Positions 1-64,000 of a stretch of DNA of 64,000 bases are shown piece after piece (positions within the stretch are counted from its first letter, which is position 1; each line of letters begins with the position of its first letter). The stretch is from Thermoanaerobacter wiegelii Rt8.B1 (GTDB lineage Bacteria; Bacillota; Thermoanaerobacteria; Thermoanaerobacterales; Thermoanaerobacteraceae): the NCBI RefSeq assembly GCF_000147695.2, contig NC_015958.1, positions 1,852,001 through 1,916,000 of the forward strand. The letters are read 5' to 3'. The notes below the pieces were generated by a model that made no database searches, was not told the DNA's origin, and worked only from the letters and a program-made list of their open reading frames with translations. Position numbers and translations under genes: made by a program.

Positions 1-551
1 AAATCTACACCCGTAGCAGAAGCAAGGACAGGACATCCTATTCCTGGAGTTCCATCAATTATCAAATACTCATCGTTGTCATCACTTACTTCCTTCGCCT
101 TCTTTCTCACCTCTGTCACCAATTTTCCTGAACCATCTGCTCCAGGAAAAAGCTCTGCATACACTACTTTTTCTTCCGACTTTGTCTTGGCATATATTAC
201 ATGGCCTGTTTTTTCCTCTACCAATTTAATCGCTTCAACAGGGCATTTATACATGCAAAGGCCACAACCTTCACAATAATAAGGATATACCTCAAAATTT
301 GAAATAGCGTCAAACCTACAAAGTTCTTCGCAAAGTCCACATTCAATACATTTGTCTCTATCTATAACCGCCGTCTCTTTTCCATAAAAGTCTTGTTTTT
401 CTATTATTTCCCCCTGCAAAACTATATTTAGGTTAGGAGCTTCTACGTCACAATCTGCCATAATCTTATTTTTAACAATGGTGCTCAAAGTAGTGGCAAC
501 TGTGGTCTTCCCTGTACCACCTTTCCCGCTTAAAATTGCTAACTGCTTCAT
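1..551 (-). CDS. MinD-superfamily P-loop ATPase with ferredoxin domain (C-terminus outside window)
   Basis: Only the N-terminal part is in the window; the gene runs off the left edge. The product begins MKQLAILSGKGGTGKTT, a deviant Walker A motif of the MinD/ParA/Mrp group. Two 4Fe-4S motifs follow (CIECGLCEELC, then CEGCGLCMYKC) inserted in the ATPase fold, then DGTPGIGCPV as Walker B/switch. Such ferredoxin-ATPase proteins usually occur as pairs with NifX/NifB-like proteins and are thought to act in iron-sulfur or metal-cofactor handling; the exact role is unknown. Its ATG overlaps the stop of the upstream paralogue by four bases (ATGA), so the two are probably translationally coupled. The family call is firm; function is inference. 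Confidence 0.9.
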   Translation of the reverse strand, partial: MKQLAILSGKGGTGKTTVATTLSTIVKNKIMADCDVEAPNLNIVLQGEIIEKQDFYGKETAVIDRDKCIECGLCEELCRFDAISNFEVYPYYCEGCGLCMYKCPVEAIKLVEEKTGHVIYAKTKSEEKVVYAELFPGADGSGKLVTEVRKKAKEVSDDNDEYLIIDGTPGIGCPVLASATGVD

Positions 552-1402
552 TTTTTTATCAACTCCAATGCATCAGTTGTCAACTTCTCAAATATTTCTT
601 TTGCCTCTTCATCAACCTCAATCAATAATTTTCCTTTTGAATAGGCCTCTGCAAACTCTTTTTTAAAAGGAATCTTCGCTAAAACTTTTATCCCTTCTTT
701 TTCGCAGTATTCCTCGATAATATTGTCCCCTTCCCCAGCTTTATTAATGACAGCGGCCATAGGAATGCCCATCTGCTTTACAAGCTGTACAGCTAAATCA
801 AAGTCGTGCAAACCATAAGGAGTAGGTTCTGTAACCAGAATACACAAATCACTTCCTTCAATAGAATGTATAACTGGGCAAGAAGTCCCGGGAGGGCTAT
901 CCACTATTACAGGTTTATCTGCATTCTCAATCAATTTATTAATCTCTTTTAAAATAGGCACTCCAGTGGCCTCTCCATAATTTAATTTTCCGTCTATAAA
1001 ATCTATGCTTTGGGCTTTGCCCTTCCTTATCGTACCAATAGGTTTATATTTTTCTACTATGGCATCATAAGGGCACATCTCAAAACAAGCTCCGCAGGAA
1101 TGACATAAATGGTCAAATACAAGAATTTTTTTGATTAATTTTGTCAATGCTCCAAATCTACACGCTTTTACACACTCACCACATAAAGTGCATTTGTCGT
1201 TGTTTATTTCAGGTATTATGACTTCAACAGTTTTGTCCTCTTCTATTTGAGGATTTAAAAACAAATAGCCGTTGGGCTCTTCTACATCGCAATCAACATA
1301 CACGCTATTATTAAAAGTTTTCGCAAGGTTGACAGAAACGGTTGTTTTCCCTGTCCCACCTTTACCGCTCAATACAGAAATTTTGACTCTTCTCATCTTC
1401 AA
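548..1402 (-). CDS. MinD-superfamily P-loop ATPase with two 4Fe-4S clusters
   Basis: A complete 284-residue paralogue of the preceding partial gene. It has the deviant Walker A LSGKGGTGKTT near residue 12, an inserted ferredoxin domain at about residues 60-115 (CTLCGECVKAC and CHSCGACFEMC) and VDSPPGTSCPV as the Walker B/switch region. The family consists of cytosolic ATPases, probably Fe-S or metallocofactor carriers. It lies 8 bp after the NifX-like gene and overlaps the next MinD gene by 4 bp, giving a three-gene unit. The tandem pair suggests the two products work as a heterodimer, which is inference. Confidence 0.92.
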   Translation of the reverse strand: MKMRRVKISVLSGKGGTGKTTVSVNLAKTFNNSVYVDCDVEEPNGYLFLNPQIEEDKTVEVIIPEINNDKCTLCGECVKACRFGALTKLIKKILVFDHLCHSCGACFEMCPYDAIVEKYKPIGTIRKGKAQSIDFIDGKLNYGEATGVPILKEINKLIENADKPVIVDSPPGTSCPVIHSIEGSDLCILVTEPTPYGLHDFDLAVQLVKQMGIPMAAVINKAGEGDNIIEEYCEKEGIKVLAKIPFKKEFAEAYSKGKLLIEVDEEAKEIFEKLTTDALELIKK

Positions 1403-1410
1403 TGCTCCTT

Positions 1411-1773
1411 TTAGTGATGATGATGTCCTTGATTTGTCGCTTCTGTTATCTTTTCAAGACTTCCATTTTTAAAAAGCTCTATGTTTGTTTTTACATCTCC
1501 TTCTACTGCTTTATAAACTGGAATTTCTGCTGCTTTAAATACTTCCATAGCGTTTGGTCCTACATTACTTGAGATAAGAACTTGCACGCCTTCATCTATA
1601 AGAGTCTGTGCCGCTTTAGTTCCCGCACCACTGCTTTGGGCTACTGCAGCGTTGTCAATAACTTTATAATCCATCGTCTCACTATCAACTATAATAAAAT
1701 ATTGAGCTCGTCCAAATCTTGAATCCACCTTAGCTTCAAGAGTTTTTCCTTCTGAGGAAATAGCTATTTTCAT
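1411..1773 (-). CDS. NifX/NifB-family dinitrogenase iron-molybdenum cofactor-type protein
   Basis: A 120-residue protein starting MKIAISSEGKTLEAKVDSRFG, typical of the NifX/NifB C-terminal (Fe-Mo cofactor-binding) fold, with VLISSNVGPNAMEVFKAA in the middle. Stand-alone members of this family often sit beside ferredoxin-type MinD ATPases, as here. The C-terminus ends in four histidines (GHHHH), a likely metal ligand. No nif structural genes are visible, so a role in nitrogen fixation should not be assumed. First gene of the three-gene minus-strand unit, preceded by an AGGATG-type ribosome binding site and a near-consensus promoter. Confidence 0.88.
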   Translation of the reverse strand: MKIAISSEGKTLEAKVDSRFGRAQYFIIVDSETMDYKVIDNAAVAQSSGAGTKAAQTLIDEGVQVLISSNVGPNAMEVFKAAEIPVYKAVEGDVKTNIELFKNGSLEKITEATNQGHHHH

Positions 1774-1819
1774 ATTGCATCCTCCATTTCATTATTGACA
1801 TATGTTACTTACATTAATT

Positions 1820-1848
1820 AATATATTATTATTTTTGTCATATGTCAA
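1820..1848 (-). promoter_or_regulatory. Promoter with CATATG-centred operator for the NifX/MinD unit
   Basis: On the minus strand TTGACA (1843-1848) and TATATT (1820-1825) are separated by 17 bases. The -35 box lies inside a near-palindrome TTGTCATATGTCAA (plus strand, 1835-1848), and a related TGACATATGTTA lies at about 1796-1807. A similar palindrome (TGGTCATATGACCA) lies downstream of the promoter of the DUF5320 gene, suggesting one shared dimeric regulator. The promoter is read from sequence; the operator is inference. Confidence 0.6.
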
Positions 1849-1959
1849 TAAATTTATAAAGCAAGATAGTATCAAGATACTGTAGGATAATTTTTAGTGA
1901 TAGTGACAATCATTTTAGCAAAATTTTCGTAACAATATAAAATATAGTATGTATAAAGT

Positions 1960-2166
1960 TAACATTTTGCACAGCTTGCTCCGGTGACAGAGCAGGCTAA
2001 ACTAGCGCTCGATCTCAGACGCCGGCGGGGTTCCGGGCACAATCGGCATCTAGCCTTAAGGTTCCCGCTTCCGGCATCACAAGGCTGCGGCCCCGCCTGC
2101 GTCCCTCGATCTCGCTAAGTTTAGTTGCTTCTCTGTCACAAGTCGCTTCTCGTGTGCAAAATGTTA
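1960..2166 (-). ncRNA. GC-rich structured RNA element, copy A
   Basis: A 207-base GC-rich block in an AT-rich spacer. It is bounded by a perfect 14-bp inverted repeat (TAACATTTTGCACA, 1960-1973, and its complement, 2153-2166). Read on the minus strand it aligns along most of its length with the plus-strand element at 36016-36219. Shared blocks include AGCGACTTGTGACA, GCCTTGTGATG, GTGCCCG-AACCC and ACCGGAG. Paired segments differ between copies but keep pairing: GGCGGGG/CCCCGCC here, GGCAGGG/CCCTGCC there; GACAGAG/CTCTGTC here, GACAAAGCG/CGCTTTG there. This favours a structured RNA. A HEARO/omega-RNA-like identity is possible but unproven, and no nuclease gene is adjacent. Confidence 0.6.
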
Positions 2167-2246
2167 GCCTTCCTACCTCCGATAATTTTGCACTATCATT
2201 AAACAAAAATGGTACTAGCATTTTAGCCAAATTATATCAAATTAAA

Positions 2247-2278
2247 GCATAAAAATAAGCAGCCACTTGCGTGACTGC
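2247..2278 (-). terminator. Rho-independent terminator of the DUF5320 gene
   Basis: On the minus strand an 8-bp hairpin (GCAGTCAC, loop GCAA, GTGGCTGC, with one G-U pair) is followed by TTATTTTTAT, starting 15 bases after the stop codon of the DUF5320 gene. Confidence 0.75.
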
Positions 2279-2293
2279 GACTTTTAAAACTAA

Positions 2294-2653
2294 TTATTCC
2301 TCTTTTTTATCATCTTTTTTCTCTAATTGGTCCAATCTTTCTTTTATATATTTTAATTGGTCTTCCAAATATTTTGCTTCAGCACTTAAAACATCTTTTT
2401 CATTTATATTGTAGCCAGGATATTGAGGATACCCATAACCATACCATCCTCTTGCCCAACCAGGAAGTCCTGTTAAATAGTACATATGTCTAAATCCTCT
2501 TCCTCTGCCGAACCAACCGAAGCCTCTACCAAATCCCCAGTATGCTCTTACGGGATTTAAATAACCAGGTACATTATATCCTGAACAATATCCTAAGCCT
2601 CTTCCTGTTCTTGGGCCTAATCCCATTGGACCTGTTCCATCTCCTCTTGGCAT
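2294..2653 (-). CDS. DUF5320 family protein, Gly/Tyr/Arg-rich
   Basis: A 119-residue protein opening MPRGDGTGPMGLGPRTGRG, the conserved start of the DUF5320 family. The middle (about residues 25-80) is rich in Gly, Tyr, Trp, Phe and Arg, and the C-terminal 35 residues form a charged coiled coil ending in Lys/Glu. Function is unknown; such proteins are often neighbours of NifX/MinD-ferredoxin genes, as here. It has its own promoter with a 14-bp palindrome and its own terminator. Start supported by GAGGAGGGATTGAT upstream of the ATG. Confidence 0.85.
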   Translation of the reverse strand: MPRGDGTGPMGLGPRTGRGLGYCSGYNVPGYLNPVRAYWGFGRGFGWFGRGRGFRHMYYLTGLPGWARGWYGYGYPQYPGYNINEKDVLSAEAKYLEDQLKYIKERLDQLEKKDDKKEE

Positions 2654-2677
2654 ATCAATCCCTCCTCTTTTTTATTT

Positions 2678-2732
2678 TGGTCATATGACCATTACCTAGC
2701 TATATAATATCACCGTTTTGGACTTATGTCAA
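2678..2732 (-). promoter_or_regulatory. Promoter and palindromic operator of the DUF5320 gene
   Basis: Minus-strand TTGACA (2727-2732), 17-base spacer, TATTAT (2704-2709). A perfect 14-bp palindrome TGGTCATATGACCA (2678-2691) follows the -10 box, where a bound repressor would block transcription. Its CATATG core is shared with the promoter region of the NifX/MinD unit at 1796-1848. Confidence 0.65.
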
Positions 2733-2803
2733 TAATATTTTACCCAAAAAAATATTTTTTATTGTTGAATTTTTAAATTCTTTCACTTATATACTTCACT
2801 ATA

Positions 2804-4567
2804 TTATTTCAACATATTTAAAACATGCTCTAATTCTTCACGTATTTTTTCAATATCTTTTAGCAATGTCTGATAACAAGCTTTTTCTCTTTCGAAGCTA
2901 TCTCTATCAAATTTATAATCCTTTATTGACTTAGCAAGTAGTTCTTTTATAGTATCATACATCGTTTGTAATTTAAAATTCATATCTTTTTCAAATTCAC
3001 TAAAACTTTCTTCAATCCTTGTTAATAAATCATAACGAATGCGACCTATGTTTCTGTCAACATCAATTGCTACTCTATCTAAAATCCTTTTTAAAATAAT
3101 TTTTCCAGCAACTTTTTTAGGCAAAAAATAGGTAAAATACACAGGGTCAATTTCCAATGCCCCAACATCATATCCTATCTTGTATGTAAATTTACTCTCC
3201 GCAGTAATGCCACCTGCACTTCTAAAATATTCCAGATTTATGCCAAACAATTCGTTTGCTACTGTTTTTACCTCATCAATGACTGCATTGAGCCGTAAAA
3301 GATAATTAGACAAAGCTTTACTATACTGTTCTTCAATGTCTCTTTCAATGCGACCTTTTAATTTTTCAAATTCCTCTATAATAGCTTTTTCAAGGTACTT
3401 TTCAAGCTCTTTTTTCTGATTAATACGGCTAAGGTCACGGATACTATGGTAATACTCTTTTATCTTTTCTGATACTCTGATACTGATAAACTGTTTATAT
3501 TCTTCCACCTTTTCATCAAAATTCTGTAAAATATTTCTCATATCGCCTTGAAACAATAGTGATATTTCTTTTTTGTTTTTTTCAACTTCTTTAATAAAGT
3601 TCTCAAATGCTTTTATATTAGACTCAAGACGCTCTAATGGAACTTGTCTCAATTTTATACTGCTTTCAAAAAAAGTTTGGCACATCGAAATAATTCTTTC
3701 AATGTTTTTGGCATAGCTTTCAAGCAATACTTTTTCTTTTTCTTTCATTAGAAAATTTTGCAAATCAATTTCAAGTTTTTGGACTCTACTCTTTTCAATC
3801 GCATTATCATCTTTTGATATTTTCCCTTCTAATGCTAATTTAGCAGAAATCGGATAAATATTAATGCTATCATTCTTTGCAATTTCTCTTACAATATTTT
3901 CATTAAAATTAATTATTTCCCTTAACTCCATTTCATTTACATAGTCAATTTTATTTAAAACAAAAAATATTTTATTGACATTTTCAGATACTTTAGACAA
4001 AAACTCTTTTTCCAGTTCACTTATAGGAGGATCTACTGAAAGCAAAAAAATCACAGCATCAGCTTTATTTATATAACTATATGCAACATCTGTATTATGT
4101 TTATAGACTGAACCAATTCCCGGTGTATCTATGATCACTACGTCATTACTTATAAACTCAAAAGGATATCCTATATGTATTTCCTTGACTCCTTTTATGT
4201 TTTTAGGATTGTTTTTTTCTGTGCAATACAAATCCAATTCTTTAATGTCAATATTTTCATTTCTGCCATCATTATATAGAACTTTCGCCCATATATCAGT
4301 GCTATATTTGATTTTTGTTATAACAGATGTTAAAGGGACAACACCTGTTGGAAGTATATCAGCTCCTAACATATAATTAGTAAATGTTGATTTTCCCCTT
4401 TTAAATTGACCTAATACCATAAGATAAAAAATATTATTGCAAAACTTATTTTTAACTTCTGAAACAGCTTCTCCTATTGCTTTAATATTGATATCTTTTG
4501 ATATTCTTTCTATTTTTTCAAATATCACATCTAGACTTTTTTTAATCTGGTCATATTGTTTCTTCAT
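2804..4567 (-). CDS. Dynamin-family GTPase
   Basis: A 587-residue bacterial dynamin-like protein. The GTPase domain is at about residues 45-260: G1 GQFKRGKS, a G2 threonine near PTGVVPLTS, G3 DTPGIG and G4 NKID. The rest is long helix and coiled coil (residues 280-440 and 510-585), as expected of dynamin stalk regions; a hydrophobic stretch near residues 460-490 could contact membrane. Bacterial dynamins remodel or protect membranes. The start is supported by AGGAGGTGAGGTT before the ATG. It is monocistronic behind a promoter and a fluoride riboswitch (4640-4772), implying induction by fluoride. I know of no characterised link between this family and fluoride, so its role there is open. Confidence 0.9.
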   Translation of the reverse strand: MKKQYDQIKKSLDVIFEKIERISKDINIKAIGEAVSEVKNKFCNNIFYLMVLGQFKRGKSTFTNYMLGADILPTGVVPLTSVITKIKYSTDIWAKVLYNDGRNENIDIKELDLYCTEKNNPKNIKGVKEIHIGYPFEFISNDVVIIDTPGIGSVYKHNTDVAYSYINKADAVIFLLSVDPPISELEKEFLSKVSENVNKIFFVLNKIDYVNEMELREIINFNENIVREIAKNDSINIYPISAKLALEGKISKDDNAIEKSRVQKLEIDLQNFLMKEKEKVLLESYAKNIERIISMCQTFFESSIKLRQVPLERLESNIKAFENFIKEVEKNKKEISLLFQGDMRNILQNFDEKVEEYKQFISIRVSEKIKEYYHSIRDLSRINQKKELEKYLEKAIIEEFEKLKGRIERDIEEQYSKALSNYLLRLNAVIDEVKTVANELFGINLEYFRSAGGITAESKFTYKIGYDVGALEIDPVYFTYFLPKKVAGKIILKRILDRVAIDVDRNIGRIRYDLLTRIEESFSEFEKDMNFKLQTMYDTIKELLAKSIKDYKFDRDSFEREKACYQTLLKDIEKIREELEHVLNMLK

Positions 4568-4639
4568 AACCTCACCTCCTAGCCACAGTATAATCGAAAT
4601 TCAGATATGGAGTGACATTTTTTACCTTACTATCACCCC

Positions 4640-4727
4640 CTAAAAAGCAAAATAGTTCCTACTGGTTTTTACACCAAGTAGGAACTATCAGCCTTTCGGC
4701 GGTTGAAGTGAGTTCCATCACTTTTTA
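4640..4727 (-). promoter_or_regulatory. Fluoride (crcB-type) riboswitch with terminator, upstream of dynamin GTPase
   Basis: Minus strand. The aptamer has P1 AGTGA/TCACT closing a loop with GGAAC, then an ACCGCCGAAAGGC hairpin, then TGATAGTTCCTAC. The loop GGAAC can pair with GTTCC to form the pseudoknot of the fluoride riboswitch class. The same GTTCCTAC strand is also one side of a 12-bp terminator hairpin (4652-4688) followed by TTTTGCTTTTT. Ligand binding would therefore block the terminator, making an ON switch. The copy at 19141-19208 keeps the architecture with compensatory changes (GAAGC/GCTTC). Class identified by recognition of the consensus, not by covariance search. Confidence 0.88.
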
Positions 4728-4743
4728 TACAATTGTCAATATC

Positions 4744-4772
4744 ATTATACCCAAAATGTAAAAACTTTGCAA
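4744..4772 (-). promoter_or_regulatory. Promoter of the fluoride riboswitch-dynamin transcript
   Basis: Minus-strand TTGCAA (4767-4772), 17-base spacer and TATAAT (4744-4749). The predicted start is about 10 bases before the riboswitch P1 stem, so the transcript begins almost directly with the aptamer. Confidence 0.75.
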
Positions 4773-4954
4773 GATAGCAAAAGCTAAATGATATGCGTGC
4801 AGTATATTTCTGTTATATGATATAATGAAATAAAGGGAAGATTTATTAAAGAATGTGTTTGACTTTTAAAGTGTGACTTCCAAAGAATAAGTCTATAAAT
4901 TTTAAAAGACAAGAAGAATAAAATAGAAAAAAGTTTTAGAAAGGATGAAAAATT

Positions 4955-5584
4955 ATGCCTAAAATATCTGCTTTTGAAAAACATTTTGACAGATATGAAG
5001 AGTGGTTTTTGGAAAATAAATACGCCTATCAATCGGAATTAGACGCAGTGAAATTACTCATGCCGAAATTTGAAAAGGGATTAGAAGTAGGAATTGGCAC
5101 AGGAAGATTTGCGGTACCTTTTAATATAAAAAATGGCGTTGAACCTTCTTCAGAAATGAGAAAAATAGCTATGCAGCGTGGCCTTAATGTAGTAGATGGA
5201 GTAGCAGAAAATCTTCCTTTTGGTGACAACTCTTTTGACCTGGTCTTAATGGTGACGACTGTATGTTTTGTAGATGATGTGCTAAAATCCTTCAAAGAAT
5301 GTTTTAGAGTCCTTAAAAATAACGGTACAATTTTAATAGGCTTTGTAGATAGAGAGAGTACAATTGGCAAAATATATCAAGCAAATAAGGAAAAAAGTCT
5401 ATTTTACAAAGAAGCGACATTTTATTCTACAAGTGAAATAGTTGAATTGCTTTACGAAGCAGGATTTAAAAATTTCAATTTCTCACAGACCATTTTTAAA
5501 AAACTTGATGAAATAAAAGAAAAAGAACCTGTAAGACATGGCTTTGGTAAAGGCTCTTTCATAGTAATAAGTGCTAAAAAATGA
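4955..5584 (+). CDS. Class I SAM-dependent methyltransferase
   Basis: A 209-residue protein with the Rossmann methyltransferase motifs: motif I GLEVGIGTGRFA (about residue 45), an acidic end of strand 2 at NGVEPSSEM, VAENLPFGDNSFDLVLMV (motifs II-III, residues 85-100) and ALKSFKE..RVLKNNGTILIGF-like post-motif. This matches the Methyltransf_11 type. Substrate cannot be read from the sequence. It stands alone on the plus strand, divergent from the dynamin gene, with GAAAGGATGAAAA before the ATG. Confidence 0.9.
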   Translation: MPKISAFEKHFDRYEEWFLENKYAYQSELDAVKLLMPKFEKGLEVGIGTGRFAVPFNIKNGVEPSSEMRKIAMQRGLNVVDGVAENLPFGDNSFDLVLMVTTVCFVDDVLKSFKECFRVLKNNGTILIGFVDRESTIGKIYQANKEKSLFYKEATFYSTSEIVELLYEAGFKNFNFSQTIFKKLDEIKEKEPVRHGFGKGSFIVISAKK

Positions 5585-5601
5585 CATTTTAACTATGCTT
5601 T

Positions 5602-6018
5602 TTAAAGCAAAGCTTTTATTGCGTTATCTAAAAAATTCTCATCTTTGGGTTGTGTGCCTTCTTTTGATTCTATTTTTTCTCTCAATGTACCTGATAAAAT
5701 AATTTGCACATTTTGATTTCTATCCACAATTATTGAGATAGGTTCAAGAGCCCCGCTTAATATTCCTAAAATAACCATTATTTGAGAAGGAGTTAAAACT
5801 CCTTTTTTTGCTTTATCTTCCCCTTCTCCACCCTTGTCATCTTTTCCACCATTATTTTTGTCGTTATTTCCATTGTTTGAATCATCGCCAGTTTCATTTT
5901 CAGGTTCTCCACTATTTTTATTTTTATCATCTTCTACAATATCACCATTATTCTCTTTTATTCCTAACTTTAATAGCAAATCTTTCAATTGGGACTCCAA
6001 ATTATCAGACGATAACAT
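5602..6018 (-). CDS. Hypothetical protein with acidic Asn/Gly/Asp/Lys linker
   Basis: 138 residues. An N-terminal helix (about 1-25), a low-complexity linker rich in Asn, Gly, Asp, Glu and Lys (25-72), and a C-terminal domain beginning LTPSQIMVILGILSGALEPI and containing IIVDRNQNVQIILSGTLR. I do not recognise the family. It lies 27 bp downstream of a 43-residue membrane peptide gene on the same strand, so the two probably form a unit. Possibly a sporulation or cell-surface accessory protein, but nothing proves that. Confidence 0.65.
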   Translation of the reverse strand: MLSSDNLESQLKDLLLKLGIKENNGDIVEDDKNKNSGEPENETGDDSNNGNNDKNNGGKDDKGGEGEDKAKKGVLTPSQIMVILGILSGALEPISIIVDRNQNVQIILSGTLREKIESKEGTQPKDENFLDNAIKALL

Positions 6019-6045
6019 GTATTTTCTCCCCCTATAACTTTTATG

Positions 6046-6177
6046 TCATCTTATTGGCAGTGGAAAAATTATTATCGCTGGCTCTTCAGGCCTTGCATAG
6101 CCTAAACCGAAATAGAGAATCAACGAGAGTACAATAACAAACAAATAAGCATTAAACCCTTCTTTTTCTTCTTTCAT
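6046..6177 (-). CDS. Small single-pass membrane peptide, 43 residues
   Basis: An open frame of 43 codons starting MKEEKEGFNAYLFVIVL and ending IIIFPLPIR. Residues 10-27 are a single hydrophobic membrane segment (AYLFVIVLSLILYFGLGY), followed by a short Arg-Pro-Glu-Glu tail. It precedes the 138-residue unknown protein by 27 bp. A GAGTGATTGCT sequence before the ATG is a modest ribosome binding site. Function unknown; coding status judged from frame, composition and spacing. Confidence 0.5.
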   Translation of the reverse strand: MKEEKEGFNAYLFVIVLSLILYFGLGYARPEEPAIIIFPLPIR

Positions 6178-6257
6178 AGCAATCACTCTTTTCACTAAAA
6201 TTTTATATACTCATTTTTATATATGATTTTATAGTTTGTCTTGTGCTTGTACGGATA

Positions 6258-6915
6258 ATCGAGTAGGAGCTGAATAATTATTTTATTCAGCGTCCTCTCA
6301 CACCACCGTACGTACCGTTCGGTATACGGCGGTTCATTAGGAATTATGTACAATTCTTAGTACATCATTTCTTCCATCCCTTGACGCCGATGATATACTA
6401 TGCACTTCCGTTGTCTTTTGAAATTCCCTTTCTCTATCCAACGGATAGCCTCTTTGTTGAGTTGTCTGCAGTCTTCGCATATCTCTCGAGTTCATAAGAT
6501 TTCCGAAACCTCCTAATGTTCAGTCCTTCCTTATCTATTCATGTCTAGATAAGTACTATGACCTCTGCTGACTTCTCAAGGTTCAGCCATACATCACTGT
6601 ATGGGTTGTCACTTCATATTTTACTTCCATGACTTATCCTTGAGACCTCCCCGGGTAAGAACGATTGCTTTCATCTCATATATCTGCCAGATTTACTGTA
6701 TGGGATTCGGGTAGTGTTGGACTTTGTTTTGATGTGCAAACTCATCCATCCCAATTCAGCCTCTTATCTGGTTCTTGTTCATCAGACCGAGATTTTGCCT
6801 TAAGCTTCCTTCAGATTCCACCTCACGATGGACACCCTTGCTCTCGGCTAGTGGTTCCCACTACCAAGCCCACAGCGGACTTTCACCGCCTAGCTATCGC
6901 CCATGCCGGGCGCAC
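6258..6915 (-). mobile_element. Group IIC intron, ORF-less, copy 1
   Basis: Read on the minus strand, the 5' end is GTGCGCCCGGCATGGGC (from 6915) and the 3' end is CTCCTACTCGAT (to 6258). Internal landmarks of bacterial group IIC ribozymes are present: AAGGGTGTCC, GAATCTGAAGGAAGC, GATGAGTTTGCA, ACAAAGTCC, CTTACCCGGGGAGGTCT, and domain V from GAACCGCCGTATACCGAAC to GTACGGTGGTGTGAGAGG. The 658 bases leave no room for a reverse transcriptase; only about 200 non-conserved bases lie where the ORF would be. The 5' end is 6 bases past the terminator stem of bpsA, the typical target of this class. It appears identical to the copy at 18481-19138. Probably splices but needs a maturase in trans to move. 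Confidence 0.92.
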
Positions 6916-6921
6916 ATAAAT

Positions 6922-6952
6922 ATAGGCTTCCATGGGCTACATGGAAGCCTAT
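6922..6952 (-). terminator. Terminator of bpsA, used as intron target
   Basis: A perfect 12-bp stem (ATAGGCTTCCAT / ATGGAAGCCTAT) with a 7-base loop, followed on the minus strand by ATTTAT and then directly by the intron 5' end. The bpsA stop codon TAG lies inside the stem. The interrupted T-tract is explained by the intron insertion. Confidence 0.8.
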
Positions 6953-8025
6953 GCTTTCTTTCCTTTGTAAATTAAAGCCTCTTCGTCTACGTATAACTCA
7001 CAAGGTTTATACTCATTTTCAATTCCTTTTGAATCTTTTAAGGTTTCTACACGATACATAGAAGACCTGTACCAATTAAGTTTCGGTTCTACTTGCACAA
7101 AGGTATAATCCTTGCCAACAGTTTTTAAAAGGTAATCCCAGTTTACATAATGGTTAAAGTCATGAATTATATCGGTCACAACTACTTTAAATTTGCTTGC
7201 TAAAATTTGCTGGAAAACATTCCACTTTTCCAATGAGGCCTCTATCAACGTCAGTCCAAAATACCCCGCACACCCTACTTTAGAAAGAGCAGAAATCCCT
7301 CTTCCTATGGAAATTTCCAAAGCCTCTATTGTTTCTGGCGGGTCAGTAATAAAAGTATCAAAATACCCTACATATTCTTCTGGTAGTTTGTCTCTAAAAT
7401 CGTATTTCATAGCTTTTATAGGCAGATTATATTCATTTGCCACATCATTGATGTATTGCACTAGCCTATCGTCTATTTCCATCACTATAATCTCAGTTGG
7501 CATACCTGAAAGTCCTGCAGCTATACTTACAAGGTCATCATCACCTAAAACTAAAAGTTTCTTTCCTTCTAAATCTCCTCTTTCAGCCATGAGAGCTATT
7601 CTGCTTACCACTGTTTGTGTCGTAACAAAACCTTGGTCATAATCGCTAATAGCTTTTGGGCGATTTTCTGTCACTTGGTCAAATTTTTTAATCAAGTCTT
7701 CTAATTTAGAAAGGTCTATCCCTCGTCCTTCACACGCGTAACAAGTATATATTCTTTTTGGAGCTATTTTAAAGCCATTGAGATATTCTAAACCTTTAGA
7801 ATTAAATTTTATATTTCCATTTTTCTTAACTTCCAACAAATTTTTTTGACGTAGTAACTCAATTATTTCTGCTACAACTGAAAAAGGTTTTTGAGATAAG
7901 GTTATAATCTCCCAAAAATGCGGAGTTGCTGCAGCAGCTGACAATATTTTTTCCACATCCTTAGAGGAAGTCATAACCCCTGTTTTTTGGTAGATTTGGC
8001 GCGCTATATCTTGTAGACTTTCCAT
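6949..8025 (-). CDS. bpsA: N4-bis(aminopropyl)spermidine synthase (branched-chain polyamine synthase)
   Basis: A 358-residue match in architecture to BpsA, which uses decarboxylated SAM to add aminopropyl groups to spermidine, making branched polyamines found in thermophiles. The N-terminal winged-helix-like domain spans about residues 1-90. The catalytic Rossmann domain carries LVLGDDDLVSIAAGL (about 165-180) and FITDPPET (about 245), the GDDD and DPPE signatures of the family. CYACEGRGIDL near residue 95 is a short Cys motif. Monocistronic; the stop lies in the terminator. This is good evidence for a thermophilic host. Confidence 0.92.
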   Translation of the reverse strand: MESLQDIARQIYQKTGVMTSSKDVEKILSAAAATPHFWEIITLSQKPFSVVAEIIELLRQKNLLEVKKNGNIKFNSKGLEYLNGFKIAPKRIYTCYACEGRGIDLSKLEDLIKKFDQVTENRPKAISDYDQGFVTTQTVVSRIALMAERGDLEGKKLLVLGDDDLVSIAAGLSGMPTEIIVMEIDDRLVQYINDVANEYNLPIKAMKYDFRDKLPEEYVGYFDTFITDPPETIEALEISIGRGISALSKVGCAGYFGLTLIEASLEKWNVFQQILASKFKVVVTDIIHDFNHYVNWDYLLKTVGKDYTFVQVEPKLNWYRSSMYRVETLKDSKGIENEYKPCELYVDEEALIYKGKKA

Positions 8026-8168
8026 CTTCTCACCCCCATAATAGTATTTCTACAAGCTTTTTACACCTTCAAAATACCATACAGGGGTATATTCCATTTA
8101 AGTCAATATTGAGGCCGGCACATAAAATTATACATTTAATTCAATAAAAAAGTCAAGAGAGGTCAAAA

Positions 8169-9143
8169 TTACGTAGTCTCCCTCTCTATCAGAGTTATAG
8201 GCAAAATATTTTCTTTTTCCACCTTTTCACCATCTATTTGGCGTAACAAAAGTTCAATAGCTTTTCTTGCTATTTCTTTAATTGGCTGTTTTACGGTTGT
8301 TAAAGATGGAACTACCAAATTAGCAACATTTATATCATCATAACCTACAATTTTCAAATCCTGAGGTATTTTTTTATTTAACTCTTTTGCCACACTTATT
8401 ACAGAAGCAGCAATTAAGTCACTGCTAGCAAATATGCCGTCGATATCTGGATGTTCTTTAAAAAGGCCTCTTACTATTTTTTTATATTCATCTATTTCAA
8501 ACCTATTTAATTTTGTTTCTACAACGTAATGTTCCACACCCTCTTGTGTTGCTACATCTTTGAAGGCTTTATAACGGTTATTAGCTGGTGTATTCAAAAT
8601 CAACGGTCCGCTTATGTGGGCGATTTTTTTACATCCCTTTTGTATTAAAAGTTTTGTAGCCAAAATTCCACCTTTATAATTGTCTGAAGCTACATAAGGT
8701 ATATTGGAATAATATCTATCAATTGCTACTATAGGAAGTTTCACATTTAAATATTGCTCTGCTTCTAAGGTATGACTGCCAATAATTATACCATCAACTT
8801 GATGTCTTTTCAGCATATCTATATATCCTTTTTCTTTGCTACTATCTTGCCCAGAATTGCACAACAAAATTTTATAACCTTCTTGATAAGCATAATATTC
8901 TATATAACCGGTCAATTCTGCAAAAAAAGGGTGCGATACATTTGGAACTAATAAACCTATTAAATAGGATTTTTTTCTGTATAAGGACCTTGCTAATTCG
9001 TTAGGCTGGTAATTTAATTCTTTCATCGCCTCATAGACTTTTTTTCTCGTTACCTCGCTTATATAGCCTCTGTTATTTAAAACCCTTGATACAGTCGTAA
9101 CAGTAACTCCTGCTTTTTTCGCTACGTCTTTTATAGTTGGCAT
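8169..9143 (-). CDS. LacI-family transcriptional regulator of the sucrose operon
   Basis: The product begins MPTIKDVAKKAGVTVTTVSR, the canonical LacI helix-turn-helix, followed by the hinge region (NYQPNELARSLYRKKS) and a periplasmic-binding-like sugar domain with GLLVPNVSHPFFAEL, FASSDLIAASV and VGYDDINVANLVVPSLTTV. The ATG at 9143 is preferred over the GTG three codons upstream because AAGGTGATAGAC provides the ribosome binding site. It lies next to fructokinase and sucrose hydrolase genes and probably binds the operators at 14905-14966; the sugar effector is inferred. Confidence 0.9.
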   Translation of the reverse strand: MPTIKDVAKKAGVTVTTVSRVLNNRGYISEVTRKKVYEAMKELNYQPNELARSLYRKKSYLIGLLVPNVSHPFFAELTGYIEYYAYQEGYKILLCNSGQDSSKEKGYIDMLKRHQVDGIIIGSHTLEAEQYLNVKLPIVAIDRYYSNIPYVASDNYKGGILATKLLIQKGCKKIAHISGPLILNTPANNRYKAFKDVATQEGVEHYVVETKLNRFEIDEYKKIVRGLFKEHPDIDGIFASSDLIAASVISVAKELNKKIPQDLKIVGYDDINVANLVVPSLTTVKQPIKEIARKAIELLLRQIDGEKVEKENILPITLIERETT

Positions 9144-9230
9144 GTCTATCACCTTCTAATACCACTTTTTATCTCCTCTTCTATTATACCTTTATCGTCA
9201 TTACAATTAAAGTCTTCATGATGGCATATT

Positions 9231-10199
9231 TTACAACGATTTTACACCATGTACTAGTAAATATTTTACCTCTTCTAACGTTGGCATTGCAGGAATTGCT
9301 CCTCTTTTAGTTGTACATAGGCCACCGGTAGCATTAGCAAAGTCAATAATTTTTTCGAGTTCTTGAGTTTTTAATTTCTCTAGGGGATAATCTATTTTTG
9401 ATATATTATAAAGAACTCCTCCTAAAAAAGCATCTCCAGCTCCTGTTGTATCTACCACATTTACACGATATGCAGGTATATGTCCTGTGCCTGATGTATG
9501 TCTATAATAACAACCTTTTGCTCCTAAAGTTACTAAAACTAGTTTTATCCCCATATCAAATAATGTTTTACTGCCATATTCCAAGCTTGATTCTCCAGTT
9601 AGAAATTGTAGTTCGTCTTCAGATAATTTCACTATATCTGCATATTGTAATCCCAAAACCATTTCTTTTTTCGCAACAGTTTCATTTTCCCATAAAGGTG
9701 GTCTCCAATTTGGGTCATATGAAATAATTTTTTTATTTTGTTTTGCATATTCAATAGCTTTTAATGTGGTACTTTTTGAGGGTTCATCTGTCATAGATAA
9801 AGACCCAAAATGAAATATTTTCCCTTTCTCTATTAAATCCAGGTCAATATCCTCTTCTTCCAACATTGTGTCAGCTCCCGGATTCCGATAAAAAGTAAAG
9901 CTTCTGTCTCCCTTATCATCAAGATGCACAAAAGCAAGAGTTGTATTTGCTTTTGTAGTAAATTTTAAACCGTCAGTATTAATTTGATTATTTTCAAGCA
10001 CTTTTTTTAAAAAATATCCAAATTGGTCATCACCTACTTTACCTATAAAAGCACCTTTACCTCCTAATTTTGTAACAGCAGTTAACACATTTGCAGGTGC
10101 ACCCCCAGGATTCATTTCAAATAGTGTATTTCCATTATCAGAAAACCCTGCAGGAGTAAAATCGATCAGCAACTCACCTAAAGCTACAACATCATACAT
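9231..10199 (-). CDS. PfkB-family carbohydrate kinase, probable fructokinase
   Basis: About 322 residues starting MYDVVALGELLIDF. PfkB signature 1 is near FEMNPGGAPANVLTAVTKLG, and signature 2, DTTGAGDAFLGGVLY, carries the catalytic base Asp and anion hole. It phosphorylates a hexose, most likely fructose released by the adjacent GH32 hydrolase, at the expense of ATP. The ATG at 10199 is chosen over a GTG three codons upstream because of GGGGTGATTATA before it. Last but one gene of the sucrose cluster. Fructokinase specificity comes from context. Confidence 0.88.
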   Translation of the reverse strand: MYDVVALGELLIDFTPAGFSDNGNTLFEMNPGGAPANVLTAVTKLGGKGAFIGKVGDDQFGYFLKKVLENNQINTDGLKFTTKANTTLAFVHLDDKGDRSFTFYRNPGADTMLEEEDIDLDLIEKGKIFHFGSLSMTDEPSKSTTLKAIEYAKQNKKIISYDPNWRPPLWENETVAKKEMVLGLQYADIVKLSEDELQFLTGESSLEYGSKTLFDMGIKLVLVTLGAKGCYYRHTSGTGHIPAYRVNVVDTTGAGDAFLGGVLYNISKIDYPLEKLKTQELEKIIDFANATGGLCTTKRGAIPAMPTLEEVKYLLVHGVKSL

Positions 10200-10264
10200 T
10201 ATAATCACCCCACATAGATTTTACTTTACACTGTGGTAACACTCACTTTAAATTTATCATAAAT

Positions 10265-11713
10265 TTAATTTACAACAATATCCCATTTATTTAAATAATT
10301 AATTTTACACTCCCCTTTGGAATATAAAGATATATCTACCGAATCTTTGCTAGGATATATCCTTCCACTCATTACTTTTTCCCCATTATTAATAAATATC
10401 TCAACCGAACTTACATCTACAAATACTCTGAGTTTAAGTTTATTATTTTTTAAAGCTACATTTATTTTCCTTTCTCCTTTAGGTCCTATACCTGATTTAT
10501 TGCGGTCAAATATAAATAATGATTCATATCTTTTATATGATAAAACAGTTTCTTCATTATCACCTTTTCTTATTTTTAAACCAAATTCCTCTGCTTTGTC
10601 CGCCTCAAACTCAACTTCAAGTTCATAACTCTCACCACATGTGTTTAAGTTTTTTTCTCCATCTATCATTAAGTTTGTAAGCTTATAATGATTTTTTCTG
10701 TAGTTTTCTATTTCTTTAATCGGCCTAAAATATAATTTACCATTAACCATTAAAATTTCCCTTGGTAATGTCATGGCTCCCGCCCAATTATGGCCTCTTT
10801 CCTGTGTTGGCATAACTTCCCCCCACGTATCCATCCATGCAACTATAAGCCTTCTTCCCTGTTCATCACTAGTAGTTTGTGGGGCATAAAAGTCAAATCC
10901 ATAGTCAATCGGTTGATAGTCATCTATATCAAATTTGAATATACCTTTCTCTATCTCAAACTCTCCCACAAAATAAATAGATGAGCGGTTTTCCCTTTCC
11001 ACTGAAACCATTAATATATATTTTCCATCTAATTCAAATAAATCAGGACATTCCCAATTGTAACCTGTGTTTTCATTCCCTCTCGCCAGTATATTTACAA
11101 AATCCCAATCTTTTAAATTTGTTGATTTATACAATAATACCTGCCCGTGTCCTTTTCCATCATTTGAACCTAACATTATGTAATAATACTGTCCGTTTTT
11201 AAAAACTTTAGGGTCTCTAAAATCTTTTTTACTTGCTTCTTCTGGAATTTGTTTTTCTCCAATTACAGGATTTTTACTATATTTTATAAAATTAATGCCA
11301 TCTTTCGAGTAAGCCAAATTTTGAACCTGTCTATAATCTTTACTCTTATCAGGTCCTGTATATATGTGTCCAGTATACAGTAAACATAACATATCGTCTT
11401 TTTCAATGGCACTACCTGAAAAACACCCATCTTTGTCAAAATCCTCTCCCGGCACTAACGCTATTGGAAGATAAGTCCATTTAACCAAATCCTTACTAAT
11501 AGCATGCCCCCAATGCATTGGACCCCAAACTGCATCATAAGGGTTGTGCTGATAAAACAAATGGTAATTACCTTTGTAATATATAAATCCATTAGGGTCA
11601 TTGATCCAACCATATTCACCCATTAGATGGTATTTTAATCTATACTGCAAATTTAATCTACACTTATTTTCTTGAATATATTTATTTGCGTCATTTATAT
11701 TTATCAATTCCAA
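10265..11713 (-). CDS. GH32 sucrose/fructan hydrolase
   Basis: 482 residues with all GH32 landmarks: WINDPNGFIYYKGNYHLFYQ near residue 36 (nucleophile Asp), CFSGSAI, FRDPKVF (stabilising Asp, about 166) and WECPDLFEL (acid/base Glu, about 222), then a C-terminal beta-sandwich. No signal peptide, so it acts in the cytoplasm on imported sucrose or fructo-oligosaccharides. It starts with TTG, seven bases after GGAGGTAG. Lies directly after the ABC permease genes. Whether the substrate is free or phosphorylated cannot be decided, but an ABC rather than PTS importer favours free sugar. Confidence 0.93.
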   Translation of the reverse strand: MELININDANKYIQENKCRLNLQYRLKYHLMGEYGWINDPNGFIYYKGNYHLFYQHNPYDAVWGPMHWGHAISKDLVKWTYLPIALVPGEDFDKDGCFSGSAIEKDDMLCLLYTGHIYTGPDKSKDYRQVQNLAYSKDGINFIKYSKNPVIGEKQIPEEASKKDFRDPKVFKNGQYYYIMLGSNDGKGHGQVLLYKSTNLKDWDFVNILARGNENTGYNWECPDLFELDGKYILMVSVERENRSSIYFVGEFEIEKGIFKFDIDDYQPIDYGFDFYAPQTTSDEQGRRLIVAWMDTWGEVMPTQERGHNWAGAMTLPREILMVNGKLYFRPIKEIENYRKNHYKLTNLMIDGEKNLNTCGESYELEVEFEADKAEEFGLKIRKGDNEETVLSYKRYESLFIFDRNKSGIGPKGERKINVALKNNKLKLRVFVDVSSVEIFINNGEKVMSGRIYPSKDSVDISLYSKGECKINYLNKWDIVVN

Positions 11714-11732
11714 TTCTACTACCTCCAGACCT

Positions 11733-12560
11733 TTATTTTATAGAACCCTTTAAAACGCCTTCTATAATCTGCTTTTGCATTAGTAAATATACAATTATTA
11801 CAGGAATAGTAGCTAACATAAGAGCTGCCATAGCAGGCCCATATTCAATCGTGTAAGTTCCATAAAAATAGAAAACAGATAGCGGTAGAGTCCTCTGCTC
11901 TGGTGCCATAAGTACTAAATATGGCAATAGAAAGTCATTCCATATCCACAAAATATCCAAGATAGCAATTGTTGTTGTTACAGGCTTCAAAAGTGGAAAA
12001 ACAATTGTAAAAAAAGTTTTAAGCTGACCGGCTCCATCAATCATAGCAGCTTCTTCTAATTCCAGTGGTATACTCTTTATAAAACCGTGATACATAAATA
12101 CAGCCAAAGATGCACCAAAACCTACGTACATATAAATCAATGCCCATTTGCTATTCATCATGCCGATAGAACCATATATTTTTACAAGGGGTATCATTAT
12201 CCCTTGAAAAGGAATAATCATAGACGCCACCATAAAGAAGAACATAAACTGATTAAATTTCCACTTTTTTCTCACAAATATATAAGCAGTCATTGATGAC
12301 AACAACGTAATCAAAAATACACTAAAAGCAGTTATAATCAAAGAATTTAAAAAAGCATGCATATAATTCATTTTTGTAAAAGCATCAAGGTAATTGCTTA
12401 GATTCAGCACCGACGGAAGTTTAAGTGGATTTTCTAGTATTTCCTTTCTCTCTTTAAAAGAATTAATTAAAACTATAAAAAATGGAAATATATAAAGCAC
12501 CAAAAAAACACTTAAAGCAAAAAACTTTATGCCGTTAAGTAGGCGATTATTTTTTTCCAT
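11733..12560 (-). CDS. Sugar ABC transporter permease, MalG type
   Basis: 275 residues with six membrane segments and the EAA loop EAAMIDGAGQLKTFF near residue 190, which docks with the ATPase. The start overlaps the stop of the MalF-type permease by one base. Together they form the channel of the CUT1-type sugar importer with the lipoprotein at 13525-14844. No ATPase gene is present here, so a shared MsmK-like subunit encoded elsewhere is inferred. Confidence 0.92.
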   Translation of the reverse strand: MEKNNRLLNGIKFFALSVFLVLYIFPFFIVLINSFKERKEILENPLKLPSVLNLSNYLDAFTKMNYMHAFLNSLIITAFSVFLITLLSSMTAYIFVRKKWKFNQFMFFFMVASMIIPFQGIMIPLVKIYGSIGMMNSKWALIYMYVGFGASLAVFMYHGFIKSIPLELEEAAMIDGAGQLKTFFTIVFPLLKPVTTTIAILDILWIWNDFLLPYLVLMAPEQRTLPLSVFYFYGTYTIEYGPAMAALMLATIPVIIVYLLMQKQIIEGVLKGSIK

Positions 12561-13462
12561 TAGTTTTCCACCTCCAGCTTTTTGCTAAAATACACTTGAA
12601 GCAACGTGACAGCCGCTACTACAAAAAAGAGGAAAAACGCTTCTGCTTGACCAATACCATACTGTTGACTTAAAAAAGCAGTGTTATATATGTGAAGAGA
12701 TATGAGTTCGGTGCTTTTGTAAGGCCCTCCATTTGTCAAAGCCAAGTTTATGTCGTAAACCATAAACCCTCTTTGTAAAGTCAAAAAAACACTTATAGTA
12801 AAAGAAGGTACCATTAATGGAAGTATCACATTTTTTAGTCTTTGATAAGTATTTGCTCCGTCTATACTTGCTGCTTCTAACAAATCTCTCGGTATATTCA
12901 TAAAACCTGAAATATATATCACCATCATATAACCAGTATACTGCCAAACTGTCACAATAACCAAAGCCCAAAAAGCTTTGTCAGGATCTGACAACCAAGA
13001 GCCTGACAAAATTGGTATATTATATGATTTTCCTAAATATACTAAAATGTTTGAAAAAATAAATTGCCATATAAAACCTAACAATATTCCGCCTATCAAA
13101 TTGGGAGTAAAAAACCCTGCTCTAAAGAAATTTTGGCCTTTTACGCCACTCGTTAACATATAAGCCAAGAAAAAAGCTATGACATTAATTAATATTACTG
13201 TGAAAAATACATATTTTAGTGTCAATAAAAAAGATGTCCAAAATACTTTATCTTTAAATACTTGTAAATAATTTGAAAAACCTACAAAAGCATGTGTAGC
13301 AGAAATACCATTCCAATCAGTAAAAGTTAAATATATTCCATATAAAAACGGTAGTATTATTACTGTGAGAAAAGCAAAGGTAGTAGGTCCTGCAAATATC
13401 AAGTACGTTTTGAGTTTAGCCAACAAAGTTTTTTCTTGTTCCACACTCATATCCTCCTTCAC
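12560..13462 (-). CDS. Sugar ABC transporter permease, MalF type
   Basis: Up to 300 residues, six membrane segments, EAA loop EAASIDGANTYQRLKNVILP near residue 200. It pairs with the MalG-type subunit downstream. GAAGGAGG lies close to the first in-frame ATG, so the true start may be the GTG (V/M-E-Q-E-K) a few codons in; both leave the membrane domains intact. A strong hairpin separates it from the binding-protein gene upstream. Confidence 0.92.
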   Translation of the reverse strand: MKEDMSVEQEKTLLAKLKTYLIFAGPTTFAFLTVIILPFLYGIYLTFTDWNGISATHAFVGFSNYLQVFKDKVFWTSFLLTLKYVFFTVILINVIAFFLAYMLTSGVKGQNFFRAGFFTPNLIGGILLGFIWQFIFSNILVYLGKSYNIPILSGSWLSDPDKAFWALVIVTVWQYTGYMMVIYISGFMNIPRDLLEAASIDGANTYQRLKNVILPLMVPSFTISVFLTLQRGFMVYDINLALTNGGPYKSTELISLHIYNTAFLSQQYGIGQAEAFFLFFVVAAVTLLQVYFSKKLEVEN

Positions 13463-13469
13463 TTTTATA

Positions 13470-13510
13470 TTGAATAACGGATAGACAATAACATTCTATC
13501 CGTTATTCAA
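13470..13510 (-). other. Intercistronic hairpin between binding protein and permease
   Basis: Perfect 16-bp inverted repeat (TTGAATAACGGATAGA and its complement) with a 9-base loop and no T-tract. It sits between the binding-protein stop and the permease ribosome binding site. Such hairpins usually protect the upstream mRNA and lower expression of the downstream permeases. The second ABC operon has one at the same position (54465-54498). Confidence 0.75.
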
Positions 13511-13524
13511 TCAAATCTTACGTA

Positions 13525-14844
13525 TTATTGAACATTTTTCCAATAATTTTCTATTTCATCAATCAAGCCTTTTCTGTCAATTTTGCCTGCCAAATACTTT
13601 TGCATTGAAGCTCCTAACTTTGACCAGTGGTCTGGTGGCAATGTAGTCATAAACTCTAAAGTATTGCCACTCTTAACATACTGCAGAATAGATTTAGCAA
13701 GGGGATCTTGCGGTTGTAAAGTTATATTTTTAAATGCAGGTATAATGTTAAGTTTGTTCACAAGCATGTCTTGACCTGTAGAGTTGTATACCAACCAATC
13801 TAAAAATTTCTTAGCTGCATCTTGCTGCTCAGCACTATTTTGTGTTTTATCTATGCCGATAAATTTTGTTACACCTACAGGTATACCTGAATTACCATAG
13901 TCATCTGGGTTATTGCTGATTGGTACAGGTATAAAGCCGTATTGTCCATTTGCAGTATCAAATTCTTTTATCTGTGGCCATGCCCAATTTCCCATAAACC
14001 AAAATCCAACTTCACCTTTACCAATAAGCTCTGGTCCTCTATCATAAGTCGGAGATAATGGATCATTTTTATCTATGTTGTACTTTTTCATCATGTCAAA
14101 AGTATCCATTAAGCCATTAAACACTTTATTATTTGCTAAATCAACTTTTCCCGCTTTTAAGTCTGATAAAAATTGAGCTACTTGAGCAGGATCTTTAGAT
14201 TGATCCGCATACGCTATTGAAAGGAAATGTGCGCCTAAAGACCAATCCATTGGAGAAATTTCTAGTGCTTTAGCACCTGTTGCTTCTACTTTTTTAAATG
14301 CTTCTTCTAAAGCATCTCTCGTCTTTATAGAACTCGGATCAAAGTTTCCACCATAAGCCTTGTCCAGTACAGCCTTGTTGTAAATAAGTCCATATCCTTC
14401 AACAGCAAACGGAAACGCTATAACCTTTCCATCCACTGTAGCTGCATTTAAAGCACCATCTATTGCATCTTTTACCCACTTTTCACTGCTTAAATCTAAG
14501 AATTTATCTTTGAATTTTGCTATATCACCTGGATCTAACATTGCCATTGTTGGTGCATTACCAGATGCATACATGGAGGTAACCTTTTCAAAAGGTGACT
14601 GACCAGCTGCTGCAGGAATGACTTCTACAGCAATATTCGGATTTTCTTTTGTAAAAGCTTTAGCTGCATCTTCTAATTGAGCCTGAATTTCCCCCTTAGA
14701 ATTTAGCAAAGTAATTTTTACAGTTTTTGTTGCCGTGGCAGTACTATTACTTTCTCCATTGTCGCTGCTTTTTGTACCACAGCCTGCCATGAGCGAAAAA
14801 ACCAATGCAAACGTCAACATAATGGATAAAATTTTTCTCTTCAT
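13525..14844 (-). CDS. Sugar ABC transporter substrate-binding lipoprotein
   Basis: 439 residues. The signal peptide ends in the lipobox LMAGC (Cys 22), followed by a Ser/Thr-rich linker and an extracellular solute-binding domain (family 1) with TMAMLDPGDIAKF, FPFAVEGYGLIYNK and GKGEVGFWFMGNWAWPQ. It captures an oligosaccharide outside the membrane, probably sucrose or fructo-oligosaccharides given the GH32 and fructokinase genes in the same operon. First gene after the operator-promoter region at 14883-14966. Confidence 0.92.
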   Translation of the reverse strand: MKRKILSIMLTFALVFSLMAGCGTKSSDNGESNSTATATKTVKITLLNSKGEIQAQLEDAAKAFTKENPNIAVEVIPAAAGQSPFEKVTSMYASGNAPTMAMLDPGDIAKFKDKFLDLSSEKWVKDAIDGALNAATVDGKVIAFPFAVEGYGLIYNKAVLDKAYGGNFDPSSIKTRDALEEAFKKVEATGAKALEISPMDWSLGAHFLSIAYADQSKDPAQVAQFLSDLKAGKVDLANNKVFNGLMDTFDMMKKYNIDKNDPLSPTYDRGPELIGKGEVGFWFMGNWAWPQIKEFDTANGQYGFIPVPISNNPDDYGNSGIPVGVTKFIGIDKTQNSAEQQDAAKKFLDWLVYNSTGQDMLVNKLNIIPAFKNITLQPQDPLAKSILQYVKSGNTLEFMTTLPPDHWSKLGASMQKYLAGKIDRKGLIDEIENYWKNVQ

Positions 14845-14882
14845 GACAATCCCCTTTCTTTAAATTTTTTAGATTTACTCTT

Positions 14883-14966
14883 ATTATACTTAATTAATTT
14901 TTATATGTCAACCGTTTGACATAAATTTTTTGATAAAATGTCAACCGTTTATAATACGGTTGACAT
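14883..14966 (-). promoter_or_regulatory. Sucrose operon promoter with two LacI-type operators
   Basis: Minus-strand TTGACA (14906-14911), exactly 17 bases, TATAAT (14883-14888): a perfect consensus promoter. O1 (14905-14922, ATGTCAACCGTTTGACAT on plus) covers the -35 box. O2 (14938-14966) has perfect 11-bp arms ATGTCAACCGT / ACGGTTGACAT with a 7-base centre. Both use the half-site TGTCAACCG. Two sites 33 bases apart centre to centre suit cooperative repression by the LacI-family protein at 8169-9143. O2 may also form the 3' terminator hairpin of the gene upstream. Confidence 0.85.
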
Positions 14967-14984
14967 TTTTGAAACTTATTAATA

Positions 14985-15852
14985 TTATAATAGATTGTAT
15001 CTTGCTATTTTGTTAATTTGTTCAACTAATCCTTCTACCTTTTCCTTTTGGGAAGATTCAAATCGTGACTTAAAAACATTAGAGCCAGATACCTTAATAG
15101 ATAAATTTAAAAACCCAGTTTCTTCCTCATCAATGTGCGAATTTAAAATCTTATGTACAGGAATGTAAATCCATATACCACCATATTTTACATCTTTTAT
15201 AGACTTTGCATTTTCTTCTTGTAATATTATTAATTCTTTATTTGTAAATATAATCATATGAGAAGTGGATTTTATTCTTGTAAAAAATTTTAGGTATGGT
15301 ACTTTTATTTCCCGTTGATATAAAAAATCTATTACTTTTTCTCCATTCAATACAGCTTTTTTTGCATAATTCATAAATTTATAGTTTACATCCCTTAAGC
15401 AGTCAAAAGTATGTAGTTCATCTTCTACCTCCCGCACATCTATATCACACAATGATATTCGCAATTCATCGATTATAGGCTTAAATATATTTTCAACAAC
15501 AGTATTATACTCAACAAGAGATGATTTTGTTTCACCATTTACATCTCCATTTATTTTTAACCACGAGTACAACAATATAGAACCGTTTTCAATATAGTTA
15601 ATATTTTGAATGGGATATGAAACAACGTTAATATTACCTTTTACACTTTCAAGAAAAACGATGCTATTTTCATACAAAAGTATAAGTTTATCATTTGTTT
15701 TTTTTCTGCCCCAGCTATCAGCAGGAGCATATATAGCATTTAAAAACTGGGTTGAATCTTTAAAGTTCTCAATCATAGTAAAATTTAAACATTTCTGGAA
15801 TTTCACTGTAGTCTCTCACATTTCTTGCCCAGGAATCTATATCAGACGGCAT
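14985..15852 (-). pseudogene. Unknown protein, apparently frameshifted near its 5' end
   Basis: Two overlapping frames belong together. The first starts at the ATG at 15852, after GAGGTGAGAGAA, encodes MPSDIDSWARNVRDYSEIPE and stops at 15769. The second, 273 codons from a GTG at 15806 with no good ribosome binding site, continues ENFKDSTQFLNAIYAPADSW. Removing one T from ATGATTGAG near 15772 joins them as ..YYDENFKDSTQ... The body contains VKYGGIWIYIPVHKI and looks like a repeated beta-sheet (PH-like) soluble domain, but I do not recognise the family. It is the last gene of the fluoride-riboswitch operon. Real mutation and sequencing error cannot be separated here. Confidence 0.6.
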
Positions 15853-15868
15853 TTCTCTCACCTCACTT

Positions 15869-17056
15869 TTAACTTTTTTCAATTTTAAACAGTGTTATTA
15901 AAAAAACTGCCATTATGGAACATATTGCTCCAAAGTAAAAGGGTGCAGCAGGAGATACTTTATCCCACAAATATCCAGCAATAAAACTTGCGGGAAGTGC
16001 GAGTAGTCCCATCGATGCATTATACAGCCCAAATGCAGTTCCTCTATTACTATCATCGACTATATGTGCAACAAGAGACTTTGCAACACCTTCCGTTGTT
16101 GAATAGTAAACTCCATATATCGCGTACAAAACCCAAATATGCCACGGCAATTTTGCTAATGCAAAACCGAGATATGTAACTGCATAAATAATCCAGCCTA
16201 ACCTTATTACATTAACTCTTCCTATTTTGTCAGACAATACTCCACTTGGTACTGATAATAAAGCATAAAATAGATTAAACATAGCTATAATTATCGGTAT
16301 AGTTGAATCTTTTACACCAACACTGCGTGCTCTTAAAATCAAAAATGCATCACTACTGTTGCCAAGCGTAAATATCAGCATTACAATGAAAAACAGCAGA
16401 AATTTTCCCTTAAAAACAGACAAATCTAATTTGAAAGATGAACTTACTCTTTCGCCATTTTGCTCCACTACAAATAAACCTATGAGGATTATTGTTATAA
16501 AAGCTACAAGGCCAGCAATCAAGAATATTAATCTGTACTTTATAGAGTCTATGTATTTGGCAAACAAGATCATTAATCCAGCAGTAATCAATGGTCCAAG
16601 GAAGGAACCTAATGTGTCAAGCATTCTTTGAAATCCAAATGAAAAGCCCATATTTTTCATTTTAGAAGATTTTGCCACAAGCGCATCTCTCGGCGCATCT
16701 TTTGTACCTTTCCCAATACCATCAACCAGTCTCAACCCAAAAACCATTGCAGCACCATTCGACAATGGCAGTAATACTCTTCCAATGGCAGAGAATAGAT
16801 ATCCAATAAACACAATAGATTTCCTTTTTCCAATTTTATCTGAAATTATTCCGGATATTATTCTCATAAGGCTTACAACTGTAGTGACACTTCCCTCTAT
16901 TAAACCTACCATCTCTTTACTCAGTCCTAGAATCTGCGTATAAAAAGTAGGCAAAATAGGTACAATCATATCCTGACTTAACCCACCAAAAAATGCAACC
17001 CAACCCAAGACTTTAATGTTATTATTCTCATTGTTTTTTATTCCTTTATTTTCCAA
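15869..17056 (-). CDS. MFS transporter
   Basis: About 395 residues with 12 predicted membrane segments. The MFS motif between segments 2 and 3 reads GIISDKIGKRKSIVFIGY and its relic in the second half reads GVLSDKIGRVNVIRLG. GIGKGTKDAPRDALVA resembles multidrug/sugar-type MFS exporters. The TTG at 17056 after GGAGGGTGAG is the likely start; it overlaps the upstream gene by 11 bases. Fourth gene of the operon under the second fluoride riboswitch, so fluoride-induced export of some solute or ion is a hypothesis; the substrate is unknown. Confidence 0.9.
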   Translation of the reverse strand: MENKGIKNNENNNIKVLGWVAFFGGLSQDMIVPILPTFYTQILGLSKEMVGLIEGSVTTVVSLMRIISGIISDKIGKRKSIVFIGYLFSAIGRVLLPLSNGAAMVFGLRLVDGIGKGTKDAPRDALVAKSSKMKNMGFSFGFQRMLDTLGSFLGPLITAGLMILFAKYIDSIKYRLIFLIAGLVAFITIILIGLFVVEQNGERVSSSFKLDLSVFKGKFLLFFIVMLIFTLGNSSDAFLILRARSVGVKDSTIPIIIAMFNLFYALLSVPSGVLSDKIGRVNVIRLGWIIYAVTYLGFALAKLPWHIWVLYAIYGVYYSTTEGVAKSLVAHIVDDSNRGTAFGLYNASMGLLALPASFIAGYLWDKVSPAAPFYFGAICSIMAVFLITLFKIEKS

Positions 17057-17471
17057 TTGACTCACCCTCCTTATTTGCCACTCTTGTTTTAATCTTCTCC
17101 AAGGAATTTTCAATGATATTTTTTGTTAAAACTGAGAATTTATCTTTGTTTTCTAAAAGAAACCTGTGAGACTCTTCTTCGCCAATCTCTCCAAGAGCCC
17201 AAACAATAATTTGTTCAATATATGGGTCCTTTTTACCCCCATTATTGCGTAAATGTTCTATCAATACTTTTTCCGCTTTCTTTATTTTAAGTTCTCCAAT
17301 TATTTTTGCTGCCATATAAGCGACATTATAATCCGGATGATTTATGGCTTTTATAAGTTTTTCACTATAATCGTCATCTGATATATTTTTAAAATCATAT
17401 CCGCAATTTGAGCACTTTTCTTCTCCAATTTCAGCTATTTTAAAACACACAGGACATATATATCTCATCAT
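17046..17471 (-). CDS. Zinc-ribbon plus HEAT-repeat protein
   Basis: 141 residues. An N-terminal zinc ribbon (CPVC...CSNCGYD, residues 6-25) is followed by HEAT-type helical repeats at about residues 35-115 (INHPDYNVAYMAAKIIGEL; IVWALGEIGEEESHRFL). A protein-protein interaction role is likely. ATG overlaps the previous stop by four bases and the MFS start lies inside its end, showing tight coupling in the operon. No enzymatic motif is visible. Confidence 0.8.
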   Translation of the reverse strand: MMRYICPVCFKIAEIGEEKCSNCGYDFKNISDDDYSEKLIKAINHPDYNVAYMAAKIIGELKIKKAEKVLIEHLRNNGGKKDPYIEQIIVWALGEIGEEESHRFLLENKDKFSVLTKNIIENSLEKIKTRVANKEGESIGK

Positions 17472-17797
17472 TCATCAGCCCTTATACCTAAAGTTTTTTT
17501 AAGATATCTATTTTCAGACTCATAACCTTTTAATCTTATTTCAAGGGTTTGGTTGTCACGCATCAACTGAAAATTTTTAAATTTCATTGCAGAGTATTTA
17601 GACGCCATAGAAATAAGCTGTCTTCTTAAATCATCTTCATTAGGATTATCACGTTCTATTTGATATGCTTTAATCCCCATTTCAAAAATAGCTCTATATG
17701 CGTCTTCTTCTGTAAAACCGTCTTTTTCAAAGTCAGCAACTAACTCTTTGATTTCTTCAAAGCTTTCATCAGTAATTTCAAAAGAAATCCTAATCAT
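17468..17797 (-). CDS. Unknown protein with C-terminal coiled coil
   Basis: About 109 residues from the ATG at 17797 (GAGGTGGCTATT before it); this ATG overlaps the stop of the DUF6062 gene by eight bases. The N-terminal half resembles a short alpha/beta domain (MIRISFEITDESFEEIKELV...), the C-terminal half (about 65-105) is a heptad-rich coiled coil. The N-terminus could be a ribbon-helix-helix-like fold, but this is not certain. Member of the riboswitch operon. Confidence 0.75.
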   Translation of the reverse strand: MIRISFEITDESFEEIKELVADFEKDGFTEEDAYRAIFEMGIKAYQIERDNPNEDDLRRQLISMASKYSAMKFKNFQLMRDNQTLEIRLKGYESENRYLKKTLGIRADE

Positions 17798-18446
17798 AAT
17801 AGCCACCTCGCAATAATTTCAATGCTCTTTCAATTGAATCCTTAGAGTCATACCATGGTTCATCCTGAAATCTATAATCAAATTTTGTTATAAACCATTC
17901 GAGGTCAGTAATATTTTTTTCAATTGCCGTTTCATTTATTTTAATTATTTTCTCAATTTGTGGTGTAACATCCTTTGCACTTTCCATAAGCATATTTAGG
18001 TGATGAAAACACAATTTAGACAACCCTTCACTGTGCTTTTCAACAAATTCTTTATCAGCATGTAAAATATCCATTAATATGTGCATCTGGTATTTATCTC
18101 TTTCACTTAAATAATCACAAATAAGGCATTTGTTTTTTGTTTCTTTCCCTCTTTTTTTCTTTAAAGACTTACGTTTGTCTGTAATCCGCTGTAATTTATA
18201 ACTGATATTTGCTTTTAATGCAATTGCCAAACCCAATTTATCATATGAATTATTCAATAATTCCAAATGATAATGGCAGAAATTTGTCTCTCTTATTTTG
18301 ACATACATTTCAGGATCTTTTAAAACTTCATCTTCAAACAAATGCTCACAATATGCTTTTTCTTCGTCTTTTATAATCTTGCATATTGGACACCCTCCCT
18401 TATATTTTTCAAAAACCTCATACAATGGAATAAATTCTAACTTCAT
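17790..18446 (-). CDS. DUF6062 family protein with cysteine/histidine motifs
   Basis: About 218 residues from the ATG at 18446 (MKLEFIPLYEVFEKYKGGCP); an ATG four codons upstream is too close to GAGAGGATG. Paired motifs CPICKI...C-EHLFED...CHYHLEL and CLICDYL...LCFHHLNML recur twice, so it probably binds two metal ions or clusters. This pattern fits the DUF6062 family, of unknown function. It is the first gene of the operon whose leader holds a fluoride riboswitch and a group IIC intron; only 34 bases separate the intron end from this start. Confidence 0.8.
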   Translation of the reverse strand: MKLEFIPLYEVFEKYKGGCPICKIIKDEEKAYCEHLFEDEVLKDPEMYVKIRETNFCHYHLELLNNSYDKLGLAIALKANISYKLQRITDKRKSLKKKRGKETKNKCLICDYLSERDKYQMHILMDILHADKEFVEKHSEGLSKLCFHHLNMLMESAKDVTPQIEKIIKINETAIEKNITDLEWFITKFDYRFQDEPWYDSKDSIERALKLLRGGYYD

Positions 18447-18480
18447 GCAGATTCTCATCCTCTCTTTTTTGCCAAAATAA

Positions 18481-19138
18481 ATCGAGTAGGAGCTGAATAA
18501 TTATTTTATTCAGCGTCCTCTCACACCACCGTACGTACCGTTCGGTATACGGCGGTTCATTAGGAATTATGTACAATTCTTAGTACATCATTTCTTCCAT
18601 CCCTTGACGCCGATGATATACTATGCACTTCCGTTGTCTTTTGAAATTCCCTTTCTCTATCCAACGGATAGCCTCTTTGTTGAGTTGTCTGCAGTCTTCG
18701 CATATCTCTCGAGTTCATAAGATTTCCGAAACCTCCTAATGTTCAGTCCTTCCTTATCTATTCATGTCTAGATAAGTACTATGACCTCTGCTGACTTCTC
18801 AAGGTTCAGCCATACATCACTGTATGGGTTGTCACTTCATATTTTACTTCCATGACTTATCCTTGAGACCTCCCCGGGTAAGAACGATTGCTTTCATCTC
18901 ATATATCTGCCAGATTTACTGTATGGGATTCGGGTAGTGTTGGACTTTGTTTTGATGTGCAAACTCATCCATCCCAATTCAGCCTCTTATCTGGTTCTTG
19001 TTCATCAGACCGAGATTTTGCCTTAAGCTTCCTTCAGATTCCACCTCACGATGGACACCCTTGCTCTCGGCTAGTGGTTCCCACTACCAAGCCCACAGCG
19101 GACTTTCACCGCCTAGCTATCGCCCATGCCGGGCGCAC
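18481..19138 (-). mobile_element. Group IIC intron, ORF-less, copy 2, inside the riboswitch operon leader
   Basis: 658 bases that appear identical to copy 1 at 6258-6915 over the whole length. On the minus strand the 5' end GTGCGCCCGG begins 6 bases past the terminator stem of the fluoride riboswitch and the 3' end is CTCCTACTCGAT. Domain V and the exon-contacting parts of domain I are complete. Domain VI is a stem GCTGAATAA/TTATTCAGC in which I see no clear bulged adenosine, so splicing by hydrolysis is possible. When fluoride prevents termination, the transcript must pass through this intron before reaching the DUF6062 gene. Confidence 0.92.
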
Positions 19139-19140
19139 AC

Positions 19141-19208
19141 AAAAATGGCTTCTACGAAAGCGCGTAGAAGCCATTAGCCTTCACGGCAATAAGGTGAGCT
19201 TCATCACC
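19141..19208 (-). promoter_or_regulatory. Fluoride riboswitch with terminator, copy 2
   Basis: Minus strand: P1 GGTGA/TCACC closing a loop with GAAGC, linker TTATT, hairpin GCCGTGAAGGC, then TAATGGCTTCTAC. GAAGC pairs with GCTTC as the pseudoknot. GGCTTCTACG is also one arm of a 12-bp terminator stem (19145-19174) followed by TTTTTGTG, partly supplied by the intron. Compared with the copy at 4640-4727, P1 and pseudoknot sequences differ but pairings are kept, which is direct covariation evidence. Controls the DUF6062-MFS operon. Confidence 0.88.
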
Positions 19209-19234
19209 GTTATTTAATTTTTCTCTATAATAAT

Positions 19235-19262
19235 ATTATACATTTTTTAAACAAAAATACAA
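19235..19262 (-). promoter_or_regulatory. Promoter of the second riboswitch operon
   Basis: Minus-strand TTGTAT (19257-19262), 16-base spacer, TATAAT (19235-19240). Transcription would start about 20 bases before the riboswitch. Confidence 0.65.
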
Positions 19263-19432
19263 GTGAAAAGGCTACATATTAAAGACTGTTTTTCGGTTTG
19301 GATTTATGATTTTTGCTTAACATTTAATAAATCTTAATTATTTTTATCTTTTTATCTAATTATCCCACAAAATATCTATGGTATAATTATATTGGAATAA
19401 ACAAAATCTTTATAAAAGGGGTTAGAATAAAA

Positions 19433-21099
19433 TTGACATCATATGTAAAAAAACGAACTTTTGTTATATTTATCTTTTTTACTATCATGATTTTTGCCCT
19501 TATTGTAAGGCTTATCTGGATACAGGGTATAAATTCTTCAAAACTTGCCATGGCAGTCGAAAGGCAAAGTACTGCTGATGTCATATTAAAGCCTCAACGG
19601 GGCAATATTTATGATGTAAACGGGAATATCCTTGCATGTAATGTTCCAGCAGGAGATGTATTTGCGGCTCCTAAATTTATAAAAAACCCAAAAAAGTTTC
19701 AGAAGAACTCTATAGTTATTTAAATATGGACAAAGATTCCCTTTATAAAATTCTTTCAAATAAAAACTCAGAATGGGCTGTACTTGGCAGGTCCATTCCT
19801 CTGGAAAATATAAACAAAATAAAAAGTCTTAACATACCAGGCATATATGTAGAAGATACTTTTATGAGAAATTATCCCAACGGCAAAATGCTATCACAAG
19901 TATTAGGTTTTGCAGGAATTGATGGCAACGGTTTGTATGGCCTTGAATATTCTTTAGATAAATACTTAAGTGGCGTACCTGGTCGTGAAATCTCTCTTGT
20001 GGATGCAGAAGGTAGAAAAATAGGAGTCCCAAACAAGTTTTACAAACCTACAAACGGTAATAATATTGTCCTTACAATTGACTCTGTAATACAAAGTTAT
20101 ACTGAAAAAGCTATAAAAAATGCTTATGAAAAATATAAACCGGAAGATGGTATAACAGCAATAGTTATGAATCCAAAAACAGGTGAAATACTTGCAATGG
20201 CTAATTTGCCTGATTTTGACCCCAATAATCCCCAAAAGGTATCTTCACAGGAATATTGGTCAAATCCTTCAATATCAAGTATTTACGAACCTGGTTCGGT
20301 ATTCAAAGTGATAACTGCTTCCGCAGCGCTGGAATCAGCTGTAGTTACACCTGATGAGCAATTTGACGACCCCGGTTATTATATTGTATCGGGGCATAGA
20401 ATTAACAGCTGGACAAAATTAGGGAAGATAAACTTTGAAGAAGCCATAGAAAAATCTAGTGACACAGTTTTTATGCAGGTAGTAGAACGATTAGGTCTTG
20501 ATACTTTTTATAAATACATACAAGCTTTTGGTTTCGGTACTCCAACAGGAATTGAGCTTCCTGGAGAAGCCAGTGGAATGATTTTGCCAAAATCTAAGAT
20601 ATATCCTGTTGACCTCGCTACTATGTCCTTTGGCCAGGGAATCGCTGTAACTCCAATCCAAATGATTACAGCTTTTTCTGCCGTGATAAACGGTGGAAAC
20701 CTCATGGCTCCACATATTGTGAAATATATCGAAAACGGTGATAAAATAATTAAAGAATATAAGCCTCAAATAGTTAGACAAGTTATCTCTAGAGAAACTT
20801 CCGATACAATGAGACATATACTTGAAAAAACAGTAACAGAGGGTACTGGTCAAGCCGCACAAGTACCCGGCTATAGAGTTGGAGGAAAAACAGGTACAAC
20901 TGAAAATTACGCTCCTGGAAAATACGTAGCCTCTTTTGCTGGATTTGCACCAGTTGAAAACCCAAAAATTGCCGTATTAGTTCTTGTTAAAAATCCAACA
21001 CAAAATGGACATATGGGAGGAGAAGTAGCCGCGCCAATAGCACAAGAAATATTAAGAGATACTCTTAGGTATTATGACACAGTAAAAAATAAAAAATAA
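19433..21099 (+). pseudogene. Class B penicillin-binding protein (PBP2/SpoVD type), split by a -1 shift at an A-run
   Basis: Codons 1-96 (TTG start, membrane anchor at residues 10-30, RGNIYDVNGNILACN) stop at 19721-19723. The transpeptidase part continues in the -1 frame: SxxK in YEPGSVFKVITA, SSDTVFMQ and KTGTTENY. The frames join at CCA-AAA-AAG (19688-19696) to give ..NPKKVSEELYSYLNMDKDS. The full protein would have about 555 residues without PASTA domains, a normal class B transpeptidase for septum, wall or spore cortex synthesis. The junction is an exact A-AAA-AAG slippery heptamer in the phase used for programmed -1 frameshifting, but a lost A in a homopolymer or a sequencing error is simpler. 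Confidence 0.85.
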
Positions 21100-21108
21100 T
21101 AATACCCC

Positions 21109-22422
21109 TTATTTGTACTGCACCAACTGACTTACACTATTTTTTATTTCCTCTGTTATATCAAAGGCATTTTTGCTATTTTCTATTCCTTCTTTTATTT
21201 TTGCCATCACTGTGTTGTTTATTTTTCTCCATCCGCCAAATCGTGGGATGATATTTGTATAACTAATAGCTAATTCAATTCTTTTCATTTTATCGTCTTC
21301 AATAATTTTATCTTTTTTAACTGGTACATAACCTAATTCAATCACCTTTTGTTGGTCTTCTGTAAGAAACTTTATAAATTTATACTCCATCTCAAGCTTT
21401 TTTTCATCTTTTTCCTTCTTTATGCCATAGGCATATATTTTAGGTGACAATGTCAATGGTATGCCACTTTCCCCTTCGGGGTACATAGCTATATCAAACT
21501 CAAGCAGCTTTCCCTTTGACTGTAAGTTTTTAAGCTGCGCTATTTTATAGCTCTCCTCTACTAATACTGCAGTGTTTCTAGTAGTAACAAAGTCTTGCCA
21601 CAACTTTTCTCTGTCTCCATCAAGTGAAAAAGGATTGACCACGTTATATTTATTGAATAAATCTAAAACTTTTTGCACACCTGAAACTGCTTGAGGACCA
21701 AAAAAAGAATACTTTTCTTTGTCAAAAGCCCTCGCGCCATCTAAAAGTAAAAACCCCCATAAATTATAATTATCAGGTGCAAGAGAAATGCCTAATCCAT
21801 AAAAGTATTTTTTATCTTTTTTACCTTCAGTATAAGTCAATTTTGTCATACTATCCACAAATTCTTCGTAATTCCACTCGCCGTTTTCAGGAAGTTTAAT
21901 TTCTTTTTCATCAAACATATCCACATTTAAAAAAAGCACATTAGTATACATTCCTAAAGGCATTCCATAAATATTGCCTTTATAGCTTATCGCATTATAA
22001 ACTTCTTCTTTGTACTGTTTTTTTAGTTCTTCGTCAATATATTTATTAATAGGGCTTAAATAATCATTTGAAATAAAGTAAAAGTCTGCACCCACAGGTA
22101 AAATATCTGGCAAAGAACCATCTTTAGAAGAGTTAATCAGTTTCTCATATCCGTCTTTGTATGAAAGAGGCTCAAAATCTATTACCACACCCGGGTATTT
22201 GTACTGGAAGACTTCTATTTTTCTTTTTATAAATTCAAATCCTCCCACATCTCCTATTGATGGATGAGGAAAATCCCAAAAAGTTATTATTCCTCTAAAC
22301 TCCTTTTCTTCCTGGCTTTTCTCTTGTATTTGCCCTTTTTCATAAAGATTCATATAGTAAGGCCAATATATAAGAAAAAATATCACTAACAAATATAAAA
22401 AGATAGTAAAAGGTTTTTTCAT
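21109..22422 (-). CDS. Orphan extracellular solute-binding protein, membrane-anchored
   Basis: About 437 residues from the ATG at 22422 (AGAGGTGATGCGT before it). The N-terminus MKKPFTIFLYLLVIFFLIYW is an uncleaved anchor rather than a lipobox. The rest is a family 1 solute-binding fold: GIITFWDFPHPSIGDVGG, DILPVGADFYFIS, GMPLGMYTNVLFLNVD and a C-terminal helical lobe. No permeases adjoin it, so it may feed a transporter encoded elsewhere or act as a sensor. Convergent with the PBP gene. Confidence 0.8.
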   Translation of the reverse strand: MKKPFTIFLYLLVIFFLIYWPYYMNLYEKGQIQEKSQEEKEFRGIITFWDFPHPSIGDVGGFEFIKRKIEVFQYKYPGVVIDFEPLSYKDGYEKLINSSKDGSLPDILPVGADFYFISNDYLSPINKYIDEELKKQYKEEVYNAISYKGNIYGMPLGMYTNVLFLNVDMFDEKEIKLPENGEWNYEEFVDSMTKLTYTEGKKDKKYFYGLGISLAPDNYNLWGFLLLDGARAFDKEKYSFFGPQAVSGVQKVLDLFNKYNVVNPFSLDGDREKLWQDFVTTRNTAVLVEESYKIAQLKNLQSKGKLLEFDIAMYPEGESGIPLTLSPKIYAYGIKKEKDEKKLEMEYKFIKFLTEDQQKVIELGYVPVKKDKIIEDDKMKRIELAISYTNIIPRFGGWRKINNTVMAKIKEGIENSKNAFDITEEIKNSVSQLVQYK

Positions 22423-22472
22423 ACGCATCACCTCTTACTATCTATATTCTAAAAATTGACTATAAATAACTT

Positions 22473-22503
22473 AAAAAAACAGGATAGAATTAAATCTACC
22501 CTG
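22473..22503 (-). terminator. Terminator after the transaldolase-like gene
   Basis: Minus-strand stem CAGGGTAGA/TCTATCCTG with a 6-base loop followed by seven T residues, about 20 bases past the aldolase stop. Confidence 0.85.
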
Positions 22504-22522
22504 CTTTCTTTCATGTTTTACC

Positions 22523-23173
22523 TCATATTTTAAGTCCCGCTTTTCTCCAATCCTCTTTGAATCTTTCTATTCCGGCATCTGTCAGCGGATGTTTTACCAT
22601 CTGCATGAGCACTTTATATGGTACTGTCGCTATATGTGCTCCTAGTTTTGCTGCCTGTAAAACATGTATAGGATGTCTTACACTTGCAGTTATTATCTCT
22701 GTATCTATGTCGTAATTATTGAATATCGTAACAATATCCTCAATAATCTGCATCCCATCTGTATTTATATCATCAAGCCTTCCTACAAAAGGACTTACAT
22801 ACGTCGCACCTGCACGAGCTGCAAGTAATGCTTGATTTGCTGTAAATATTAACGTCACATTTGTTTTAATTCCTTCTTTGGAAAGAACATTTACAGCTTT
22901 TAAGCCTTCAGCCGTCATAGGAATCTTTATTACTATATTCTTATGTATCTTAGCAAGTTCTCTTGCCTCTTTTATCATACCTTCGTGGTCGTCACTTATA
23001 ACTTCTGCACTTATAGGACCATCTACAATTTGAGTAATTTCTTTTACTACTTCCTTAAAATCTCTTCCCTCTTTTGCAATAAGAGATGGGTTTGTAGTAA
23101 CACCTGCTATTACACCTAATGCATTAGCTTCTCTTATTTCGTCAACATTTGCAGTGTCAAGAAAAAATTTCAT
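22523..23173 (-). CDS. Transaldolase / fructose-6-phosphate aldolase family
   Basis: 216 residues from the ATG at 23173, starting [20 protein letters not shown]; this short form is the MipB/TalC-FSA group. [25 protein letters not shown] (catalytic Lys near residue 85), [19 protein letters not shown] and SPFVGRLDD are family signatures. It acts in the pentose-phosphate pathway (transaldolase) or cleaves fructose-6-phosphate; the two cannot be told apart by eye. Monocistronic with a clear terminator. Confidence 0.92.
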
Positions 23174-23292
23174 CACTTCATCCCTCCGTTATCAATTTAT
23201 TTACCTTTATTATATATCTAACTTTAAAAAAATAAAAGCCATGCTTTATACTGTGCAATTTTATTTTATTTGTAAAACAAGCTTTCAAAAAC

Positions 23293-24618
23293 TCAAACAG
23301 TATTTTTAGATAACTCATATCTCAAATGGTCTATAAATTGTTTTGCACTTCTTGGAGACCTTCCATTATGCCATATAGCCCATTGCAATGCTTTTTCTTT
23401 TAAAAAATTCCATTCTATTTCTATGTTGTACTTTTGAGCTAACCTTTTAACAATTTTTAAATACTCTTCTTGACTTGGAGTGACAAAAGTAATAGTTATT
23501 CCAAATCTATCACTTAAAGAAAGTTTTTCTTCTCTCGCATCTGTATTATGAAGTTCGTTGTCCTCTATATTCTCTGTGACAATATGTCTCCTATTTGACG
23601 TGGCATAAATTACTACATTTGAAGGAAGAATCTCTACTCCACCTTCTAAAACTGACTTAAGTTCTTTATACTCCGCCTCACTTTCATCAAAAGATAAATC
23701 GTCAAAAAACAATATAAATTTCATTCCCCTGTCTTTAATTATATCAATTATGTATGATAACTCTTTTACATCATTTTTATTAATTTCAATAAGCCTCAAG
23801 CCTTCTTTGTAAAATTCATTGAGCAAAGCCTTAACAGTAGAAGACTTCCCAGTACCTTTATCGCCGTATAAAAGCACATTATTTGCAGGAAAACCTTTTA
23901 AGAAAGCTTTCATGTTTTCTATAACTATTTTATGTTCTTCTTCATATCCTATCAAATCCTCAAAGGTTATAGGGTCAACATTTTCTATTCCTTTTAATTG
24001 TCCTGAACCATTTTCTGTAACCCAGCGAAAAGCTTTATACTTTCCAAAAATGCCGCAGCCGTTTGAATGGTAATAATCAGCTAGATATTCAGCAAAGTTA
24101 TCTCCTCTCAGTTCCCATAAATCCTCTAATGTATGACTAGTATTGAGATTTTCCGTGAAGCTAATCTCTGACTTGAAAAAGCTCCCATCAATACACCTTT
24201 CAAAGTCAGGCAATTCCGTATTTAATAAATTATTTGCACTTTCCGCTATGTTTATAGAGCAAAATTCCTTTAAAATCCCTATTTCTTTTTCGACAGCCTT
24301 AATCATTAAATCATTCACAGCATCAAAACCATGTTTTTTTGAAATGCGGCTAAAGGGGTTTTCATCGTAAGCAATTTCTTCTGCTAAAAAAGTAGGCCAA
24401 ATGTTTTTATAAATTCTCTTTTTAAAAGCATATTCAGTAATATCTTTGTAAAAACTGCTATATTCAGCATAAATAAGCTCAATAGAGGGTTTTTCTTTTG
24501 AAAGCTCTTGTAAAATTTTAATCATTTTTCTTATCAGACTATGAGTAATGATATTTCTATAAATCACTATTTCATTTAGCCTATTTAAAATATTTCTTAA
24601 TTCTTCTTTACTCTCCAA
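23293..24618 (-). CDS. DUF815-type AAA+ ATP-binding protein
   Basis: 441 residues. The N-terminal 200 residues are helical and unrecognised. The AAA+ domain starts at about residue 220: Walker A LLYGDKGTGKSSTVKALL, Walker B ILFFDDLSFD and a sensor region VVIYATSNRRHIV, then SDRFGITITFVTPSQEEYL. This is the DUF815 arrangement, a predicted ATPase of unknown role. TTG start with AGGAGATGATATAA before it. Stands alone. Confidence 0.85.
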   Translation of the reverse strand: MESKEELRNILNRLNEIVIYRNIITHSLIRKMIKILQELSKEKPSIELIYAEYSSFYKDITEYAFKKRIYKNIWPTFLAEEIAYDENPFSRISKKHGFDAVNDLMIKAVEKEIGILKEFCSINIAESANNLLNTELPDFERCIDGSFFKSEISFTENLNTSHTLEDLWELRGDNFAEYLADYYHSNGCGIFGKYKAFRWVTENGSGQLKGIENVDPITFEDLIGYEEEHKIVIENMKAFLKGFPANNVLLYGDKGTGKSSTVKALLNEFYKEGLRLIEINKNDVKELSYIIDIIKDRGMKFILFFDDLSFDESEAEYKELKSVLEGGVEILPSNVVIYATSNRRHIVTENIEDNELHNTDAREEKLSLSDRFGITITFVTPSQEEYLKIVKRLAQKYNIEIEWNFLKEKALQWAIWHNGRSPRSAKQFIDHLRYELSKNTV

Positions 24619-24762
24619 TTATATCATCTCCTATACCGTACTTTGAAAATTTCTACTTTATCTCTTTATTCTATTAAATTATATCATAAAAAAGATATTT
24701 TCTAAAATTTATGTTGTCATACCCCCATCATTACATATTGAGTAAAAGGTTAAAGAATATTT

Positions 24763-24833
24763 TATTAAGCACCCACTCACACTACCGTAAATAGCTTACT
24801 TGTTTAAATTTATCATGTGCCTAGCACACACAA
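24763..24833 (-). mobile_element. Decayed group IIC intron remnant (about 70 bases, both ends only)
   Basis: The plus-strand stretch around 24755-24792 (TTTTATTAAGC-CCC-CTCACAC-ACCGTA) aligns with the domain V/VI 3' end of the two intact introns. The stretch around 24813-24833 (CATG-GCC-AGCACACACAAAAA) aligns with their 5' end and exon (CATGCCGGGCGCACACAAAAA). Between them only about 20 bases remain. It lies directly after a terminator hairpin (24837-24860), as do copies 1 and 2. The shortness makes this a probable rather than certain call. Confidence 0.5.
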
Positions 24834-24836
24834 AAA

Positions 24837-24860
24837 GAGAGCCTTATCTTGAAGGCTCTC
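24837..24860 (-). terminator. Terminator hairpin downstream of the suhB-like operon
   Basis: 9-bp stem GAGAGCCTT/AAGGCTCTC with a 6-base loop, followed on the minus strand by TTTTTGTG. It lies about 250 bases past the inositol-monophosphatase-like stop codon and is the apparent target of the decayed intron. Confidence 0.7.
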
Positions 24861-24881
24861 AGATTGTAAACAAACCTTCCT

Positions 24882-25029
24882 AAAGAAGATATTTTGAAAT
24901 AAGGAGTAACTTGTTCCAAAGCGACCCGGCACTCAAGTAAGTATGCTTGTTTTTTCTATTTTTGCACTATCAAACTCTTCTACTTGAGTACAGGGAAACT
25001 TTGCAAGACTGAGTATAAATATCTCCTTT
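24882..25029. repeat. Degenerate member of the GC-rich RNA element family, copy B
   Basis: The left end (AGATATTTTGAAATAAGGAG, then TAACTTGTTCCAAAGCG) matches the left end of the element at 36016-36219 (AGATATTTTGCATAAGGAG, CGACTTGT). The right end ATAAATATCTCCTTT matches its right end. The GC-rich core is missing and replaced by an AT-rich segment with an inverted repeat ACTCAAGTA/TACTTGAGT (about 24931-24989). Probably a decayed or deleted copy. Confidence 0.5.
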
Positions 25030-25110
25030 GAAAAATTTTTTAATTTTGTCAACAAACTGAGAAATATCCTGAAAGCCATGATTTTCATTCTAAAGTAAAA
25101 TAAAACTTCA

Positions 25111-25884
25111 CTAATTATTTAAAACTTTCAACATTTGTGCGTGGAGAACAGGATTTGCAGCAACAACTTCTCCACGTTTAAAGAAATTTTCCTCACCCAA
25201 ATAATCAGTAATTATTCCTCCTGCTTCGCGCAATATTACAATACCAGCTGCAACATCCCACGGGCTAATTCCCTTTTCCCAATAACCATCCAATTGTCCA
25301 CAAGCTACTCTACAAAGATCGAGAGCTGCTGATCCATCGCATCGAAGAGATAAACTACGAGTAAGAAATTGCCTCCATTGTTTAGCATTATTATCAGGAT
25401 TTTCCCACGCATCATAAGGAAAGCCCGATGCTAGAACTGCCGATCCCAATTCTTTTATTTTAGAAACATGAATTGACTTCCCATTATAAGTCGCACCACA
25501 TCCTTTTTGAGCTATAAACATTTCATTTAAAATCGGATTATAAACAACTCCCAAAATTAATTCTCCTTCTTTCTCTAAAGCAATTGATATGGCTACAAAC
25601 GGATATTGTTTTATATAATTAGTAGTACCATCTAGGGGATCTATAATCCATCGCACGTTTGCTTTGCTGTTAATTTCTTTGCTTTCTTCTGTAAGAATAC
25701 CATAATCAGGAAAATATTGTTTTAAAAGTTGTATTATAAGAAATTCAATTTTCTTATCTATTTCTGTAACTAAATTAATTGTTCCTTTCCGATAAATTTT
25801 AAAATTTTTTTTATTCCACCCATCTTGAAGAATCTCTCCTGCTTTTTTTATAATATCTACTACAATTCCTTTCTCATCTTTCAT
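25111..25884 (-). CDS. Inositol monophosphatase family protein
   Basis: 257 residues with the metal-binding signatures of the IMPase/FBPase superfamily: GILTEESKE (about 65), WIIDPLDGTTNY (about 82-93) and SPWDVAAGIVILREAGG (about 205). It removes phosphate from a sugar or inositol phosphate with Mg2+; closest type is SuhB, though the true substrate may be another phosphoester such as PAP or fructose bisphosphate. Last gene of a four-gene operon; 3 bases after the phosphoesterase gene. Confidence 0.9.
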   Translation of the reverse strand: MKDEKGIVVDIIKKAGEILQDGWNKKNFKIYRKGTINLVTEIDKKIEFLIIQLLKQYFPDYGILTEESKEINSKANVRWIIDPLDGTTNYIKQYPFVAISIALEKEGELILGVVYNPILNEMFIAQKGCGATYNGKSIHVSKIKELGSAVLASGFPYDAWENPDNNAKQWRQFLTRSLSLRCDGSAALDLCRVACGQLDGYWEKGISPWDVAAGIVILREAGGIITDYLGEENFFKRGEVVAANPVLHAQMLKVLNN

Positions 25885-25887
25885 CTT

Positions 25888-26844
25888 TTATCCCACCGTC
25901 AATTGATATGAAATTTTTTTCTTTTTTTCATCAATTGTTATTAATGCACCTCGCAGTACCCCATCATTATATTCACTTCCAGGGTTTATGCAGACAGTTT
26001 TACCTAAACGGACTATACCAGCTGATTCATGCACATGCCCATGTAATCCAAGAGTCGGCTGATATTTCATAATTAAATTCCTAACAGCTTTACTGCCTAC
26101 CCCTGTCATCACGATTTGCCCGGCTTCTACAACAGGTTTAAGATTAAAATCCAATTTAGGTGCTTGATCAATCGGGGTATTAAAAGGAGGAACATGAATA
26201 TTGTATATAGAAATTCCCTCATATGACATCTTATCTGCTAGAACAGTCAATCTTTCTTCTAGCTCTTCTTCAGATAATTCCCGCGGGCTATTCCACGGCG
26301 TAGGATTAGCAAATCCAAATGTAAGCATTTCAACACCAGGTGCTATTTCAACGACTTTTTCTTCCGGATTTATAATAAAATCCGATGACTTCAATACCTC
26401 ATCCACAATAAAATCATCATCATTTCCTGGGGAAATATATACTTTAATATTTAATGGTTTCAATCTTTCTTCAGCTAAAGCAATCCATTTTTCTAAACTT
26501 TCTTTTATAGCTAATCTAAAAAGTCTCTCTTTCCCTTTAGGGTCAGCCTCAATCTCAGCTAACTCCTCTGCAGTTGTTATATACGGATAATAACCATTAA
26601 AGCGTATTTCCTCAATTAGCACGTTCAATTCATCCTCAGCTACTTCTCGAGGGCGATTAGAAATTACAGCTCGATACATTTTATTTGCATTTTTTAGTAT
26701 TGGAATAATTACTTTACCTGTTATATCACCACCTAGGATTAACACCTGAGCATCATAAAACTTTGCAGAATTTATAAATTTTCTAAAACAACGTTCCGAA
26801 CCATGAATATCAGTTGTAAAAAAAATTTTGAATGGCACAGTCAT
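25888..26844 (-). CDS. Metallophosphoesterase
   Basis: 318 residues of the calcineurin-like fold with FFTTDIHGSERCF at the N-terminus, LILGGDITG, SPGNDDDFIVD (a GND variant of the GNH/D motif), NIHVPPFNTP and LHGHVHES. Two metal ions are expected in the active site. Acts on a phosphomono- or diester of unknown identity. An insertion between residues 70 and 140 is helical. It lies between the phosphatase and nucleotidyltransferase-like genes of the operon. Confidence 0.9.
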   Translation of the reverse strand: MTVPFKIFFTTDIHGSERCFRKFINSAKFYDAQVLILGGDITGKVIIPILKNANKMYRAVISNRPREVAEDELNVLIEEIRFNGYYPYITTAEELAEIEADPKGKERLFRLAIKESLEKWIALAEERLKPLNIKVYISPGNDDDFIVDEVLKSSDFIINPEEKVVEIAPGVEMLTFGFANPTPWNSPRELSEEELEERLTVLADKMSYEGISIYNIHVPPFNTPIDQAPKLDFNLKPVVEAGQIVMTGVGSKAVRNLIMKYQPTLGLHGHVHESAGIVRLGKTVCINPGSEYNDGVLRGALITIDEKKKKISYQLTVG

Positions 26845-26850
26845 CCTCCT

Positions 26851-27612
26851 TTACCGTTTTATTTCTTCTGGTTCATCATACCAACGAATTCTCCTCCCTA
26901 TAATGTTACGCAATTTCCATTTAATTGATTTTGGGGCTTCTTGGATAGCATTATAAATCCATTTGATATTAGATTGGATTCGCTTTAAATCATTAGTATC
27001 TTCAACAAATTCTGAAATCATAGATTCAATTATATTTAAATTATCCGAAATTGTAGTATACCAACCCCAATCATTACTAGTTAATTCAACTATATAAGCC
27101 AATTCATTCTTTTCTGTTGGAGTAACACGACCAAAATCATGGTCATAAAGAAGCATTATAATATCTAGGATATCTTTCCTATTTAACTGATGAATTTGTA
27201 ATTTAGTGAGTAGCAAATCTGAAATAGGTAATGTTGTTGAGGATAAAGATAATCTTTTTTCAAAATTTAGTTTATGACATTGCTCGAATACGCCAATAAA
27301 AATATCTGCTTGAAGTTCTTGATTTTCTTCAAAGTAAAAAAGCATACGTGTGGCTCCATGAAGAGCATTAAAATACTGGTCATCTTTCCATCCTAATTTT
27401 TTAAAAACTTCTGTTAAATAGCGTGCTCCTTTAGGATTCACAGCAAAATCCAAATCTTTGTATTGGCGTTGAAATGCTGGCAACTTTCTAGCAGTAGGCG
27501 AATTAAAATAAAACGCTAATCCTCCTAAGAGGCGGAGAGTAACTCCTCGCTGTTCCGCCTCTTTTATTAATTCTATTGCAAGATTGAGAAGTTTTTCTAC
27601 AGAATAACTCAT
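26851..27612 (-). CDS. Nucleotidyltransferase-like protein
   Basis: About 253 residues from the ATG at 27612 (GGAGTGATGTT before it). RLLGGLAFYFNSPTAR and YKDLDFAVNPKGARYLTEVF resemble the G-G and D-x-D region of nucleotidyltransferase-fold proteins of the AbiEii/MNT type, with a following ELQADIFIG acidic strand. A toxin role is not indicated, since no antitoxin-like partner adjoins. The start overlaps the permease stop region. Confidence 0.65.
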   Translation of the reverse strand: MSYSVEKLLNLAIELIKEAEQRGVTLRLLGGLAFYFNSPTARKLPAFQRQYKDLDFAVNPKGARYLTEVFKKLGWKDDQYFNALHGATRMLFYFEENQELQADIFIGVFEQCHKLNFEKRLSLSSTTLPISDLLLTKLQIHQLNRKDILDIIMLLYDHDFGRVTPTEKNELAYIVELTSNDWGWYTTISDNLNIIESMISEFVEDTNDLKRIQSNIKWIYNAIQEAPKSIKWKLRNIIGRRIRWYDEPEEIKR

Positions 27613-27626
27613 AACATCACTCCATA

Positions 27627-29210
27627 TCACTCTGGTGGTATTTCAGAAAATACTTTACTTATATCGATACCTTGCCGTTTACGAATTGAGGTTGCTACAA
27701 AATACCATATTGATGCTAAGACTGGAACAGAAAATGCTTCGATCATAGCTATAGGAGTAACACTAAGGCCAAATTGTGAAGTCGAAAATGCAGCAATTAA
27801 CACAAACGACCAACTCAACATTGTTATTAATCCAGCAATAGTCATAACAGGAATACCACCGATCTTACTTCTAACAACTTCGGGAGCATTATCATATAAA
27901 TCTTTGCGTTTATATGGGAATATCACCGCTGCTAATCCAACAACAACAAAAGCTAAAGCCATGACAGCGATAATATTAATCAGATAATTGCTTAATCCTC
28001 CATATATATTTAAAAAGTTAAGAATTTCAATAAAAATCCCCATTATTATAGTGGCATTAACAGGGGTATGAAAAGTAGGATGGACGTCTGCTACCCAACT
28101 TGGTGCCAAGTTGTCAAATGCCCAAGCAAATAAATTACGTGTACCTAGCATAAAACCAGCTGGAGTCCACCAAATTATACTTAGCATAAATGTTAAAGCG
28201 ATTAAATCTTTAATTATTGTCGGTAAAGCAAAAAATTTCGTCAGAGATGGAAGTATATACGTTACATTAGAAGGCATTTTGTCCGGCATATTTATTCCTA
28301 TATATGAGAGACTAGAAAAAAGTTCAAATCCAACTGTTCTATATACCAAGAAAGACCCAGCAGCATATAAAATTGCTCCAACAATTAATCCACCTAATAC
28401 AGAAATCACAACTGTTCGCCTCACGTTTTTAAGTTCACCGGCAAAATAACCACTCCATTGAAATCCTGTTAGATTTTGGAAAGCCCATAACATCGCTAAT
28501 ATAGTCATTCCCCAATTAAGCCCTGTTGGTACAGAAAAACCAGAATTTTTAGCTAATTCGATAATCTGCGTAGGATTTGTCTTAGTAATTTCAATAAAGT
28601 TTTTTACAAAAACATCGTTAGGTGTTACTAATAAACCAATAAACCACAACGCCATTCCTGCCCATACTACAATAAACAGAATTCGCATAAATTTAGCAAC
28701 AAACTTAGTACCTGGAATCATCAATAATGTGAAAAGTATCGTCAAAATAGTAGCTACTATAAATTGATTTACTGGAACATTAAACCATTGAATAACATTC
28801 GGTGACCAATCCATTACATAACCAGCTGCAGGTCCAAAAAGAGTCATCATTGTAGTAAAATTGAATGACACCCAATTTACAAAAACAAAGGTTAATGTCA
28901 CATTAACTACAAATCCTAAAAAAGGACTCAGAGTTCGGCTTACCCATACATAATCGCCACCAGAACGTGGCATTGCCATTGTAAAATAAATATATACGGC
29001 TCCAAACCCTATGAGAAGTAAAGTTGCTCCTAAAATAAACGCTAAAGCAACATTAGCACCCGGGAAAGCAGCTGCACCAAAATTTAAAGCCTGTGAAATT
29101 CCTACAGGAATTAATATAGCTGCAAAAACTAAATTAAATGCATCAAAAGCTGTTAATTCTCTTACTAGTCCCGTAGCATTTCGCACAAACATATGAGACT
29201 GGTTTGACAT
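27627..29210 (-). CDS. APC-superfamily amino acid/polyamine permease
   Basis: 527 residues with about 12-14 membrane segments. Near the N-terminus are NLVFAAILIPVGIS and AMPRSGGDYVWVSRTL, the latter matching the second-helix region of APC permeases; FQNLTGFQWSGYFAGELKNVRR matches the conserved loop after helix 6. First gene of the operon with a nucleotidyltransferase-like protein, a phosphoesterase and an IMPase-like phosphatase. Substrate unknown. Confidence 0.88.
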   Translation of the reverse strand: MSNQSHMFVRNATGLVRELTAFDAFNLVFAAILIPVGISQALNFGAAAFPGANVALAFILGATLLLIGFGAVYIYFTMAMPRSGGDYVWVSRTLSPFLGFVVNVTLTFVFVNWVSFNFTTMMTLFGPAAGYVMDWSPNVIQWFNVPVNQFIVATILTILFTLLMIPGTKFVAKFMRILFIVVWAGMALWFIGLLVTPNDVFVKNFIEITKTNPTQIIELAKNSGFSVPTGLNWGMTILAMLWAFQNLTGFQWSGYFAGELKNVRRTVVISVLGGLIVGAILYAAGSFLVYRTVGFELFSSLSYIGINMPDKMPSNVTYILPSLTKFFALPTIIKDLIALTFMLSIIWWTPAGFMLGTRNLFAWAFDNLAPSWVADVHPTFHTPVNATIIMGIFIEILNFLNIYGGLSNYLINIIAVMALAFVVVGLAAVIFPYKRKDLYDNAPEVVRSKIGGIPVMTIAGLITMLSWSFVLIAAFSTSQFGLSVTPIAMIEAFSVPVLASIWYFVATSIRKRQGIDISKVFSEIPPE

Positions 29211-29284
29211 TTTTACTCCTCCTTTTCTATTGAAATAAATCTAAATAATATAATATTTTCAAAAAATATAAATTCCCTATTCAC

Positions 29285-29460
29285 CCCCTTGCTTTTTTAT
29301 TAGAAGATGGTTATATGGTCTGTGAAGCGGGTATTAAAATGCTCAAAGACGGCAAGCAGTATTTTGATGGATTTATAAAGCAAAAATTTGTTTGCAAGTT
29401 CTGTAATTCTAAAGAAGACTCTGCCTGTCCTACAAAGCATCCTAAATATTTTAATGGCAA
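29285..29460 (+). pseudogene. Transposase fragment
   Basis: An open stretch in one frame encoding EDGYMVCEAGIKMLKDG, then KFVCKFCNSKEDSACPTKHP and a tail YFNGNR. The Cys-rich insert and flanking residues look like the middle of a DDE (IS1182/IS4-like) transposase, but no start, no catalytic triad and no ends remain. It is cut off at 29460 by the 3' end of a group IIC intron. Family assignment is uncertain. Confidence 0.55.
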
Positions 29461-29960
29461 TCGAGTGGGAGGCGGTGACTAACCGCCGTCCTCTCACACC
29501 ACCATATGTACCGTTCGGTATACGGCGGTTCGGTAAGTAAATAAGTGAGATTACCTCCATATATTAGGCATAGATTTCACTAAGCACTCCTAACCTTTAT
29601 CTTCGAGTTCCACTCTATTTTCTGTTAGGCAGTCCCTATCAGGGTTGACAGCTTTCAAGCATGAATAGTCCATCCTAATATCTACTTAATTACTACCGTC
29701 AAGTCCTTCCATTACCTATCCTTTCGGTAGGTTCAAACAGTACTATGACTTGAACTGGCTTCTGAATGTTCAGCTATATCTCACGATATAGGTTACTCAT
29801 GGAAAAATTTATTCTCGACTTGAGCATATCATTCAGACCTTGCAGGGTAAGAACGAAACCTTCATCTCATCTATCTGCCAGATTTACTGTATGGGGTTCG
29901 GGTAGTGTTGGACTTCGTTTTGCTGTGCAAACTCATCCGCCCCAATTCAGCCTCCACTTT
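29460..29960 (-). mobile_element. Group IIC intron fragment, 5' truncated
   Basis: On the minus strand the 3' end CGCCTCCCACTCGAT and domain V (GAACCGCCGTATACCGAAC to GGTGGTGTGAGAGG) are present, as are CTTACC-TGCAAGGTCT and the ACTACCCGAACCCCATACAG part of domain I. Similarity to copies 1 and 2 ends near 29955 (GAGGCTGAATTGGGG), so about 190 bases of the 5' end are missing. The sequence differs enough (TCACCGCC domain VI) to be a separate intron lineage. It is not expected to splice. Confidence 0.85.
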
Positions 29961-30028
29961 GCTCAAGTCACAATCTCCATATATTTAATTCATATATTTA
30001 ATTATTATAATAACTAGGTTAACTAGCT

Positions 30029-30807
30029 TTAATGCATACAAGCTCCTCCTGTTACATTTATAGCTTGACCAGTCATAAAGTCAGCATCATCAGATGCAAG
30101 AAATAGGACAACTCTTGCAACATCTTCTGGATAGCAAAGTCTTCCAAGAGGTGTTTGCTTTATATATTCTTTTCGTACTTCCTCTGGATCAGATATGCCT
30201 CTTAATTTTGCTTCCCAAATAACTTCTCTATCTTGCATTGAAGTTTTAACAAATCCTGGACATACAGCATTTACATTTATTCCATATGGTGCTAATTCCT
30301 TTGCAGCAGCTTGGGTAAATCCAATAACAGCAAACTTTGAAGCAGAATAGTGTGCCAAAAGAGGCGCTCCTATTTTCCCAGCCATTGACGCAGTGTTAAC
30401 TATTTTCCCTTTTTTTCTTTAATCATGTATGGTACCACATATTTACTTACTAACCATACACCTTTAGCATTTACATTCATATTAAAATCCCACTCTTCTT
30501 CGGTTAAATCCCAAAAATAGTTCATTGTAGAAACTCCAGCATTATTTATTAAAATATCTATCTTTTGAAAATCTTTTATAACTTTTTCAATAACTTTTTC
30601 TACCATTATTTCTTTAGTAACATCAAGTTTATAAGTTTTTATTACTTTAGCAACATTACTAAGTTCTTTTGCAGTTCGTTCCAACTCATCAATATCCAAG
30701 TCTGATAAAGCTAGCAATGCGCCTTCTTCGGCAAATCCTTGAGATATTGCTTTCCCTATTCCCTTTGCAGCTCCTGTAATAAAAACAACCTTATTTTCAA
30801 ACCTCAT
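30029..30807 (-). pseudogene. SDR-family dehydrogenase, split by a -1 shift at an A-run
   Basis: The N-terminal frame (136 codons) has FITGAAKGIGKAI (NAD(P)-binding TGxxxGxG), INNAGVSTMNYFW and stops at TAG 30400-30402. The C-terminal frame continues MAGKIGAPLLAHYSASKFAV (catalytic YxxxK), NAVCPGFVKT and FLASDDADFMTGQAINVTGG. They join in the -1 frame at GAA-AAA-AAG (30409-30417), giving KEKKGKIVNTASMAGKIG, an intact 257-260 residue SDR with its catalytic Ser. The join is again an exact A-AAA-AAG heptamer. It overlaps the kinase gene by 11 bases; last gene of the DeoR/BtpA/kinase operon. A sugar or polyol dehydrogenase is likely. Confidence 0.85.
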
Positions 30808-32299
30808 CTAATTTCCCCTCCTTAATATTGTAAAGCTCTTCATAGAGCGGTTTCAAAATTTCGTATAATTTTCTGTAAATATAATAATACTTCTCATATT
30901 GCGAATTACTTTTTTGATTTGAAATTACTATTTCCGATTCTGTAATAAATTTATCGATTTCATTCCAATTTTTAAAAATTCCTGCAGAAACACCTGCCAG
31001 AAAAGCAACTCCGAGAGAAGAGCCTGGGTTATTTAATATATATTTTACATCCATTCCCACTACATCGGCCGTAATTTGTCTCCAAAGTGGATTTTTAGCT
31101 CCTCCATCGGATATAAAAACTCGTTTAATTTCAAGTCCTATTTCTTTAAGCACCTCAATATGATGTTTGAACCCAAAAGCAACGCTTTCTAAAATTGACC
31201 TAAAAATGTCACCGCGATTATGATGAAGACCTAATCCAAATATTACACCTCGAGCCTTAGTATCAAAAATCGGTGTTTTTTCTCCTAAGAAATACGGTAA
31301 CGTTAACAGTCCTCTAGATCCTATGCTACTTTCCATTGCCATCTTTGTAAGTTCATCATAGCTTTTTTCTTGTACAATGTTCATATACCATTTAACTAAT
31401 GAACCACTTGCTGCCATGCACCCATTTAATATATATTTTGATGGAATATCATGGTAATCAAGAAACAATCTTCTATCCATCTTTAATGAATCAGTAACAA
31501 ACATTATATCTCCTGCACCGCCAAATTTTAGTAGGAGATCCCCCTCATCTCTAAGACCTACAGCAAGTGAAGAAGCTATATGATCTGCTGAACCTGCTAT
31601 TACGGGAACGCCAGCAGGAAATCCTATTTCTTTTTCTATTTCTGGAATTGTTTCACCAACAATTTCGATTGGTTCAAAAACAGGCGGAAGAATTCCCCTT
31701 TTAATATCAGCAACTTCTAAAATATCATCATGCCATTTTTTCTCTTTTACAAGCCACATCCCACTTTCTAAAGCCCAGTTCATCTCAACATGAGGATTTC
31801 CGGTAAGTTTTGTAGAAATAAAATCATATGATCCCATTATCCATCGAGTTTTATCAATGTTTTCCGGTTCGTGTTTTTTTAACCATAAAATTTTAGGAAA
31901 AATAACTTGTTGATTTAAGGTGTTTGCCGTTTCGAAAAAATATTCATCTTCTTTAATAAATTTTTTTAGTTCTGCTATTTCGGCCGTAGAACGAGCATCA
32001 TTTTGTTGAATAGAATTTCTTATAGCATCTAATTTTTCATCAATCAGAACCAAAGTAGGGACCATCCCTGTTATACCTATCGCTGCAATTCTATTAGATA
32101 ATTTTTTTTCGGATATTTCTTTTAATATTGATTTTACACTATTCCACCATATATTGGGATCTTCCTCTGCAAAACCAGGTTCAGAAGAAATAAGATCGTG
32201 CGGTCTAGAAGTCTCAAATAATACATCGCCATCTTTACTTATGAGAATTGACTTAACACTTGTTGTTCCTATATCAATACCCAAAGTAAGATCTTTCAT
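30797..32299 (-). CDS. FGGY-family carbohydrate kinase, xylulokinase-like
   Basis: 500 residues. LTLGIDIGTTSVKSILI (phosphate 1 loop), MVPTLVLIDE, GSADHIASSLAVGLRDEGD and FISDGGAKNPLWRQITADV (adenosine-binding region) are typical of the FGGY fold. Phosphorylates a ketose or polyol; xylulokinase similarity is general and the true sugar is unknown. Overlaps the BtpA/SgcQ gene by four bases. Confidence 0.9.
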   Translation of the reverse strand: MKDLTLGIDIGTTSVKSILISKDGDVLFETSRPHDLISSEPGFAEEDPNIWWNSVKSILKEISEKKLSNRIAAIGITGMVPTLVLIDEKLDAIRNSIQQNDARSTAEIAELKKFIKEDEYFFETANTLNQQVIFPKILWLKKHEPENIDKTRWIMGSYDFISTKLTGNPHVEMNWALESGMWLVKEKKWHDDILEVADIKRGILPPVFEPIEIVGETIPEIEKEIGFPAGVPVIAGSADHIASSLAVGLRDEGDLLLKFGGAGDIMFVTDSLKMDRRLFLDYHDIPSKYILNGCMAASGSLVKWYMNIVQEKSYDELTKMAMESSIGSRGLLTLPYFLGEKTPIFDTKARGVIFGLGLHHNRGDIFRSILESVAFGFKHHIEVLKEIGLEIKRVFISDGGAKNPLWRQITADVVGMDVKYILNNPGSSLGVAFLAGVSAGIFKNWNEIDKFITESEIVISNQKSNSQYEKYYYIYRKLYEILKPLYEELYNIKEGKLDEV

Positions 32300-33093
32300 C
32301 TCAAATTTTCCACCTTTTTCATGAAGTTTTTCACGCGTTCTTTATCAACTGGATTCCATGTGATCCCATCTTTTTTCAATCCTGTTCCCACTATCACACC
32401 ATCTGCAAATTGTAAAAGCTCATGCACATTATTAACATTTACTCCTGTATTTATAAAAATAGGAACCTTCGCGTTTTCCCTAACTTTCTTAAGCATTTCA
32501 GCAGTAGGAGGAACACCTGTCATAGGACCAGATACTAAAATTACATCTGCTAGAGAAGAAAAAGCTACACTTTTCGCTATTTCTTCAATAGGTCTTCTAT
32601 CCAAATTATAAGCAAATTCAGCTGAAATGTTAAAAAATACTGCAACTTCATTTGCATCTAATAATTTCTTATATCTATAAATATCTCCTATATTTGTATT
32701 CCATAATCCCATATCTGAAATATACGTTCCAGTTAATACTTCTCTAATAAACTTTGCTCCAGTTGCTTTAGCAAGTGCAATAGATGCTGCTGGATCCCAC
32801 AGTACATCAATACCAAATGGTACTTTAATTTCCTCTATTATCTCTCCAATCACCCTTCCCATCGTAGCAACAGTAGCATAATCTGCATGTAACCTATATG
32901 GCCTATCATTCTCATTACAAAACATTACAGCATCTATTCCACCATCTTGAAGATTAACTAGATCATTTCTTACTCTTTCAACAATGCTCTTTATACCAGA
33001 TTCATCTTCATAAAGTGGAGAACCGGGTAAAGGCGGAAAATGTACCATCCCAATTACAACTTTATCCTTTTTAAATATTTTATTTATATCCAT
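32296..33093 (-). CDS. BtpA/SgcQ family TIM-barrel protein
   Basis: 265 residues, beginning MDINKIFKKDKVVIGMVHFP then PLPGSPLY, the N-terminal signature of BtpA/SgcQ. GGIDAVMFCNENDRPY, GIDVLWDPAASIALAKATGA and VSGPMTGVPPTAEMLKKVRE follow. Members in sugar clusters are probable aldolase or isomerase-like enzymes; the photosystem I role of cyanobacterial BtpA is not relevant here. Sits between the DeoR regulator and the FGGY kinase. Confidence 0.88.
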   Translation of the reverse strand: MDINKIFKKDKVVIGMVHFPPLPGSPLYEDESGIKSIVERVRNDLVNLQDGGIDAVMFCNENDRPYRLHADYATVATMGRVIGEIIEEIKVPFGIDVLWDPAASIALAKATGAKFIREVLTGTYISDMGLWNTNIGDIYRYKKLLDANEVAVFFNISAEFAYNLDRRPIEEIAKSVAFSSLADVILVSGPMTGVPPTAEMLKKVRENAKVPIFINTGVNVNNVHELLQFADGVIVGTGLKKDGITWNPVDKERVKNFMKKVENLR

Positions 33094-33111
33094 ATTTATC
33101 CTCCTTCTTAA

Positions 33112-33876
33112 TCAGAAAATTATAGAAATTCCTTTGTCTTTTAGGCGACTTACTATATCATCAGAGAGTGGAACATCCATAATTATTGCATCGAAAACAT
33201 CTAGGTCAGATACTTTAATAAATGCATCTTTCCCGTATTTTGTATGATCCGCTAAAAGATATCTCTTTTTTGATAATTCAATCATTTTTCTCTTAATTCC
33301 AACTTCAAAATTAGAAGAATTGAAAGTACCATCGATATTCCAGCCATCCGTCGCTAAAAATGCTTTTTCTACACGAAATTGTTTTAAAAAATTAACTGTA
33401 TCGTCTCCCCCTATACTATAATATCCAGATCTCACCTCCCCGCCTGCCAAAATTGTTTTAATATTTGGATGCTTCGCAAGCTCCGCTGCAACTTTTACAT
33501 CCACCGTAACAACTTTTAAACCTTTTTTACTTCCAATTATTTTAGCAAGATAATAAATAGTTGTCCCTGAATCAAGAAAAAGAGAATCACCATCTTCAAT
33601 CAAATCCAATGCCATTTTAGCTATCTTTTTTTTCTCATCAACCATTTGAGAAAGTTTAAGATCAAACATTGGTTCAACACCTGATTTTTCTAATGAATAA
33701 ATTACTCCTCCTCGTACTCTTTGGAAAGGAAAGGTATTCTCTTGGGATAGATTTATAAGATCTCTTCTAATCGTCGCCTCAGACACACCCAATGCTTCTG
33801 CAAGATATTTTGTTGATGCATTACCTTCACTTGAAAGAATTTCAAATATTTTTTGAATTCTCTCTGCTTTGTTCAC
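33112..33876 (-). CDS. DeoR-family transcriptional regulator
   Basis: 254 residues. The N-terminal helix-turn-helix (MNKAERIQKIFEILSSEGNA, ALGVSEATIRRDLINLSQ) is followed by a DeoR C-terminal sensor domain with DSGTTIYYLAK and KRYLLADHTKYGK, which bind a phosphorylated sugar. GTG start after GAGGTGGAG. First gene of the operon and probably its repressor; TGTTCA/TGAACA motifs in the spacer before it are candidate sites. Confidence 0.92.
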   Translation of the reverse strand: MNKAERIQKIFEILSSEGNASTKYLAEALGVSEATIRRDLINLSQENTFPFQRVRGGVIYSLEKSGVEPMFDLKLSQMVDEKKKIAKMALDLIEDGDSLFLDSGTTIYYLAKIIGSKKGLKVVTVDVKVAAELAKHPNIKTILAGGEVRSGYYSIGGDDTVNFLKQFRVEKAFLATDGWNIDGTFNSSNFEVGIKRKMIELSKKRYLLADHTKYGKDAFIKVSDLDVFDAIIMDVPLSDDIVSRLKDKGISIIF

Positions 33877-34311
33877 AACTCCACCTCTTGTTCACATTAT
33901 TGTTCAATAAAATGATTGTAATTGATTGATTTACGTTCATTTTAATTCTCTTTAGAAAATATGTCAAACTATAATTTTATTTGATTTTGACTAAAAAAAC
34001 TTAAATTTATCTTTATACAGCTAAATATATCATTAATTATAGTTATTTTAAATTTTTACTCAAAATTACGCTATTAATCTATCTATTTTCAATTAATTCC
34101 AAATAATTTAAGCAATAATTCTAAACTTTTTGAACAAAAGTATTTTGTTTTTTTTATAAATTTTTCAGTTTTGAACATTAATTTGCTCTTTTAAGTACTT
34201 TTTTTGCCTTTGTAATGTATAATTAATTACCATCTGGAACATTTTTATTGAAAACTATCTCTACAATATATTGTTTGTAATGGTGGTGATAGACACTTTA
34301 AATCAACTAGG
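33877..34311 (-). promoter_or_regulatory. Spacer before the DeoR operon with repeated TGAACA/TGTTCA motifs
   Basis: An AT-rich spacer of about 435 bases. TTGTTCAC and TTGTTCAAT lie about 10 bases apart at 33889-33907, and TTTTGAACA occurs again near 34128 and 34172. DeoR-type proteins often bind direct repeats of this size, so these are candidate operators. No gene or stable hairpin is visible here. Confidence 0.4.
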
Positions 34312-34338
34312 TCAAAATAAAAAAGGCTTAATTAAGCC
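34312..34338 (-). terminator. Terminator of the DUF234-type ATPase gene
   Basis: Palindrome GGCTTAATTAAGCC (34325-34338) forming a 5-bp stem with AATT loop, followed on the minus strand by TTTTTTATTTT, eight bases past the stop codon. Confidence 0.75.
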
Positions 34339-34346
34339 CTATAAAT

Positions 34347-35759
34347 TCAAAAATTTAAATTTGTCTTGTCAGGAAAAGTAATAAGAATCAAATTTTCAAT
34401 TTCTTTGCTAAAACTCAAGAATCTTTCTGTAAATCCTGATTTACTAAAGATAATATAATACTCCTCGGCTTTATTTTTTGCATTTACTTTACTTGCTTTT
34501 TGCTTTAGAGAGTAGAACAAATCAATATCTACTTTAGAATTTGTATATTTGCATTCTCCATAGAGAAAAGAGCCAGTTGTTGTATCTATTCCTACAATAT
34601 CAATTTCATTATTTTTATCCCACCACTTTCCAATTTTGCTTATTTTCAAAGGTATATCTCCTTTTTGTGACAATTCCCAAACATATTCCTTGCAGATATC
34701 TTTATACACGTAGCTTATGTGCTCAGTTATAATTCTTTTCTTTATGTTTTCTAAAACAAATTCCACATTATCAAGTTCTAGTTGTTCCTTGAAAGTATAA
34801 ACAAATTTAAACCAGAAATTTAAAAAATTATCATTAATAAAATATAATCCTTTTTTGCTTTTTTCAGGATATTCTTCTGTTACAGGGGTTTCCCTCCGTA
34901 GTATATCCAAATCTATCAGTGTATTTATATATTTTGTCAGTCTTGTCTGAGGAACGGAAAGGGTTTGAGCTATTTGTTGAAGTTTATGGTTGCCCAAAGA
35001 AATACTCTTAATAAGAGAGAAATAAGTACCAATATCTTGAATCTCCCTTTCAAGCAAAAACAAAGGTTCTTCATATAAAAAACTTTGTTTATTCAGCATA
35101 TTCTCTTTTATAGCCTCAAAAATATTACCCTTGTAATTAAATACTTCCAAATACCTTGGAACTCCACCCAATATAGCATAAAGCCAGATAAGTTCATCCT
35201 CTGTCGACTGTGGGAAAAACTCTTTTAAATATTTAAATTTTAAGGGTTTTAATTTTATTTGACCAGTTCTCCTTCCATACAATGGGCTTGAATAATTTAG
35301 AACATGCTGTTCCATCATATTTACTAATGAACCGCAAACAATAAAAAAGATATTCTTTCCTTTTAACTTTTCATCCCATATCTTCTGCAAAATTGATGGA
35401 AAAGAGGGGTTTACTTTGCAAAGATATTGAAATTCATCAATAACTATGACCAGCTTTTCATTTTTTACGTTATCAGCTAAAAATTCAAAGATTTCATCCC
35501 ACATAATATTTTGGGCTTTTTCTAGTAAGCTATTATTAAAAAACTTTGCCGCCAAAATTTTAAAATTATTAATATTTTGACTCTCTATTTCTTCAGTTGC
35601 TAAAAAATATATAGCTTTTTTGTCTTTTATAAACTCCTTAATGAGTGCAGTTTTACCTACTCTTCGCCTTCCATAAATAACAACAAATGAAGACCCTTCT
35701 TTAGAGAATTGGGTTTCTAGAAATTGAATTTCAGCTTCTCTATTAACAAATTTTTTCAC
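34347..35759 (-). CDS. AAA ATPase of the archaeal-type/DUF234 family
   Basis: 470 residues. Walker A VIYGRRRVGKTALIKEF (about residue 30), Walker B LVIVIDEFQYL (about 115), then a winged-helix segment (IAQTLSVPQTRLTKYINTLI) and a C-terminal PD-(D/E)xK-like DUF234 nuclease domain with NEIDIVGID and YGECKYT. This is typical of the family often found as solitary ATPases in archaea and thermophiles; function unknown. GTG start after GAGGTG. A 13-bp-arm palindrome lies just upstream. Confidence 0.88.
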   Translation of the reverse strand: MKKFVNREAEIQFLETQFSKEGSSFVVIYGRRRVGKTALIKEFIKDKKAIYFLATEEIESQNINNFKILAAKFFNNSLLEKAQNIMWDEIFEFLADNVKNEKLVIVIDEFQYLCKVNPSFPSILQKIWDEKLKGKNIFFIVCGSLVNMMEQHVLNYSSPLYGRRTGQIKLKPLKFKYLKEFFPQSTEDELIWLYAILGGVPRYLEVFNYKGNIFEAIKENMLNKQSFLYEEPLFLLEREIQDIGTYFSLIKSISLGNHKLQQIAQTLSVPQTRLTKYINTLIDLDILRRETPVTEEYPEKSKKGLYFINDNFLNFWFKFVYTFKEQLELDNVEFVLENIKKRIITEHISYVYKDICKEYVWELSQKGDIPLKISKIGKWWDKNNEIDIVGIDTTTGSFLYGECKYTNSKVDIDLFYSLKQKASKVNAKNKAEEYYIIFSKSGFTERFLSFSKEIENLILITFPDKTNLNF

Positions 35760-35789
35760 AATTTTTCACCTCAATATTATTATACTACA

Positions 35790-35817
35790 AATTATTATAC
35801 TTAAAAGTATAATAATT
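35790..35817. promoter_or_regulatory. Palindrome upstream of the DUF234-type ATPase
   Basis: Perfect inverted repeat with 13-base arms AATTATTATACTT / AAGTATAATAATT and a 2-base centre, 30 bases before the ATPase start codon. A second ATTATTATACT lies at 35775-35785. The arms contain TATAAT on both strands, so it may be both operator and -10 region. No regulator is assigned. Confidence 0.5.
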
Positions 35818-36015
35818 AAGATATTACATATGAAAAGATATTTTTCAGTTTTTTATCTGGCATTGTTTTATATGTTTCATAAGTACCCCTTTGTAAAAGG
35901 TCTTCATCTTTTTACAATCAGCGTCCTTTATCATTCTTTTATAAATTCTATTATATTATAAATTACCATATTTTTACATAAAAATATGGTAGACTGATGA
36001 CAACCTTTCGTAAAT

Positions 36016-36219
36016 GAGATATTTTGCATAAGGAGCGACTTGTGACAAAGCGTCAACAAAGCTCAGCAAGGCCGAGGGTGGAGGCAGGGCCGTAGCCTTG
36101 TGATGGCGAAGGCGGGCACTAAGACAGGACGTCGAATGTGCCCGTAACCCTGCCGGAGCCCGAAGGTCGAGCTTAGTTTTGTCGCTTTGGAACACCGGAG
36201 TGACGATGCAAAATATCTC
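36016..36219 (+). ncRNA. GC-rich structured RNA element, copy C
   Basis: 204 bases bounded by a perfect 14-bp inverted repeat GAGATATTTTGCAT (36016-36029) and its complement (36206-36219). Inside are nested pairings: GACAAAGCG/CGCTTTGG, AGCTCAGC with GAGCTTAG, GGCAGGG/CCCTGCC and GGGCAC/GTGCCC. It aligns with copy A at 1960-2166 on the opposite strand, with compensatory differences in several stems. The left end follows ATGA, the insertion context reported for HEARO RNAs, which is suggestive only. No protein gene is recognisable within it. Confidence 0.65.
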
Positions 36220-36309
36220 CTTTAAACAAATATTTAAAAATAATAGACAAGAAAAAAACAATGTGATAATCTATAAAAAGAAAGTAAAAATCAATTTGGA
36301 GGGCTTTAA

Positions 36310-37668
36310 ATGAGTAAAATTTTTGATATTGATAGAAATGATGAATGCATTTGTGGAAGTGGGAAAAAATACAAAAAATGCTGTCTTCCTAACATAGAAA
36401 AAATGGAAAAAATCCTCTTAAAAGAAATAGAAAAAGAAGATGTATTTTTGCCTTATGACTATGAATTTATACGAATATTAAGTGTAATGTACGGAATTAA
36501 GCTAGATAGTAAAAGTGAAACTTTAAATTTAGAAAAATTAAAAGTGTTATTAATAGAATCATTGAGAGAAAGAAAACAACAACTAGAAAAACTTAATGAA
36601 GAAAATGAAGATGAAATAAGTGAAGAGTTATTTAGAAAAATTGTAAGTATATTCAGAAAAAATGAAGGATTGAAAGAATTAAGAATTCCGGTTAATATTA
36701 TAATAAACGTAGACCTTGATAATGAGGAAGAAATGGAAGGAGTTTTAGAAGAAATATCTAATATATCTTTTTTAGAAAACTATTTATTGGATCTAGCCTA
36801 TTCTCTACGTACAGAAAAATTTACCGAAGAAGAAATGAAAAATATCTTTATCTGGCTTTCGATAGCAGTCATAGATAAAACTTATAAGATATTTGCAACA
36901 CCTATCTTAGAAGCAACGGAATTTGACATTTTGGATGGAGAAGATGAATTAGAAAACGTTTTAAATGATGTAGAAAAATTACCTCAAGACTTAATAAATA
37001 AAAAAGTAATTGAAATATTCTATAAATATCCTATATTTGCCGAATATTTAAGTGCCAATATGCTTATGGAAATGGGAGATGATTTAAATTATATTTTAGA
37101 CCCTGAAATGGAAATTAAAATCCCATTTTATGTATTTTATGTTTTTTATTTAAAGTTCTTTGCAAAAGCTGTTGAATTCTTAAAAAAGAAAAACACAGAA
37201 CAACAAGAACTTTTTGATTCTATATTTGATGAAGTGGTAGATGAAATTTTTGATGAAGATATAGTTGCAGAAAAAGTGTATTTTTCTATATTAGACAAAA
37301 TAGTAAAAATAGAAAAAACTACAAAAGATGATGACCTCAAAAAAAAGTTCCAAAACATATTAGAATTTTTAGCTATACCAACAACTTTCCAGATCAATTT
37401 AATGAAGATAAGATTTGTTATATCCCTAGCCAACTATATTAATACTTTACCTCAAAGAATAGATGATAGCGATATGATTTTAGAAAATTTAGAACAGCTA
37501 TTATCAAGAAAATTTTTTAATGATTACATAGCCTATTTAGAGTCAAAGGATTTTGAAGAAGTACAATATTTAAAACATCTCTACGATAAAATTGAAGAGC
37601 AAAAGGCAATTATATATGATAATATAAATGCAATCGTAAATGCATTGGTCAATTGTATACATTATTGA
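36310..37668 (+). CDS. SEC-C motif protein with long helical body
   Basis: 452 residues. The N-terminal metal-binding SEC-C motif CICGSGKKYKKCC (residues 14-26) ligates zinc as in the SecA tail. The rest is Glu/Lys/Ile/Leu-rich helix with no enzyme motif visible. Such proteins are thought to bind ribosomes or partner proteins, but the role of this one is unknown. Good ribosome binding site TTGGAGGGCTTTAA. Followed by the SWIM-domain gene on the same strand. Confidence 0.85.
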   Translation: MSKIFDIDRNDECICGSGKKYKKCCLPNIEKMEKILLKEIEKEDVFLPYDYEFIRILSVMYGIKLDSKSETLNLEKLKVLLIESLRERKQQLEKLNEENEDEISEELFRKIVSIFRKNEGLKELRIPVNIIINVDLDNEEEMEGVLEEISNISFLENYLLDLAYSLRTEKFTEEEMKNIFIWLSIAVIDKTYKIFATPILEATEFDILDGEDELENVLNDVEKLPQDLINKKVIEIFYKYPIFAEYLSANMLMEMGDDLNYILDPEMEIKIPFYVFYVFYLKFFAKAVEFLKKKNTEQQELFDSIFDEVVDEIFDEDIVAEKVYFSILDKIVKIEKTTKDDDLKKKFQNILEFLAIPTTFQINLMKIRFVISLANYINTLPQRIDDSDMILENLEQLLSRKFFNDYIAYLESKDFEEVQYLKHLYDKIEEQKAIIYDNINAIVNALVNCIHY

Positions 37669-37777
37669 CCAAATAATAAAAGTGCAAAAAATTGTTTGCA
37701 TAGCTAATTAGTTTAGTGAGTGTTGCACAGTATTATTAAATGTTGTCTTTTTGAGAAAGAGTGGTGAGAAAGTATAA

Positions 37778-39453
37778 ATGACTATATATGATTTTGAAGA
37801 CTATATCGATGAAATAATTTTAGATAGAGGTTACGATTATTATGTTGGAGGAAACATAATAGACCTTTATAATCATGGAAAAAATGAATATATTTTTAAA
37901 ATTCAAGGTAGTGATGACTATGAGGTTATGGTAAAACTAGATGACAATGGAGAAATTCTCTATTCAGAATGTAATTGCCCATATGATTATGGTCCTGTAT
38001 GTAAACATCAGGTAGCCGCTTTTTATAAACTGGTTGAGATTTTTGGCAATCAAAACGAAGCTTCAAATGTACAAAAAAGAGCTAAAGAACAACAAGATAT
38101 AAAAGAAGTATTAGACAGTCTTTCAAAAGAAGAGTTAATAGATATCATAATGGATTTAATAGGAGACGATGAAACTTTAAAAAATAGGCTTGTCTTAAGA
38201 TATTCAAAGGTTGACAGTAAACAGGAACTTATAAGGTGCAGAAAACTAATAAATTCTATTGTTAGGAAATATAAGGACAGAGATGGTTTTATTTCCTATA
38301 ATGAAACATATGATTTTGTAAGTGAAATGGGAGATTTATTGTGGAAAGCCAGAGATACTGAAGATATATTTTTAGCATTGGATATTGCATTTTTAGTACT
38401 TGAAGAAGCGATACAGGCTTTTGAATACGCAGATGATTCGGGTGGAAGTATAGGCTTGTTGGCATCAGAAACCATAGAAGTTATAGGAGACATAGTATTC
38501 CGGAGCGAAAACCTAGATATAAATTTAAAAAGGAAATATTTAATAGGTTATTGACATTAAGTGAAAGTAAAATTTTTGATGAATGGGTAAGTTACAGAAT
38601 TGATATACTTCGGCTTTGTGCTGACTTTGTCGACATAGAGGAACTGAGAGATAAACTGGCATCGAAAATAGAATATCTTGTAAGTAATTGGTCTTCCGAA
38701 AATCGCTATGGAAAATATATTACTGAAAAATTACTTCAAATTCTTTTTGTGATAAAAGAGAGATATGGAAGTAGAGAAGAAGCAGAACAATTCGTACAAG
38801 AACATCTTGAATTTGACTTTTTTAAAGAAGTGTTTATTCAAAAGATTTTTAGAGAAAAAGACTATGAGAAAGTCATAGAGTTAGCTTTAAAGTGGGAGAT
38901 ACAAGACAGGCAATATCCTGGTTTAGTATCAAAATGGAAAAAGATGAGATATGAAGCCTATAAAAAGCTTTCATTAAAAGAAGAACAAATGAAATTGGCA
39001 AAAGAGCTTTTGTTTGATGGAAATTTTGAATACTTTCGAGAACTAAAGGAATTAATTACTGGCGATAAGGTAGAGTTTTACAATAATTTAAAACAAGAAT
39101 TAAAGAGCTATAAGGGATGGCATGGGAAAGATATTTATCTTAAGGTTATATTAGAAGAAAATGACTTAGATGAGCTTATGGAGTTTGTAAAAGAAAACCC
39201 ACTAAGAATAGAAGAATATGCAGATAAGCTAAAAGATAGATTTAAAGATGAAGTTATTGAAGTGTACAAAAAATATATAAAACTTGCTGCAAGCTCTTCA
39301 TCAAATAGAAAAGACTATCAAAAAGTATGTGGAATACTTAAAAGATATAAAAAAATAGCAGGAAAGCAAAGCCAAAAAGAAATTATAAATGAGCTAATGA
39401 GTTTATATAAAAAAAGACCAGCATTTATTGAGGAACTTAGCAAAATTAAGTAA
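37778..39453 (+). pseudogene. SWIM zinc-finger protein, split by a -1 shift at an A-run
   Basis: The first frame (258 codons) carries a SWIM zinc finger CNCPYDYGPVCKH (CxC...CxH, about residues 68-80) and ends ..NLKRKYLIGY at TGA 38552-38554. The second frame (300 codons, nominal TTG start overlapping that stop) is a helical repeat domain. Joining in the -1 frame at TTA-AAA-AGG (38525-38533) gives NLKKEIFNRLLTLSESKIFD, a smooth helix, and a protein of about 560 residues. SWIM proteins of this kind bind nucleic acid or protein. Two genuine overlapping genes are possible but less likely. Adjacent to the SEC-C gene. Confidence 0.75.
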
Positions 39454-39495
39454 GGCAGAAATCCATAATTATAATAATTCAATAAATAAACACAA

Positions 39496-39526
39496 CCCCA
39501 CTTTTTATATACAGCAAAAAGTGGGG
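39496..39526. terminator. Bidirectional terminator between SWIM and stalk-domain genes
   Basis: Stem CCCCACTTTTT/AAAAAGTGGGG (11 bp) with a 9-base loop and T-rich sequence on both strands. It sits between two convergent genes and can end both. Confidence 0.85.
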
Positions 39527-39565
39527 TAAAAAGGAAACAGAATGAATTTATATTATTCCTCTTTT

Positions 39566-40516
39566 TCAATCACCTATTGTTGCAATTTGTCCTTCTTGAT
39601 ACCAATCTACATTTTTGCCAAACAGTTGACTTATTGCTCTTAACGGAACCATAACTCTTCCATTAGTTTCAAACGCAGGAGCATTGATTGTTTCTTTTTG
39701 TCCATTAACTATTATTTGTGTAGTATTTATAGGCATATATATGTTTATATTACCTGTTTTAATGCTTACAGCTTGATTATGTTGATCCCAATTTATTGCT
39801 TTGCTATCAACACCAATGGCATTAGCCACTGCTCTTAAAGGAATGTACGTTCTTCCATTTTTGATTATCGGGTTTACATCTGACTTAATCTCGTTGCCAT
39901 TTACAAAAACATGTGGATTTTTATCTTTTTTAGCTTGATGATATAACTTTCCAAGTAGTTTGTAGTTATCTTTCGAATGTTTAAGTTTAAGAATTTTTGT
40001 TATTGTATTAATTGCTTCATCTATTTGTCCACTTTGTAAGTAATTTATAGCTTCTATCTTTAGTTCTGCAATTTGTGATTCTATGTTGTTACTTTGGTTA
40101 AGTATTTTAAGTTTTTGTTCGAGTTCTTTTATTTTATTTGATATTTGTAAAGCTTTCTCAAATTGATTTTTATCCAATGCAGTTTCTAACTCTTGTTCTA
40201 GTTTTTGAATTTGGTTGTTTACTTCATTAATCTTTTCAGTAGTTCCCTGATCTGACGATTGTGAACTCGAAGGTTCTGTTATGGTAGTGTTATCCATCGG
40301 TGAAGTTGTGGTAGTATCATTTGATGGTTGGCTGTATACCTGGTTGTATACAGTGCTATTTACGGTGTTATTATCTGATAATTGTGTATAACTAGTCATA
40401 TAGTTGTTTTGTAAAATACTTGTGGTATCATTAGCTAATGCAGCAACAGGAAAAATTGTCATGGACGAAACTAAAATCATTGATAAAATTTTTTTAAACA
40501 TTAAATCTCCCTCCAT
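39566..40516 (-). CDS. Copper-amine-oxidase-like stalk domain protein, secreted
   Basis: 316 residues. A signal peptide with hydrophobic core LSMILVSSMTIFPVAALA is followed by a Ser/Thr/Asn-rich segment (30-85), a coiled-coil/TPR-like helical part (90-195), and two copies of the copper amine oxidase N-terminal domain: GRTYIPLRAVANAIG and GRVMVPLRAISQLFG. In Firmicutes this domain marks extracellular surface proteins and has no oxidase activity. GGAGGGAGATTTA before the ATG. Monocistronic. Confidence 0.88.
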   Translation of the reverse strand: MEGDLMFKKILSMILVSSMTIFPVAALANDTTSILQNNYMTSYTQLSDNNTVNSTVYNQVYSQPSNDTTTTSPMDNTTITEPSSSQSSDQGTTEKINEVNNQIQKLEQELETALDKNQFEKALQISNKIKELEQKLKILNQSNNIESQIAELKIEAINYLQSGQIDEAINTITKILKLKHSKDNYKLLGKLYHQAKKDKNPHVFVNGNEIKSDVNPIIKNGRTYIPLRAVANAIGVDSKAINWDQHNQAVSIKTGNINIYMPINTTQIIVNGQKETINAPAFETNGRVMVPLRAISQLFGKNVDWYQEGQIATIGD

Positions 40517-40655
40517 TTTTATTTTTTATATTTTATTCGAAAGCATGCATAATTTTTAATGGGGTATTCTAAAAATAGTTCTTTTAGTTTTTACATATGC
40601 CAAAAACAGCAACATAGAAATTAAGAAATATTTAATCAATAGAGCTGTCCTTAAT

Positions 40656-41954
40656 TTAAATAAATGAATTTACAAATTGCCCTGATGGCAGCAACATTGA
40701 CCAGATTAAAGAAGTATCCAGCATTCCAAGTGAATTATAAAGCCCCATATAATTATTACCTATTGGCACCATTTCATTTGCATAGGCTGTGAGGGGGCTC
40801 TCAGCTATTTGCTCGGCAATTTGACCCACATTTACAGCTAGACCATTGTAACCAGCAAAAGCTGTTTGGACCGTATTAAAATTATTTTGCAGCGCATTGT
40901 TTAAGGTATTTTGATCTATAGAGAGAGTCATATCTGGATTTTGAGTAATTCCGATCGCTTGCAAATTTGCTGCTTGATATTCATAGCTTTGTACAAGTTC
41001 CGAAGTAACAATGGGACTTATATATTGCTGATTTTGATTTATATATGTTATTATTTTGTTGTATTCATTGACAAAATTATTGATACTGTTGCTTATAGCT
41101 TGTATATCATGTGTAACTGTAACAGTGACATTACTTACCGTTTTATTAAATGTTATGGCTAAATTGTTATTGTCAAGATAAATAGTATTTGATTGAGAGG
41201 TATTGCTTATACCATTAATAGCATAAGTTGCATTTGCTGCTGCCACTGATACTGTATTTGCACCGGTATAGGAAACTGCATTGCCAGTAACATCAGTCAA
41301 CGTAAATGCATTATTTGTTCCAGTACTATTTGCATTCAATACTAACTGGCTTGTACCAAGATACGGATCATTATTTACAATAGCTGTAATTCCTATGTTA
41401 GCAAAGTTAATTGCTTGAGCCATATTATTTAAAACAGTTTGATTTGTATCTCCTTGATTAACATTGAAGGATATATTATACTGCTTACCACCTACTTGTA
41501 CAGTAAAGCTGTAAGTCCCAGGTGTAAGGCTTGTAATGCTATTACTTGCTAAACTCGTTCCAATATTTTGTTGAGCCACGGCAAGCTGGTTTACAGAGAC
41601 ATTATAAGTAGAAGCAGTTGCACCCGCTTGAGCAGTCGCACTTATGGAATTTGGGTCACTGGATGTAGCAATCATCTGATTAAAGACACTATTTGGTGAT
41701 GTAAGTTGAAGTTGAGTTGCTGTCTCAGCTAGATTGTTTGCATAACTATTTAACATTACAAGAACATTAGTTATTTGCGTTGGCAATTGTTGATTCTCAT
41801 TATTTATATACATCGCTTGCTGTGCAATTTCAAATATATTACTTGGTGTAATATTTTGTATTGAAGTCAATGGATTGGTCATATTAAAAAGATAACTATA
41901 CTCACTGTAATAAGGATACATATACCAATAATTTGTATCAATGAGGCTTGCCAT
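40656..41954 (-). CDS. FliD-like (flagellar hook-associated protein 2) orphan protein
   Basis: 432 residues. TASTYNVSVNQLAVAQQN (about 112-130) matches the FliD N-terminal domain and ATYAINGISNTSQSNTIYLD plus NNLAITFN match the inner FliD domain; a C-terminal helical region contains INNFVNEYNKIITYIN. The N-terminal 90 residues are unlike usual FliD: Tyr-rich start, no flagellar neighbours. FliD caps the filament; this copy may cap another filament or be an adhesin, which is inference. Asn and Gln are strikingly abundant. Confidence 0.75.
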   Translation of the reverse strand: MASLIDTNYWYMYPYYSEYSYLFNMTNPLTSIQNITPSNIFEIAQQAMYINNENQQLPTQITNVLVMLNSYANNLAETATQLQLTSPNSVFNQMIATSSDPNSISATAQAGATASTYNVSVNQLAVAQQNIGTSLASNSITSLTPGTYSFTVQVGGKQYNISFNVNQGDTNQTVLNNMAQAINFANIGITAIVNNDPYLGTSQLVLNANSTGTNNAFTLTDVTGNAVSYTGANTVSVAAANATYAINGISNTSQSNTIYLDNNNLAITFNKTVSNVTVTVTHDIQAISNSINNFVNEYNKIITYINQNQQYISPIVTSELVQSYEYQAANLQAIGITQNPDMTLSIDQNTLNNALQNNFNTVQTAFAGYNGLAVNVGQIAEQIAESPLTAYANEMVPIGNNYMGLYNSLGMLDTSLIWSMLLPSGQFVNSFI

Positions 41955-42059
41955 ATTTTCACCCCTAATTCTCTTTTGTTTTTGTTTATTTTATTCATTG
42001 ACAAAACTTGCAAAAACTTTAGCTTAAATTTATTATATGATTAAACCATATTTCAGCAT

Positions 42060-42788
42060 CTACTCCGTAGGTAAATATTTTTTCATCATAGAAGACATAT
42101 CTTGAAAGCCATATCCACAAACGCCATTACGAGGAGAATTTGCAATGCCATTCGCAATTTTCTCTATCATTTCCTCATGATATAAATGTTCTTCTATACA
42201 ATTTTCACACAAAAATTCTCCACATTCATAGCAAAAATATTTAGCTTTTTCTTGACAATTATCGCAATAGTAAATCGGGGCAATATTTTGTGCCAAAACA
42301 ACTATTTTCTTTTTCTGTGGAAGTAATTGTCTTTTTAAAACTTTCAATTCCAAGTAAGTGGTTGAACCAAAGTCATACTTATAGTCAAATTTCATATTTT
42401 CCGTTATAACATTTTCTAATTTATAGTTCATACTTTTCGGTTTTGGCCCAAAAAAGAAAGGTTCATCTAACCACCCTTTCGGATCTATATCATATATTTC
42501 CCCATCAATTTTAAATTGGCTCAAATGTCCACAACATTCAAGCCAAAAATCACGCAAAAACTTGTCAATATCTCTTAAGGTGGCTTTTGTATCCACAGAA
42601 ACATATAGCCAATAAAGTGATGAATCATATTTAGGATATACGCTTAAAATAAAAACTTCCTTTTCTTTTATCCCTTCTTTATCTGACAGTTTTGAAAAAT
42701 ACTCTTTCATACTCTTACATGAAAGAATATGCCTCAATATTGAAGATTTTTCAAATTCCTTCTTACAAAAATAGCAAGTCCCTTTCAT
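42060..42788 (-). CDS. pRiA4b ORF-3-like protein with zinc-finger ends
   Basis: 242 residues. The N-terminal finger CYFCKKEF..HILSC, a central domain with LYVSVDTKATLRDIDKFLRD and MKFDYKYDFGSTTYLEL (the YDFGDxW-type signature of pRiA4b ORF-3/TnpR-like proteins), and a C-terminal Cys cluster CDNCQEKAKYFCYECGEFLC. Function unknown. The original family occurs on plasmids and IS elements, but no transposon is adjacent. Monocistronic. Confidence 0.75.
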   Translation of the reverse strand: MKGTCYFCKKEFEKSSILRHILSCKSMKEYFSKLSDKEGIKEKEVFILSVYPKYDSSLYWLYVSVDTKATLRDIDKFLRDFWLECCGHLSQFKIDGEIYDIDPKGWLDEPFFFGPKPKSMNYKLENVITENMKFDYKYDFGSTTYLELKVLKRQLLPQKKKIVVLAQNIAPIYYCDNCQEKAKYFCYECGEFLCENCIEEHLYHEEMIEKIANGIANSPRNGVCGYGFQDMSSMMKKYLPTE

Positions 42789-42881
42789 AAAAATCCTTCC
42801 TTTGCTAAAAAATTTTAAAATACTTTTTTCCTATGTTAATTTTATCATAAAAACTTTCTTCGTAATAAATACTCTTTCAAA

Positions 42882-44006
42882 TTAGTCCAGTCTCTTTCTA
42901 AATCTCAACATGGCCACTGTCAAAAGAAAAACTGACATAAGAGTAATTATCACTATTTGATGTACAAGAAGAGAAGCATCAATTCCCTTTATTATTATCC
43001 CTCTCAAAATAACTAGAAAATATGTAAGTGGAAAAATATCTCCAATTGCTCTTATGACAGTAGGCATTTGTTCCCTCGGAAATATAAAGCCTGACAATAT
43101 TATAGTGGGAAGCAGCACAAAAAATGCTCCTTGCATTGCTTGCGTTTGAGTCTGTGCAACTGTTGAAATAAGTATTCCTATTGCAAGAGCACAGGTTATA
43201 AAATCAAGTCCGAGAAGTAGTAATAAATACATATTCCCTCTTACAGGAACACCAAACCAATACATGCTAAGTCCTAAAACCATTAAAAAATCTGTGTAAC
43301 CAATTAGAATGTAAGGTAAAAGTTTCCCAAGCATTAGTTCTGAAGATTTTATAGGGGTTACAATCAATTGTTCTATTGTACCCCTTTCTTTTTCTCTCAC
43401 AAGTGTAAAAGCCGTCAATATTATGGTGATGTTTTGCATGATAAGACCTAAAAGCCCCGGAATTGTAAACACTTGCGTGTTGAGTTCTGGATTGTATTCT
43501 ACTTTTGTAGAAAGGTCTATTCCAATGGAAGGCATTTTCATGCCTTTGACTTTCAATTCTTTTTGCACAATATTGCTTGAAAACATTTGAGATACCATAA
43601 TACCACTTGATAAAGCAGTCCTTGCTGTTGTAGGATCAGACCCGTCAATTTTAAGTAACGGTCGTACGGTTTTAACTTTGTACTGTGAAAAATCCGGAGG
43701 TATGATAAGACCTGCTTTTACTTTTCCTTCATCCAGCAACCGATTTAACTCATCTATACTACTTACATAAAAATCTGGATTAAAATACAGAGAATTTTTG
43801 TAGGCTTCAATGTAGCTTCTGCTTTCATATGTCTTGCTTTGGTCAAAAACTGCCATAGGTATATGTTCAACTTCTGTCGCAACAGCATAACCAAAAAGCA
43901 AAAGCATTGTTATAGGCATAATAAAGGAAATGATTAAACTTATCCTGTCTCTTTTTATATGTATAATTTCTTTTTTAATAATTGCAAAAAGCCTAGTTTT
44001 ATTCAT
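42882..44006 (-). CDS. ABC-2 type transporter permease
   Basis: 374 residues. One N-terminal membrane segment (LIISFIMPITMLLLFGYA), a large extracellular domain (50-170) and five C-terminal segments; TLVREKERGTIEQLIVTPIK is the cytoplasmic coupling element of the ABC-2/YhhJ-YbhR family. With the ATPase and HlyD-like lipoprotein upstream it makes a drug-type exporter. Overlaps the ATPase gene by eight bases. Only one permease is encoded here, so it may form a homodimer. Confidence 0.92.
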   Translation of the reverse strand: MNKTRLFAIIKKEIIHIKRDRISLIISFIMPITMLLLFGYAVATEVEHIPMAVFDQSKTYESRSYIEAYKNSLYFNPDFYVSSIDELNRLLDEGKVKAGLIIPPDFSQYKVKTVRPLLKIDGSDPTTARTALSSGIMVSQMFSSNIVQKELKVKGMKMPSIGIDLSTKVEYNPELNTQVFTIPGLLGLIMQNITIILTAFTLVREKERGTIEQLIVTPIKSSELMLGKLLPYILIGYTDFLMVLGLSMYWFGVPVRGNMYLLLLLGLDFITCALAIGILISTVAQTQTQAMQGAFFVLLPTIILSGFIFPREQMPTVIRAIGDIFPLTYFLVILRGIIIKGIDASLLVHQIVIITLMSVFLLTVAMLRFRKRLD

Positions 44007-44733
44007 TATTCATCATCCTTACATATTTAATAAAAACATCTTCAAGTGACTCAAGATTATTAGCCTTTTTTATATCAGAAGGCGTACCAAAAGCCATCAA
44101 TTTTCCATTAAATATAAATGCCGTCAGATCACATATTTCTGCTTCTTCCATGTAATGAGTAGTTACTAAAATTGACATGCCATCATTAGCAAGGCTTTTT
44201 ATAATGTCCCAAAACATCCTTCTTGATAAGGGATCAACTCCTGATGTAGGTTCATCAAGAATTAACAACTTAGGACTGTGCAATATAGCACAACCTAAGG
44301 CAAGACGTTGTTTTAATCCACCTGATAGCGCAAAAACCATCTGTTTTTCTCTACCAAGAAGTCCCATCAATTCAACAATCTGCTTAATTTTCTCCTTTGT
44401 TTCTTTCTTATTAAGTCCATAAACACTCGCATAAAAATTTAAATTTTCAATAACAGTTAAATCTTCGTAAAGGCTAAACTTTTGAGACATATACCCTATA
44501 GATTTTTTTATTTTTTCACTTTCTTTTTCAATATCATAACCTAATACTTTTCCTTCTCCTGATGTGGGCTTTAAAATACCGCAAATCATTCGTATTGTCG
44601 TGGATTTTCCTGAACCATTTGGACCTAAGAGGCCGAATATTTTATGAGGTGGAACTTGTAACGTAAGCTTGTCTACAGCAGTTATATTGCCAAATCGCTT
44701 TGTCAATTCTCTTAAATTTATAACATATTTCAT
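43999..44733 (-). CDS. ABC transporter ATP-binding protein
   Basis: 244 residues: Walker A GLLGPNGSGKSTTIRM, Q-loop MSQKFSLYEDL, signature LSGGLKQRLALGCA, Walker B LLILDEPTSGVDP, H-loop TTHYMEEAE. This is the ABC-2 exporter type (YbhF/CcmA-like). Lies between the membrane-fusion lipoprotein and the permease genes in a three-gene operon. Confidence 0.95.
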   Translation of the reverse strand: MKYVINLRELTKRFGNITAVDKLTLQVPPHKIFGLLGPNGSGKSTTIRMICGILKPTSGEGKVLGYDIEKESEKIKKSIGYMSQKFSLYEDLTVIENLNFYASVYGLNKKETKEKIKQIVELMGLLGREKQMVFALSGGLKQRLALGCAILHSPKLLILDEPTSGVDPLSRRMFWDIIKSLANDGMSILVTTHYMEEAEICDLTAFIFNGKLMAFGTPSDIKKANNLESLEDVFIKYVRMMNNE

Positions 44734-44744
44734 AGCTCCACCTT

Positions 44745-45494
44745 CTATTCATTGATAATTACATCTGCCAGCATTCCAGGTTTTAAATCCTTTACGTGAT
44801 CGAGGACTTGAACTTTTACTTGGTATACTACATCTTCTTTCGATGATTTTGTCACAGTATTTTTGGGAGTGAATTCGCCGTTTGATGAAATATAAGTAAT
44901 CTTTCCTTTAATTGAATCTTTTATAGAATCTACTTTTATACTTACTTCCTGGTTTAAAGAAACCTTGTATAAATATTTCTCTGGTATATAAATCTTTACA
45001 AAAAGATTGCTTAAATCAGATATTTGTGCAATATTTCCTCCTGCCATTGCTATTTCTCCAGCATTAATGTAAATATTAGTTATAATACCATCAATCGGAG
45101 AAGTTATTGTACCCTTTTCAATCATAAGGTTTGCTAAATCATAATTTGCTTGAGCCTCGTCTACATTTAATTTTGCTATATCCGCTTGATTTTTAGGCCC
45201 ATTTTTAATCTGGTCATATTTTAGTTTAGCTATCTCTAAATTGGCTTTGGCAATTCTAGCCTGCTCCTTGTATTGACTTACATCTATTAAAGCTATTTTA
45301 TCTCCTTTTTTAATTTCTTCTCCTTCTTTTACATATAAATCAGTGATACGACCAGAAACTTCTGATTGTACATATACGGTTGTGGCTTCTATTGTGCCTG
45401 TGTACAGATTTTCTTGTGAATTTGAATTAGAACAACCTGAAGAAATGATGCTAAATGTAATTACTGCAATAATTAACAAATACAATCGCTTCAT
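44745..45494 (-). CDS. HlyD-family membrane-fusion-like lipoprotein
   Basis: About 249 residues from the ATG at 45494 (GGAGAGGAGAATTAATT before it); a longer frame upstream lacks a ribosome binding site. The signal peptide ends in SSGCSN (lipobox). The biotinyl-lipoyl-like half-motifs TTVYVQSEVSGRITDLYVKE and a central coiled-coil helix (RIAKANLEIAKLKYDQI) are typical of HlyD adaptor proteins. In a Gram-positive cell it would sit outside the membrane and serve the ABC-2 exporter downstream. Confidence 0.9.
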   Translation of the reverse strand: MKRLYLLIIAVITFSIISSGCSNSNSQENLYTGTIEATTVYVQSEVSGRITDLYVKEGEEIKKGDKIALIDVSQYKEQARIAKANLEIAKLKYDQIKNGPKNQADIAKLNVDEAQANYDLANLMIEKGTITSPIDGIITNIYINAGEIAMAGGNIAQISDLSNLFVKIYIPEKYLYKVSLNQEVSIKVDSIKDSIKGKITYISSNGEFTPKNTVTKSSKEDVVYQVKVQVLDHVKDLKPGMLADVIINE

Positions 45495-45874
45495 AATTAA
45501 TTCTCCTCTCCGATTTAATTCCATAAATATGAACCCTTACAGTCATTTTAAACACTTATTTATGTTCTTTCCGTCTCTTACCCATCTACTTATTTATTTT
45601 TAATTATATTTATTCAAGAAAAACCTGTCAATATAGAAGATTTAACCATTTATCAAATCTACTTAATCATTCATTTCGCGTTTGCAGGAAATACTTAAAA
45701 ATTTAGTCTTTCTTAAAAATTTTTAACTTCAAAAATGAATTTTGGGATAGTATAATATTCTCAATTAGAAAATAAAAGTTTTTGAAAGCAATATGTCCAA
45801 AGAAAGAAGGGGTTATTGCAAATTGCAAAATTGAAAATTAAAATCACCACAAATGCGAAAGGGGAGTCGTGTTA

Positions 45875-46774
45875 ATGCATTACAAAATATCAAGCGAAAA
45901 TCATATATTTATTTTTTCAAAAGATAATAAACCTGTACTATTTGTAAAAGAAGGCGATGAAGTAGAGATTGAAACATTAGATTGCTTTTCAAATCAAATC
46001 AAGTCAAATGAAGATAAGCTCGAATCAATGGATTGGAACAAGGTAAACCCTGCAACAGGCCCTATTTATGTTGAAGGTGCAAAAGAAGGAAATGTTTTGG
46101 AAATTACAATTAAAAAAATTGAAATAGCAGATAAAGGAGTAGTAGCAACAGGTAAAGATTTAGGGGTATTGGGAGATTTAATGGAGGAACTGTATTCCAG
46201 AGTAGTTTATATAAAAGATGGGAACGTTATTTTTAACGAAAAAGTTTCTCTGCCAATTAAACCTATGATAGGAGTAATAGGGGTTTCACCAAAAGAAGGT
46301 AATATAAACTGTGGAACACCAGGTTCTCATGGTGGAAACATGGACACAACACTTATTGGTGAAGGCGCAAAACTTTACTTGCCAGTATTCGTAGAGGGTG
46401 CATTGTTCGCTTTGGGAGACTTACATGCTGCAATGGGAGATGGAGAAGTAGGAGTATCAGGTGTAGAAGTGGCAGGTTCTGTTACCGTAGAGTTTAGAGT
46501 TTTGAAGAACTTCAAACTTTCTAACCCAATAGTAAAAACAAAAGATGTAACAGCAACAATAGTATCAAATGAATCTTTAGATGAAGCAGTAAAAGTAGCA
46601 GTTCACGATATGGCAAAACTATTCCGAAGCTTTACTAAATTATCAATAGAAGAGATAGCTACACTTTTTAGCATAGCAGGAAATGTACAGATTTCACAAG
46701 TAGTAGATCCACTTAAAACTGTGCGCTTTTCTTTGCCAAACTGGGTATTAGATAGTTACGGAATAGCATTTTAG
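45875..46774 (+). CDS. Acetamidase/formamidase family protein
   Basis: About 299 residues starting MHYKISSENHIFIFSKDN at 45875; an in-frame GTG two codons upstream is too close to GGGGAG. NPATGPIYVEGAKEGNVLEI, MIGVIGVSPKEG, CGTPGSHGGNMDTTLIGEG and DLHAAMGDGEVGVSGVE are strong signatures of the family, which hydrolyses short amides to ammonia and carboxylate. The permease gene follows after 14 bp, suggesting uptake and breakdown of an amide or amino-acid derivative. Confidence 0.92.
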   Translation: MHYKISSENHIFIFSKDNKPVLFVKEGDEVEIETLDCFSNQIKSNEDKLESMDWNKVNPATGPIYVEGAKEGNVLEITIKKIEIADKGVVATGKDLGVLGDLMEELYSRVVYIKDGNVIFNEKVSLPIKPMIGVIGVSPKEGNINCGTPGSHGGNMDTTLIGEGAKLYLPVFVEGALFALGDLHAAMGDGEVGVSGVEVAGSVTVEFRVLKNFKLSNPIVKTKDVTATIVSNESLDEAVKVAVHDMAKLFRSFTKLSIEEIATLFSIAGNVQISQVVDPLKTVRFSLPNWVLDSYGIAF

Positions 46775-46788
46775 AGGAGGAAAAAGAT

Positions 46789-48150
46789 ATGGAAAACAAA
46801 AACGATACCTCATTAGAAAGTTTTGGATATAAGCAAGAACTAAAAAGAAGTTTGATAATTTGGGATTTAATAATATACGGACTTATATTTATGGTTCCTA
46901 TTGCACCTTTTGGTATTTATGGGTTTGTCGCTGATATCTCAAAAGGAATGGTCGCACTTGCCTATGCAATTGGAATAGTGGGAATGATATTTACTGCTTT
47001 TAGCTATGCGTCAATGTCTGAAGCTTTTCCGATTGCTGGCTCTGTTTATTCATATGCAACTCAAGGTTTGAATAAAGTTATCGGTTTTTTTACCGGATGG
47101 GTCATTTTATTGGATTATTTATTAGTACCTGCGCTCCTTTATGTTGTCAGTGCAGCCGCTTTGAATGGAATATTTCCTTCTGTCCCTGTCATAGTATGGG
47201 CACTAGCATTTATTGTAATAAATACAATAATCAATATTGTAGGAATTGAAGTTACTGCTAAGTTTAATAAAATTGTATTAATACTTGAACTTTTAGTATT
47301 AGCTGTATTCATTGCTGTTGGAGCTTTTGCAATTTCCCATGGCGTTGGCGGAGCAAAATTTTCATTTAAAGCTTTTTATGACCCCCAAAATTTTAGCTTA
47401 AGCCTTGTAATGAGCGCTGTCTCTATCGCAGTTTTAAGTTTTCTTGGATTTGATGGAATAAGCACCCTTGCAGAAGAAACTGTAGGAGGGAAAAAAACCG
47501 TAGGAAGAGCAACTGTATTAGCGCTTTTATTCGCCGGCACACTCTTTATACTTCAGACATGGATAGCATCAATGATATGGCCTGACTATAGAACTTTTTC
47601 TAATCTCGATGTTGCTTTTTATGAGGTTGCTAACCGTGCAGGCGGAAAATGGCTTATGCTCACTACTTCTTTAGCAACAGCTTTTGCTTGGGGAATAGCC
47701 AATTCACTAGCAGCATAGGCTGCAGTTTCAAGAGTGCTGTTCAGCATGGCTAGAGACAAAAACTTGCCTGAATTTTTGTCAAAAGTCCATCCGAAATATA
47801 AAACTCCTTATATAGCAACAATCGCAATCGCTGTACTTTCTGCTATTCTTGTAATCATTTATAGTGATAAAATAGCTGATCTGACTTCTGTTATAAATTT
47901 TGGTGCATTAACTTCATTTTTAGTTTTGCATATTACAGTTATAACATACTTTGTTATAAAGCAGTATTCAAAGAATATATTAAACCATTTAGTATATCCA
48001 ATTTTGGGATTTTTAGTTATTTTCTATGTTTGGATAAATCTTAACCTACATGCCAAAATTCTTGGCGCTGCCTGGATTTTAATAGGAATAATTTACTATA
48101 TCGTGTTAAAATTTGTGTTAAAACTTAAACCAGAAGAACTTAACGTGTAA
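46789..48150 (+). pseudogene. APC-family amino acid permease with internal amber codon
   Basis: The reading frame is intact over 453 codons except for TAG at 47716-47718, between NSLAA and AAVSRVLFSMARDKNLP. In related permeases this place reads AxQAAVSRxLxxMARD, so the amber codon most simply replaces CAG (Gln). Upstream are PFGIYGFVADISKGM and EAFPIAGSVYSYATQGLNK typical of APC permeases; downstream are the last four membrane segments. A truncated 309-residue protein would lack them. GAGGAGG ribosome binding site. Probably a recent nonsense mutation or a base-call error. Confidence 0.85.
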
Positions 48151-48170
48151 AAAAGAACATTAAAAAATTT

Positions 48171-48195
48171 GCCCACCACAAAGGGTGGGTTTTTA
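48171..48195. terminator. Bidirectional terminator between permease and beta-galactosidase genes
   Basis: 7-bp stem around CCCACC/GGGTGG with a 5-base loop, followed by TTTTT on plus and by AAATTTTTT-type sequence on minus. It lies between convergent genes. Confidence 0.8.
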
Positions 48196-50430
48196 ATATC
48201 CTATTGACTTAGTTTTTATAGATACATTGCTTTCTTCCGCTACATAATGAGATTTAGCTTTTAGAATAATTTCTCCTGGCTTCCGTGTTGATTTTACATA
48301 AACTGCTCCTCTTCCTGCTTCTAATGTCAATGGATTTTCCCCAATCAGTATTCCTTCACCTTCTATTTCAAATGATACTGGTATATTAGCATATGGAAGA
48401 ATAGATCCATTTTCATCTACAACACTTACAACAACCCTTGTACAATCAGCGCCATCTGCCATAATCTCATTATCATCACAAGAGAGAATTAATTTATTGG
48501 GTTTTCCATATGTCCTTAATGTATGCCTTGCTACTTCTTTACCATTTATTAAACCTACCGCAGTAATAGAAGCATTATTAGCTTTTATCGCCATATCCAT
48601 ATAGTTAACTCCCAGTTGATTTAATGAAAATTCGAATGGCGGATAGGGCAGACTTGGAAAGTCAACTCTATTAGGCATTTGCTTCATTACAAACTTATCG
48701 TTTATATAAAGTTCTATTTCTTCACAATTGCTAAATACAAGCAATTTGTCACCGTTTTCTTCTCTAAATGATGGTATTAAGTACGAAGCTATAAACACAT
48801 AGGGCCCATATAAGTGAGGATCGGCCTGGCTTCTGTAAAAATGAGCTGCAAATTTTGGAAGTCTAAATATATCACAGACTCCATGATAGCATATATTGTC
48901 TCCTGAACCAAAAGCACTTGTGGTATTATAATCAAATGCACACCATCCTGATGCACCAGCCATGTTTGGTATCCCATATTGTTTGTCTTGGATAAGAGCA
49001 TGCAACCTTGCATGAGTAATAAGTCGATTAACGTTATCATAAGATTTTGTCGGATACATGTGACCCATATATTCTGTTACCATATACTTTTTGTGATTTG
49101 GAAGTTGTATTTTGCCTTCTAAATTGTATATAAAGTCGTTATATGTAAATACATCTTCAAGTTTTTCACTATCTCTTAAATATCTAACACCACCTGTTGG
49201 TCTACTCCTATCTAACTTATGCGCTATCTCGTTTGTTTGTACATAAAAGTCATGGTCGTCAAGAGACTCATTAATTCGCACACCCCACATAAATATACAA
49301 GGATGATTTCTATCTCTTAAAATCATTTCTTTTAAATTCTCTTTCGCAATACTTTTCCAATTTTCATCGCCTATATGCTGCCATCCAGGTATCTCTTCAA
49401 AAACTAACAAGCCTATTTCATCACATCTATCCAAAAATGAAACAGCCTGCGGATAATGTGACGTCCTAACATAATTTAATCCCAATTCATACTTTAATAT
49501 ATCTGCATCTTTTTTTTGAACCCTATCCGGCATAGCACCGCCAACATAAGGAAAAGTCTGATGTCTGTTTAATCCTCTTAATTTTAAAGGTTCACCATTA
49601 ATATAAAATTTGCCGTCATCTCTAAATTCAACTGTCCTTATTCCTGTTCTAAAAGTATAATTATCTAAAATTTCATTCTCTGCAACAAGTTTTACAGACA
49701 CATTATATAAATACGGATGATCTGGATGCCAAGTTAATGGATTCTCCATCTTTATTCGCTGTACAATCTCCTTTTGCATGTCTTTAACATCAGTAACCGA
49801 AGATGAACACACAACACCTTCTTTATTTATAACCTCTGTCAATATTTTTGCATTCCTTACCTCTTTACCTTCGATGGTTGTAGTAATTGAAATTTCCGCA
49901 ACAGAATCTTGCAATTTATCAACAACAAAATAAACATCTTTTATATGGGTATCATTTAAAATTTTCAGCCATACATTTCTGTATATTCCACCAAACAACA
50001 TATAATCTACAAGATGACCTTCCGGAGGAATATCTTTACGTTCTCTTGAATCCACTTGTACAGCAATTAAATTTTCAAAATTGCCATATTTGACATATTC
50101 TGTAATGTCAAATTCAAAAGGAGTATATCCTCCTTTATGTTCTCCTACGAATTCGCCATTTACATAAACCTTCGCAACAGTCATAACACCTTCAAAATGA
50201 ATATAAACCTTTTTCCCTTTGTATCTCTCATCTACTTTAAAGTGTTTTCTGTACCATGAAACAAACCTGTAGTCTTCTTCTTTAAAATAGTGGTGAGGAA
50301 ATGTTTTGTTTGCATGAGGAAGACTAACAACTTCAAAATTGCTCTCATCAAAATCAAATTTATATGCATCATTTAAGTCTTCAGGAATATATAGCCAATC
50401 TACATTAAAATTCAATACTTCTCTACCCAT
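48193..50430 (-). CDS. lacZ: GH2 family beta-galactosidase
   Basis: 745 residues with the GH2 order: sugar-binding jelly roll (1-170, YKGKKVYIHFEGVMTVAKVYV), immunoglobulin-like domain (180-280), TIM barrel (LRGLNRHQTFPYVG; acid/base Glu in RINESLDDHDF; nucleophile Glu in MVTEYMGHMY) and C-terminal Ig-like domains (DUF4982 and Big-type). No signal peptide. Cleaves beta-galactosides or a related beta-glycoside in the cytoplasm. Overlaps the alpha-galactosidase gene by eight bases. The sugar specificity is inferred from context. Confidence 0.88.
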   Translation of the reverse strand: MGREVLNFNVDWLYIPEDLNDAYKFDFDESNFEVVSLPHANKTFPHHYFKEEDYRFVSWYRKHFKVDERYKGKKVYIHFEGVMTVAKVYVNGEFVGEHKGGYTPFEFDITEYVKYGNFENLIAVQVDSRERKDIPPEGHLVDYMLFGGIYRNVWLKILNDTHIKDVYFVVDKLQDSVAEISITTTIEGKEVRNAKILTEVINKEGVVCSSSVTDVKDMQKEIVQRIKMENPLTWHPDHPYLYNVSVKLVAENEILDNYTFRTGIRTVEFRDDGKFYINGEPLKLRGLNRHQTFPYVGGAMPDRVQKKDADILKYELGLNYVRTSHYPQAVSFLDRCDEIGLLVFEEIPGWQHIGDENWKSIAKENLKEMILRDRNHPCIFMWGVRINESLDDHDFYVQTNEIAHKLDRSRPTGGVRYLRDSEKLEDVFTYNDFIYNLEGKIQLPNHKKYMVTEYMGHMYPTKSYDNVNRLITHARLHALIQDKQYGIPNMAGASGWCAFDYNTTSAFGSGDNICYHGVCDIFRLPKFAAHFYRSQADPHLYGPYVFIASYLIPSFREENGDKLLVFSNCEEIELYINDKFVMKQMPNRVDFPSLPYPPFEFSLNQLGVNYMDMAIKANNASITAVGLINGKEVARHTLRTYGKPNKLILSCDDNEIMADGADCTRVVVSVVDENGSILPYANIPVSFEIEGEGILIGENPLTLEAGRGAVYVKSTRKPGEIILKAKSHYVAEESNVSIKTKSIGY

Positions 50431-52621
50431 CTTTAATACTCTCCTCCTTAAAATGCATCATAATGCTCTGAAAATCTCCTTTAAGTTCTGGAAGTATTAT
50501 TCCTGCATACATTAACTCATCACCACAATATACACTATTATCATCTTCTAAAACATAATTGAAATCTGGTTTTATTCCCTTTAGATAAAGTCTTTTAATA
50601 GGTTCATTTGCTCCTCCCAAAACTCTAAAATAATAGAGCAAAAATTCTCTTTTATCCTCAGAAACAATCAACCAAGCAGTTTCATTCCCTTCAAAGGGAC
50701 TTAACAATCGATAAAAATCTCCAAATTGCACCAGTTTCCTAATCTCTTTATACTTCTCAACATACTTCTTTATTTCCTCTTTTTCTTCACTGCTCAATTT
50801 TGCCAAATCAAGTTCAAAGCCAAAATTAGCTGACATTGCTACATGTGCACGTATTTTTAACGGCGTAATTCTGTTAACTTGATGATTTGGTACAGCAGAT
50901 ATGTGGCTTCCCATGGAAATAAGAGGATAAACTATACTTGTACCATACTGTATTTTAAGTCTTTCAATTGCATCTGTATCATCACTAGTCCAAGTCTGGG
51001 GCATATAATAAAGCATTCCAGGGTCAAAACGACCGCCACCACCAGCACAACTTTCAAACAAAACATCAGGAAACCTTGTCGTTATTTCTTCTAATATTCT
51101 GTAAAGTCCAAGAATATATCTGTGAGCAGTTTCTCTTTGTCTTTCAGGAGGCAAAAGTGCAGAGCCTATCTCTGTCATATTTCTATTCATATCCCATTTT
51201 ACATAACTTATGTTGGCGCTTTCCAAAATATCTGACACTACTTTTATAATATAATCTTGTACATCTTTTCGTGATAAGTCCAATACAAGTTGATTTCTGC
51301 TTTCACTTCTCGGCCTATTAGGTACATGTATACACCAATCGGGATGCTCTCTATAGAGGTCACTATCAGGAGACACCATTTCTGGTTCCATCCATAATCC
51401 AAATTTTAAACCTAAAGAATTTATCCCTTTTGCAAGGCCATCCAAACCACTTGGAATCTTTTCTTTATTTACAAACCAATCTCCCAGTGAAGAATTGTCA
51501 GAATTTCTCTTTCCAAACCATCCATCGTCAAGAACAAACAATTCAATACCCAAATCTTTAGCTTCTTTAGCAAGTTCTTTAAGTTTTTCTTCGGTAAAAT
51601 CAAAATAAGTGGCTTCCCAATTGTTTATAAGAATTGGTCTTTCTTTGTCCTTAAATTTACTTCTCATAAGTCTATTTCTGTACAGTTTGTGATAGGTATT
51701 TGACATTTTATTTAAGCCACTATCCGAATAAACCATAACGACTTCTGGTGTTTGAAATGTTTCACCTGGTTTTAAAAGCCATGAAAAATCAAATGGATTA
51801 ATTCCCATAGAGACTCTCGCCATCTTATATTGATCCACTTCTACTTGTGCCAAGAAATTGCCACTGTAAACAAGGCTAAATCCATACACATCTCCATGCC
51901 ATTCATCAGCGTCTTTCCTTAAAAGTGCTATAAAAGGATTTTGCTGATGGCTGCTTGCACCTCTTCTGCTTTCAATAGACTGAACTCCAAGAGTAAGTGG
52001 TCTTCTTATAACATGTCTTTCTCTCGCCCAAGCCCCTGACAATTGAAGCATGTCAAACTTATCATCACTAAAATCAACATTCATAGACAAAGCTCTTAAC
52101 AATTTTATGTCTTCTTTTCCCATGTTTTCAAATCTCACTGACCTTGTGATAACATCATAATCTCTAAATGCCGTGTAAATTAAATTTACTTTTAAATTTG
52201 CTACTTTATCATATAACTCTATTTCAAGAGTATCAGCTTCATCTTCATTTTCAACATAAGTAGCCGGAAGCCCTTCTAATTTAGGTTTACCTTTATAGAT
52301 CTTGTGAGATAGGTATCTTAAATCAGAAATAGTAGAACCATTTTCAAGCTGAATTTGATACGCAGGACTTCTAAAATCAGTATTGCCATACGCAGGATAT
52401 TCTTGAGGCATTACCTCAAATGAAAAATTTCTCCTTTGCTCCACAACTGCTACATATACTTTTTCTACTTCAGAACTTAAATGAATAGTACTTTCATCTT
52501 TTATCCTTTTGCCAAAATAAACATGAAACAGACGACCATAAGTACTCACATATACTACATAACTTGTATCCTTTGCTACAAGGTGAAACGTTTTTGTTTT
52601 TTCATCATAATATATAGCCAT
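50423..52621 (-). CDS. GH36 alpha-galactosidase
   Basis: 732 residues. ELFVLDDGWFGKRN, VKWDMNRNMTE (nucleophile Asp, about 480) and ESCAGGGGRFDPGML (acid/base Asp, about 550) are the GH36 active-site motifs. It releases galactose from melibiose, raffinose and galacto-oligosaccharides. The ATG at 52621 has no close ribosome binding site; the good one (AAAGGAGGGA) serves an out-of-frame 21-codon ORF that overlaps the start. Translation may depend on it. Fourth gene of the galactoside operon. Confidence 0.93.
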   Translation of the reverse strand: MAIYYDEKTKTFHLVAKDTSYVVYVSTYGRLFHVYFGKRIKDESTIHLSSEVEKVYVAVVEQRRNFSFEVMPQEYPAYGNTDFRSPAYQIQLENGSTISDLRYLSHKIYKGKPKLEGLPATYVENEDEADTLEIELYDKVANLKVNLIYTAFRDYDVITRSVRFENMGKEDIKLLRALSMNVDFSDDKFDMLQLSGAWARERHVIRRPLTLGVQSIESRRGASSHQQNPFIALLRKDADEWHGDVYGFSLVYSGNFLAQVEVDQYKMARVSMGINPFDFSWLLKPGETFQTPEVVMVYSDSGLNKMSNTYHKLYRNRLMRSKFKDKERPILINNWEATYFDFTEEKLKELAKEAKDLGIELFVLDDGWFGKRNSDNSSLGDWFVNKEKIPSGLDGLAKGINSLGLKFGLWMEPEMVSPDSDLYREHPDWCIHVPNRPRSESRNQLVLDLSRKDVQDYIIKVVSDILESANISYVKWDMNRNMTEIGSALLPPERQRETAHRYILGLYRILEEITTRFPDVLFESCAGGGGRFDPGMLYYMPQTWTSDDTDAIERLKIQYGTSIVYPLISMGSHISAVPNHQVNRITPLKIRAHVAMSANFGFELDLAKLSSEEKEEIKKYVEKYKEIRKLVQFGDFYRLLSPFEGNETAWLIVSEDKREFLLYYFRVLGGANEPIKRLYLKGIKPDFNYVLEDDNSVYCGDELMYAGIILPELKGDFQSIMMHFKEESIKDG

Positions 52622-52641
52622 TTTGGTTGGGTAAAAGCCAT
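52576..52641 (-). CDS. Possible leader peptide overlapping the alpha-galactosidase start
   Basis: A 21-codon ORF, M-A-F-T-Q-P-K-W-L-Y-I-M-M-K-K, starts at 52641 immediately after AAAGGAGGGA and ends with TAG at 52576-52578, inside the alpha-galactosidase gene. The larger gene's own ATG at 52621 lacks a Shine-Dalgarno sequence. Translational coupling is possible; a sequence error or a non-coding coincidence are alternatives. Confidence 0.35.
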   Translation of the reverse strand: MAFTQPKWLYIMMKKQKRFTL

Positions 52642-52687
52642 TCCCTCCTTTCTGTAAAAAATCAAGACCAGTTTAAAATTGAGCATT

Positions 52688-53506
52688 TTATTGTTTGACA
52701 GCTCCAGTCATACCTTGCACGAAATATTTCTGTAGTGCAAAAAATATAATTAGGGTAGGTAATGTAGCTATTACAATTGCGGTCATAATAACTCCATACT
52801 CAGGAAAATATGCAGATGACAAGTTTGATATCAAAAGAGTCATTGTTTTTTGATTATCTGTTTGAAGCACTATAAGTGGCCATAAATAAGAATTCCAACT
52901 TGTTGTAAAAGAAAAAATTGCTGCTGCAGCATAAGTAGATTTCATTGATGGTACCACTATAGAAAAAAAGGTTCTTATTTCACTTGCACCATCAACACGC
53001 GCTGCCTCTATGATTTCTTTAGGAAAAGATTTGAAACTTTGTCTGAAAAAGAATATTATAAAGACTGATGCAATACTTGGCAAAATAACTCCAGCATGGG
53101 TATTTAAAAGTTTGAGTTCCACGATCAATCTAAATAAAGGAACCATAAGTGCTGCCAATGGTACCATCATTGTTAAAAGTATTATTCCATAAACAATTTC
53201 GCGGCGTTTGGAACTATATATTTCAAACCCATATGCTGCCATCGATGCTACTATTAAAGTACCAATCACAGTTAGACCTGATATTTTTATTGAATTTAAT
53301 AATATTCTGCCTAAATTGTATGACGTATTGAGAGTTATGAAATTATGAATTAATTGATCACCAAAAGTCATTTTCCCCTTTATCACATCAACAGCACTAT
53401 TTGTCATCCCTACTATCATCCAGTAAAACGGAAATACAGAAATTATAAACATTGTAACTAAAAAAACGTATATGATAATTGTGAATAAAAAATTTTTTGA
53501 TTTCAA
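52688..53506 (-). CDS. Sugar ABC transporter permease, MalG type (galactoside)
   Basis: 272 residues, six membrane segments, EAA loop EAARVDGASEIRTFFSIVVP near residue 190. Start overlaps the MalF-type gene stop by four bases. Channel subunit of the CUT1-type importer with the lipoprotein at 54526-55851; no ATPase gene nearby. Confidence 0.92.
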   Translation of the reverse strand: MKSKNFLFTIIIYVFLVTMFIISVFPFYWMIVGMTNSAVDVIKGKMTFGDQLIHNFITLNTSYNLGRILLNSIKISGLTVIGTLIVASMAAYGFEIYSSKRREIVYGIILLTMMVPLAALMVPLFRLIVELKLLNTHAGVILPSIASVFIIFFFRQSFKSFPKEIIEAARVDGASEIRTFFSIVVPSMKSTYAAAAIFSFTTSWNSYLWPLIVLQTDNQKTMTLLISNLSSAYFPEYGVIMTAIVIATLPTLIIFFALQKYFVQGMTGAVKQ

Positions 53507-54438
53507 CTTCTCTCACCTGCCACTTTAAATTGAATAACAGTAAGTATAGCAGCAAAAAATACTATGATATAAGATACAGCAGCAGCATATCCAAAATTGG
53601 GCATATATTTGAATGCAAGATTATAAATATACACAGATAACGTAAGTAACGAATTCCCTGGACCTATGCTAGAAGCCGTTACACCACCACTTGAAAGATT
53701 CATAGGTTCATCAAATAATTGTAAAGTTCCTATCGTTGACATGATAGTTGTGAAAACAATAATAGGTTTAAGCATCGGGATAGTTATATAAAAAAATTGC
53801 TGTATTTTATTTGCTCCATCTATTTCTGCCGATTCATATATCTCATATGGAATATTTTGTAACCCTGATAGATAAAAAACCATATTATACCCTGTCCATC
53901 TCCATGTCATCGCTATAATAAGTGTAACTTTTGCCCAAAAAGGATCCAATAACCAAGGAATAGGTTCTTTTATTATATGTAAATTTATCAAACTTGTATT
54001 TATAAAACCATCCAAGCTAAACATCATTTTGAATAAAACAGCATATGCAACAAGTGAAGTAACTGCAGGTAAAAATATACCTGTTCTAAAAAAACTTCGA
54101 AATTTAATACTTTTATCATTAAGAATGTTGGCAAGGACTAATGCTAAAAAGAGCATTATAGGCACTTGTATTATTAAAATCGTAAAAGTATTTTTCAAAG
54201 CTATCAAAAACATTTGGTCGTTAAAAAGTCTTAAATAATTATTTAATCCAACAAATTTTTGTACAATACCTCTAGAAGACATAGTTGAAAGATATAAAGA
54301 ATAAATTATTGGATAAAATAGAAAAGTTATAAGCAATATTAATGCGAAAAATGTAAAGCCCCATCCATATCTGTTTAAAATTCTTTCATAACTAACATTT
54401 TTGCTTTTTAACGGAGTTTGTGCTTCATTTCCAACCAT
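53503..54438 (-). CDS. Sugar ABC transporter permease, MalF type (galactoside)
   Basis: 311 residues, six membrane segments, EAA-like loop ESAEIDGANKIQQFFYITIP near residue 200. Pairs with the downstream MalG-type permease to import an oligosaccharide, probably an alpha- or beta-galactoside given the two galactosidases that follow. Confidence 0.92.
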   Translation of the reverse strand: MVGNEAQTPLKSKNVSYERILNRYGWGFTFFALILLITFLFYPIIYSLYLSTMSSRGIVQKFVGLNNYLRLFNDQMFLIALKNTFTILIIQVPIMLFLALVLANILNDKSIKFRSFFRTGIFLPAVTSLVAYAVLFKMMFSLDGFINTSLINLHIIKEPIPWLLDPFWAKVTLIIAMTWRWTGYNMVFYLSGLQNIPYEIYESAEIDGANKIQQFFYITIPMLKPIIVFTTIMSTIGTLQLFDEPMNLSSGGVTASSIGPGNSLLTLSVYIYNLAFKYMPNFGYAAAVSYIIVFFAAILTVIQFKVAGERS

Positions 54439-54464
54439 AAATTATTTCACCCCTTATTTAATCC

Positions 54465-54498
54465 GAGGAATAGCAATTAAAGCTAATTGCTATTCCTC
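54465..54498 (-). other. Intercistronic hairpin between binding protein and permease
   Basis: Perfect 15-bp inverted repeat GAGGAATAGCAATTA and its complement with a 4-base loop and no T-tract. It sits between the binding-protein stop and the permease start, as does the hairpin at 13470-13510 in the sucrose operon. Confidence 0.75.
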
Positions 54499-54525
54499 AT
54501 TCCATTTTTAAATCTAGGTAATTAT

Positions 54526-55851
54526 TTATTGGTTAATCTGATTTTTCAATTGTTCTTCTGCCTTTTTCAAAGCATCATCCACAGATATTTTTCCTGAATA
54601 TACATCCGGCATTATACCCATGATTGCTGAATCTGCTTCATATGTGTATACACCATAATTTACTGGAGGAATTTTTTTCATATATTCCGATAAATCTGAA
54701 TATATTTTTTGATTACCGAAAAATGGATCAGGTGCAGAGTAAGCATTTCCTGTCTGAGCAGGCAAATAAGTAGCAAATGCTCCTCGTTCTACAAGTATTT
54801 TTTGGTAAAAATCGTTATTTCCCGCATATATTTCTTTAAGAAAATCTATTGCGACATCTTTATTTTTAGAACTATTAATCACATACCAGCTTGAACCTCC
54901 AAGATTAGAAGCATTAACTGAGCTACTAATGTTTAAACGTGGCACGGGAGCAAGTCCCCATTTTCCACTTTGGCTTGATTCCGCTTTAATTGAGCCAATA
55001 ATCCAAACGCCCGTAACAACTGCAGCTGTATCTCCTTTGTTAAACGCAGCAACCCATTCATTCCATCCACTTACCTTTTTTACTATACCCGAATCTAGTA
55101 ACTTTTTGTAGGTTATTACTGCTTCTTTTAATGCAGGATTATTTGTAAAATTAGGTTTCCCATCTTTGTCAAAATACCATTCTCCAGCAGACTGAAGCAT
55201 TATTCTCATTAACCCACCATCAGCAGGATCAAAACCAAGCATATATTTCCCTGTTTTCTCTTTCACTTTTTTGCCTATTTCTATAAATTGATCCCATGTT
55301 ATATTATTTAAATCTTCCGCCTTATATCCTGCTTGCTCTAATATATCTCTTCTGTAGAAAAATCCAGCTACTCCTGAATCAAATGGAACACCGTAAATTT
55401 TCCCATTAAGAGTCATGAGTTCAACTTTATATTTTGCAAATTTGCTATAATCAATTTTATCTGTTAAATCCGCAAATGCGCCTGGATATGCTTGCAGGTA
55501 TTTCTGTGCATTATAATCTTCTATTAATACTATATCCGGCAAACCCTCTTTAACACCAGATGCTAGAACCGTATTTAATTTTTGTTCCAAATCGCCTTTC
55601 GCCATTTCTACTACATCGATTTGAACATCGGGATGTTCTTTAGTATAAATTGCTTTCGCATCATTCATTATGGCAATATTAAAATTTGGATCCCAAGCCC
55701 ATACAGTAATCTTTTTTGTACTAGAAGTTGTGGTATTCGATTGTTGAGCAGAATTTTTAGAAGAAGTTGAACTGCTCGAACTTCCACATCCTGTCAAAAG
55801 AATTGTCAGCAGAAATATGCCTGAAATAACATAAGCAACAAACTTTTTCAT
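54526..55851 (-). CDS. Sugar ABC transporter substrate-binding lipoprotein (galactoside)
   Basis: About 441 residues from the ATG at 55851, after AAAGGAGGAAAGTTT; a longer in-frame start would place this site inside the gene. Signal peptide with lipobox LLTGC, Ser-rich linker, then a family 1 solute-binding domain: ITVWAWDPNFNIAIMN, DIVLIEDYNAQKYLQAYPG, GVPFDSGVAGFFYRRD and FNKGDTAAVVTGVWIIGS. First gene of the galactoside operon. Confidence 0.92.
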   Translation of the reverse strand: MKKFVAYVISGIFLLTILLTGCGSSSSSTSSKNSAQQSNTTTSSTKKITVWAWDPNFNIAIMNDAKAIYTKEHPDVQIDVVEMAKGDLEQKLNTVLASGVKEGLPDIVLIEDYNAQKYLQAYPGAFADLTDKIDYSKFAKYKVELMTLNGKIYGVPFDSGVAGFFYRRDILEQAGYKAEDLNNITWDQFIEIGKKVKEKTGKYMLGFDPADGGLMRIMLQSAGEWYFDKDGKPNFTNNPALKEAVITYKKLLDSGIVKKVSGWNEWVAAFNKGDTAAVVTGVWIIGSIKAESSQSGKWGLAPVPRLNISSSVNASNLGGSSWYVINSSKNKDVAIDFLKEIYAGNNDFYQKILVERGAFATYLPAQTGNAYSAPDPFFGNQKIYSDLSEYMKKIPPVNYGVYTYEADSAIMGIMPDVYSGKISVDDALKKAEEQLKNQINQ

Positions 55852-56181
55852 AAACTTTCCTCCTTTAGATAATTTTATCTTCACACATTAATATAAAGTC
55901 GTCTTTAAAAATGTCTCACCCTCTTTCATCTTGGACTAGATTATGATGATAAAATTTATAGATAACGTTGTCAAATGTTACAATAACTTCGAGTTTTTGA
56001 GTTAATTGAATACTATGCAGACTTTATTAATTATTTTAATATAATATATTTGGCATATCCTCGAAAATCTTTCCTGATTTATTGACTTATTTAAAACATT
56101 TTTATTTGCTTTGTATACTTTACATAAAATTTGTATCATTATATCAACATATTAAACAGTTTCTTGCTTCTATGTGCGCAA
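55852..56181 (-). promoter_or_regulatory. Promoter region of the galactoside operon
   Basis: On the minus strand TTGACA (55969-55974), 17 bases, TATCAT (55946-55951). AACATTTGACAACGTT around the -35 box is an imperfect inverted repeat and a candidate operator. The rest of the spacer up to 56181 is AT-rich with no gene seen. Confidence 0.65.
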
Positions 56182-56246
56182 GTTTATTTTTTATTTTAAC
56201 TAACTCCTATATTATATATTCGACATGAACTTAAAAATTCCTTCTT
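56182..56246. repeat. Dispersed AT-rich repeat, downstream of the gal operon
   Basis: About 65 bases sharing GTTTATT-TTTATTTTAA, TATATTCGACA and TTAAAAATTCCTTCT with the sequence at 62305-62366, in the same orientation. The two copies bracket the galT-K-E-ROK-DUF4380 unit. I see no coding or terminator signal in it. Confidence 0.6.
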
Positions 56247-56296
56247 CTAAAACGTAATTTATTAAAAATTTTTATAAACTTTTTGTTGCCCAAATT

Positions 56297-57202
56297 TTAC
56301 CTCTCACAATATTTTTTTGCAATTTCATCAAACAAATCCTCATTTACATCTTTCACACTTACATTGTCATAAAGTTCCCATTCTTCAATGTGTTCAACAG
56401 TTTCACCTGGTTGCAATTTTGTAAATGGACTCAATGTTTCTATTTCAAGCATCCAATCATTTGTGTATGTTTCAAAAGATACACCAAAATCAGGATATAT
56501 CAAATTTTGTTGTGGGTAATATCTTTTAAGGAATAAATGTCTTCCTCTGGCATAAGCAGCCCAACCAGCTTCGTTATTAATTCCTAATTTGAAAGGATTT
56601 TTATTGTTAGGATTTTGCCTTAATGCAATGTATTTTTCTCCCCAGTACACTCTTTCGTCATTCATCTTAGAATAAGGCCAGAGTACAATTTGCCTATTTG
56701 GAAGTAAATCTGTATCTTTGTTTGGCTGAGGTATTATTTCTATTCCTCCTGTGTTTAATACTGTTATTGTCCATGCTGAAAGTTCAATAGGCCATGCACC
56801 AAGATTAGTTATTCTGTGTATTAGCTTTACTTTACCTTCATTAGGATTTAATATTATATCAATTTGTTTTTGCGTGTTGACCCATTTCTCTGGCTTTTGA
56901 ATAAGCCTTATTCCATTTTCAATTTCCTTCCAATCAACTTCATCATTGTCTGGTACATATGTCCTTTTTCTGTCTTCGGGGCTATGCCACAGTCTATGGC
57001 CGCCATAATATCTGTATTCGTCACCTCCTTTTAAGCCAATAGTTTTAGGGTCCAAATTAAATTCGTTTACATCATTTTCAAAACCAAATCTAACAATTCT
57101 GGGTCCTATATCAGTTGTAGCAACAACATCAATAATTCCATTTGACAATTTAATACTGTTTTCCCATCCCGAAAAATTTATTTTTTCAATTTTTATTGCC
57201 AT
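56297..57202 (-). CDS. DUF4380-type protein, possible sugar mutarotase-like
   Basis: About 301 residues from the ATG at 57202 (AAAGGAGGATAACT before it), beginning MAIKIEKINFSGWENSIKLS. Contains ARRRI-like VVATTDIGPRIVRFGFENDV, GGHRLWHSPEDRKRTYVPDN and LSAWTITVLNTGG, all consistent with DUF4380, a beta-sandwich related to aldose-1-epimerases. In a galactose operon a mutarotase or epimerase role is plausible but unproven. Last gene of the gal operon, 13 bp after the ROK gene. Confidence 0.75.
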   Translation of the reverse strand: MAIKIEKINFSGWENSIKLSNGIIDVVATTDIGPRIVRFGFENDVNEFNLDPKTIGLKGGDEYRYYGGHRLWHSPEDRKRTYVPDNDEVDWKEIENGIRLIQKPEKWVNTQKQIDIILNPNEGKVKLIHRITNLGAWPIELSAWTITVLNTGGIEIIPQPNKDTDLLPNRQIVLWPYSKMNDERVYWGEKYIALRQNPNNKNPFKLGINNEAGWAAYARGRHLFLKRYYPQQNLIYPDFGVSFETYTNDWMLEIETLSPFTKLQPGETVEHIEEWELYDNVSVKDVNEDLFDEIAKKYCER

Positions 57203-57215
57203 AGTTATCCTCCTT

Positions 57216-58406
57216 TTACAAAACTTCATCCATAACCATATTGGCGGCACCAATCAATGTAGCATTATCCACTAATTCAGCAAAATCTATTCTGCAGGCA
57301 GAATAGGAATTTTCAAAAGCTTTCCTTTTAGCAGTTTCTCTCATTATATCTTCAAAAAACTCACGTCCTTGTACAATTCCACCTCCTATTAAAATAAGTT
57401 CAGGGTTAAAAGAATTTATTATGTTTGCAATACCTATCCCTAAATACCTTCCTATGGTATTTAATGCATTAATAGCCAACACATCATTCATTTTTGCAGC
57501 CTCGTAAATCATTTCTGGTGTGACGCTCTCAAGCATCCCTTCTGCCATCTGGTATACAATAGAATCATTTCCTTCTTTGATAGATTTAACAACCAAATTT
57601 ACAAGAGCTCTTTCTGAAGCTAAAGCCTCAAAACAGCCATAATTACCACAACTACACTGAGGACCTGCTACATCAATTGTGGTATGTCCTATTTCTCCTG
57701 CACTATCGTTAATACCTGTGTATAATTTCCCATTTATTACTATGGCTGATCCTATACCATATCCAACTTTTAAAAATATCATGTTTTCAACATCTTTAGC
57801 TTTTCCCATTTGAAATTCTCCCCATGCCATAGCCCTCACGTCATTCATGACATAGGTAGGTATGCCAAATTTTTCTTCTACCAATGCTTTTAAAGGTACG
57901 TTTCTCCAACCTATATTAGGCGCAAATACAGAAATACCTTCTTTTGTTTTAACAGGACCTCTTACAACAATTCCTATTCCTGATACATTGGCTGAAGATT
58001 CTTTTATCGCTTTATCAAGAGTAGACATCAATAGTTCCAATACTTCTTCTTCTTTTAAACCTTTTATAGAATGCTTTTGCCCATTTTTTCTGTTAAGTTC
58101 AGCATCAAGAGTATATTCATGCAAATTATTGGTACTTATGTGAACAATAATAATTGTCATAAATTCCGGATTTATTTTGATAAGCACAGGAGGCCTGCCA
58201 CCGTTTGATTCTCCAACTTTATATTCAACAACTACTCTTTCTTCAATAAGTTTGTTTACAATGTTAGTTACAGTTGGAGGAGTTAAATTTGTCTCTTTTG
58301 CAATGTCTGCTCTGGATATTGGCCCCATTTTTCTTATAATATTTAAAATAAGCGATTCATTCATTCCTTTTAATAATTTATAGCTAACAGGTATCAAGTT
58401 TTCCAT
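57216..58406 (-). CDS. ROK-family transcriptional regulator
   Basis: 396 residues. N-terminal winged helix (MGPISRADIAKETNLTPPTV), then a ROK sugar-kinase-like domain with GIGSAIVINGKLYTG, AGEIGHTTID and the zinc site CSCGNYGCFE. The NagC/XylR type responds to a sugar. It lies between galE and the DUF4380 gene and probably controls the gal operon, though it could also act on the galactoside ABC operon next door. Confidence 0.92.
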   Translation of the reverse strand: MENLIPVSYKLLKGMNESLILNIIRKMGPISRADIAKETNLTPPTVTNIVNKLIEERVVVEYKVGESNGGRPPVLIKINPEFMTIIIVHISTNNLHEYTLDAELNRKNGQKHSIKGLKEEEVLELLMSTLDKAIKESSANVSGIGIVVRGPVKTKEGISVFAPNIGWRNVPLKALVEEKFGIPTYVMNDVRAMAWGEFQMGKAKDVENMIFLKVGYGIGSAIVINGKLYTGINDSAGEIGHTTIDVAGPQCSCGNYGCFEALASERALVNLVVKSIKEGNDSIVYQMAEGMLESVTPEMIYEAAKMNDVLAINALNTIGRYLGIGIANIINSFNPELILIGGGIVQGREFFEDIMRETAKRKAFENSYSACRIDFAELVDNATLIGAANMVMDEVL

Positions 58407-58420
58407 CTACATCCCTTCTT

Positions 58421-59410
58421 TCATTTTCTTCCAAATCCTTGTGGATGATTTTTGTGCCATTCCCACGCACTTTCAATTATTTCTTCTAAAGAAGTGTATT
58501 TAGGAGTCCATCCCAATTCCTTTGTAATTTTTTCTGAGGAAGCTACAAGTACTGCGGGGTCTCCAGGGCGGCGCCCTGTGACCTCTGCAGGAATAGGATG
58601 TCCTGTCACTTTTCTTGCAACTTCAATAACTTCTTTTACACTAAATCCTTCTCCATTTCCCAGGTTATAAATTGCACTTTCATTATCTTTTCTCAATTTA
58701 TCCAGTGCACGTATGTGAGCATCAGCAAGGTCCATCACATGGATATAATCTCTTATACAGGTTCCATCCTTTGTAGGATAATCATCACCGTAAATCATAA
58801 TTTTTTCTCTTTTCCCTAATGCAACTTGAAGTATAATCGGTATGAGATGGGTCTCTGTGGAATGGTCCTCTCCAATTTCACCTGTTTCAATAGCACCTGC
58901 AACGTTGAAGTACCTCAGTGCAACATATTTAATTCCATAAGCTACATCTGCCCATTTAAGCATTTTTTCAACTGCCAATTTAGTTTCACCGTAAGGACTA
59001 GTAGGATTGGTTTTATCTTCTTCTTTTATAGGAATCCTTTCTGGTTCTCCGTATACTGCAGCAGTAGAGGAAAATACAATTTTTCCAACATTGTGTTTTT
59101 TCATTGCTTTTAAAAGGCTAAGAGTACCACAGACATTATTTTCATAATACTTAAAAGGCTCAGAAACACTTTCTCCCACAAGAGAAAATGCCGCAAAGTC
59201 AATTACTGCTTCAATTTCATTTTCTGTAAATACTTTGTCTAAAAAAACTTCATCTTTTAAATCCCCTATATACAACTTCCCACCTAAAACAGACTCTTTA
59301 TGGCCTGTTATGAGATTGTCTATAATTACAACTTCTTCTTTCCTTCTAAGAAGTGCTACCACTGTGTGACTTCCAATGTATCCTGCTCCACCACATACAA
59401 GAATTGCCAT
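58421..59410 (-). CDS. galE: UDP-glucose 4-epimerase
   Basis: 329 residues, extended SDR: GGAGYIGSHTVVALL binds NAD, SSTAAVYGEP carries the catalytic Ser, YGETKLAVEKML the Tyr-x-x-x-Lys, and RYFNVAGA the following loop. Interconverts UDP-galactose and UDP-glucose, the last Leloir step. One base separates it from galK. Confidence 0.96.
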   Translation of the reverse strand: MAILVCGGAGYIGSHTVVALLRRKEEVVIIDNLITGHKESVLGGKLYIGDLKDEVFLDKVFTENEIEAVIDFAAFSLVGESVSEPFKYYENNVCGTLSLLKAMKKHNVGKIVFSSTAAVYGEPERIPIKEEDKTNPTSPYGETKLAVEKMLKWADVAYGIKYVALRYFNVAGAIETGEIGEDHSTETHLIPIILQVALGKREKIMIYGDDYPTKDGTCIRDYIHVMDLADAHIRALDKLRKDNESAIYNLGNGEGFSVKEVIEVARKVTGHPIPAEVTGRRPGDPAVLVASSEKITKELGWTPKYTSLEEIIESAWEWHKNHPQGFGRK

Positions 59411-59411
59411 T

Positions 59412-60587
59412 CTACCACTCCTTTGTTAAATCAATTTCTCTTGCCCCTTCGCCTATACCAGTTATATAAACTGTAGGCTCATACCCAATTTTTTGTTTGT
59501 AATTTTTAGAAACCACTTCTACAAACTCTGGTACTGCCTCCTCTTTGACAATGCTTACAGTACATCCTCCAAAACCTGCTCCTGTCATACGGGAACCTAT
59601 TACTCCCTTTAATTTTAACGCTTCTTCTACTAATGTGTCCAGTTCTTTCCCTGTAACTTCGTAATCATCTCTTAGAGAATTGTGAGATTCAACCATTAAT
59701 TTTCCAAATTTGATTAAGTCTTTATCATTAAGTGCCTTAACAGCCTCCAACACCCTCTGGTTTTCTGTTATAACATGTCTTGCCCTTTTTATAAGCACTT
59801 CCTCCGGTATTAAATGTTTGTATTCTTCAAACTGTTCAATTGAAATCTCTGAAAGATTGTGTATTGGCAAAGCCTTTTGAAGGTAGAAAAGTGCTTTTTC
59901 ACATTCACTTCTTCTTTCATTGTATTTTGAATCCAATAGTCCTCTTCTTTTATTTGTATTTGTTATCAAAATTTTATAATCCTCTAATTTCAAAGGCACG
60001 TAAGAATACTCTAATGTATCGCTTTTTAAAAGGATAGCATGATCTTTTTTTCCCATTCCAACAGCAAATTGATCCATTATGCCGCAGTTTACTCCCACAA
60101 AAGTATTTTCAGCTCTTTGACACATTTTAACTAATTCTATCCGGTCAATATTCAAGTTGAAAACTTCATTTATCGCCACAGCAGTGACAACCTCAATTGA
60201 TGCAGAAGAAGAAAGCCCAGCGCCGTTTGGAATATCGCCTTCAAATACAATTTCAAATCCTGAAAAGGTATATCCCTCATCCTGCAATACTTGCAAAACT
60301 CCTTTAGGGTAATTTGCCCAATCGTGACTTTTATCGTAAATTATATTGTCAATATCTAACTCCACCTTTAAATCAAAATTTAAAGAAGCCATAAAGACTT
60401 TTTTGTCATTTCTCTTTCTAATCGCAGCATATGTTCCAAAGTCAAGAGCACAGGGAAAAACATAGCCTCCATTGTAATCTGTATGCTCTCCAATGAGATT
60501 CACTCGCCCCGGAGCATAGAAAACCCGTATTTCAGCATCATTTTTACCATAGAATTTTTCAAGTGCTTCAATTACAGCAGTTTTCAT
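59412..60587 (-). CDS. galK: Galactokinase
   Basis: 391 residues of the GHMP family: [19 protein letters not shown] (galactokinase signature), [17 protein letters not shown] (ATP-binding) and [17 protein letters not shown]. Phosphorylates galactose to galactose 1-phosphate. Start overlaps the galT stop by four bases. Confidence 0.97.
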
Positions 60588-62161
60588 TCCAAATCTCCTT
60601 TCATATCTATTTTTTCAAAGCCTACTTCTTTCATAAATCTTTCAAAGGCTTCTTTTCCTTTTTTATCTCTTTTAAACACTCCTGCATCAAAGAGAACTTG
60701 CAAAAATTTGTTCCCAACTTCTTGCTTTATATAGCTTTCTGCCTCCTCTTTGGTGCATTTATTGCCATATTTTAAAAGCAATTCTTCCACCCATGGAATG
60801 TGTTTATATAAAGGATGATCCTTATCATACAAAGTTGGATCAAATTTTTGTTCGCCTGTTAAAAATTTCATTATCTCATCCAGCTCAAATTTTAACCTGC
60901 CTGGCAAAACTGCTAACCCCATGACTTCTATAAGTCCGATATTTTCCTTTTTTATGTGATGAAGTTCTTCATGAGGGTGAAAAATTCCATAGGGATATTT
61001 ATCTGTTGTCCTGTTATTTCGTAGAACAAGGTCTATTTCAAATTCACCATCTTTATTAATCCTCGCAATTGGTGTAATCGTATTGTGAGGGATGAGTTCC
61101 CCATTCTTTTTAGTATATGCCAATATGTCACATGATTCATCACTGTAGTCCTTCCAGGTATTCAATATATGTGAAGAAAGCTCTATTAGTTTATCCCTGT
61201 CTTTACTTGAAAGGCGAATGGCAGACATAGGCCATTTGACTATTCCTGCTTTAATGTTAGGATATTGAGGATGTATAAAGTATTCTTCTATAGAAGCCTC
61301 TTCCATTGGAAAAATGTGCCTTCCCCCTTGAAAATGTTCATGGGATAAAATTGAGCCTCCCACAATTGGCAAATCCGCATTGGAGCCCATAAAATAATGG
61401 GGAAATTGCTCAATAAAATCAAAAAGCCTCACAAAAGTTTTTTCTGATATTTTCATTGGAATGTGCTCTTCATGAAGTAAAATGCAGTGCTCATTGTAAT
61501 ATACATAAGGTGAATACTGGAAATACCATTGCTCTCCCGCAACTTTTACTGGGATTATTCTTAAGTTTTGCCTTGCTGGATGATTTAAATTTCCCGCAAA
61601 ACCTACATTTTCAATGCATAAAAGGCACTTTGGATATCCTGACTGAGGAATTTTCTTTGCCGCCTCAATTTCTTTTGGATCTTTTTCTGGCTTAGAAAGA
61701 TTTATAGTGATTTCTAAAGAACCGTATTCTGTGGGAGTACGCCAATATAAATTTTGCGAAGTTCTATCCATCCTGATGTAATTGGAGGCTTGAGATAATT
61801 TGTAAAAATACTCTGTGGCTTTTTCAATCCCCTTTTCAGAGGCAATGGTATTAAACTTTTTTACAACTTCTGATTCTCTTGGCATTAAAAGCCCCATAAT
61901 TCTTGCATCCATTAAATCTCTATAGGTAACAGTATCCTCAATAAGGCCTATCTCCACCGCATAGTCCAATAATTTGTTTAAAATAGGAGAAGGGCTTTCT
62001 AATTCCTCCTCAGAAACCTCACCTTCATAAGGTTTTTCTATTTTAAATAAATCCATAAGTGCATTGCGGCTTGGAATCACATCTAATTCCTCTATCAAGC
62101 CTTTTTTAAGTGCAAACTTTATAAGCCGCTCGATGTGTAATGCTACCTCTCTGGAATCCAT
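60584..62161 (-). CDS. galT: Galactose-1-phosphate uridylyltransferase, Firmicutes type
   Basis: About 525 residues from the ATG at 62161, supported by GGAGGATATATT; longer in-frame extensions have no ribosome binding site. The long GalT_2 form is typical of Firmicutes. [15 protein letters not shown] and [15 protein letters not shown] contain the conserved residues of the second GalT type, with His-x-His-like HEHFQ. Transfers UMP between UDP-glucose and galactose 1-phosphate. First gene of the galTKE operon. Confidence 0.93.
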
Positions 62162-62472
62162 AATATATCCTCCAGTGACTTTATTATATTTTTTAATTAA
62201 GTCTGTAATAAAAAAGAAATCTACAGTATACAATGACTTTGTTAAAACAGCAGATTTATTAAAACATGACATTCACATGCAATGAAAAACATTTAAAAGA
62301 GTTTGTTTATTATTTTAATTAACCTCTTTTTATTTTATATTCGACACATATTTAAAAATTCCTTCTAGTTTATAAAAAGTTTTTTAGATATTTTTATAAA
62401 GGTAATGAATAATTGTTAATATTGAAAAATGTGCTAAAATATATTTAGAACGTAGTAAATGGGGATGATATA
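62162..62472. other. Spacer between galT and the Uma2 gene, with dispersed repeat
   Basis: A divergent spacer of about 310 bases. The repeat copy at 62305-62366 (TATATTCGACACAT then TTAAAAATTCCTTCT) matches the one at 56182-56246. A weak minus-strand TATAAT (in AAATATAATAAAG) precedes galT by about 20 bases without a clear -35 box. No other gene seen. Confidence 0.5.
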
Positions 62473-63030
62473 ATGGAAAATATAATACCTAAAAACAAAA
62501 AAATTACTTATGAAGAATTCGAAGAAATAGACTCTAAAACTGATGAAATGCTCGAATTCATAAACGGCGAAATATATTTGTTATCCGCCCCTTCAGTGGC
62601 ACACCAAAGAATTTTAACGAACTTATCGACAGAATTTGGAATATATTTTATAGATAAAAAGTGCAAACATTTTGTTGCCCCTTTAGATGTTATACTACAA
62701 AATGACCAAGAAAAGCACAAAGTACAGCCAGATATAACTGTTATTTGTGATGAAAAAGGACTCACTGAAAATAACTATACTGGAGTACCTGAACTTGTGG
62801 TGGAGATACTATCTCCTTCCACAGCATCAAAAGATTATATCATAAAAATGGATTTATATATGAGGTTTAGAATAAAAGAATACTGGATAGTATCACCAAA
62901 AAACCAAGAAATTCAGATATTTAGTTTGCAAGACGGCGTATACGGTGAACCAATTAATTTTTCAAAAGATGAGGTATTAAAATCGGTGATATTCGATGAC
63001 TTAAAAATTGATTTGAAAAATATATTTTAA
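62473..63030 (+). CDS. Uma2-family (DUF820) endonuclease-like protein
   Basis: 185 residues with the PD-(D/E)xK-type signatures of Uma2 proteins: MLEFINGEIYLLSAPS, VQPDITVIC (Asp), GVPELVVEILSPSTASKDYI (Glu), MDLYMRFRIKEYWIV. The family is common as solitary genes in cyanobacteria and Firmicutes and its biological role is unclear. Start after AATGGGGATGATATA. Confidence 0.9.
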   Translation: MENIIPKNKKITYEEFEEIDSKTDEMLEFINGEIYLLSAPSVAHQRILTNLSTEFGIYFIDKKCKHFVAPLDVILQNDQEKHKVQPDITVICDEKGLTENNYTGVPELVVEILSPSTASKDYIIKMDLYMRFRIKEYWIVSPKNQEIQIFSLQDGVYGEPINFSKDEVLKSVIFDDLKIDLKNIF

Positions 63031-63055
63031 AAGTGCAGAGGAAATCTCTGCACTT
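63031..63055 (+). terminator. Terminator of the Uma2-family gene
   Basis: Perfect 10-bp stem AAGTGCAGAG/CTCTGCACTT with a 5-base loop followed by CAGTTTTA; the T-tract is short. Confidence 0.65.
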
Positions 63056-63213
63056 CAGTTTTAAGACAAACTCCATTTTTAACTCATACAAAAAGTGGGG
63101 TCTTCGTTGTTTTTGAATAAATTTGATAAATATTGGATAAAATCTTGCAAATGCTCTTTCTATCGTTTCTTTCCCCTCTCCATTTTAAATCCCCCATTTA
63201 TTAAATTAAATAT

Positions 63214-63254
63214 GGTAAGTAAAATTAAGCATTGTATACCTAATTTTACTTACC
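63214..63254 (-). other. Hairpin downstream of the KDPG aldolase gene
   Basis: Perfect 14-bp inverted repeat GGTAAGTAAAATTA and its complement with a 13-base loop, 10 bases past the aldolase stop. It lacks a strong T-tract, so it may stabilise the transcript rather than terminate it. Confidence 0.55.
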
Positions 63255-63263
63255 AACGTAAAT

Positions 63264-63896
63264 TTAAACTTGATTTACTAAATTTACAAATTCCCTGGCT
63301 CTTTCGGTTATTTTGTCAAACATGCCTTTTGCTATAAGATCTTTATCTACTAATGCTCCACCTAATGATACACCTGTTGCACCTGCTAAAATAAAATCTT
63401 TAATATTATTTTTATTAATTCCTCCCGTTACAAAAATAGGTATATGTTTAAGTGGTCCTAAAATTTCTTTTAAATATTGAGGTCCAAATACACCCGCAGG
63501 GAAAACTTTAATGAAATCTGCTCCTGCCTCATAACCTGTTAAAATTTCTGTGGGTGTTGTAGCACCGGGAATTACAGGTATACCATACCTATTGCACAAT
63601 TTTATTACATCAAGTCTCATAACTGGTGTGAATATAAACTTCGCACCAGCTATAATAGCAGCCCTCGCTGTTTCTCCATCTAATACTGTTCCAGCTCCAA
63701 CAAAATATTTATTTTCTTTATTTAATTCTTTAATTACATCTAAAGCACCAGGAGTTTCAACAGTTATTTCTAATGCTTCAATACCACCTTTTTTTAAGGC
63801 ATCAGCTAAAGAAAACATTGTGTTTATATCGCTATTTCTAATTACAGCTGTTATTTTAAGTTGTTTAAGTTTTTCAATTATTTCCTGCTTTTTCAT
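63264..63896 (-). CDS. eda: 2-keto-3-deoxy-6-phosphogluconate / 4-hydroxy-2-oxoglutarate aldolase
   Basis: 210 residues. KITAVIRNSDINTMFSLADAL, ALEITVETPGAL (catalytic Glu), VGAGTVLDGETARAAIIAGA, KFIFTPVMRLDVI and the Schiff-base Lys in ADFIKVFPAGVFGPQYLKE are the KDPG aldolase signatures. Cleaves KDPG to pyruvate and glyceraldehyde 3-phosphate, or a related keto acid. Preceded immediately by a 2-hydroxyacid dehydrogenase gene, suggesting a sugar-acid pathway. Confidence 0.93.
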   Translation of the reverse strand: MKKQEIIEKLKQLKITAVIRNSDINTMFSLADALKKGGIEALEITVETPGALDVIKELNKENKYFVGAGTVLDGETARAAIIAGAKFIFTPVMRLDVIKLCNRYGIPVIPGATTPTEILTGYEAGADFIKVFPAGVFGPQYLKEILGPLKHIPIFVTGGINKNNIKDFILAGATGVSLGGALVDKDLIAKGMFDKITERAREFVNLVNQV

Positions 63897-63917
63897 TTCG
63901 CATCCTCCTCTTAATTT

Positions 63918-64000
63918 TTATTTCTTATAAAGATATTTAGGTTCCATACCTTCTAACACACTGATAAGCCCTTCTACCGCCATAATTCCCATCCTGTCTG
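63918..64000 (-). CDS. D-2-hydroxyacid dehydrogenase family protein (C-terminus only)
   Basis: The last 26 codons of a gene that continues beyond the window: DRMGIMAVEGLISVLEG then MEPKYLYKK and stop. This resembles the C-terminus of D-isomer 2-hydroxyacid dehydrogenases (such as gluconate 2-dehydrogenase). It lies 21 bases before eda, so the two are probably cotranscribed. The family call rests on a short segment. Confidence 0.6.
   Translation of the reverse strand, partial: DRMGIMAVEGLISVLEGMEPKYLYKK

Follow-up and report, generated by a model that had tools for sequence, protein, structure and literature searches.

Known defences against fluoride are export, pH homeostasis and the replacement of poisoned enzymes. 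In the passages covered of two published target accounts, fluoride riboswitches are reported in front of genes for Fluc/CLC-F exporters, Na+/H+ antiporters, PPase, HAD, enolase, formate hydrogen lyase and mutS (PMC11139923, PMC2864571), and no dynamin is listed there. In crcB-motif RNAs, as part of PMC2864571 describes them, aptamer, pseudoknot and overlapping terminator share one layout, and the ligand is expected to prevent termination. Among bacterial dynamins, DynA of Bacillus subtilis moves to damaged membrane, clusters there and delays rupture (PMC8844932), and proteins of the Cj-DLP1/DLP2 and LeoABC types are side-by-side pairs (PMC6104087). Here we describe a locus in which the two kinds of element are joined, on the minus strand of a 64,000-nucleotide stretch of the Thermoanaerobacter wiegelii Rt8.B1 genome (the window).

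An earlier sequence-only reading of the window had described a promoter, an aptamer with P1 and a pseudoknot, an overlapping terminator stem and a single dynamin gene, and had proposed a covariance search. The RF01734 model matches positions 4731–4672 end to end (model 1–64) with a significant score of 47.7 bits against a gathering threshold of 34 (E = 4e-10 over the 64-kb window and 1.9e-12 over 301 bases), confirming the aptamer. Sequence and model alignment resolve the stems AGTG/CACT and GCC/GGC and a pseudoknot of six base pairs, in which all six bases of GGAACT (4716–4711) pair with AGTTCC (4686–4681). The terminator was likewise recovered by folding: an intrinsic terminator spans 4688–4642, its stem ATAGTTCCTACT/AGTAGGAACTAT (4688–4652; −22.2 kcal/mol, z −4.7) being followed by the T-rich tail TTTTGCTTTTT, and its 5′ arm captures the 3′ pseudoknot strand, so that the expression platform overlaps the aptamer. 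A simple terminator scan of the window does not list this stem, though folding shows it. Upstream, a consensus scan places a putative promoter, TTGCAA-17-TATAAT, at 4772–4744; as one of 20 consensus matches where 13.6 are expected it is weak alone, but its distance to the aptamer is correct. The element thus shares aptamer, pseudoknot and overlapping terminator with the ON-type terminating class of RF01734 as portrayed in part of PMC2864571, while the gene downstream, a dynamin, falls outside the reported targets in the passages covered.

That gene (4567–2804) is preceded by the ribosome binding site AGGAGGTG (4580–4573) and encodes 587 amino acids with a single Dynamin_N domain (PF00350, 9.4e-34), which upholds the family identity claimed earlier. 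Alignment locates the G1 motif GQFKRGKST at residues 53–61 (4411–4385); G3 (DTPG) and G4 (NKID) are also present, as are two motifs found by comparison within the clade described below, TEKNNPKN at residues 116–123 (4222–4199) and the G3/switch II motif DTPGIGSVYKHNT at residues 147–159 (4129–4091). A membrane-facing tip is proposed from alignment alone at residues 466–500 (3172–3068), a partly hydrophobic stretch between the last long helices in which P483 is invariant. The AlphaFold2 model built from three sequences is mostly helical after the GTPase and too poor to use (pLDDT 41, pTM 0.28). The gene is under purifying selection, with dN/dS of 0.17 and 0.13 in comparison with relatives G004 and G021, respectively. 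It stands singly behind its switch, as the sequence-only reading had it with correct coordinates: no gene follows closely, and the next, encoding a DUF5320 protein (2653–2294), has its own promoter-like site (TTGACA-17-TATTAT, 2732–2704, 11/12).

No named family fits this protein closely. A PDB search with the clade profile retrieved Nostoc BDLP1 (2j68, 2w6d; 4e-47 for 2j68), the Cj-DLP1/DLP2 chains of 5owv (8e-34 and 4e-28), Mycobacterium IniA (6j72, 8.5e-31) and mitofusins. The alignment to BDLP1 (profile positions 22–437) covers the GTPase and the following helices and runs well past the GTPase, with the proposed tip lying outside it. BDLP1 likewise carries one GTPase domain per chain, but it has 695 residues rather than 587, reads DSPGLNDTEARN in 2j68 where the clade has DTPGxGSxxxHNT in switch II, and differs from the window protein in the fluoride-riboswitch linkage of the latter. 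DynA belongs to the same superfamily, and the function proposed here is modelled on its part in membrane stress, the nearest one studied by experiment (PMC8844932); DynA consists of two fused dynamins, however, and proteins of ~1200 aa were never riboswitch-linked in our sample. Membership in the DynA family is ruled out by the single Dynamin_N domain in 587 aa and by an NCBIfam DynA equivalog score of 75 bits, where the cut-off is 1600. The protein also matches the PADLOC LeoBC profile (5e-14), but a whole-genome search found it to be the only dynamin homologue of its host, which excludes a LeoABC or Cj-DLP pair. IniA, like the window protein a single dynamin-like GTPase, is drug-inducible and named as isoniazid-inducible; we know of no fluoride riboswitch associated with it.

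We next give the distribution of this pairing in the phylum. A profile of the dynamins of the order, run against a sample of 398 genomes, found clade dynamins (E ≤ 1e-60) in 32 genomes from 21 genera. RF01734 was searched in these 32 genomes and, after an unbiased PF00350 search, in another 40 that carry other dynamins, 8 of the 45 control genomes being covered by a stricter riboswitch search only. Controls were mostly ~1200-aa double dynamins, each counting as two domains, and side-by-side pairs. For 33 of 39 clade domains, and for none of 98 others, a fluoride riboswitch lies on the same strand no more than 3 kb upstream of the Dynamin_N domain, with ~0.1 expected by chance (Fisher p 6e-26, uncorrected for relatedness and overstating the number of independent events because the linked genomes are related). 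The sequence-only reading had proposed a survey of other Thermoanaerobacter genomes and named absence of the linkage from all related genomes as refuting; the linkage is present in related genomes, and the pairing recurs in more than 20 genera in varied gene orders. The six remaining clade domains comprise three with a contig end upstream (G024, ~800 bp; G188, ~250 bp; G262, ~200 bp), one whose fluoride cluster has its switch at a distance of 7 kb (G191), one next to a divergent switch (G387) and one with no visible link (G409). Terminators are present at 27 of 28 linked switches, and in 24 of the 28 the stem starts 13–22 nt inside the aptamer 3′ end, the layout seen in the window. Later draws of genomes added a carrier that a riboswitch in the same orientation precedes by ~60 nt (G422) and a 148-aa fragment with a divergent riboswitch ~150 nt away (G414); a third draw yielded no new carriers. 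Viral contigs gave no relatives, and the plasmid records gave, among the matches listed, only distant dynamins of 20–32% identity. At the level of sequence, the claim that a fluoride riboswitch stands in front of the dynamin is supported.

The linked dynamins fall into one group of 43 rows with an SH-aLRT of 95 in a quick tree search in which long branches were flagged. The linked label requires 6 changes on this tree compared with 19 in shuffles, and 0 of 500 sets of shuffled labels were as clustered. Two motifs, [STA]ExxNPxN between G2 and G3 and DTPG(I/V)GSxxxHNT in switch II, occur together in all 40 linked or adjacent members, the window protein among them. Three rows of the group are unlinked, and these are without HNT; the unlinked rows outside it are without both motifs, and the complete pair is found in no unlinked row. 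As judged from these sequence comparisons, the proteins are a phylum-wide, fluoride-dedicated dynamin clade, whose two-motif signature lets members be recognised in sequence databases.

Taken together, we consider it probable that the window encodes a fluoride-inducible bacterial dynamin, one of a dedicated subfamily within the fluoride regulon of many Bacillota, most likely acting at the membrane. In the absence of fluoride, RNA polymerase would stop at the terminator (4688–4642); as cytoplasmic fluoride rises, Mg–F binding would stabilise aptamer and pseudoknot, which would withhold strand 4686–4681 from the terminator and let the dynamin be transcribed. Because the element is a canonical RF01734, fluoride control is the default expectation, and we infer induction of the gene by fluoride by analogy with the known switch family. 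Most likely the protein would act at the cell membrane without a dynamin partner, assembling with GTP on stressed membrane as known bacterial dynamins suggest. There it might preserve the seal or the order of the membrane as incoming HF dissipates the proton gradient, together with the antiporter, UspA and exporters that sister fluoride operons supply; such protection from HF or fluoride damage is only what we infer. According to passages of PMC11139923, HF, a weak acid, reduces the proton-motive force on entering the cell, and antiporters rank second among the gene classes under the fluoride switch. The dynamin of this regulon is most readily understood as a factor that protects the membrane. 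The sequence-only reading had likewise suggested that fluoride induces the protein, perhaps to repair or isolate damaged membrane.

In the stretches fetched around 40 clade loci, the recurring genes encode DUF6062 (18 loci), a CPA antiporter (17), HEAT-repeat proteins (12), UspA (12), two types of MFS transporter (11 and 6), a MutS-like pair (9), a family of 112 aa (6), CrcB (5), enolase (4) and a PolX-like protein (2); none of these was found at 12 control dynamin loci, for which the stretches were shorter. By our reading of gene maps, 19 of 37 linked members have the dynamin as the first gene after the switch; in the others its operon also contains DUF6062, Na+/H+ antiporter, UspA or MutS-like genes. 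The antiporter genes at 17 of 40 loci and the recurring order antiporter–UspA–dynamin would suit a membrane scaffold, in which the fluoride-induced dynamin organises or clusters the transporters of the regulon (antiporter, Fluc, MFS) without repairing membrane; many members, including that of the window, nevertheless stand alone behind their own switch with no transporter gene beside them, and we regard a scaffold as unlikely. DUF6062 lies between riboswitch and dynamin at L121, L123, L125, L154, L155 and L156, and directly so in several families, and is a candidate second fluoride-dedicated family; a literature search found no mention of it. In one family, genes for a MoxR-type AAA ATPase, a DUF58 protein and a DUF4129 protein come after that for the dynamin. 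Back-to-back pairs of divergent fluoride riboswitches, serving opposite operons from one intergenic region, were seen at L135 (G196), L146 (G359), L137 (G256) and L148 (G388).

Within the order, 6 of 24 genomes carry this dynamin, and all six copies are in fluoride clusters. It lies directly behind the switch in G000 and G004, behind tandem switches, an antiporter (Na_H_Exchanger, 4.5e-37) and UspA in G005, behind antiporter–UspA in G021, behind the MutS-like pair in G015 and just before a switched enolase in G017, where the contig is cut upstream. Comparison with G005 (L040) suggests how the single-gene form arose. Window positions 5592–4627 align to G005 through the first riboswitch and terminator, and positions 4616–4500 align to its dynamin leader and start; between the matched blocks G005 has 1.7 kb, containing the second riboswitch, antiporter and UspA, that is missing in the window, which retains a junction at 4626–4617. 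The window form would therefore be a reduced antiporter–UspA–dynamin operon produced by a 1.7-kb deletion, deletion being favoured over insertion because the same gene order also occurs in other genera. In G008 the antiporter and UspA are kept and the dynamin is lost, and the leader region matches over just 24 nt. The G005 dynamin itself has an in-frame stop near its N-terminus (L085, 3260–3114, minus strand) in an otherwise open frame, perhaps because it became a pseudogene recently, perhaps through an error in sequencing. Since 18 of the 24 genomes are without this dynamin, and in view of the loss in G008 and the stop in G005, it is a dispensable accessory gene. Tandem fluoride riboswitches ~110–130 nt apart precede the antiporter–UspA operon at L040 (G005), L048 (G008), L050 (G009) and L067 (G017).

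Fluoride might also act on the protein itself. It is conceivable, though quite unlikely, that the subfamily is adapted to fluoride, the altered switch II (invariant HNT after DTPGxGS) either letting GDP and metal fluoride hold an assembled, membrane-bound state or conferring resistance to that trap; if so, the ion that switches on the gene would also set the state of the protein. Very doubtful in our judgement is target compensation, in which fluoride, as GDP–metal–fluoride, poisons the dynamin GTPase and the switch makes more of it. Compensation of this kind has been proposed for enolase under fluoride riboswitches, in part of PMC11139923, and enolase is a neighbour in some clusters; dynamin-family GTPases do bind GDP and aluminium fluoride, for which a passage of PMC2862293 cites GBP1. 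The window protein, however, is the sole dynamin of its genome and is absent from most relatives, and so is no housekeeping target whose loss would need to be offset.

The presence of UspA, MutS-like, HEAT-repeat and DUF6062 genes in the clusters might instead point to a multi-stress island containing a general envelope-stress dynamin for which fluoride is only one inducer, a highly improbable reading given that about half of the linked members have the dynamin first behind a dedicated fluoride switch that carries its own terminator. A chance neighbourhood of functionally unrelated riboswitch and dynamin, in favour of which nothing was found, is contradicted by the control (33 of 39 against 0 of 98, 0.1 expected) and by recurrence in over 20 genera whose gene orders differ.

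Membrane protection under fluoride, the reading preferred here, would place a membrane-remodelling GTPase in the fluoride regulon of more than 20 genera and add a membrane arm that is absent from the reviews consulted. The same pairing in dozens of distantly related bacteria points to an undescribed membrane-level arm of fluoride defence. Riboswitch and dynamin are each of a known kind; their conserved union, together with the protein signature, is the new part. A literature search returned no co-mention of “fluoride riboswitch” and “dynamin”, within a scope that leaves outside the 2012 founding paper and all supplements, so that an earlier table may name a dynamin; co-mentions of “crcB” (as word start) and “dynamin” were unrelated, as far as their titles and abstracts go. 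The fluoride-dedicated dynamin subfamily appears to be undescribed. Little is known of what triggers bacterial dynamins physiologically, and sodium fluoride would give them a cheap and specific chemical inducer, which would make their function directly testable.

The host genome, a single contig of 2.785 Mb, has four fluoride riboswitches by RF01734 search. One precedes CrcB–CrcB and then an HD-type protein, HD-GYP-like by sequence inspection only; another precedes a pair of large MutS-like proteins, the second matching MutS_V (1.4e-25) and the first assigned by inspection. The fluoride-switched clusters L033 (G000 62539) and L074 (G021) include, as further genes, one for an HD-GYP-like protein behind CrcB–CrcB and one for a PolX-like protein behind MFS. 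A further host switch is the second riboswitch of the window (19217–19158, minus strand; 39.9 bits), which precedes an operon (18458–15869, minus strand) encoding DUF6062, a 112-aa protein without a Pfam match, a HEAT-repeat protein and an MFS transporter, a set also found in fluoride clusters of other genera.

Between this switch and its operon, right after the T-run of the terminator, sits a group II intron of ~660 nt (within 19217–18481, minus strand), which polymerase would be expected to reach only when the switch permits read-through. Insertion after a hairpin with a T-run is a habit of group IIC introns, and the copy at 19139–18481 comes after such a hairpin. G004 and G009 have the empty site, where window position 19139 is joined to 18481. 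Two group II introns of the window, at 6832–6258 and 19055–18481 on the minus strand, have identical Rfam scores, and a third, diverged one lies at 30011–29703 on the same strand.
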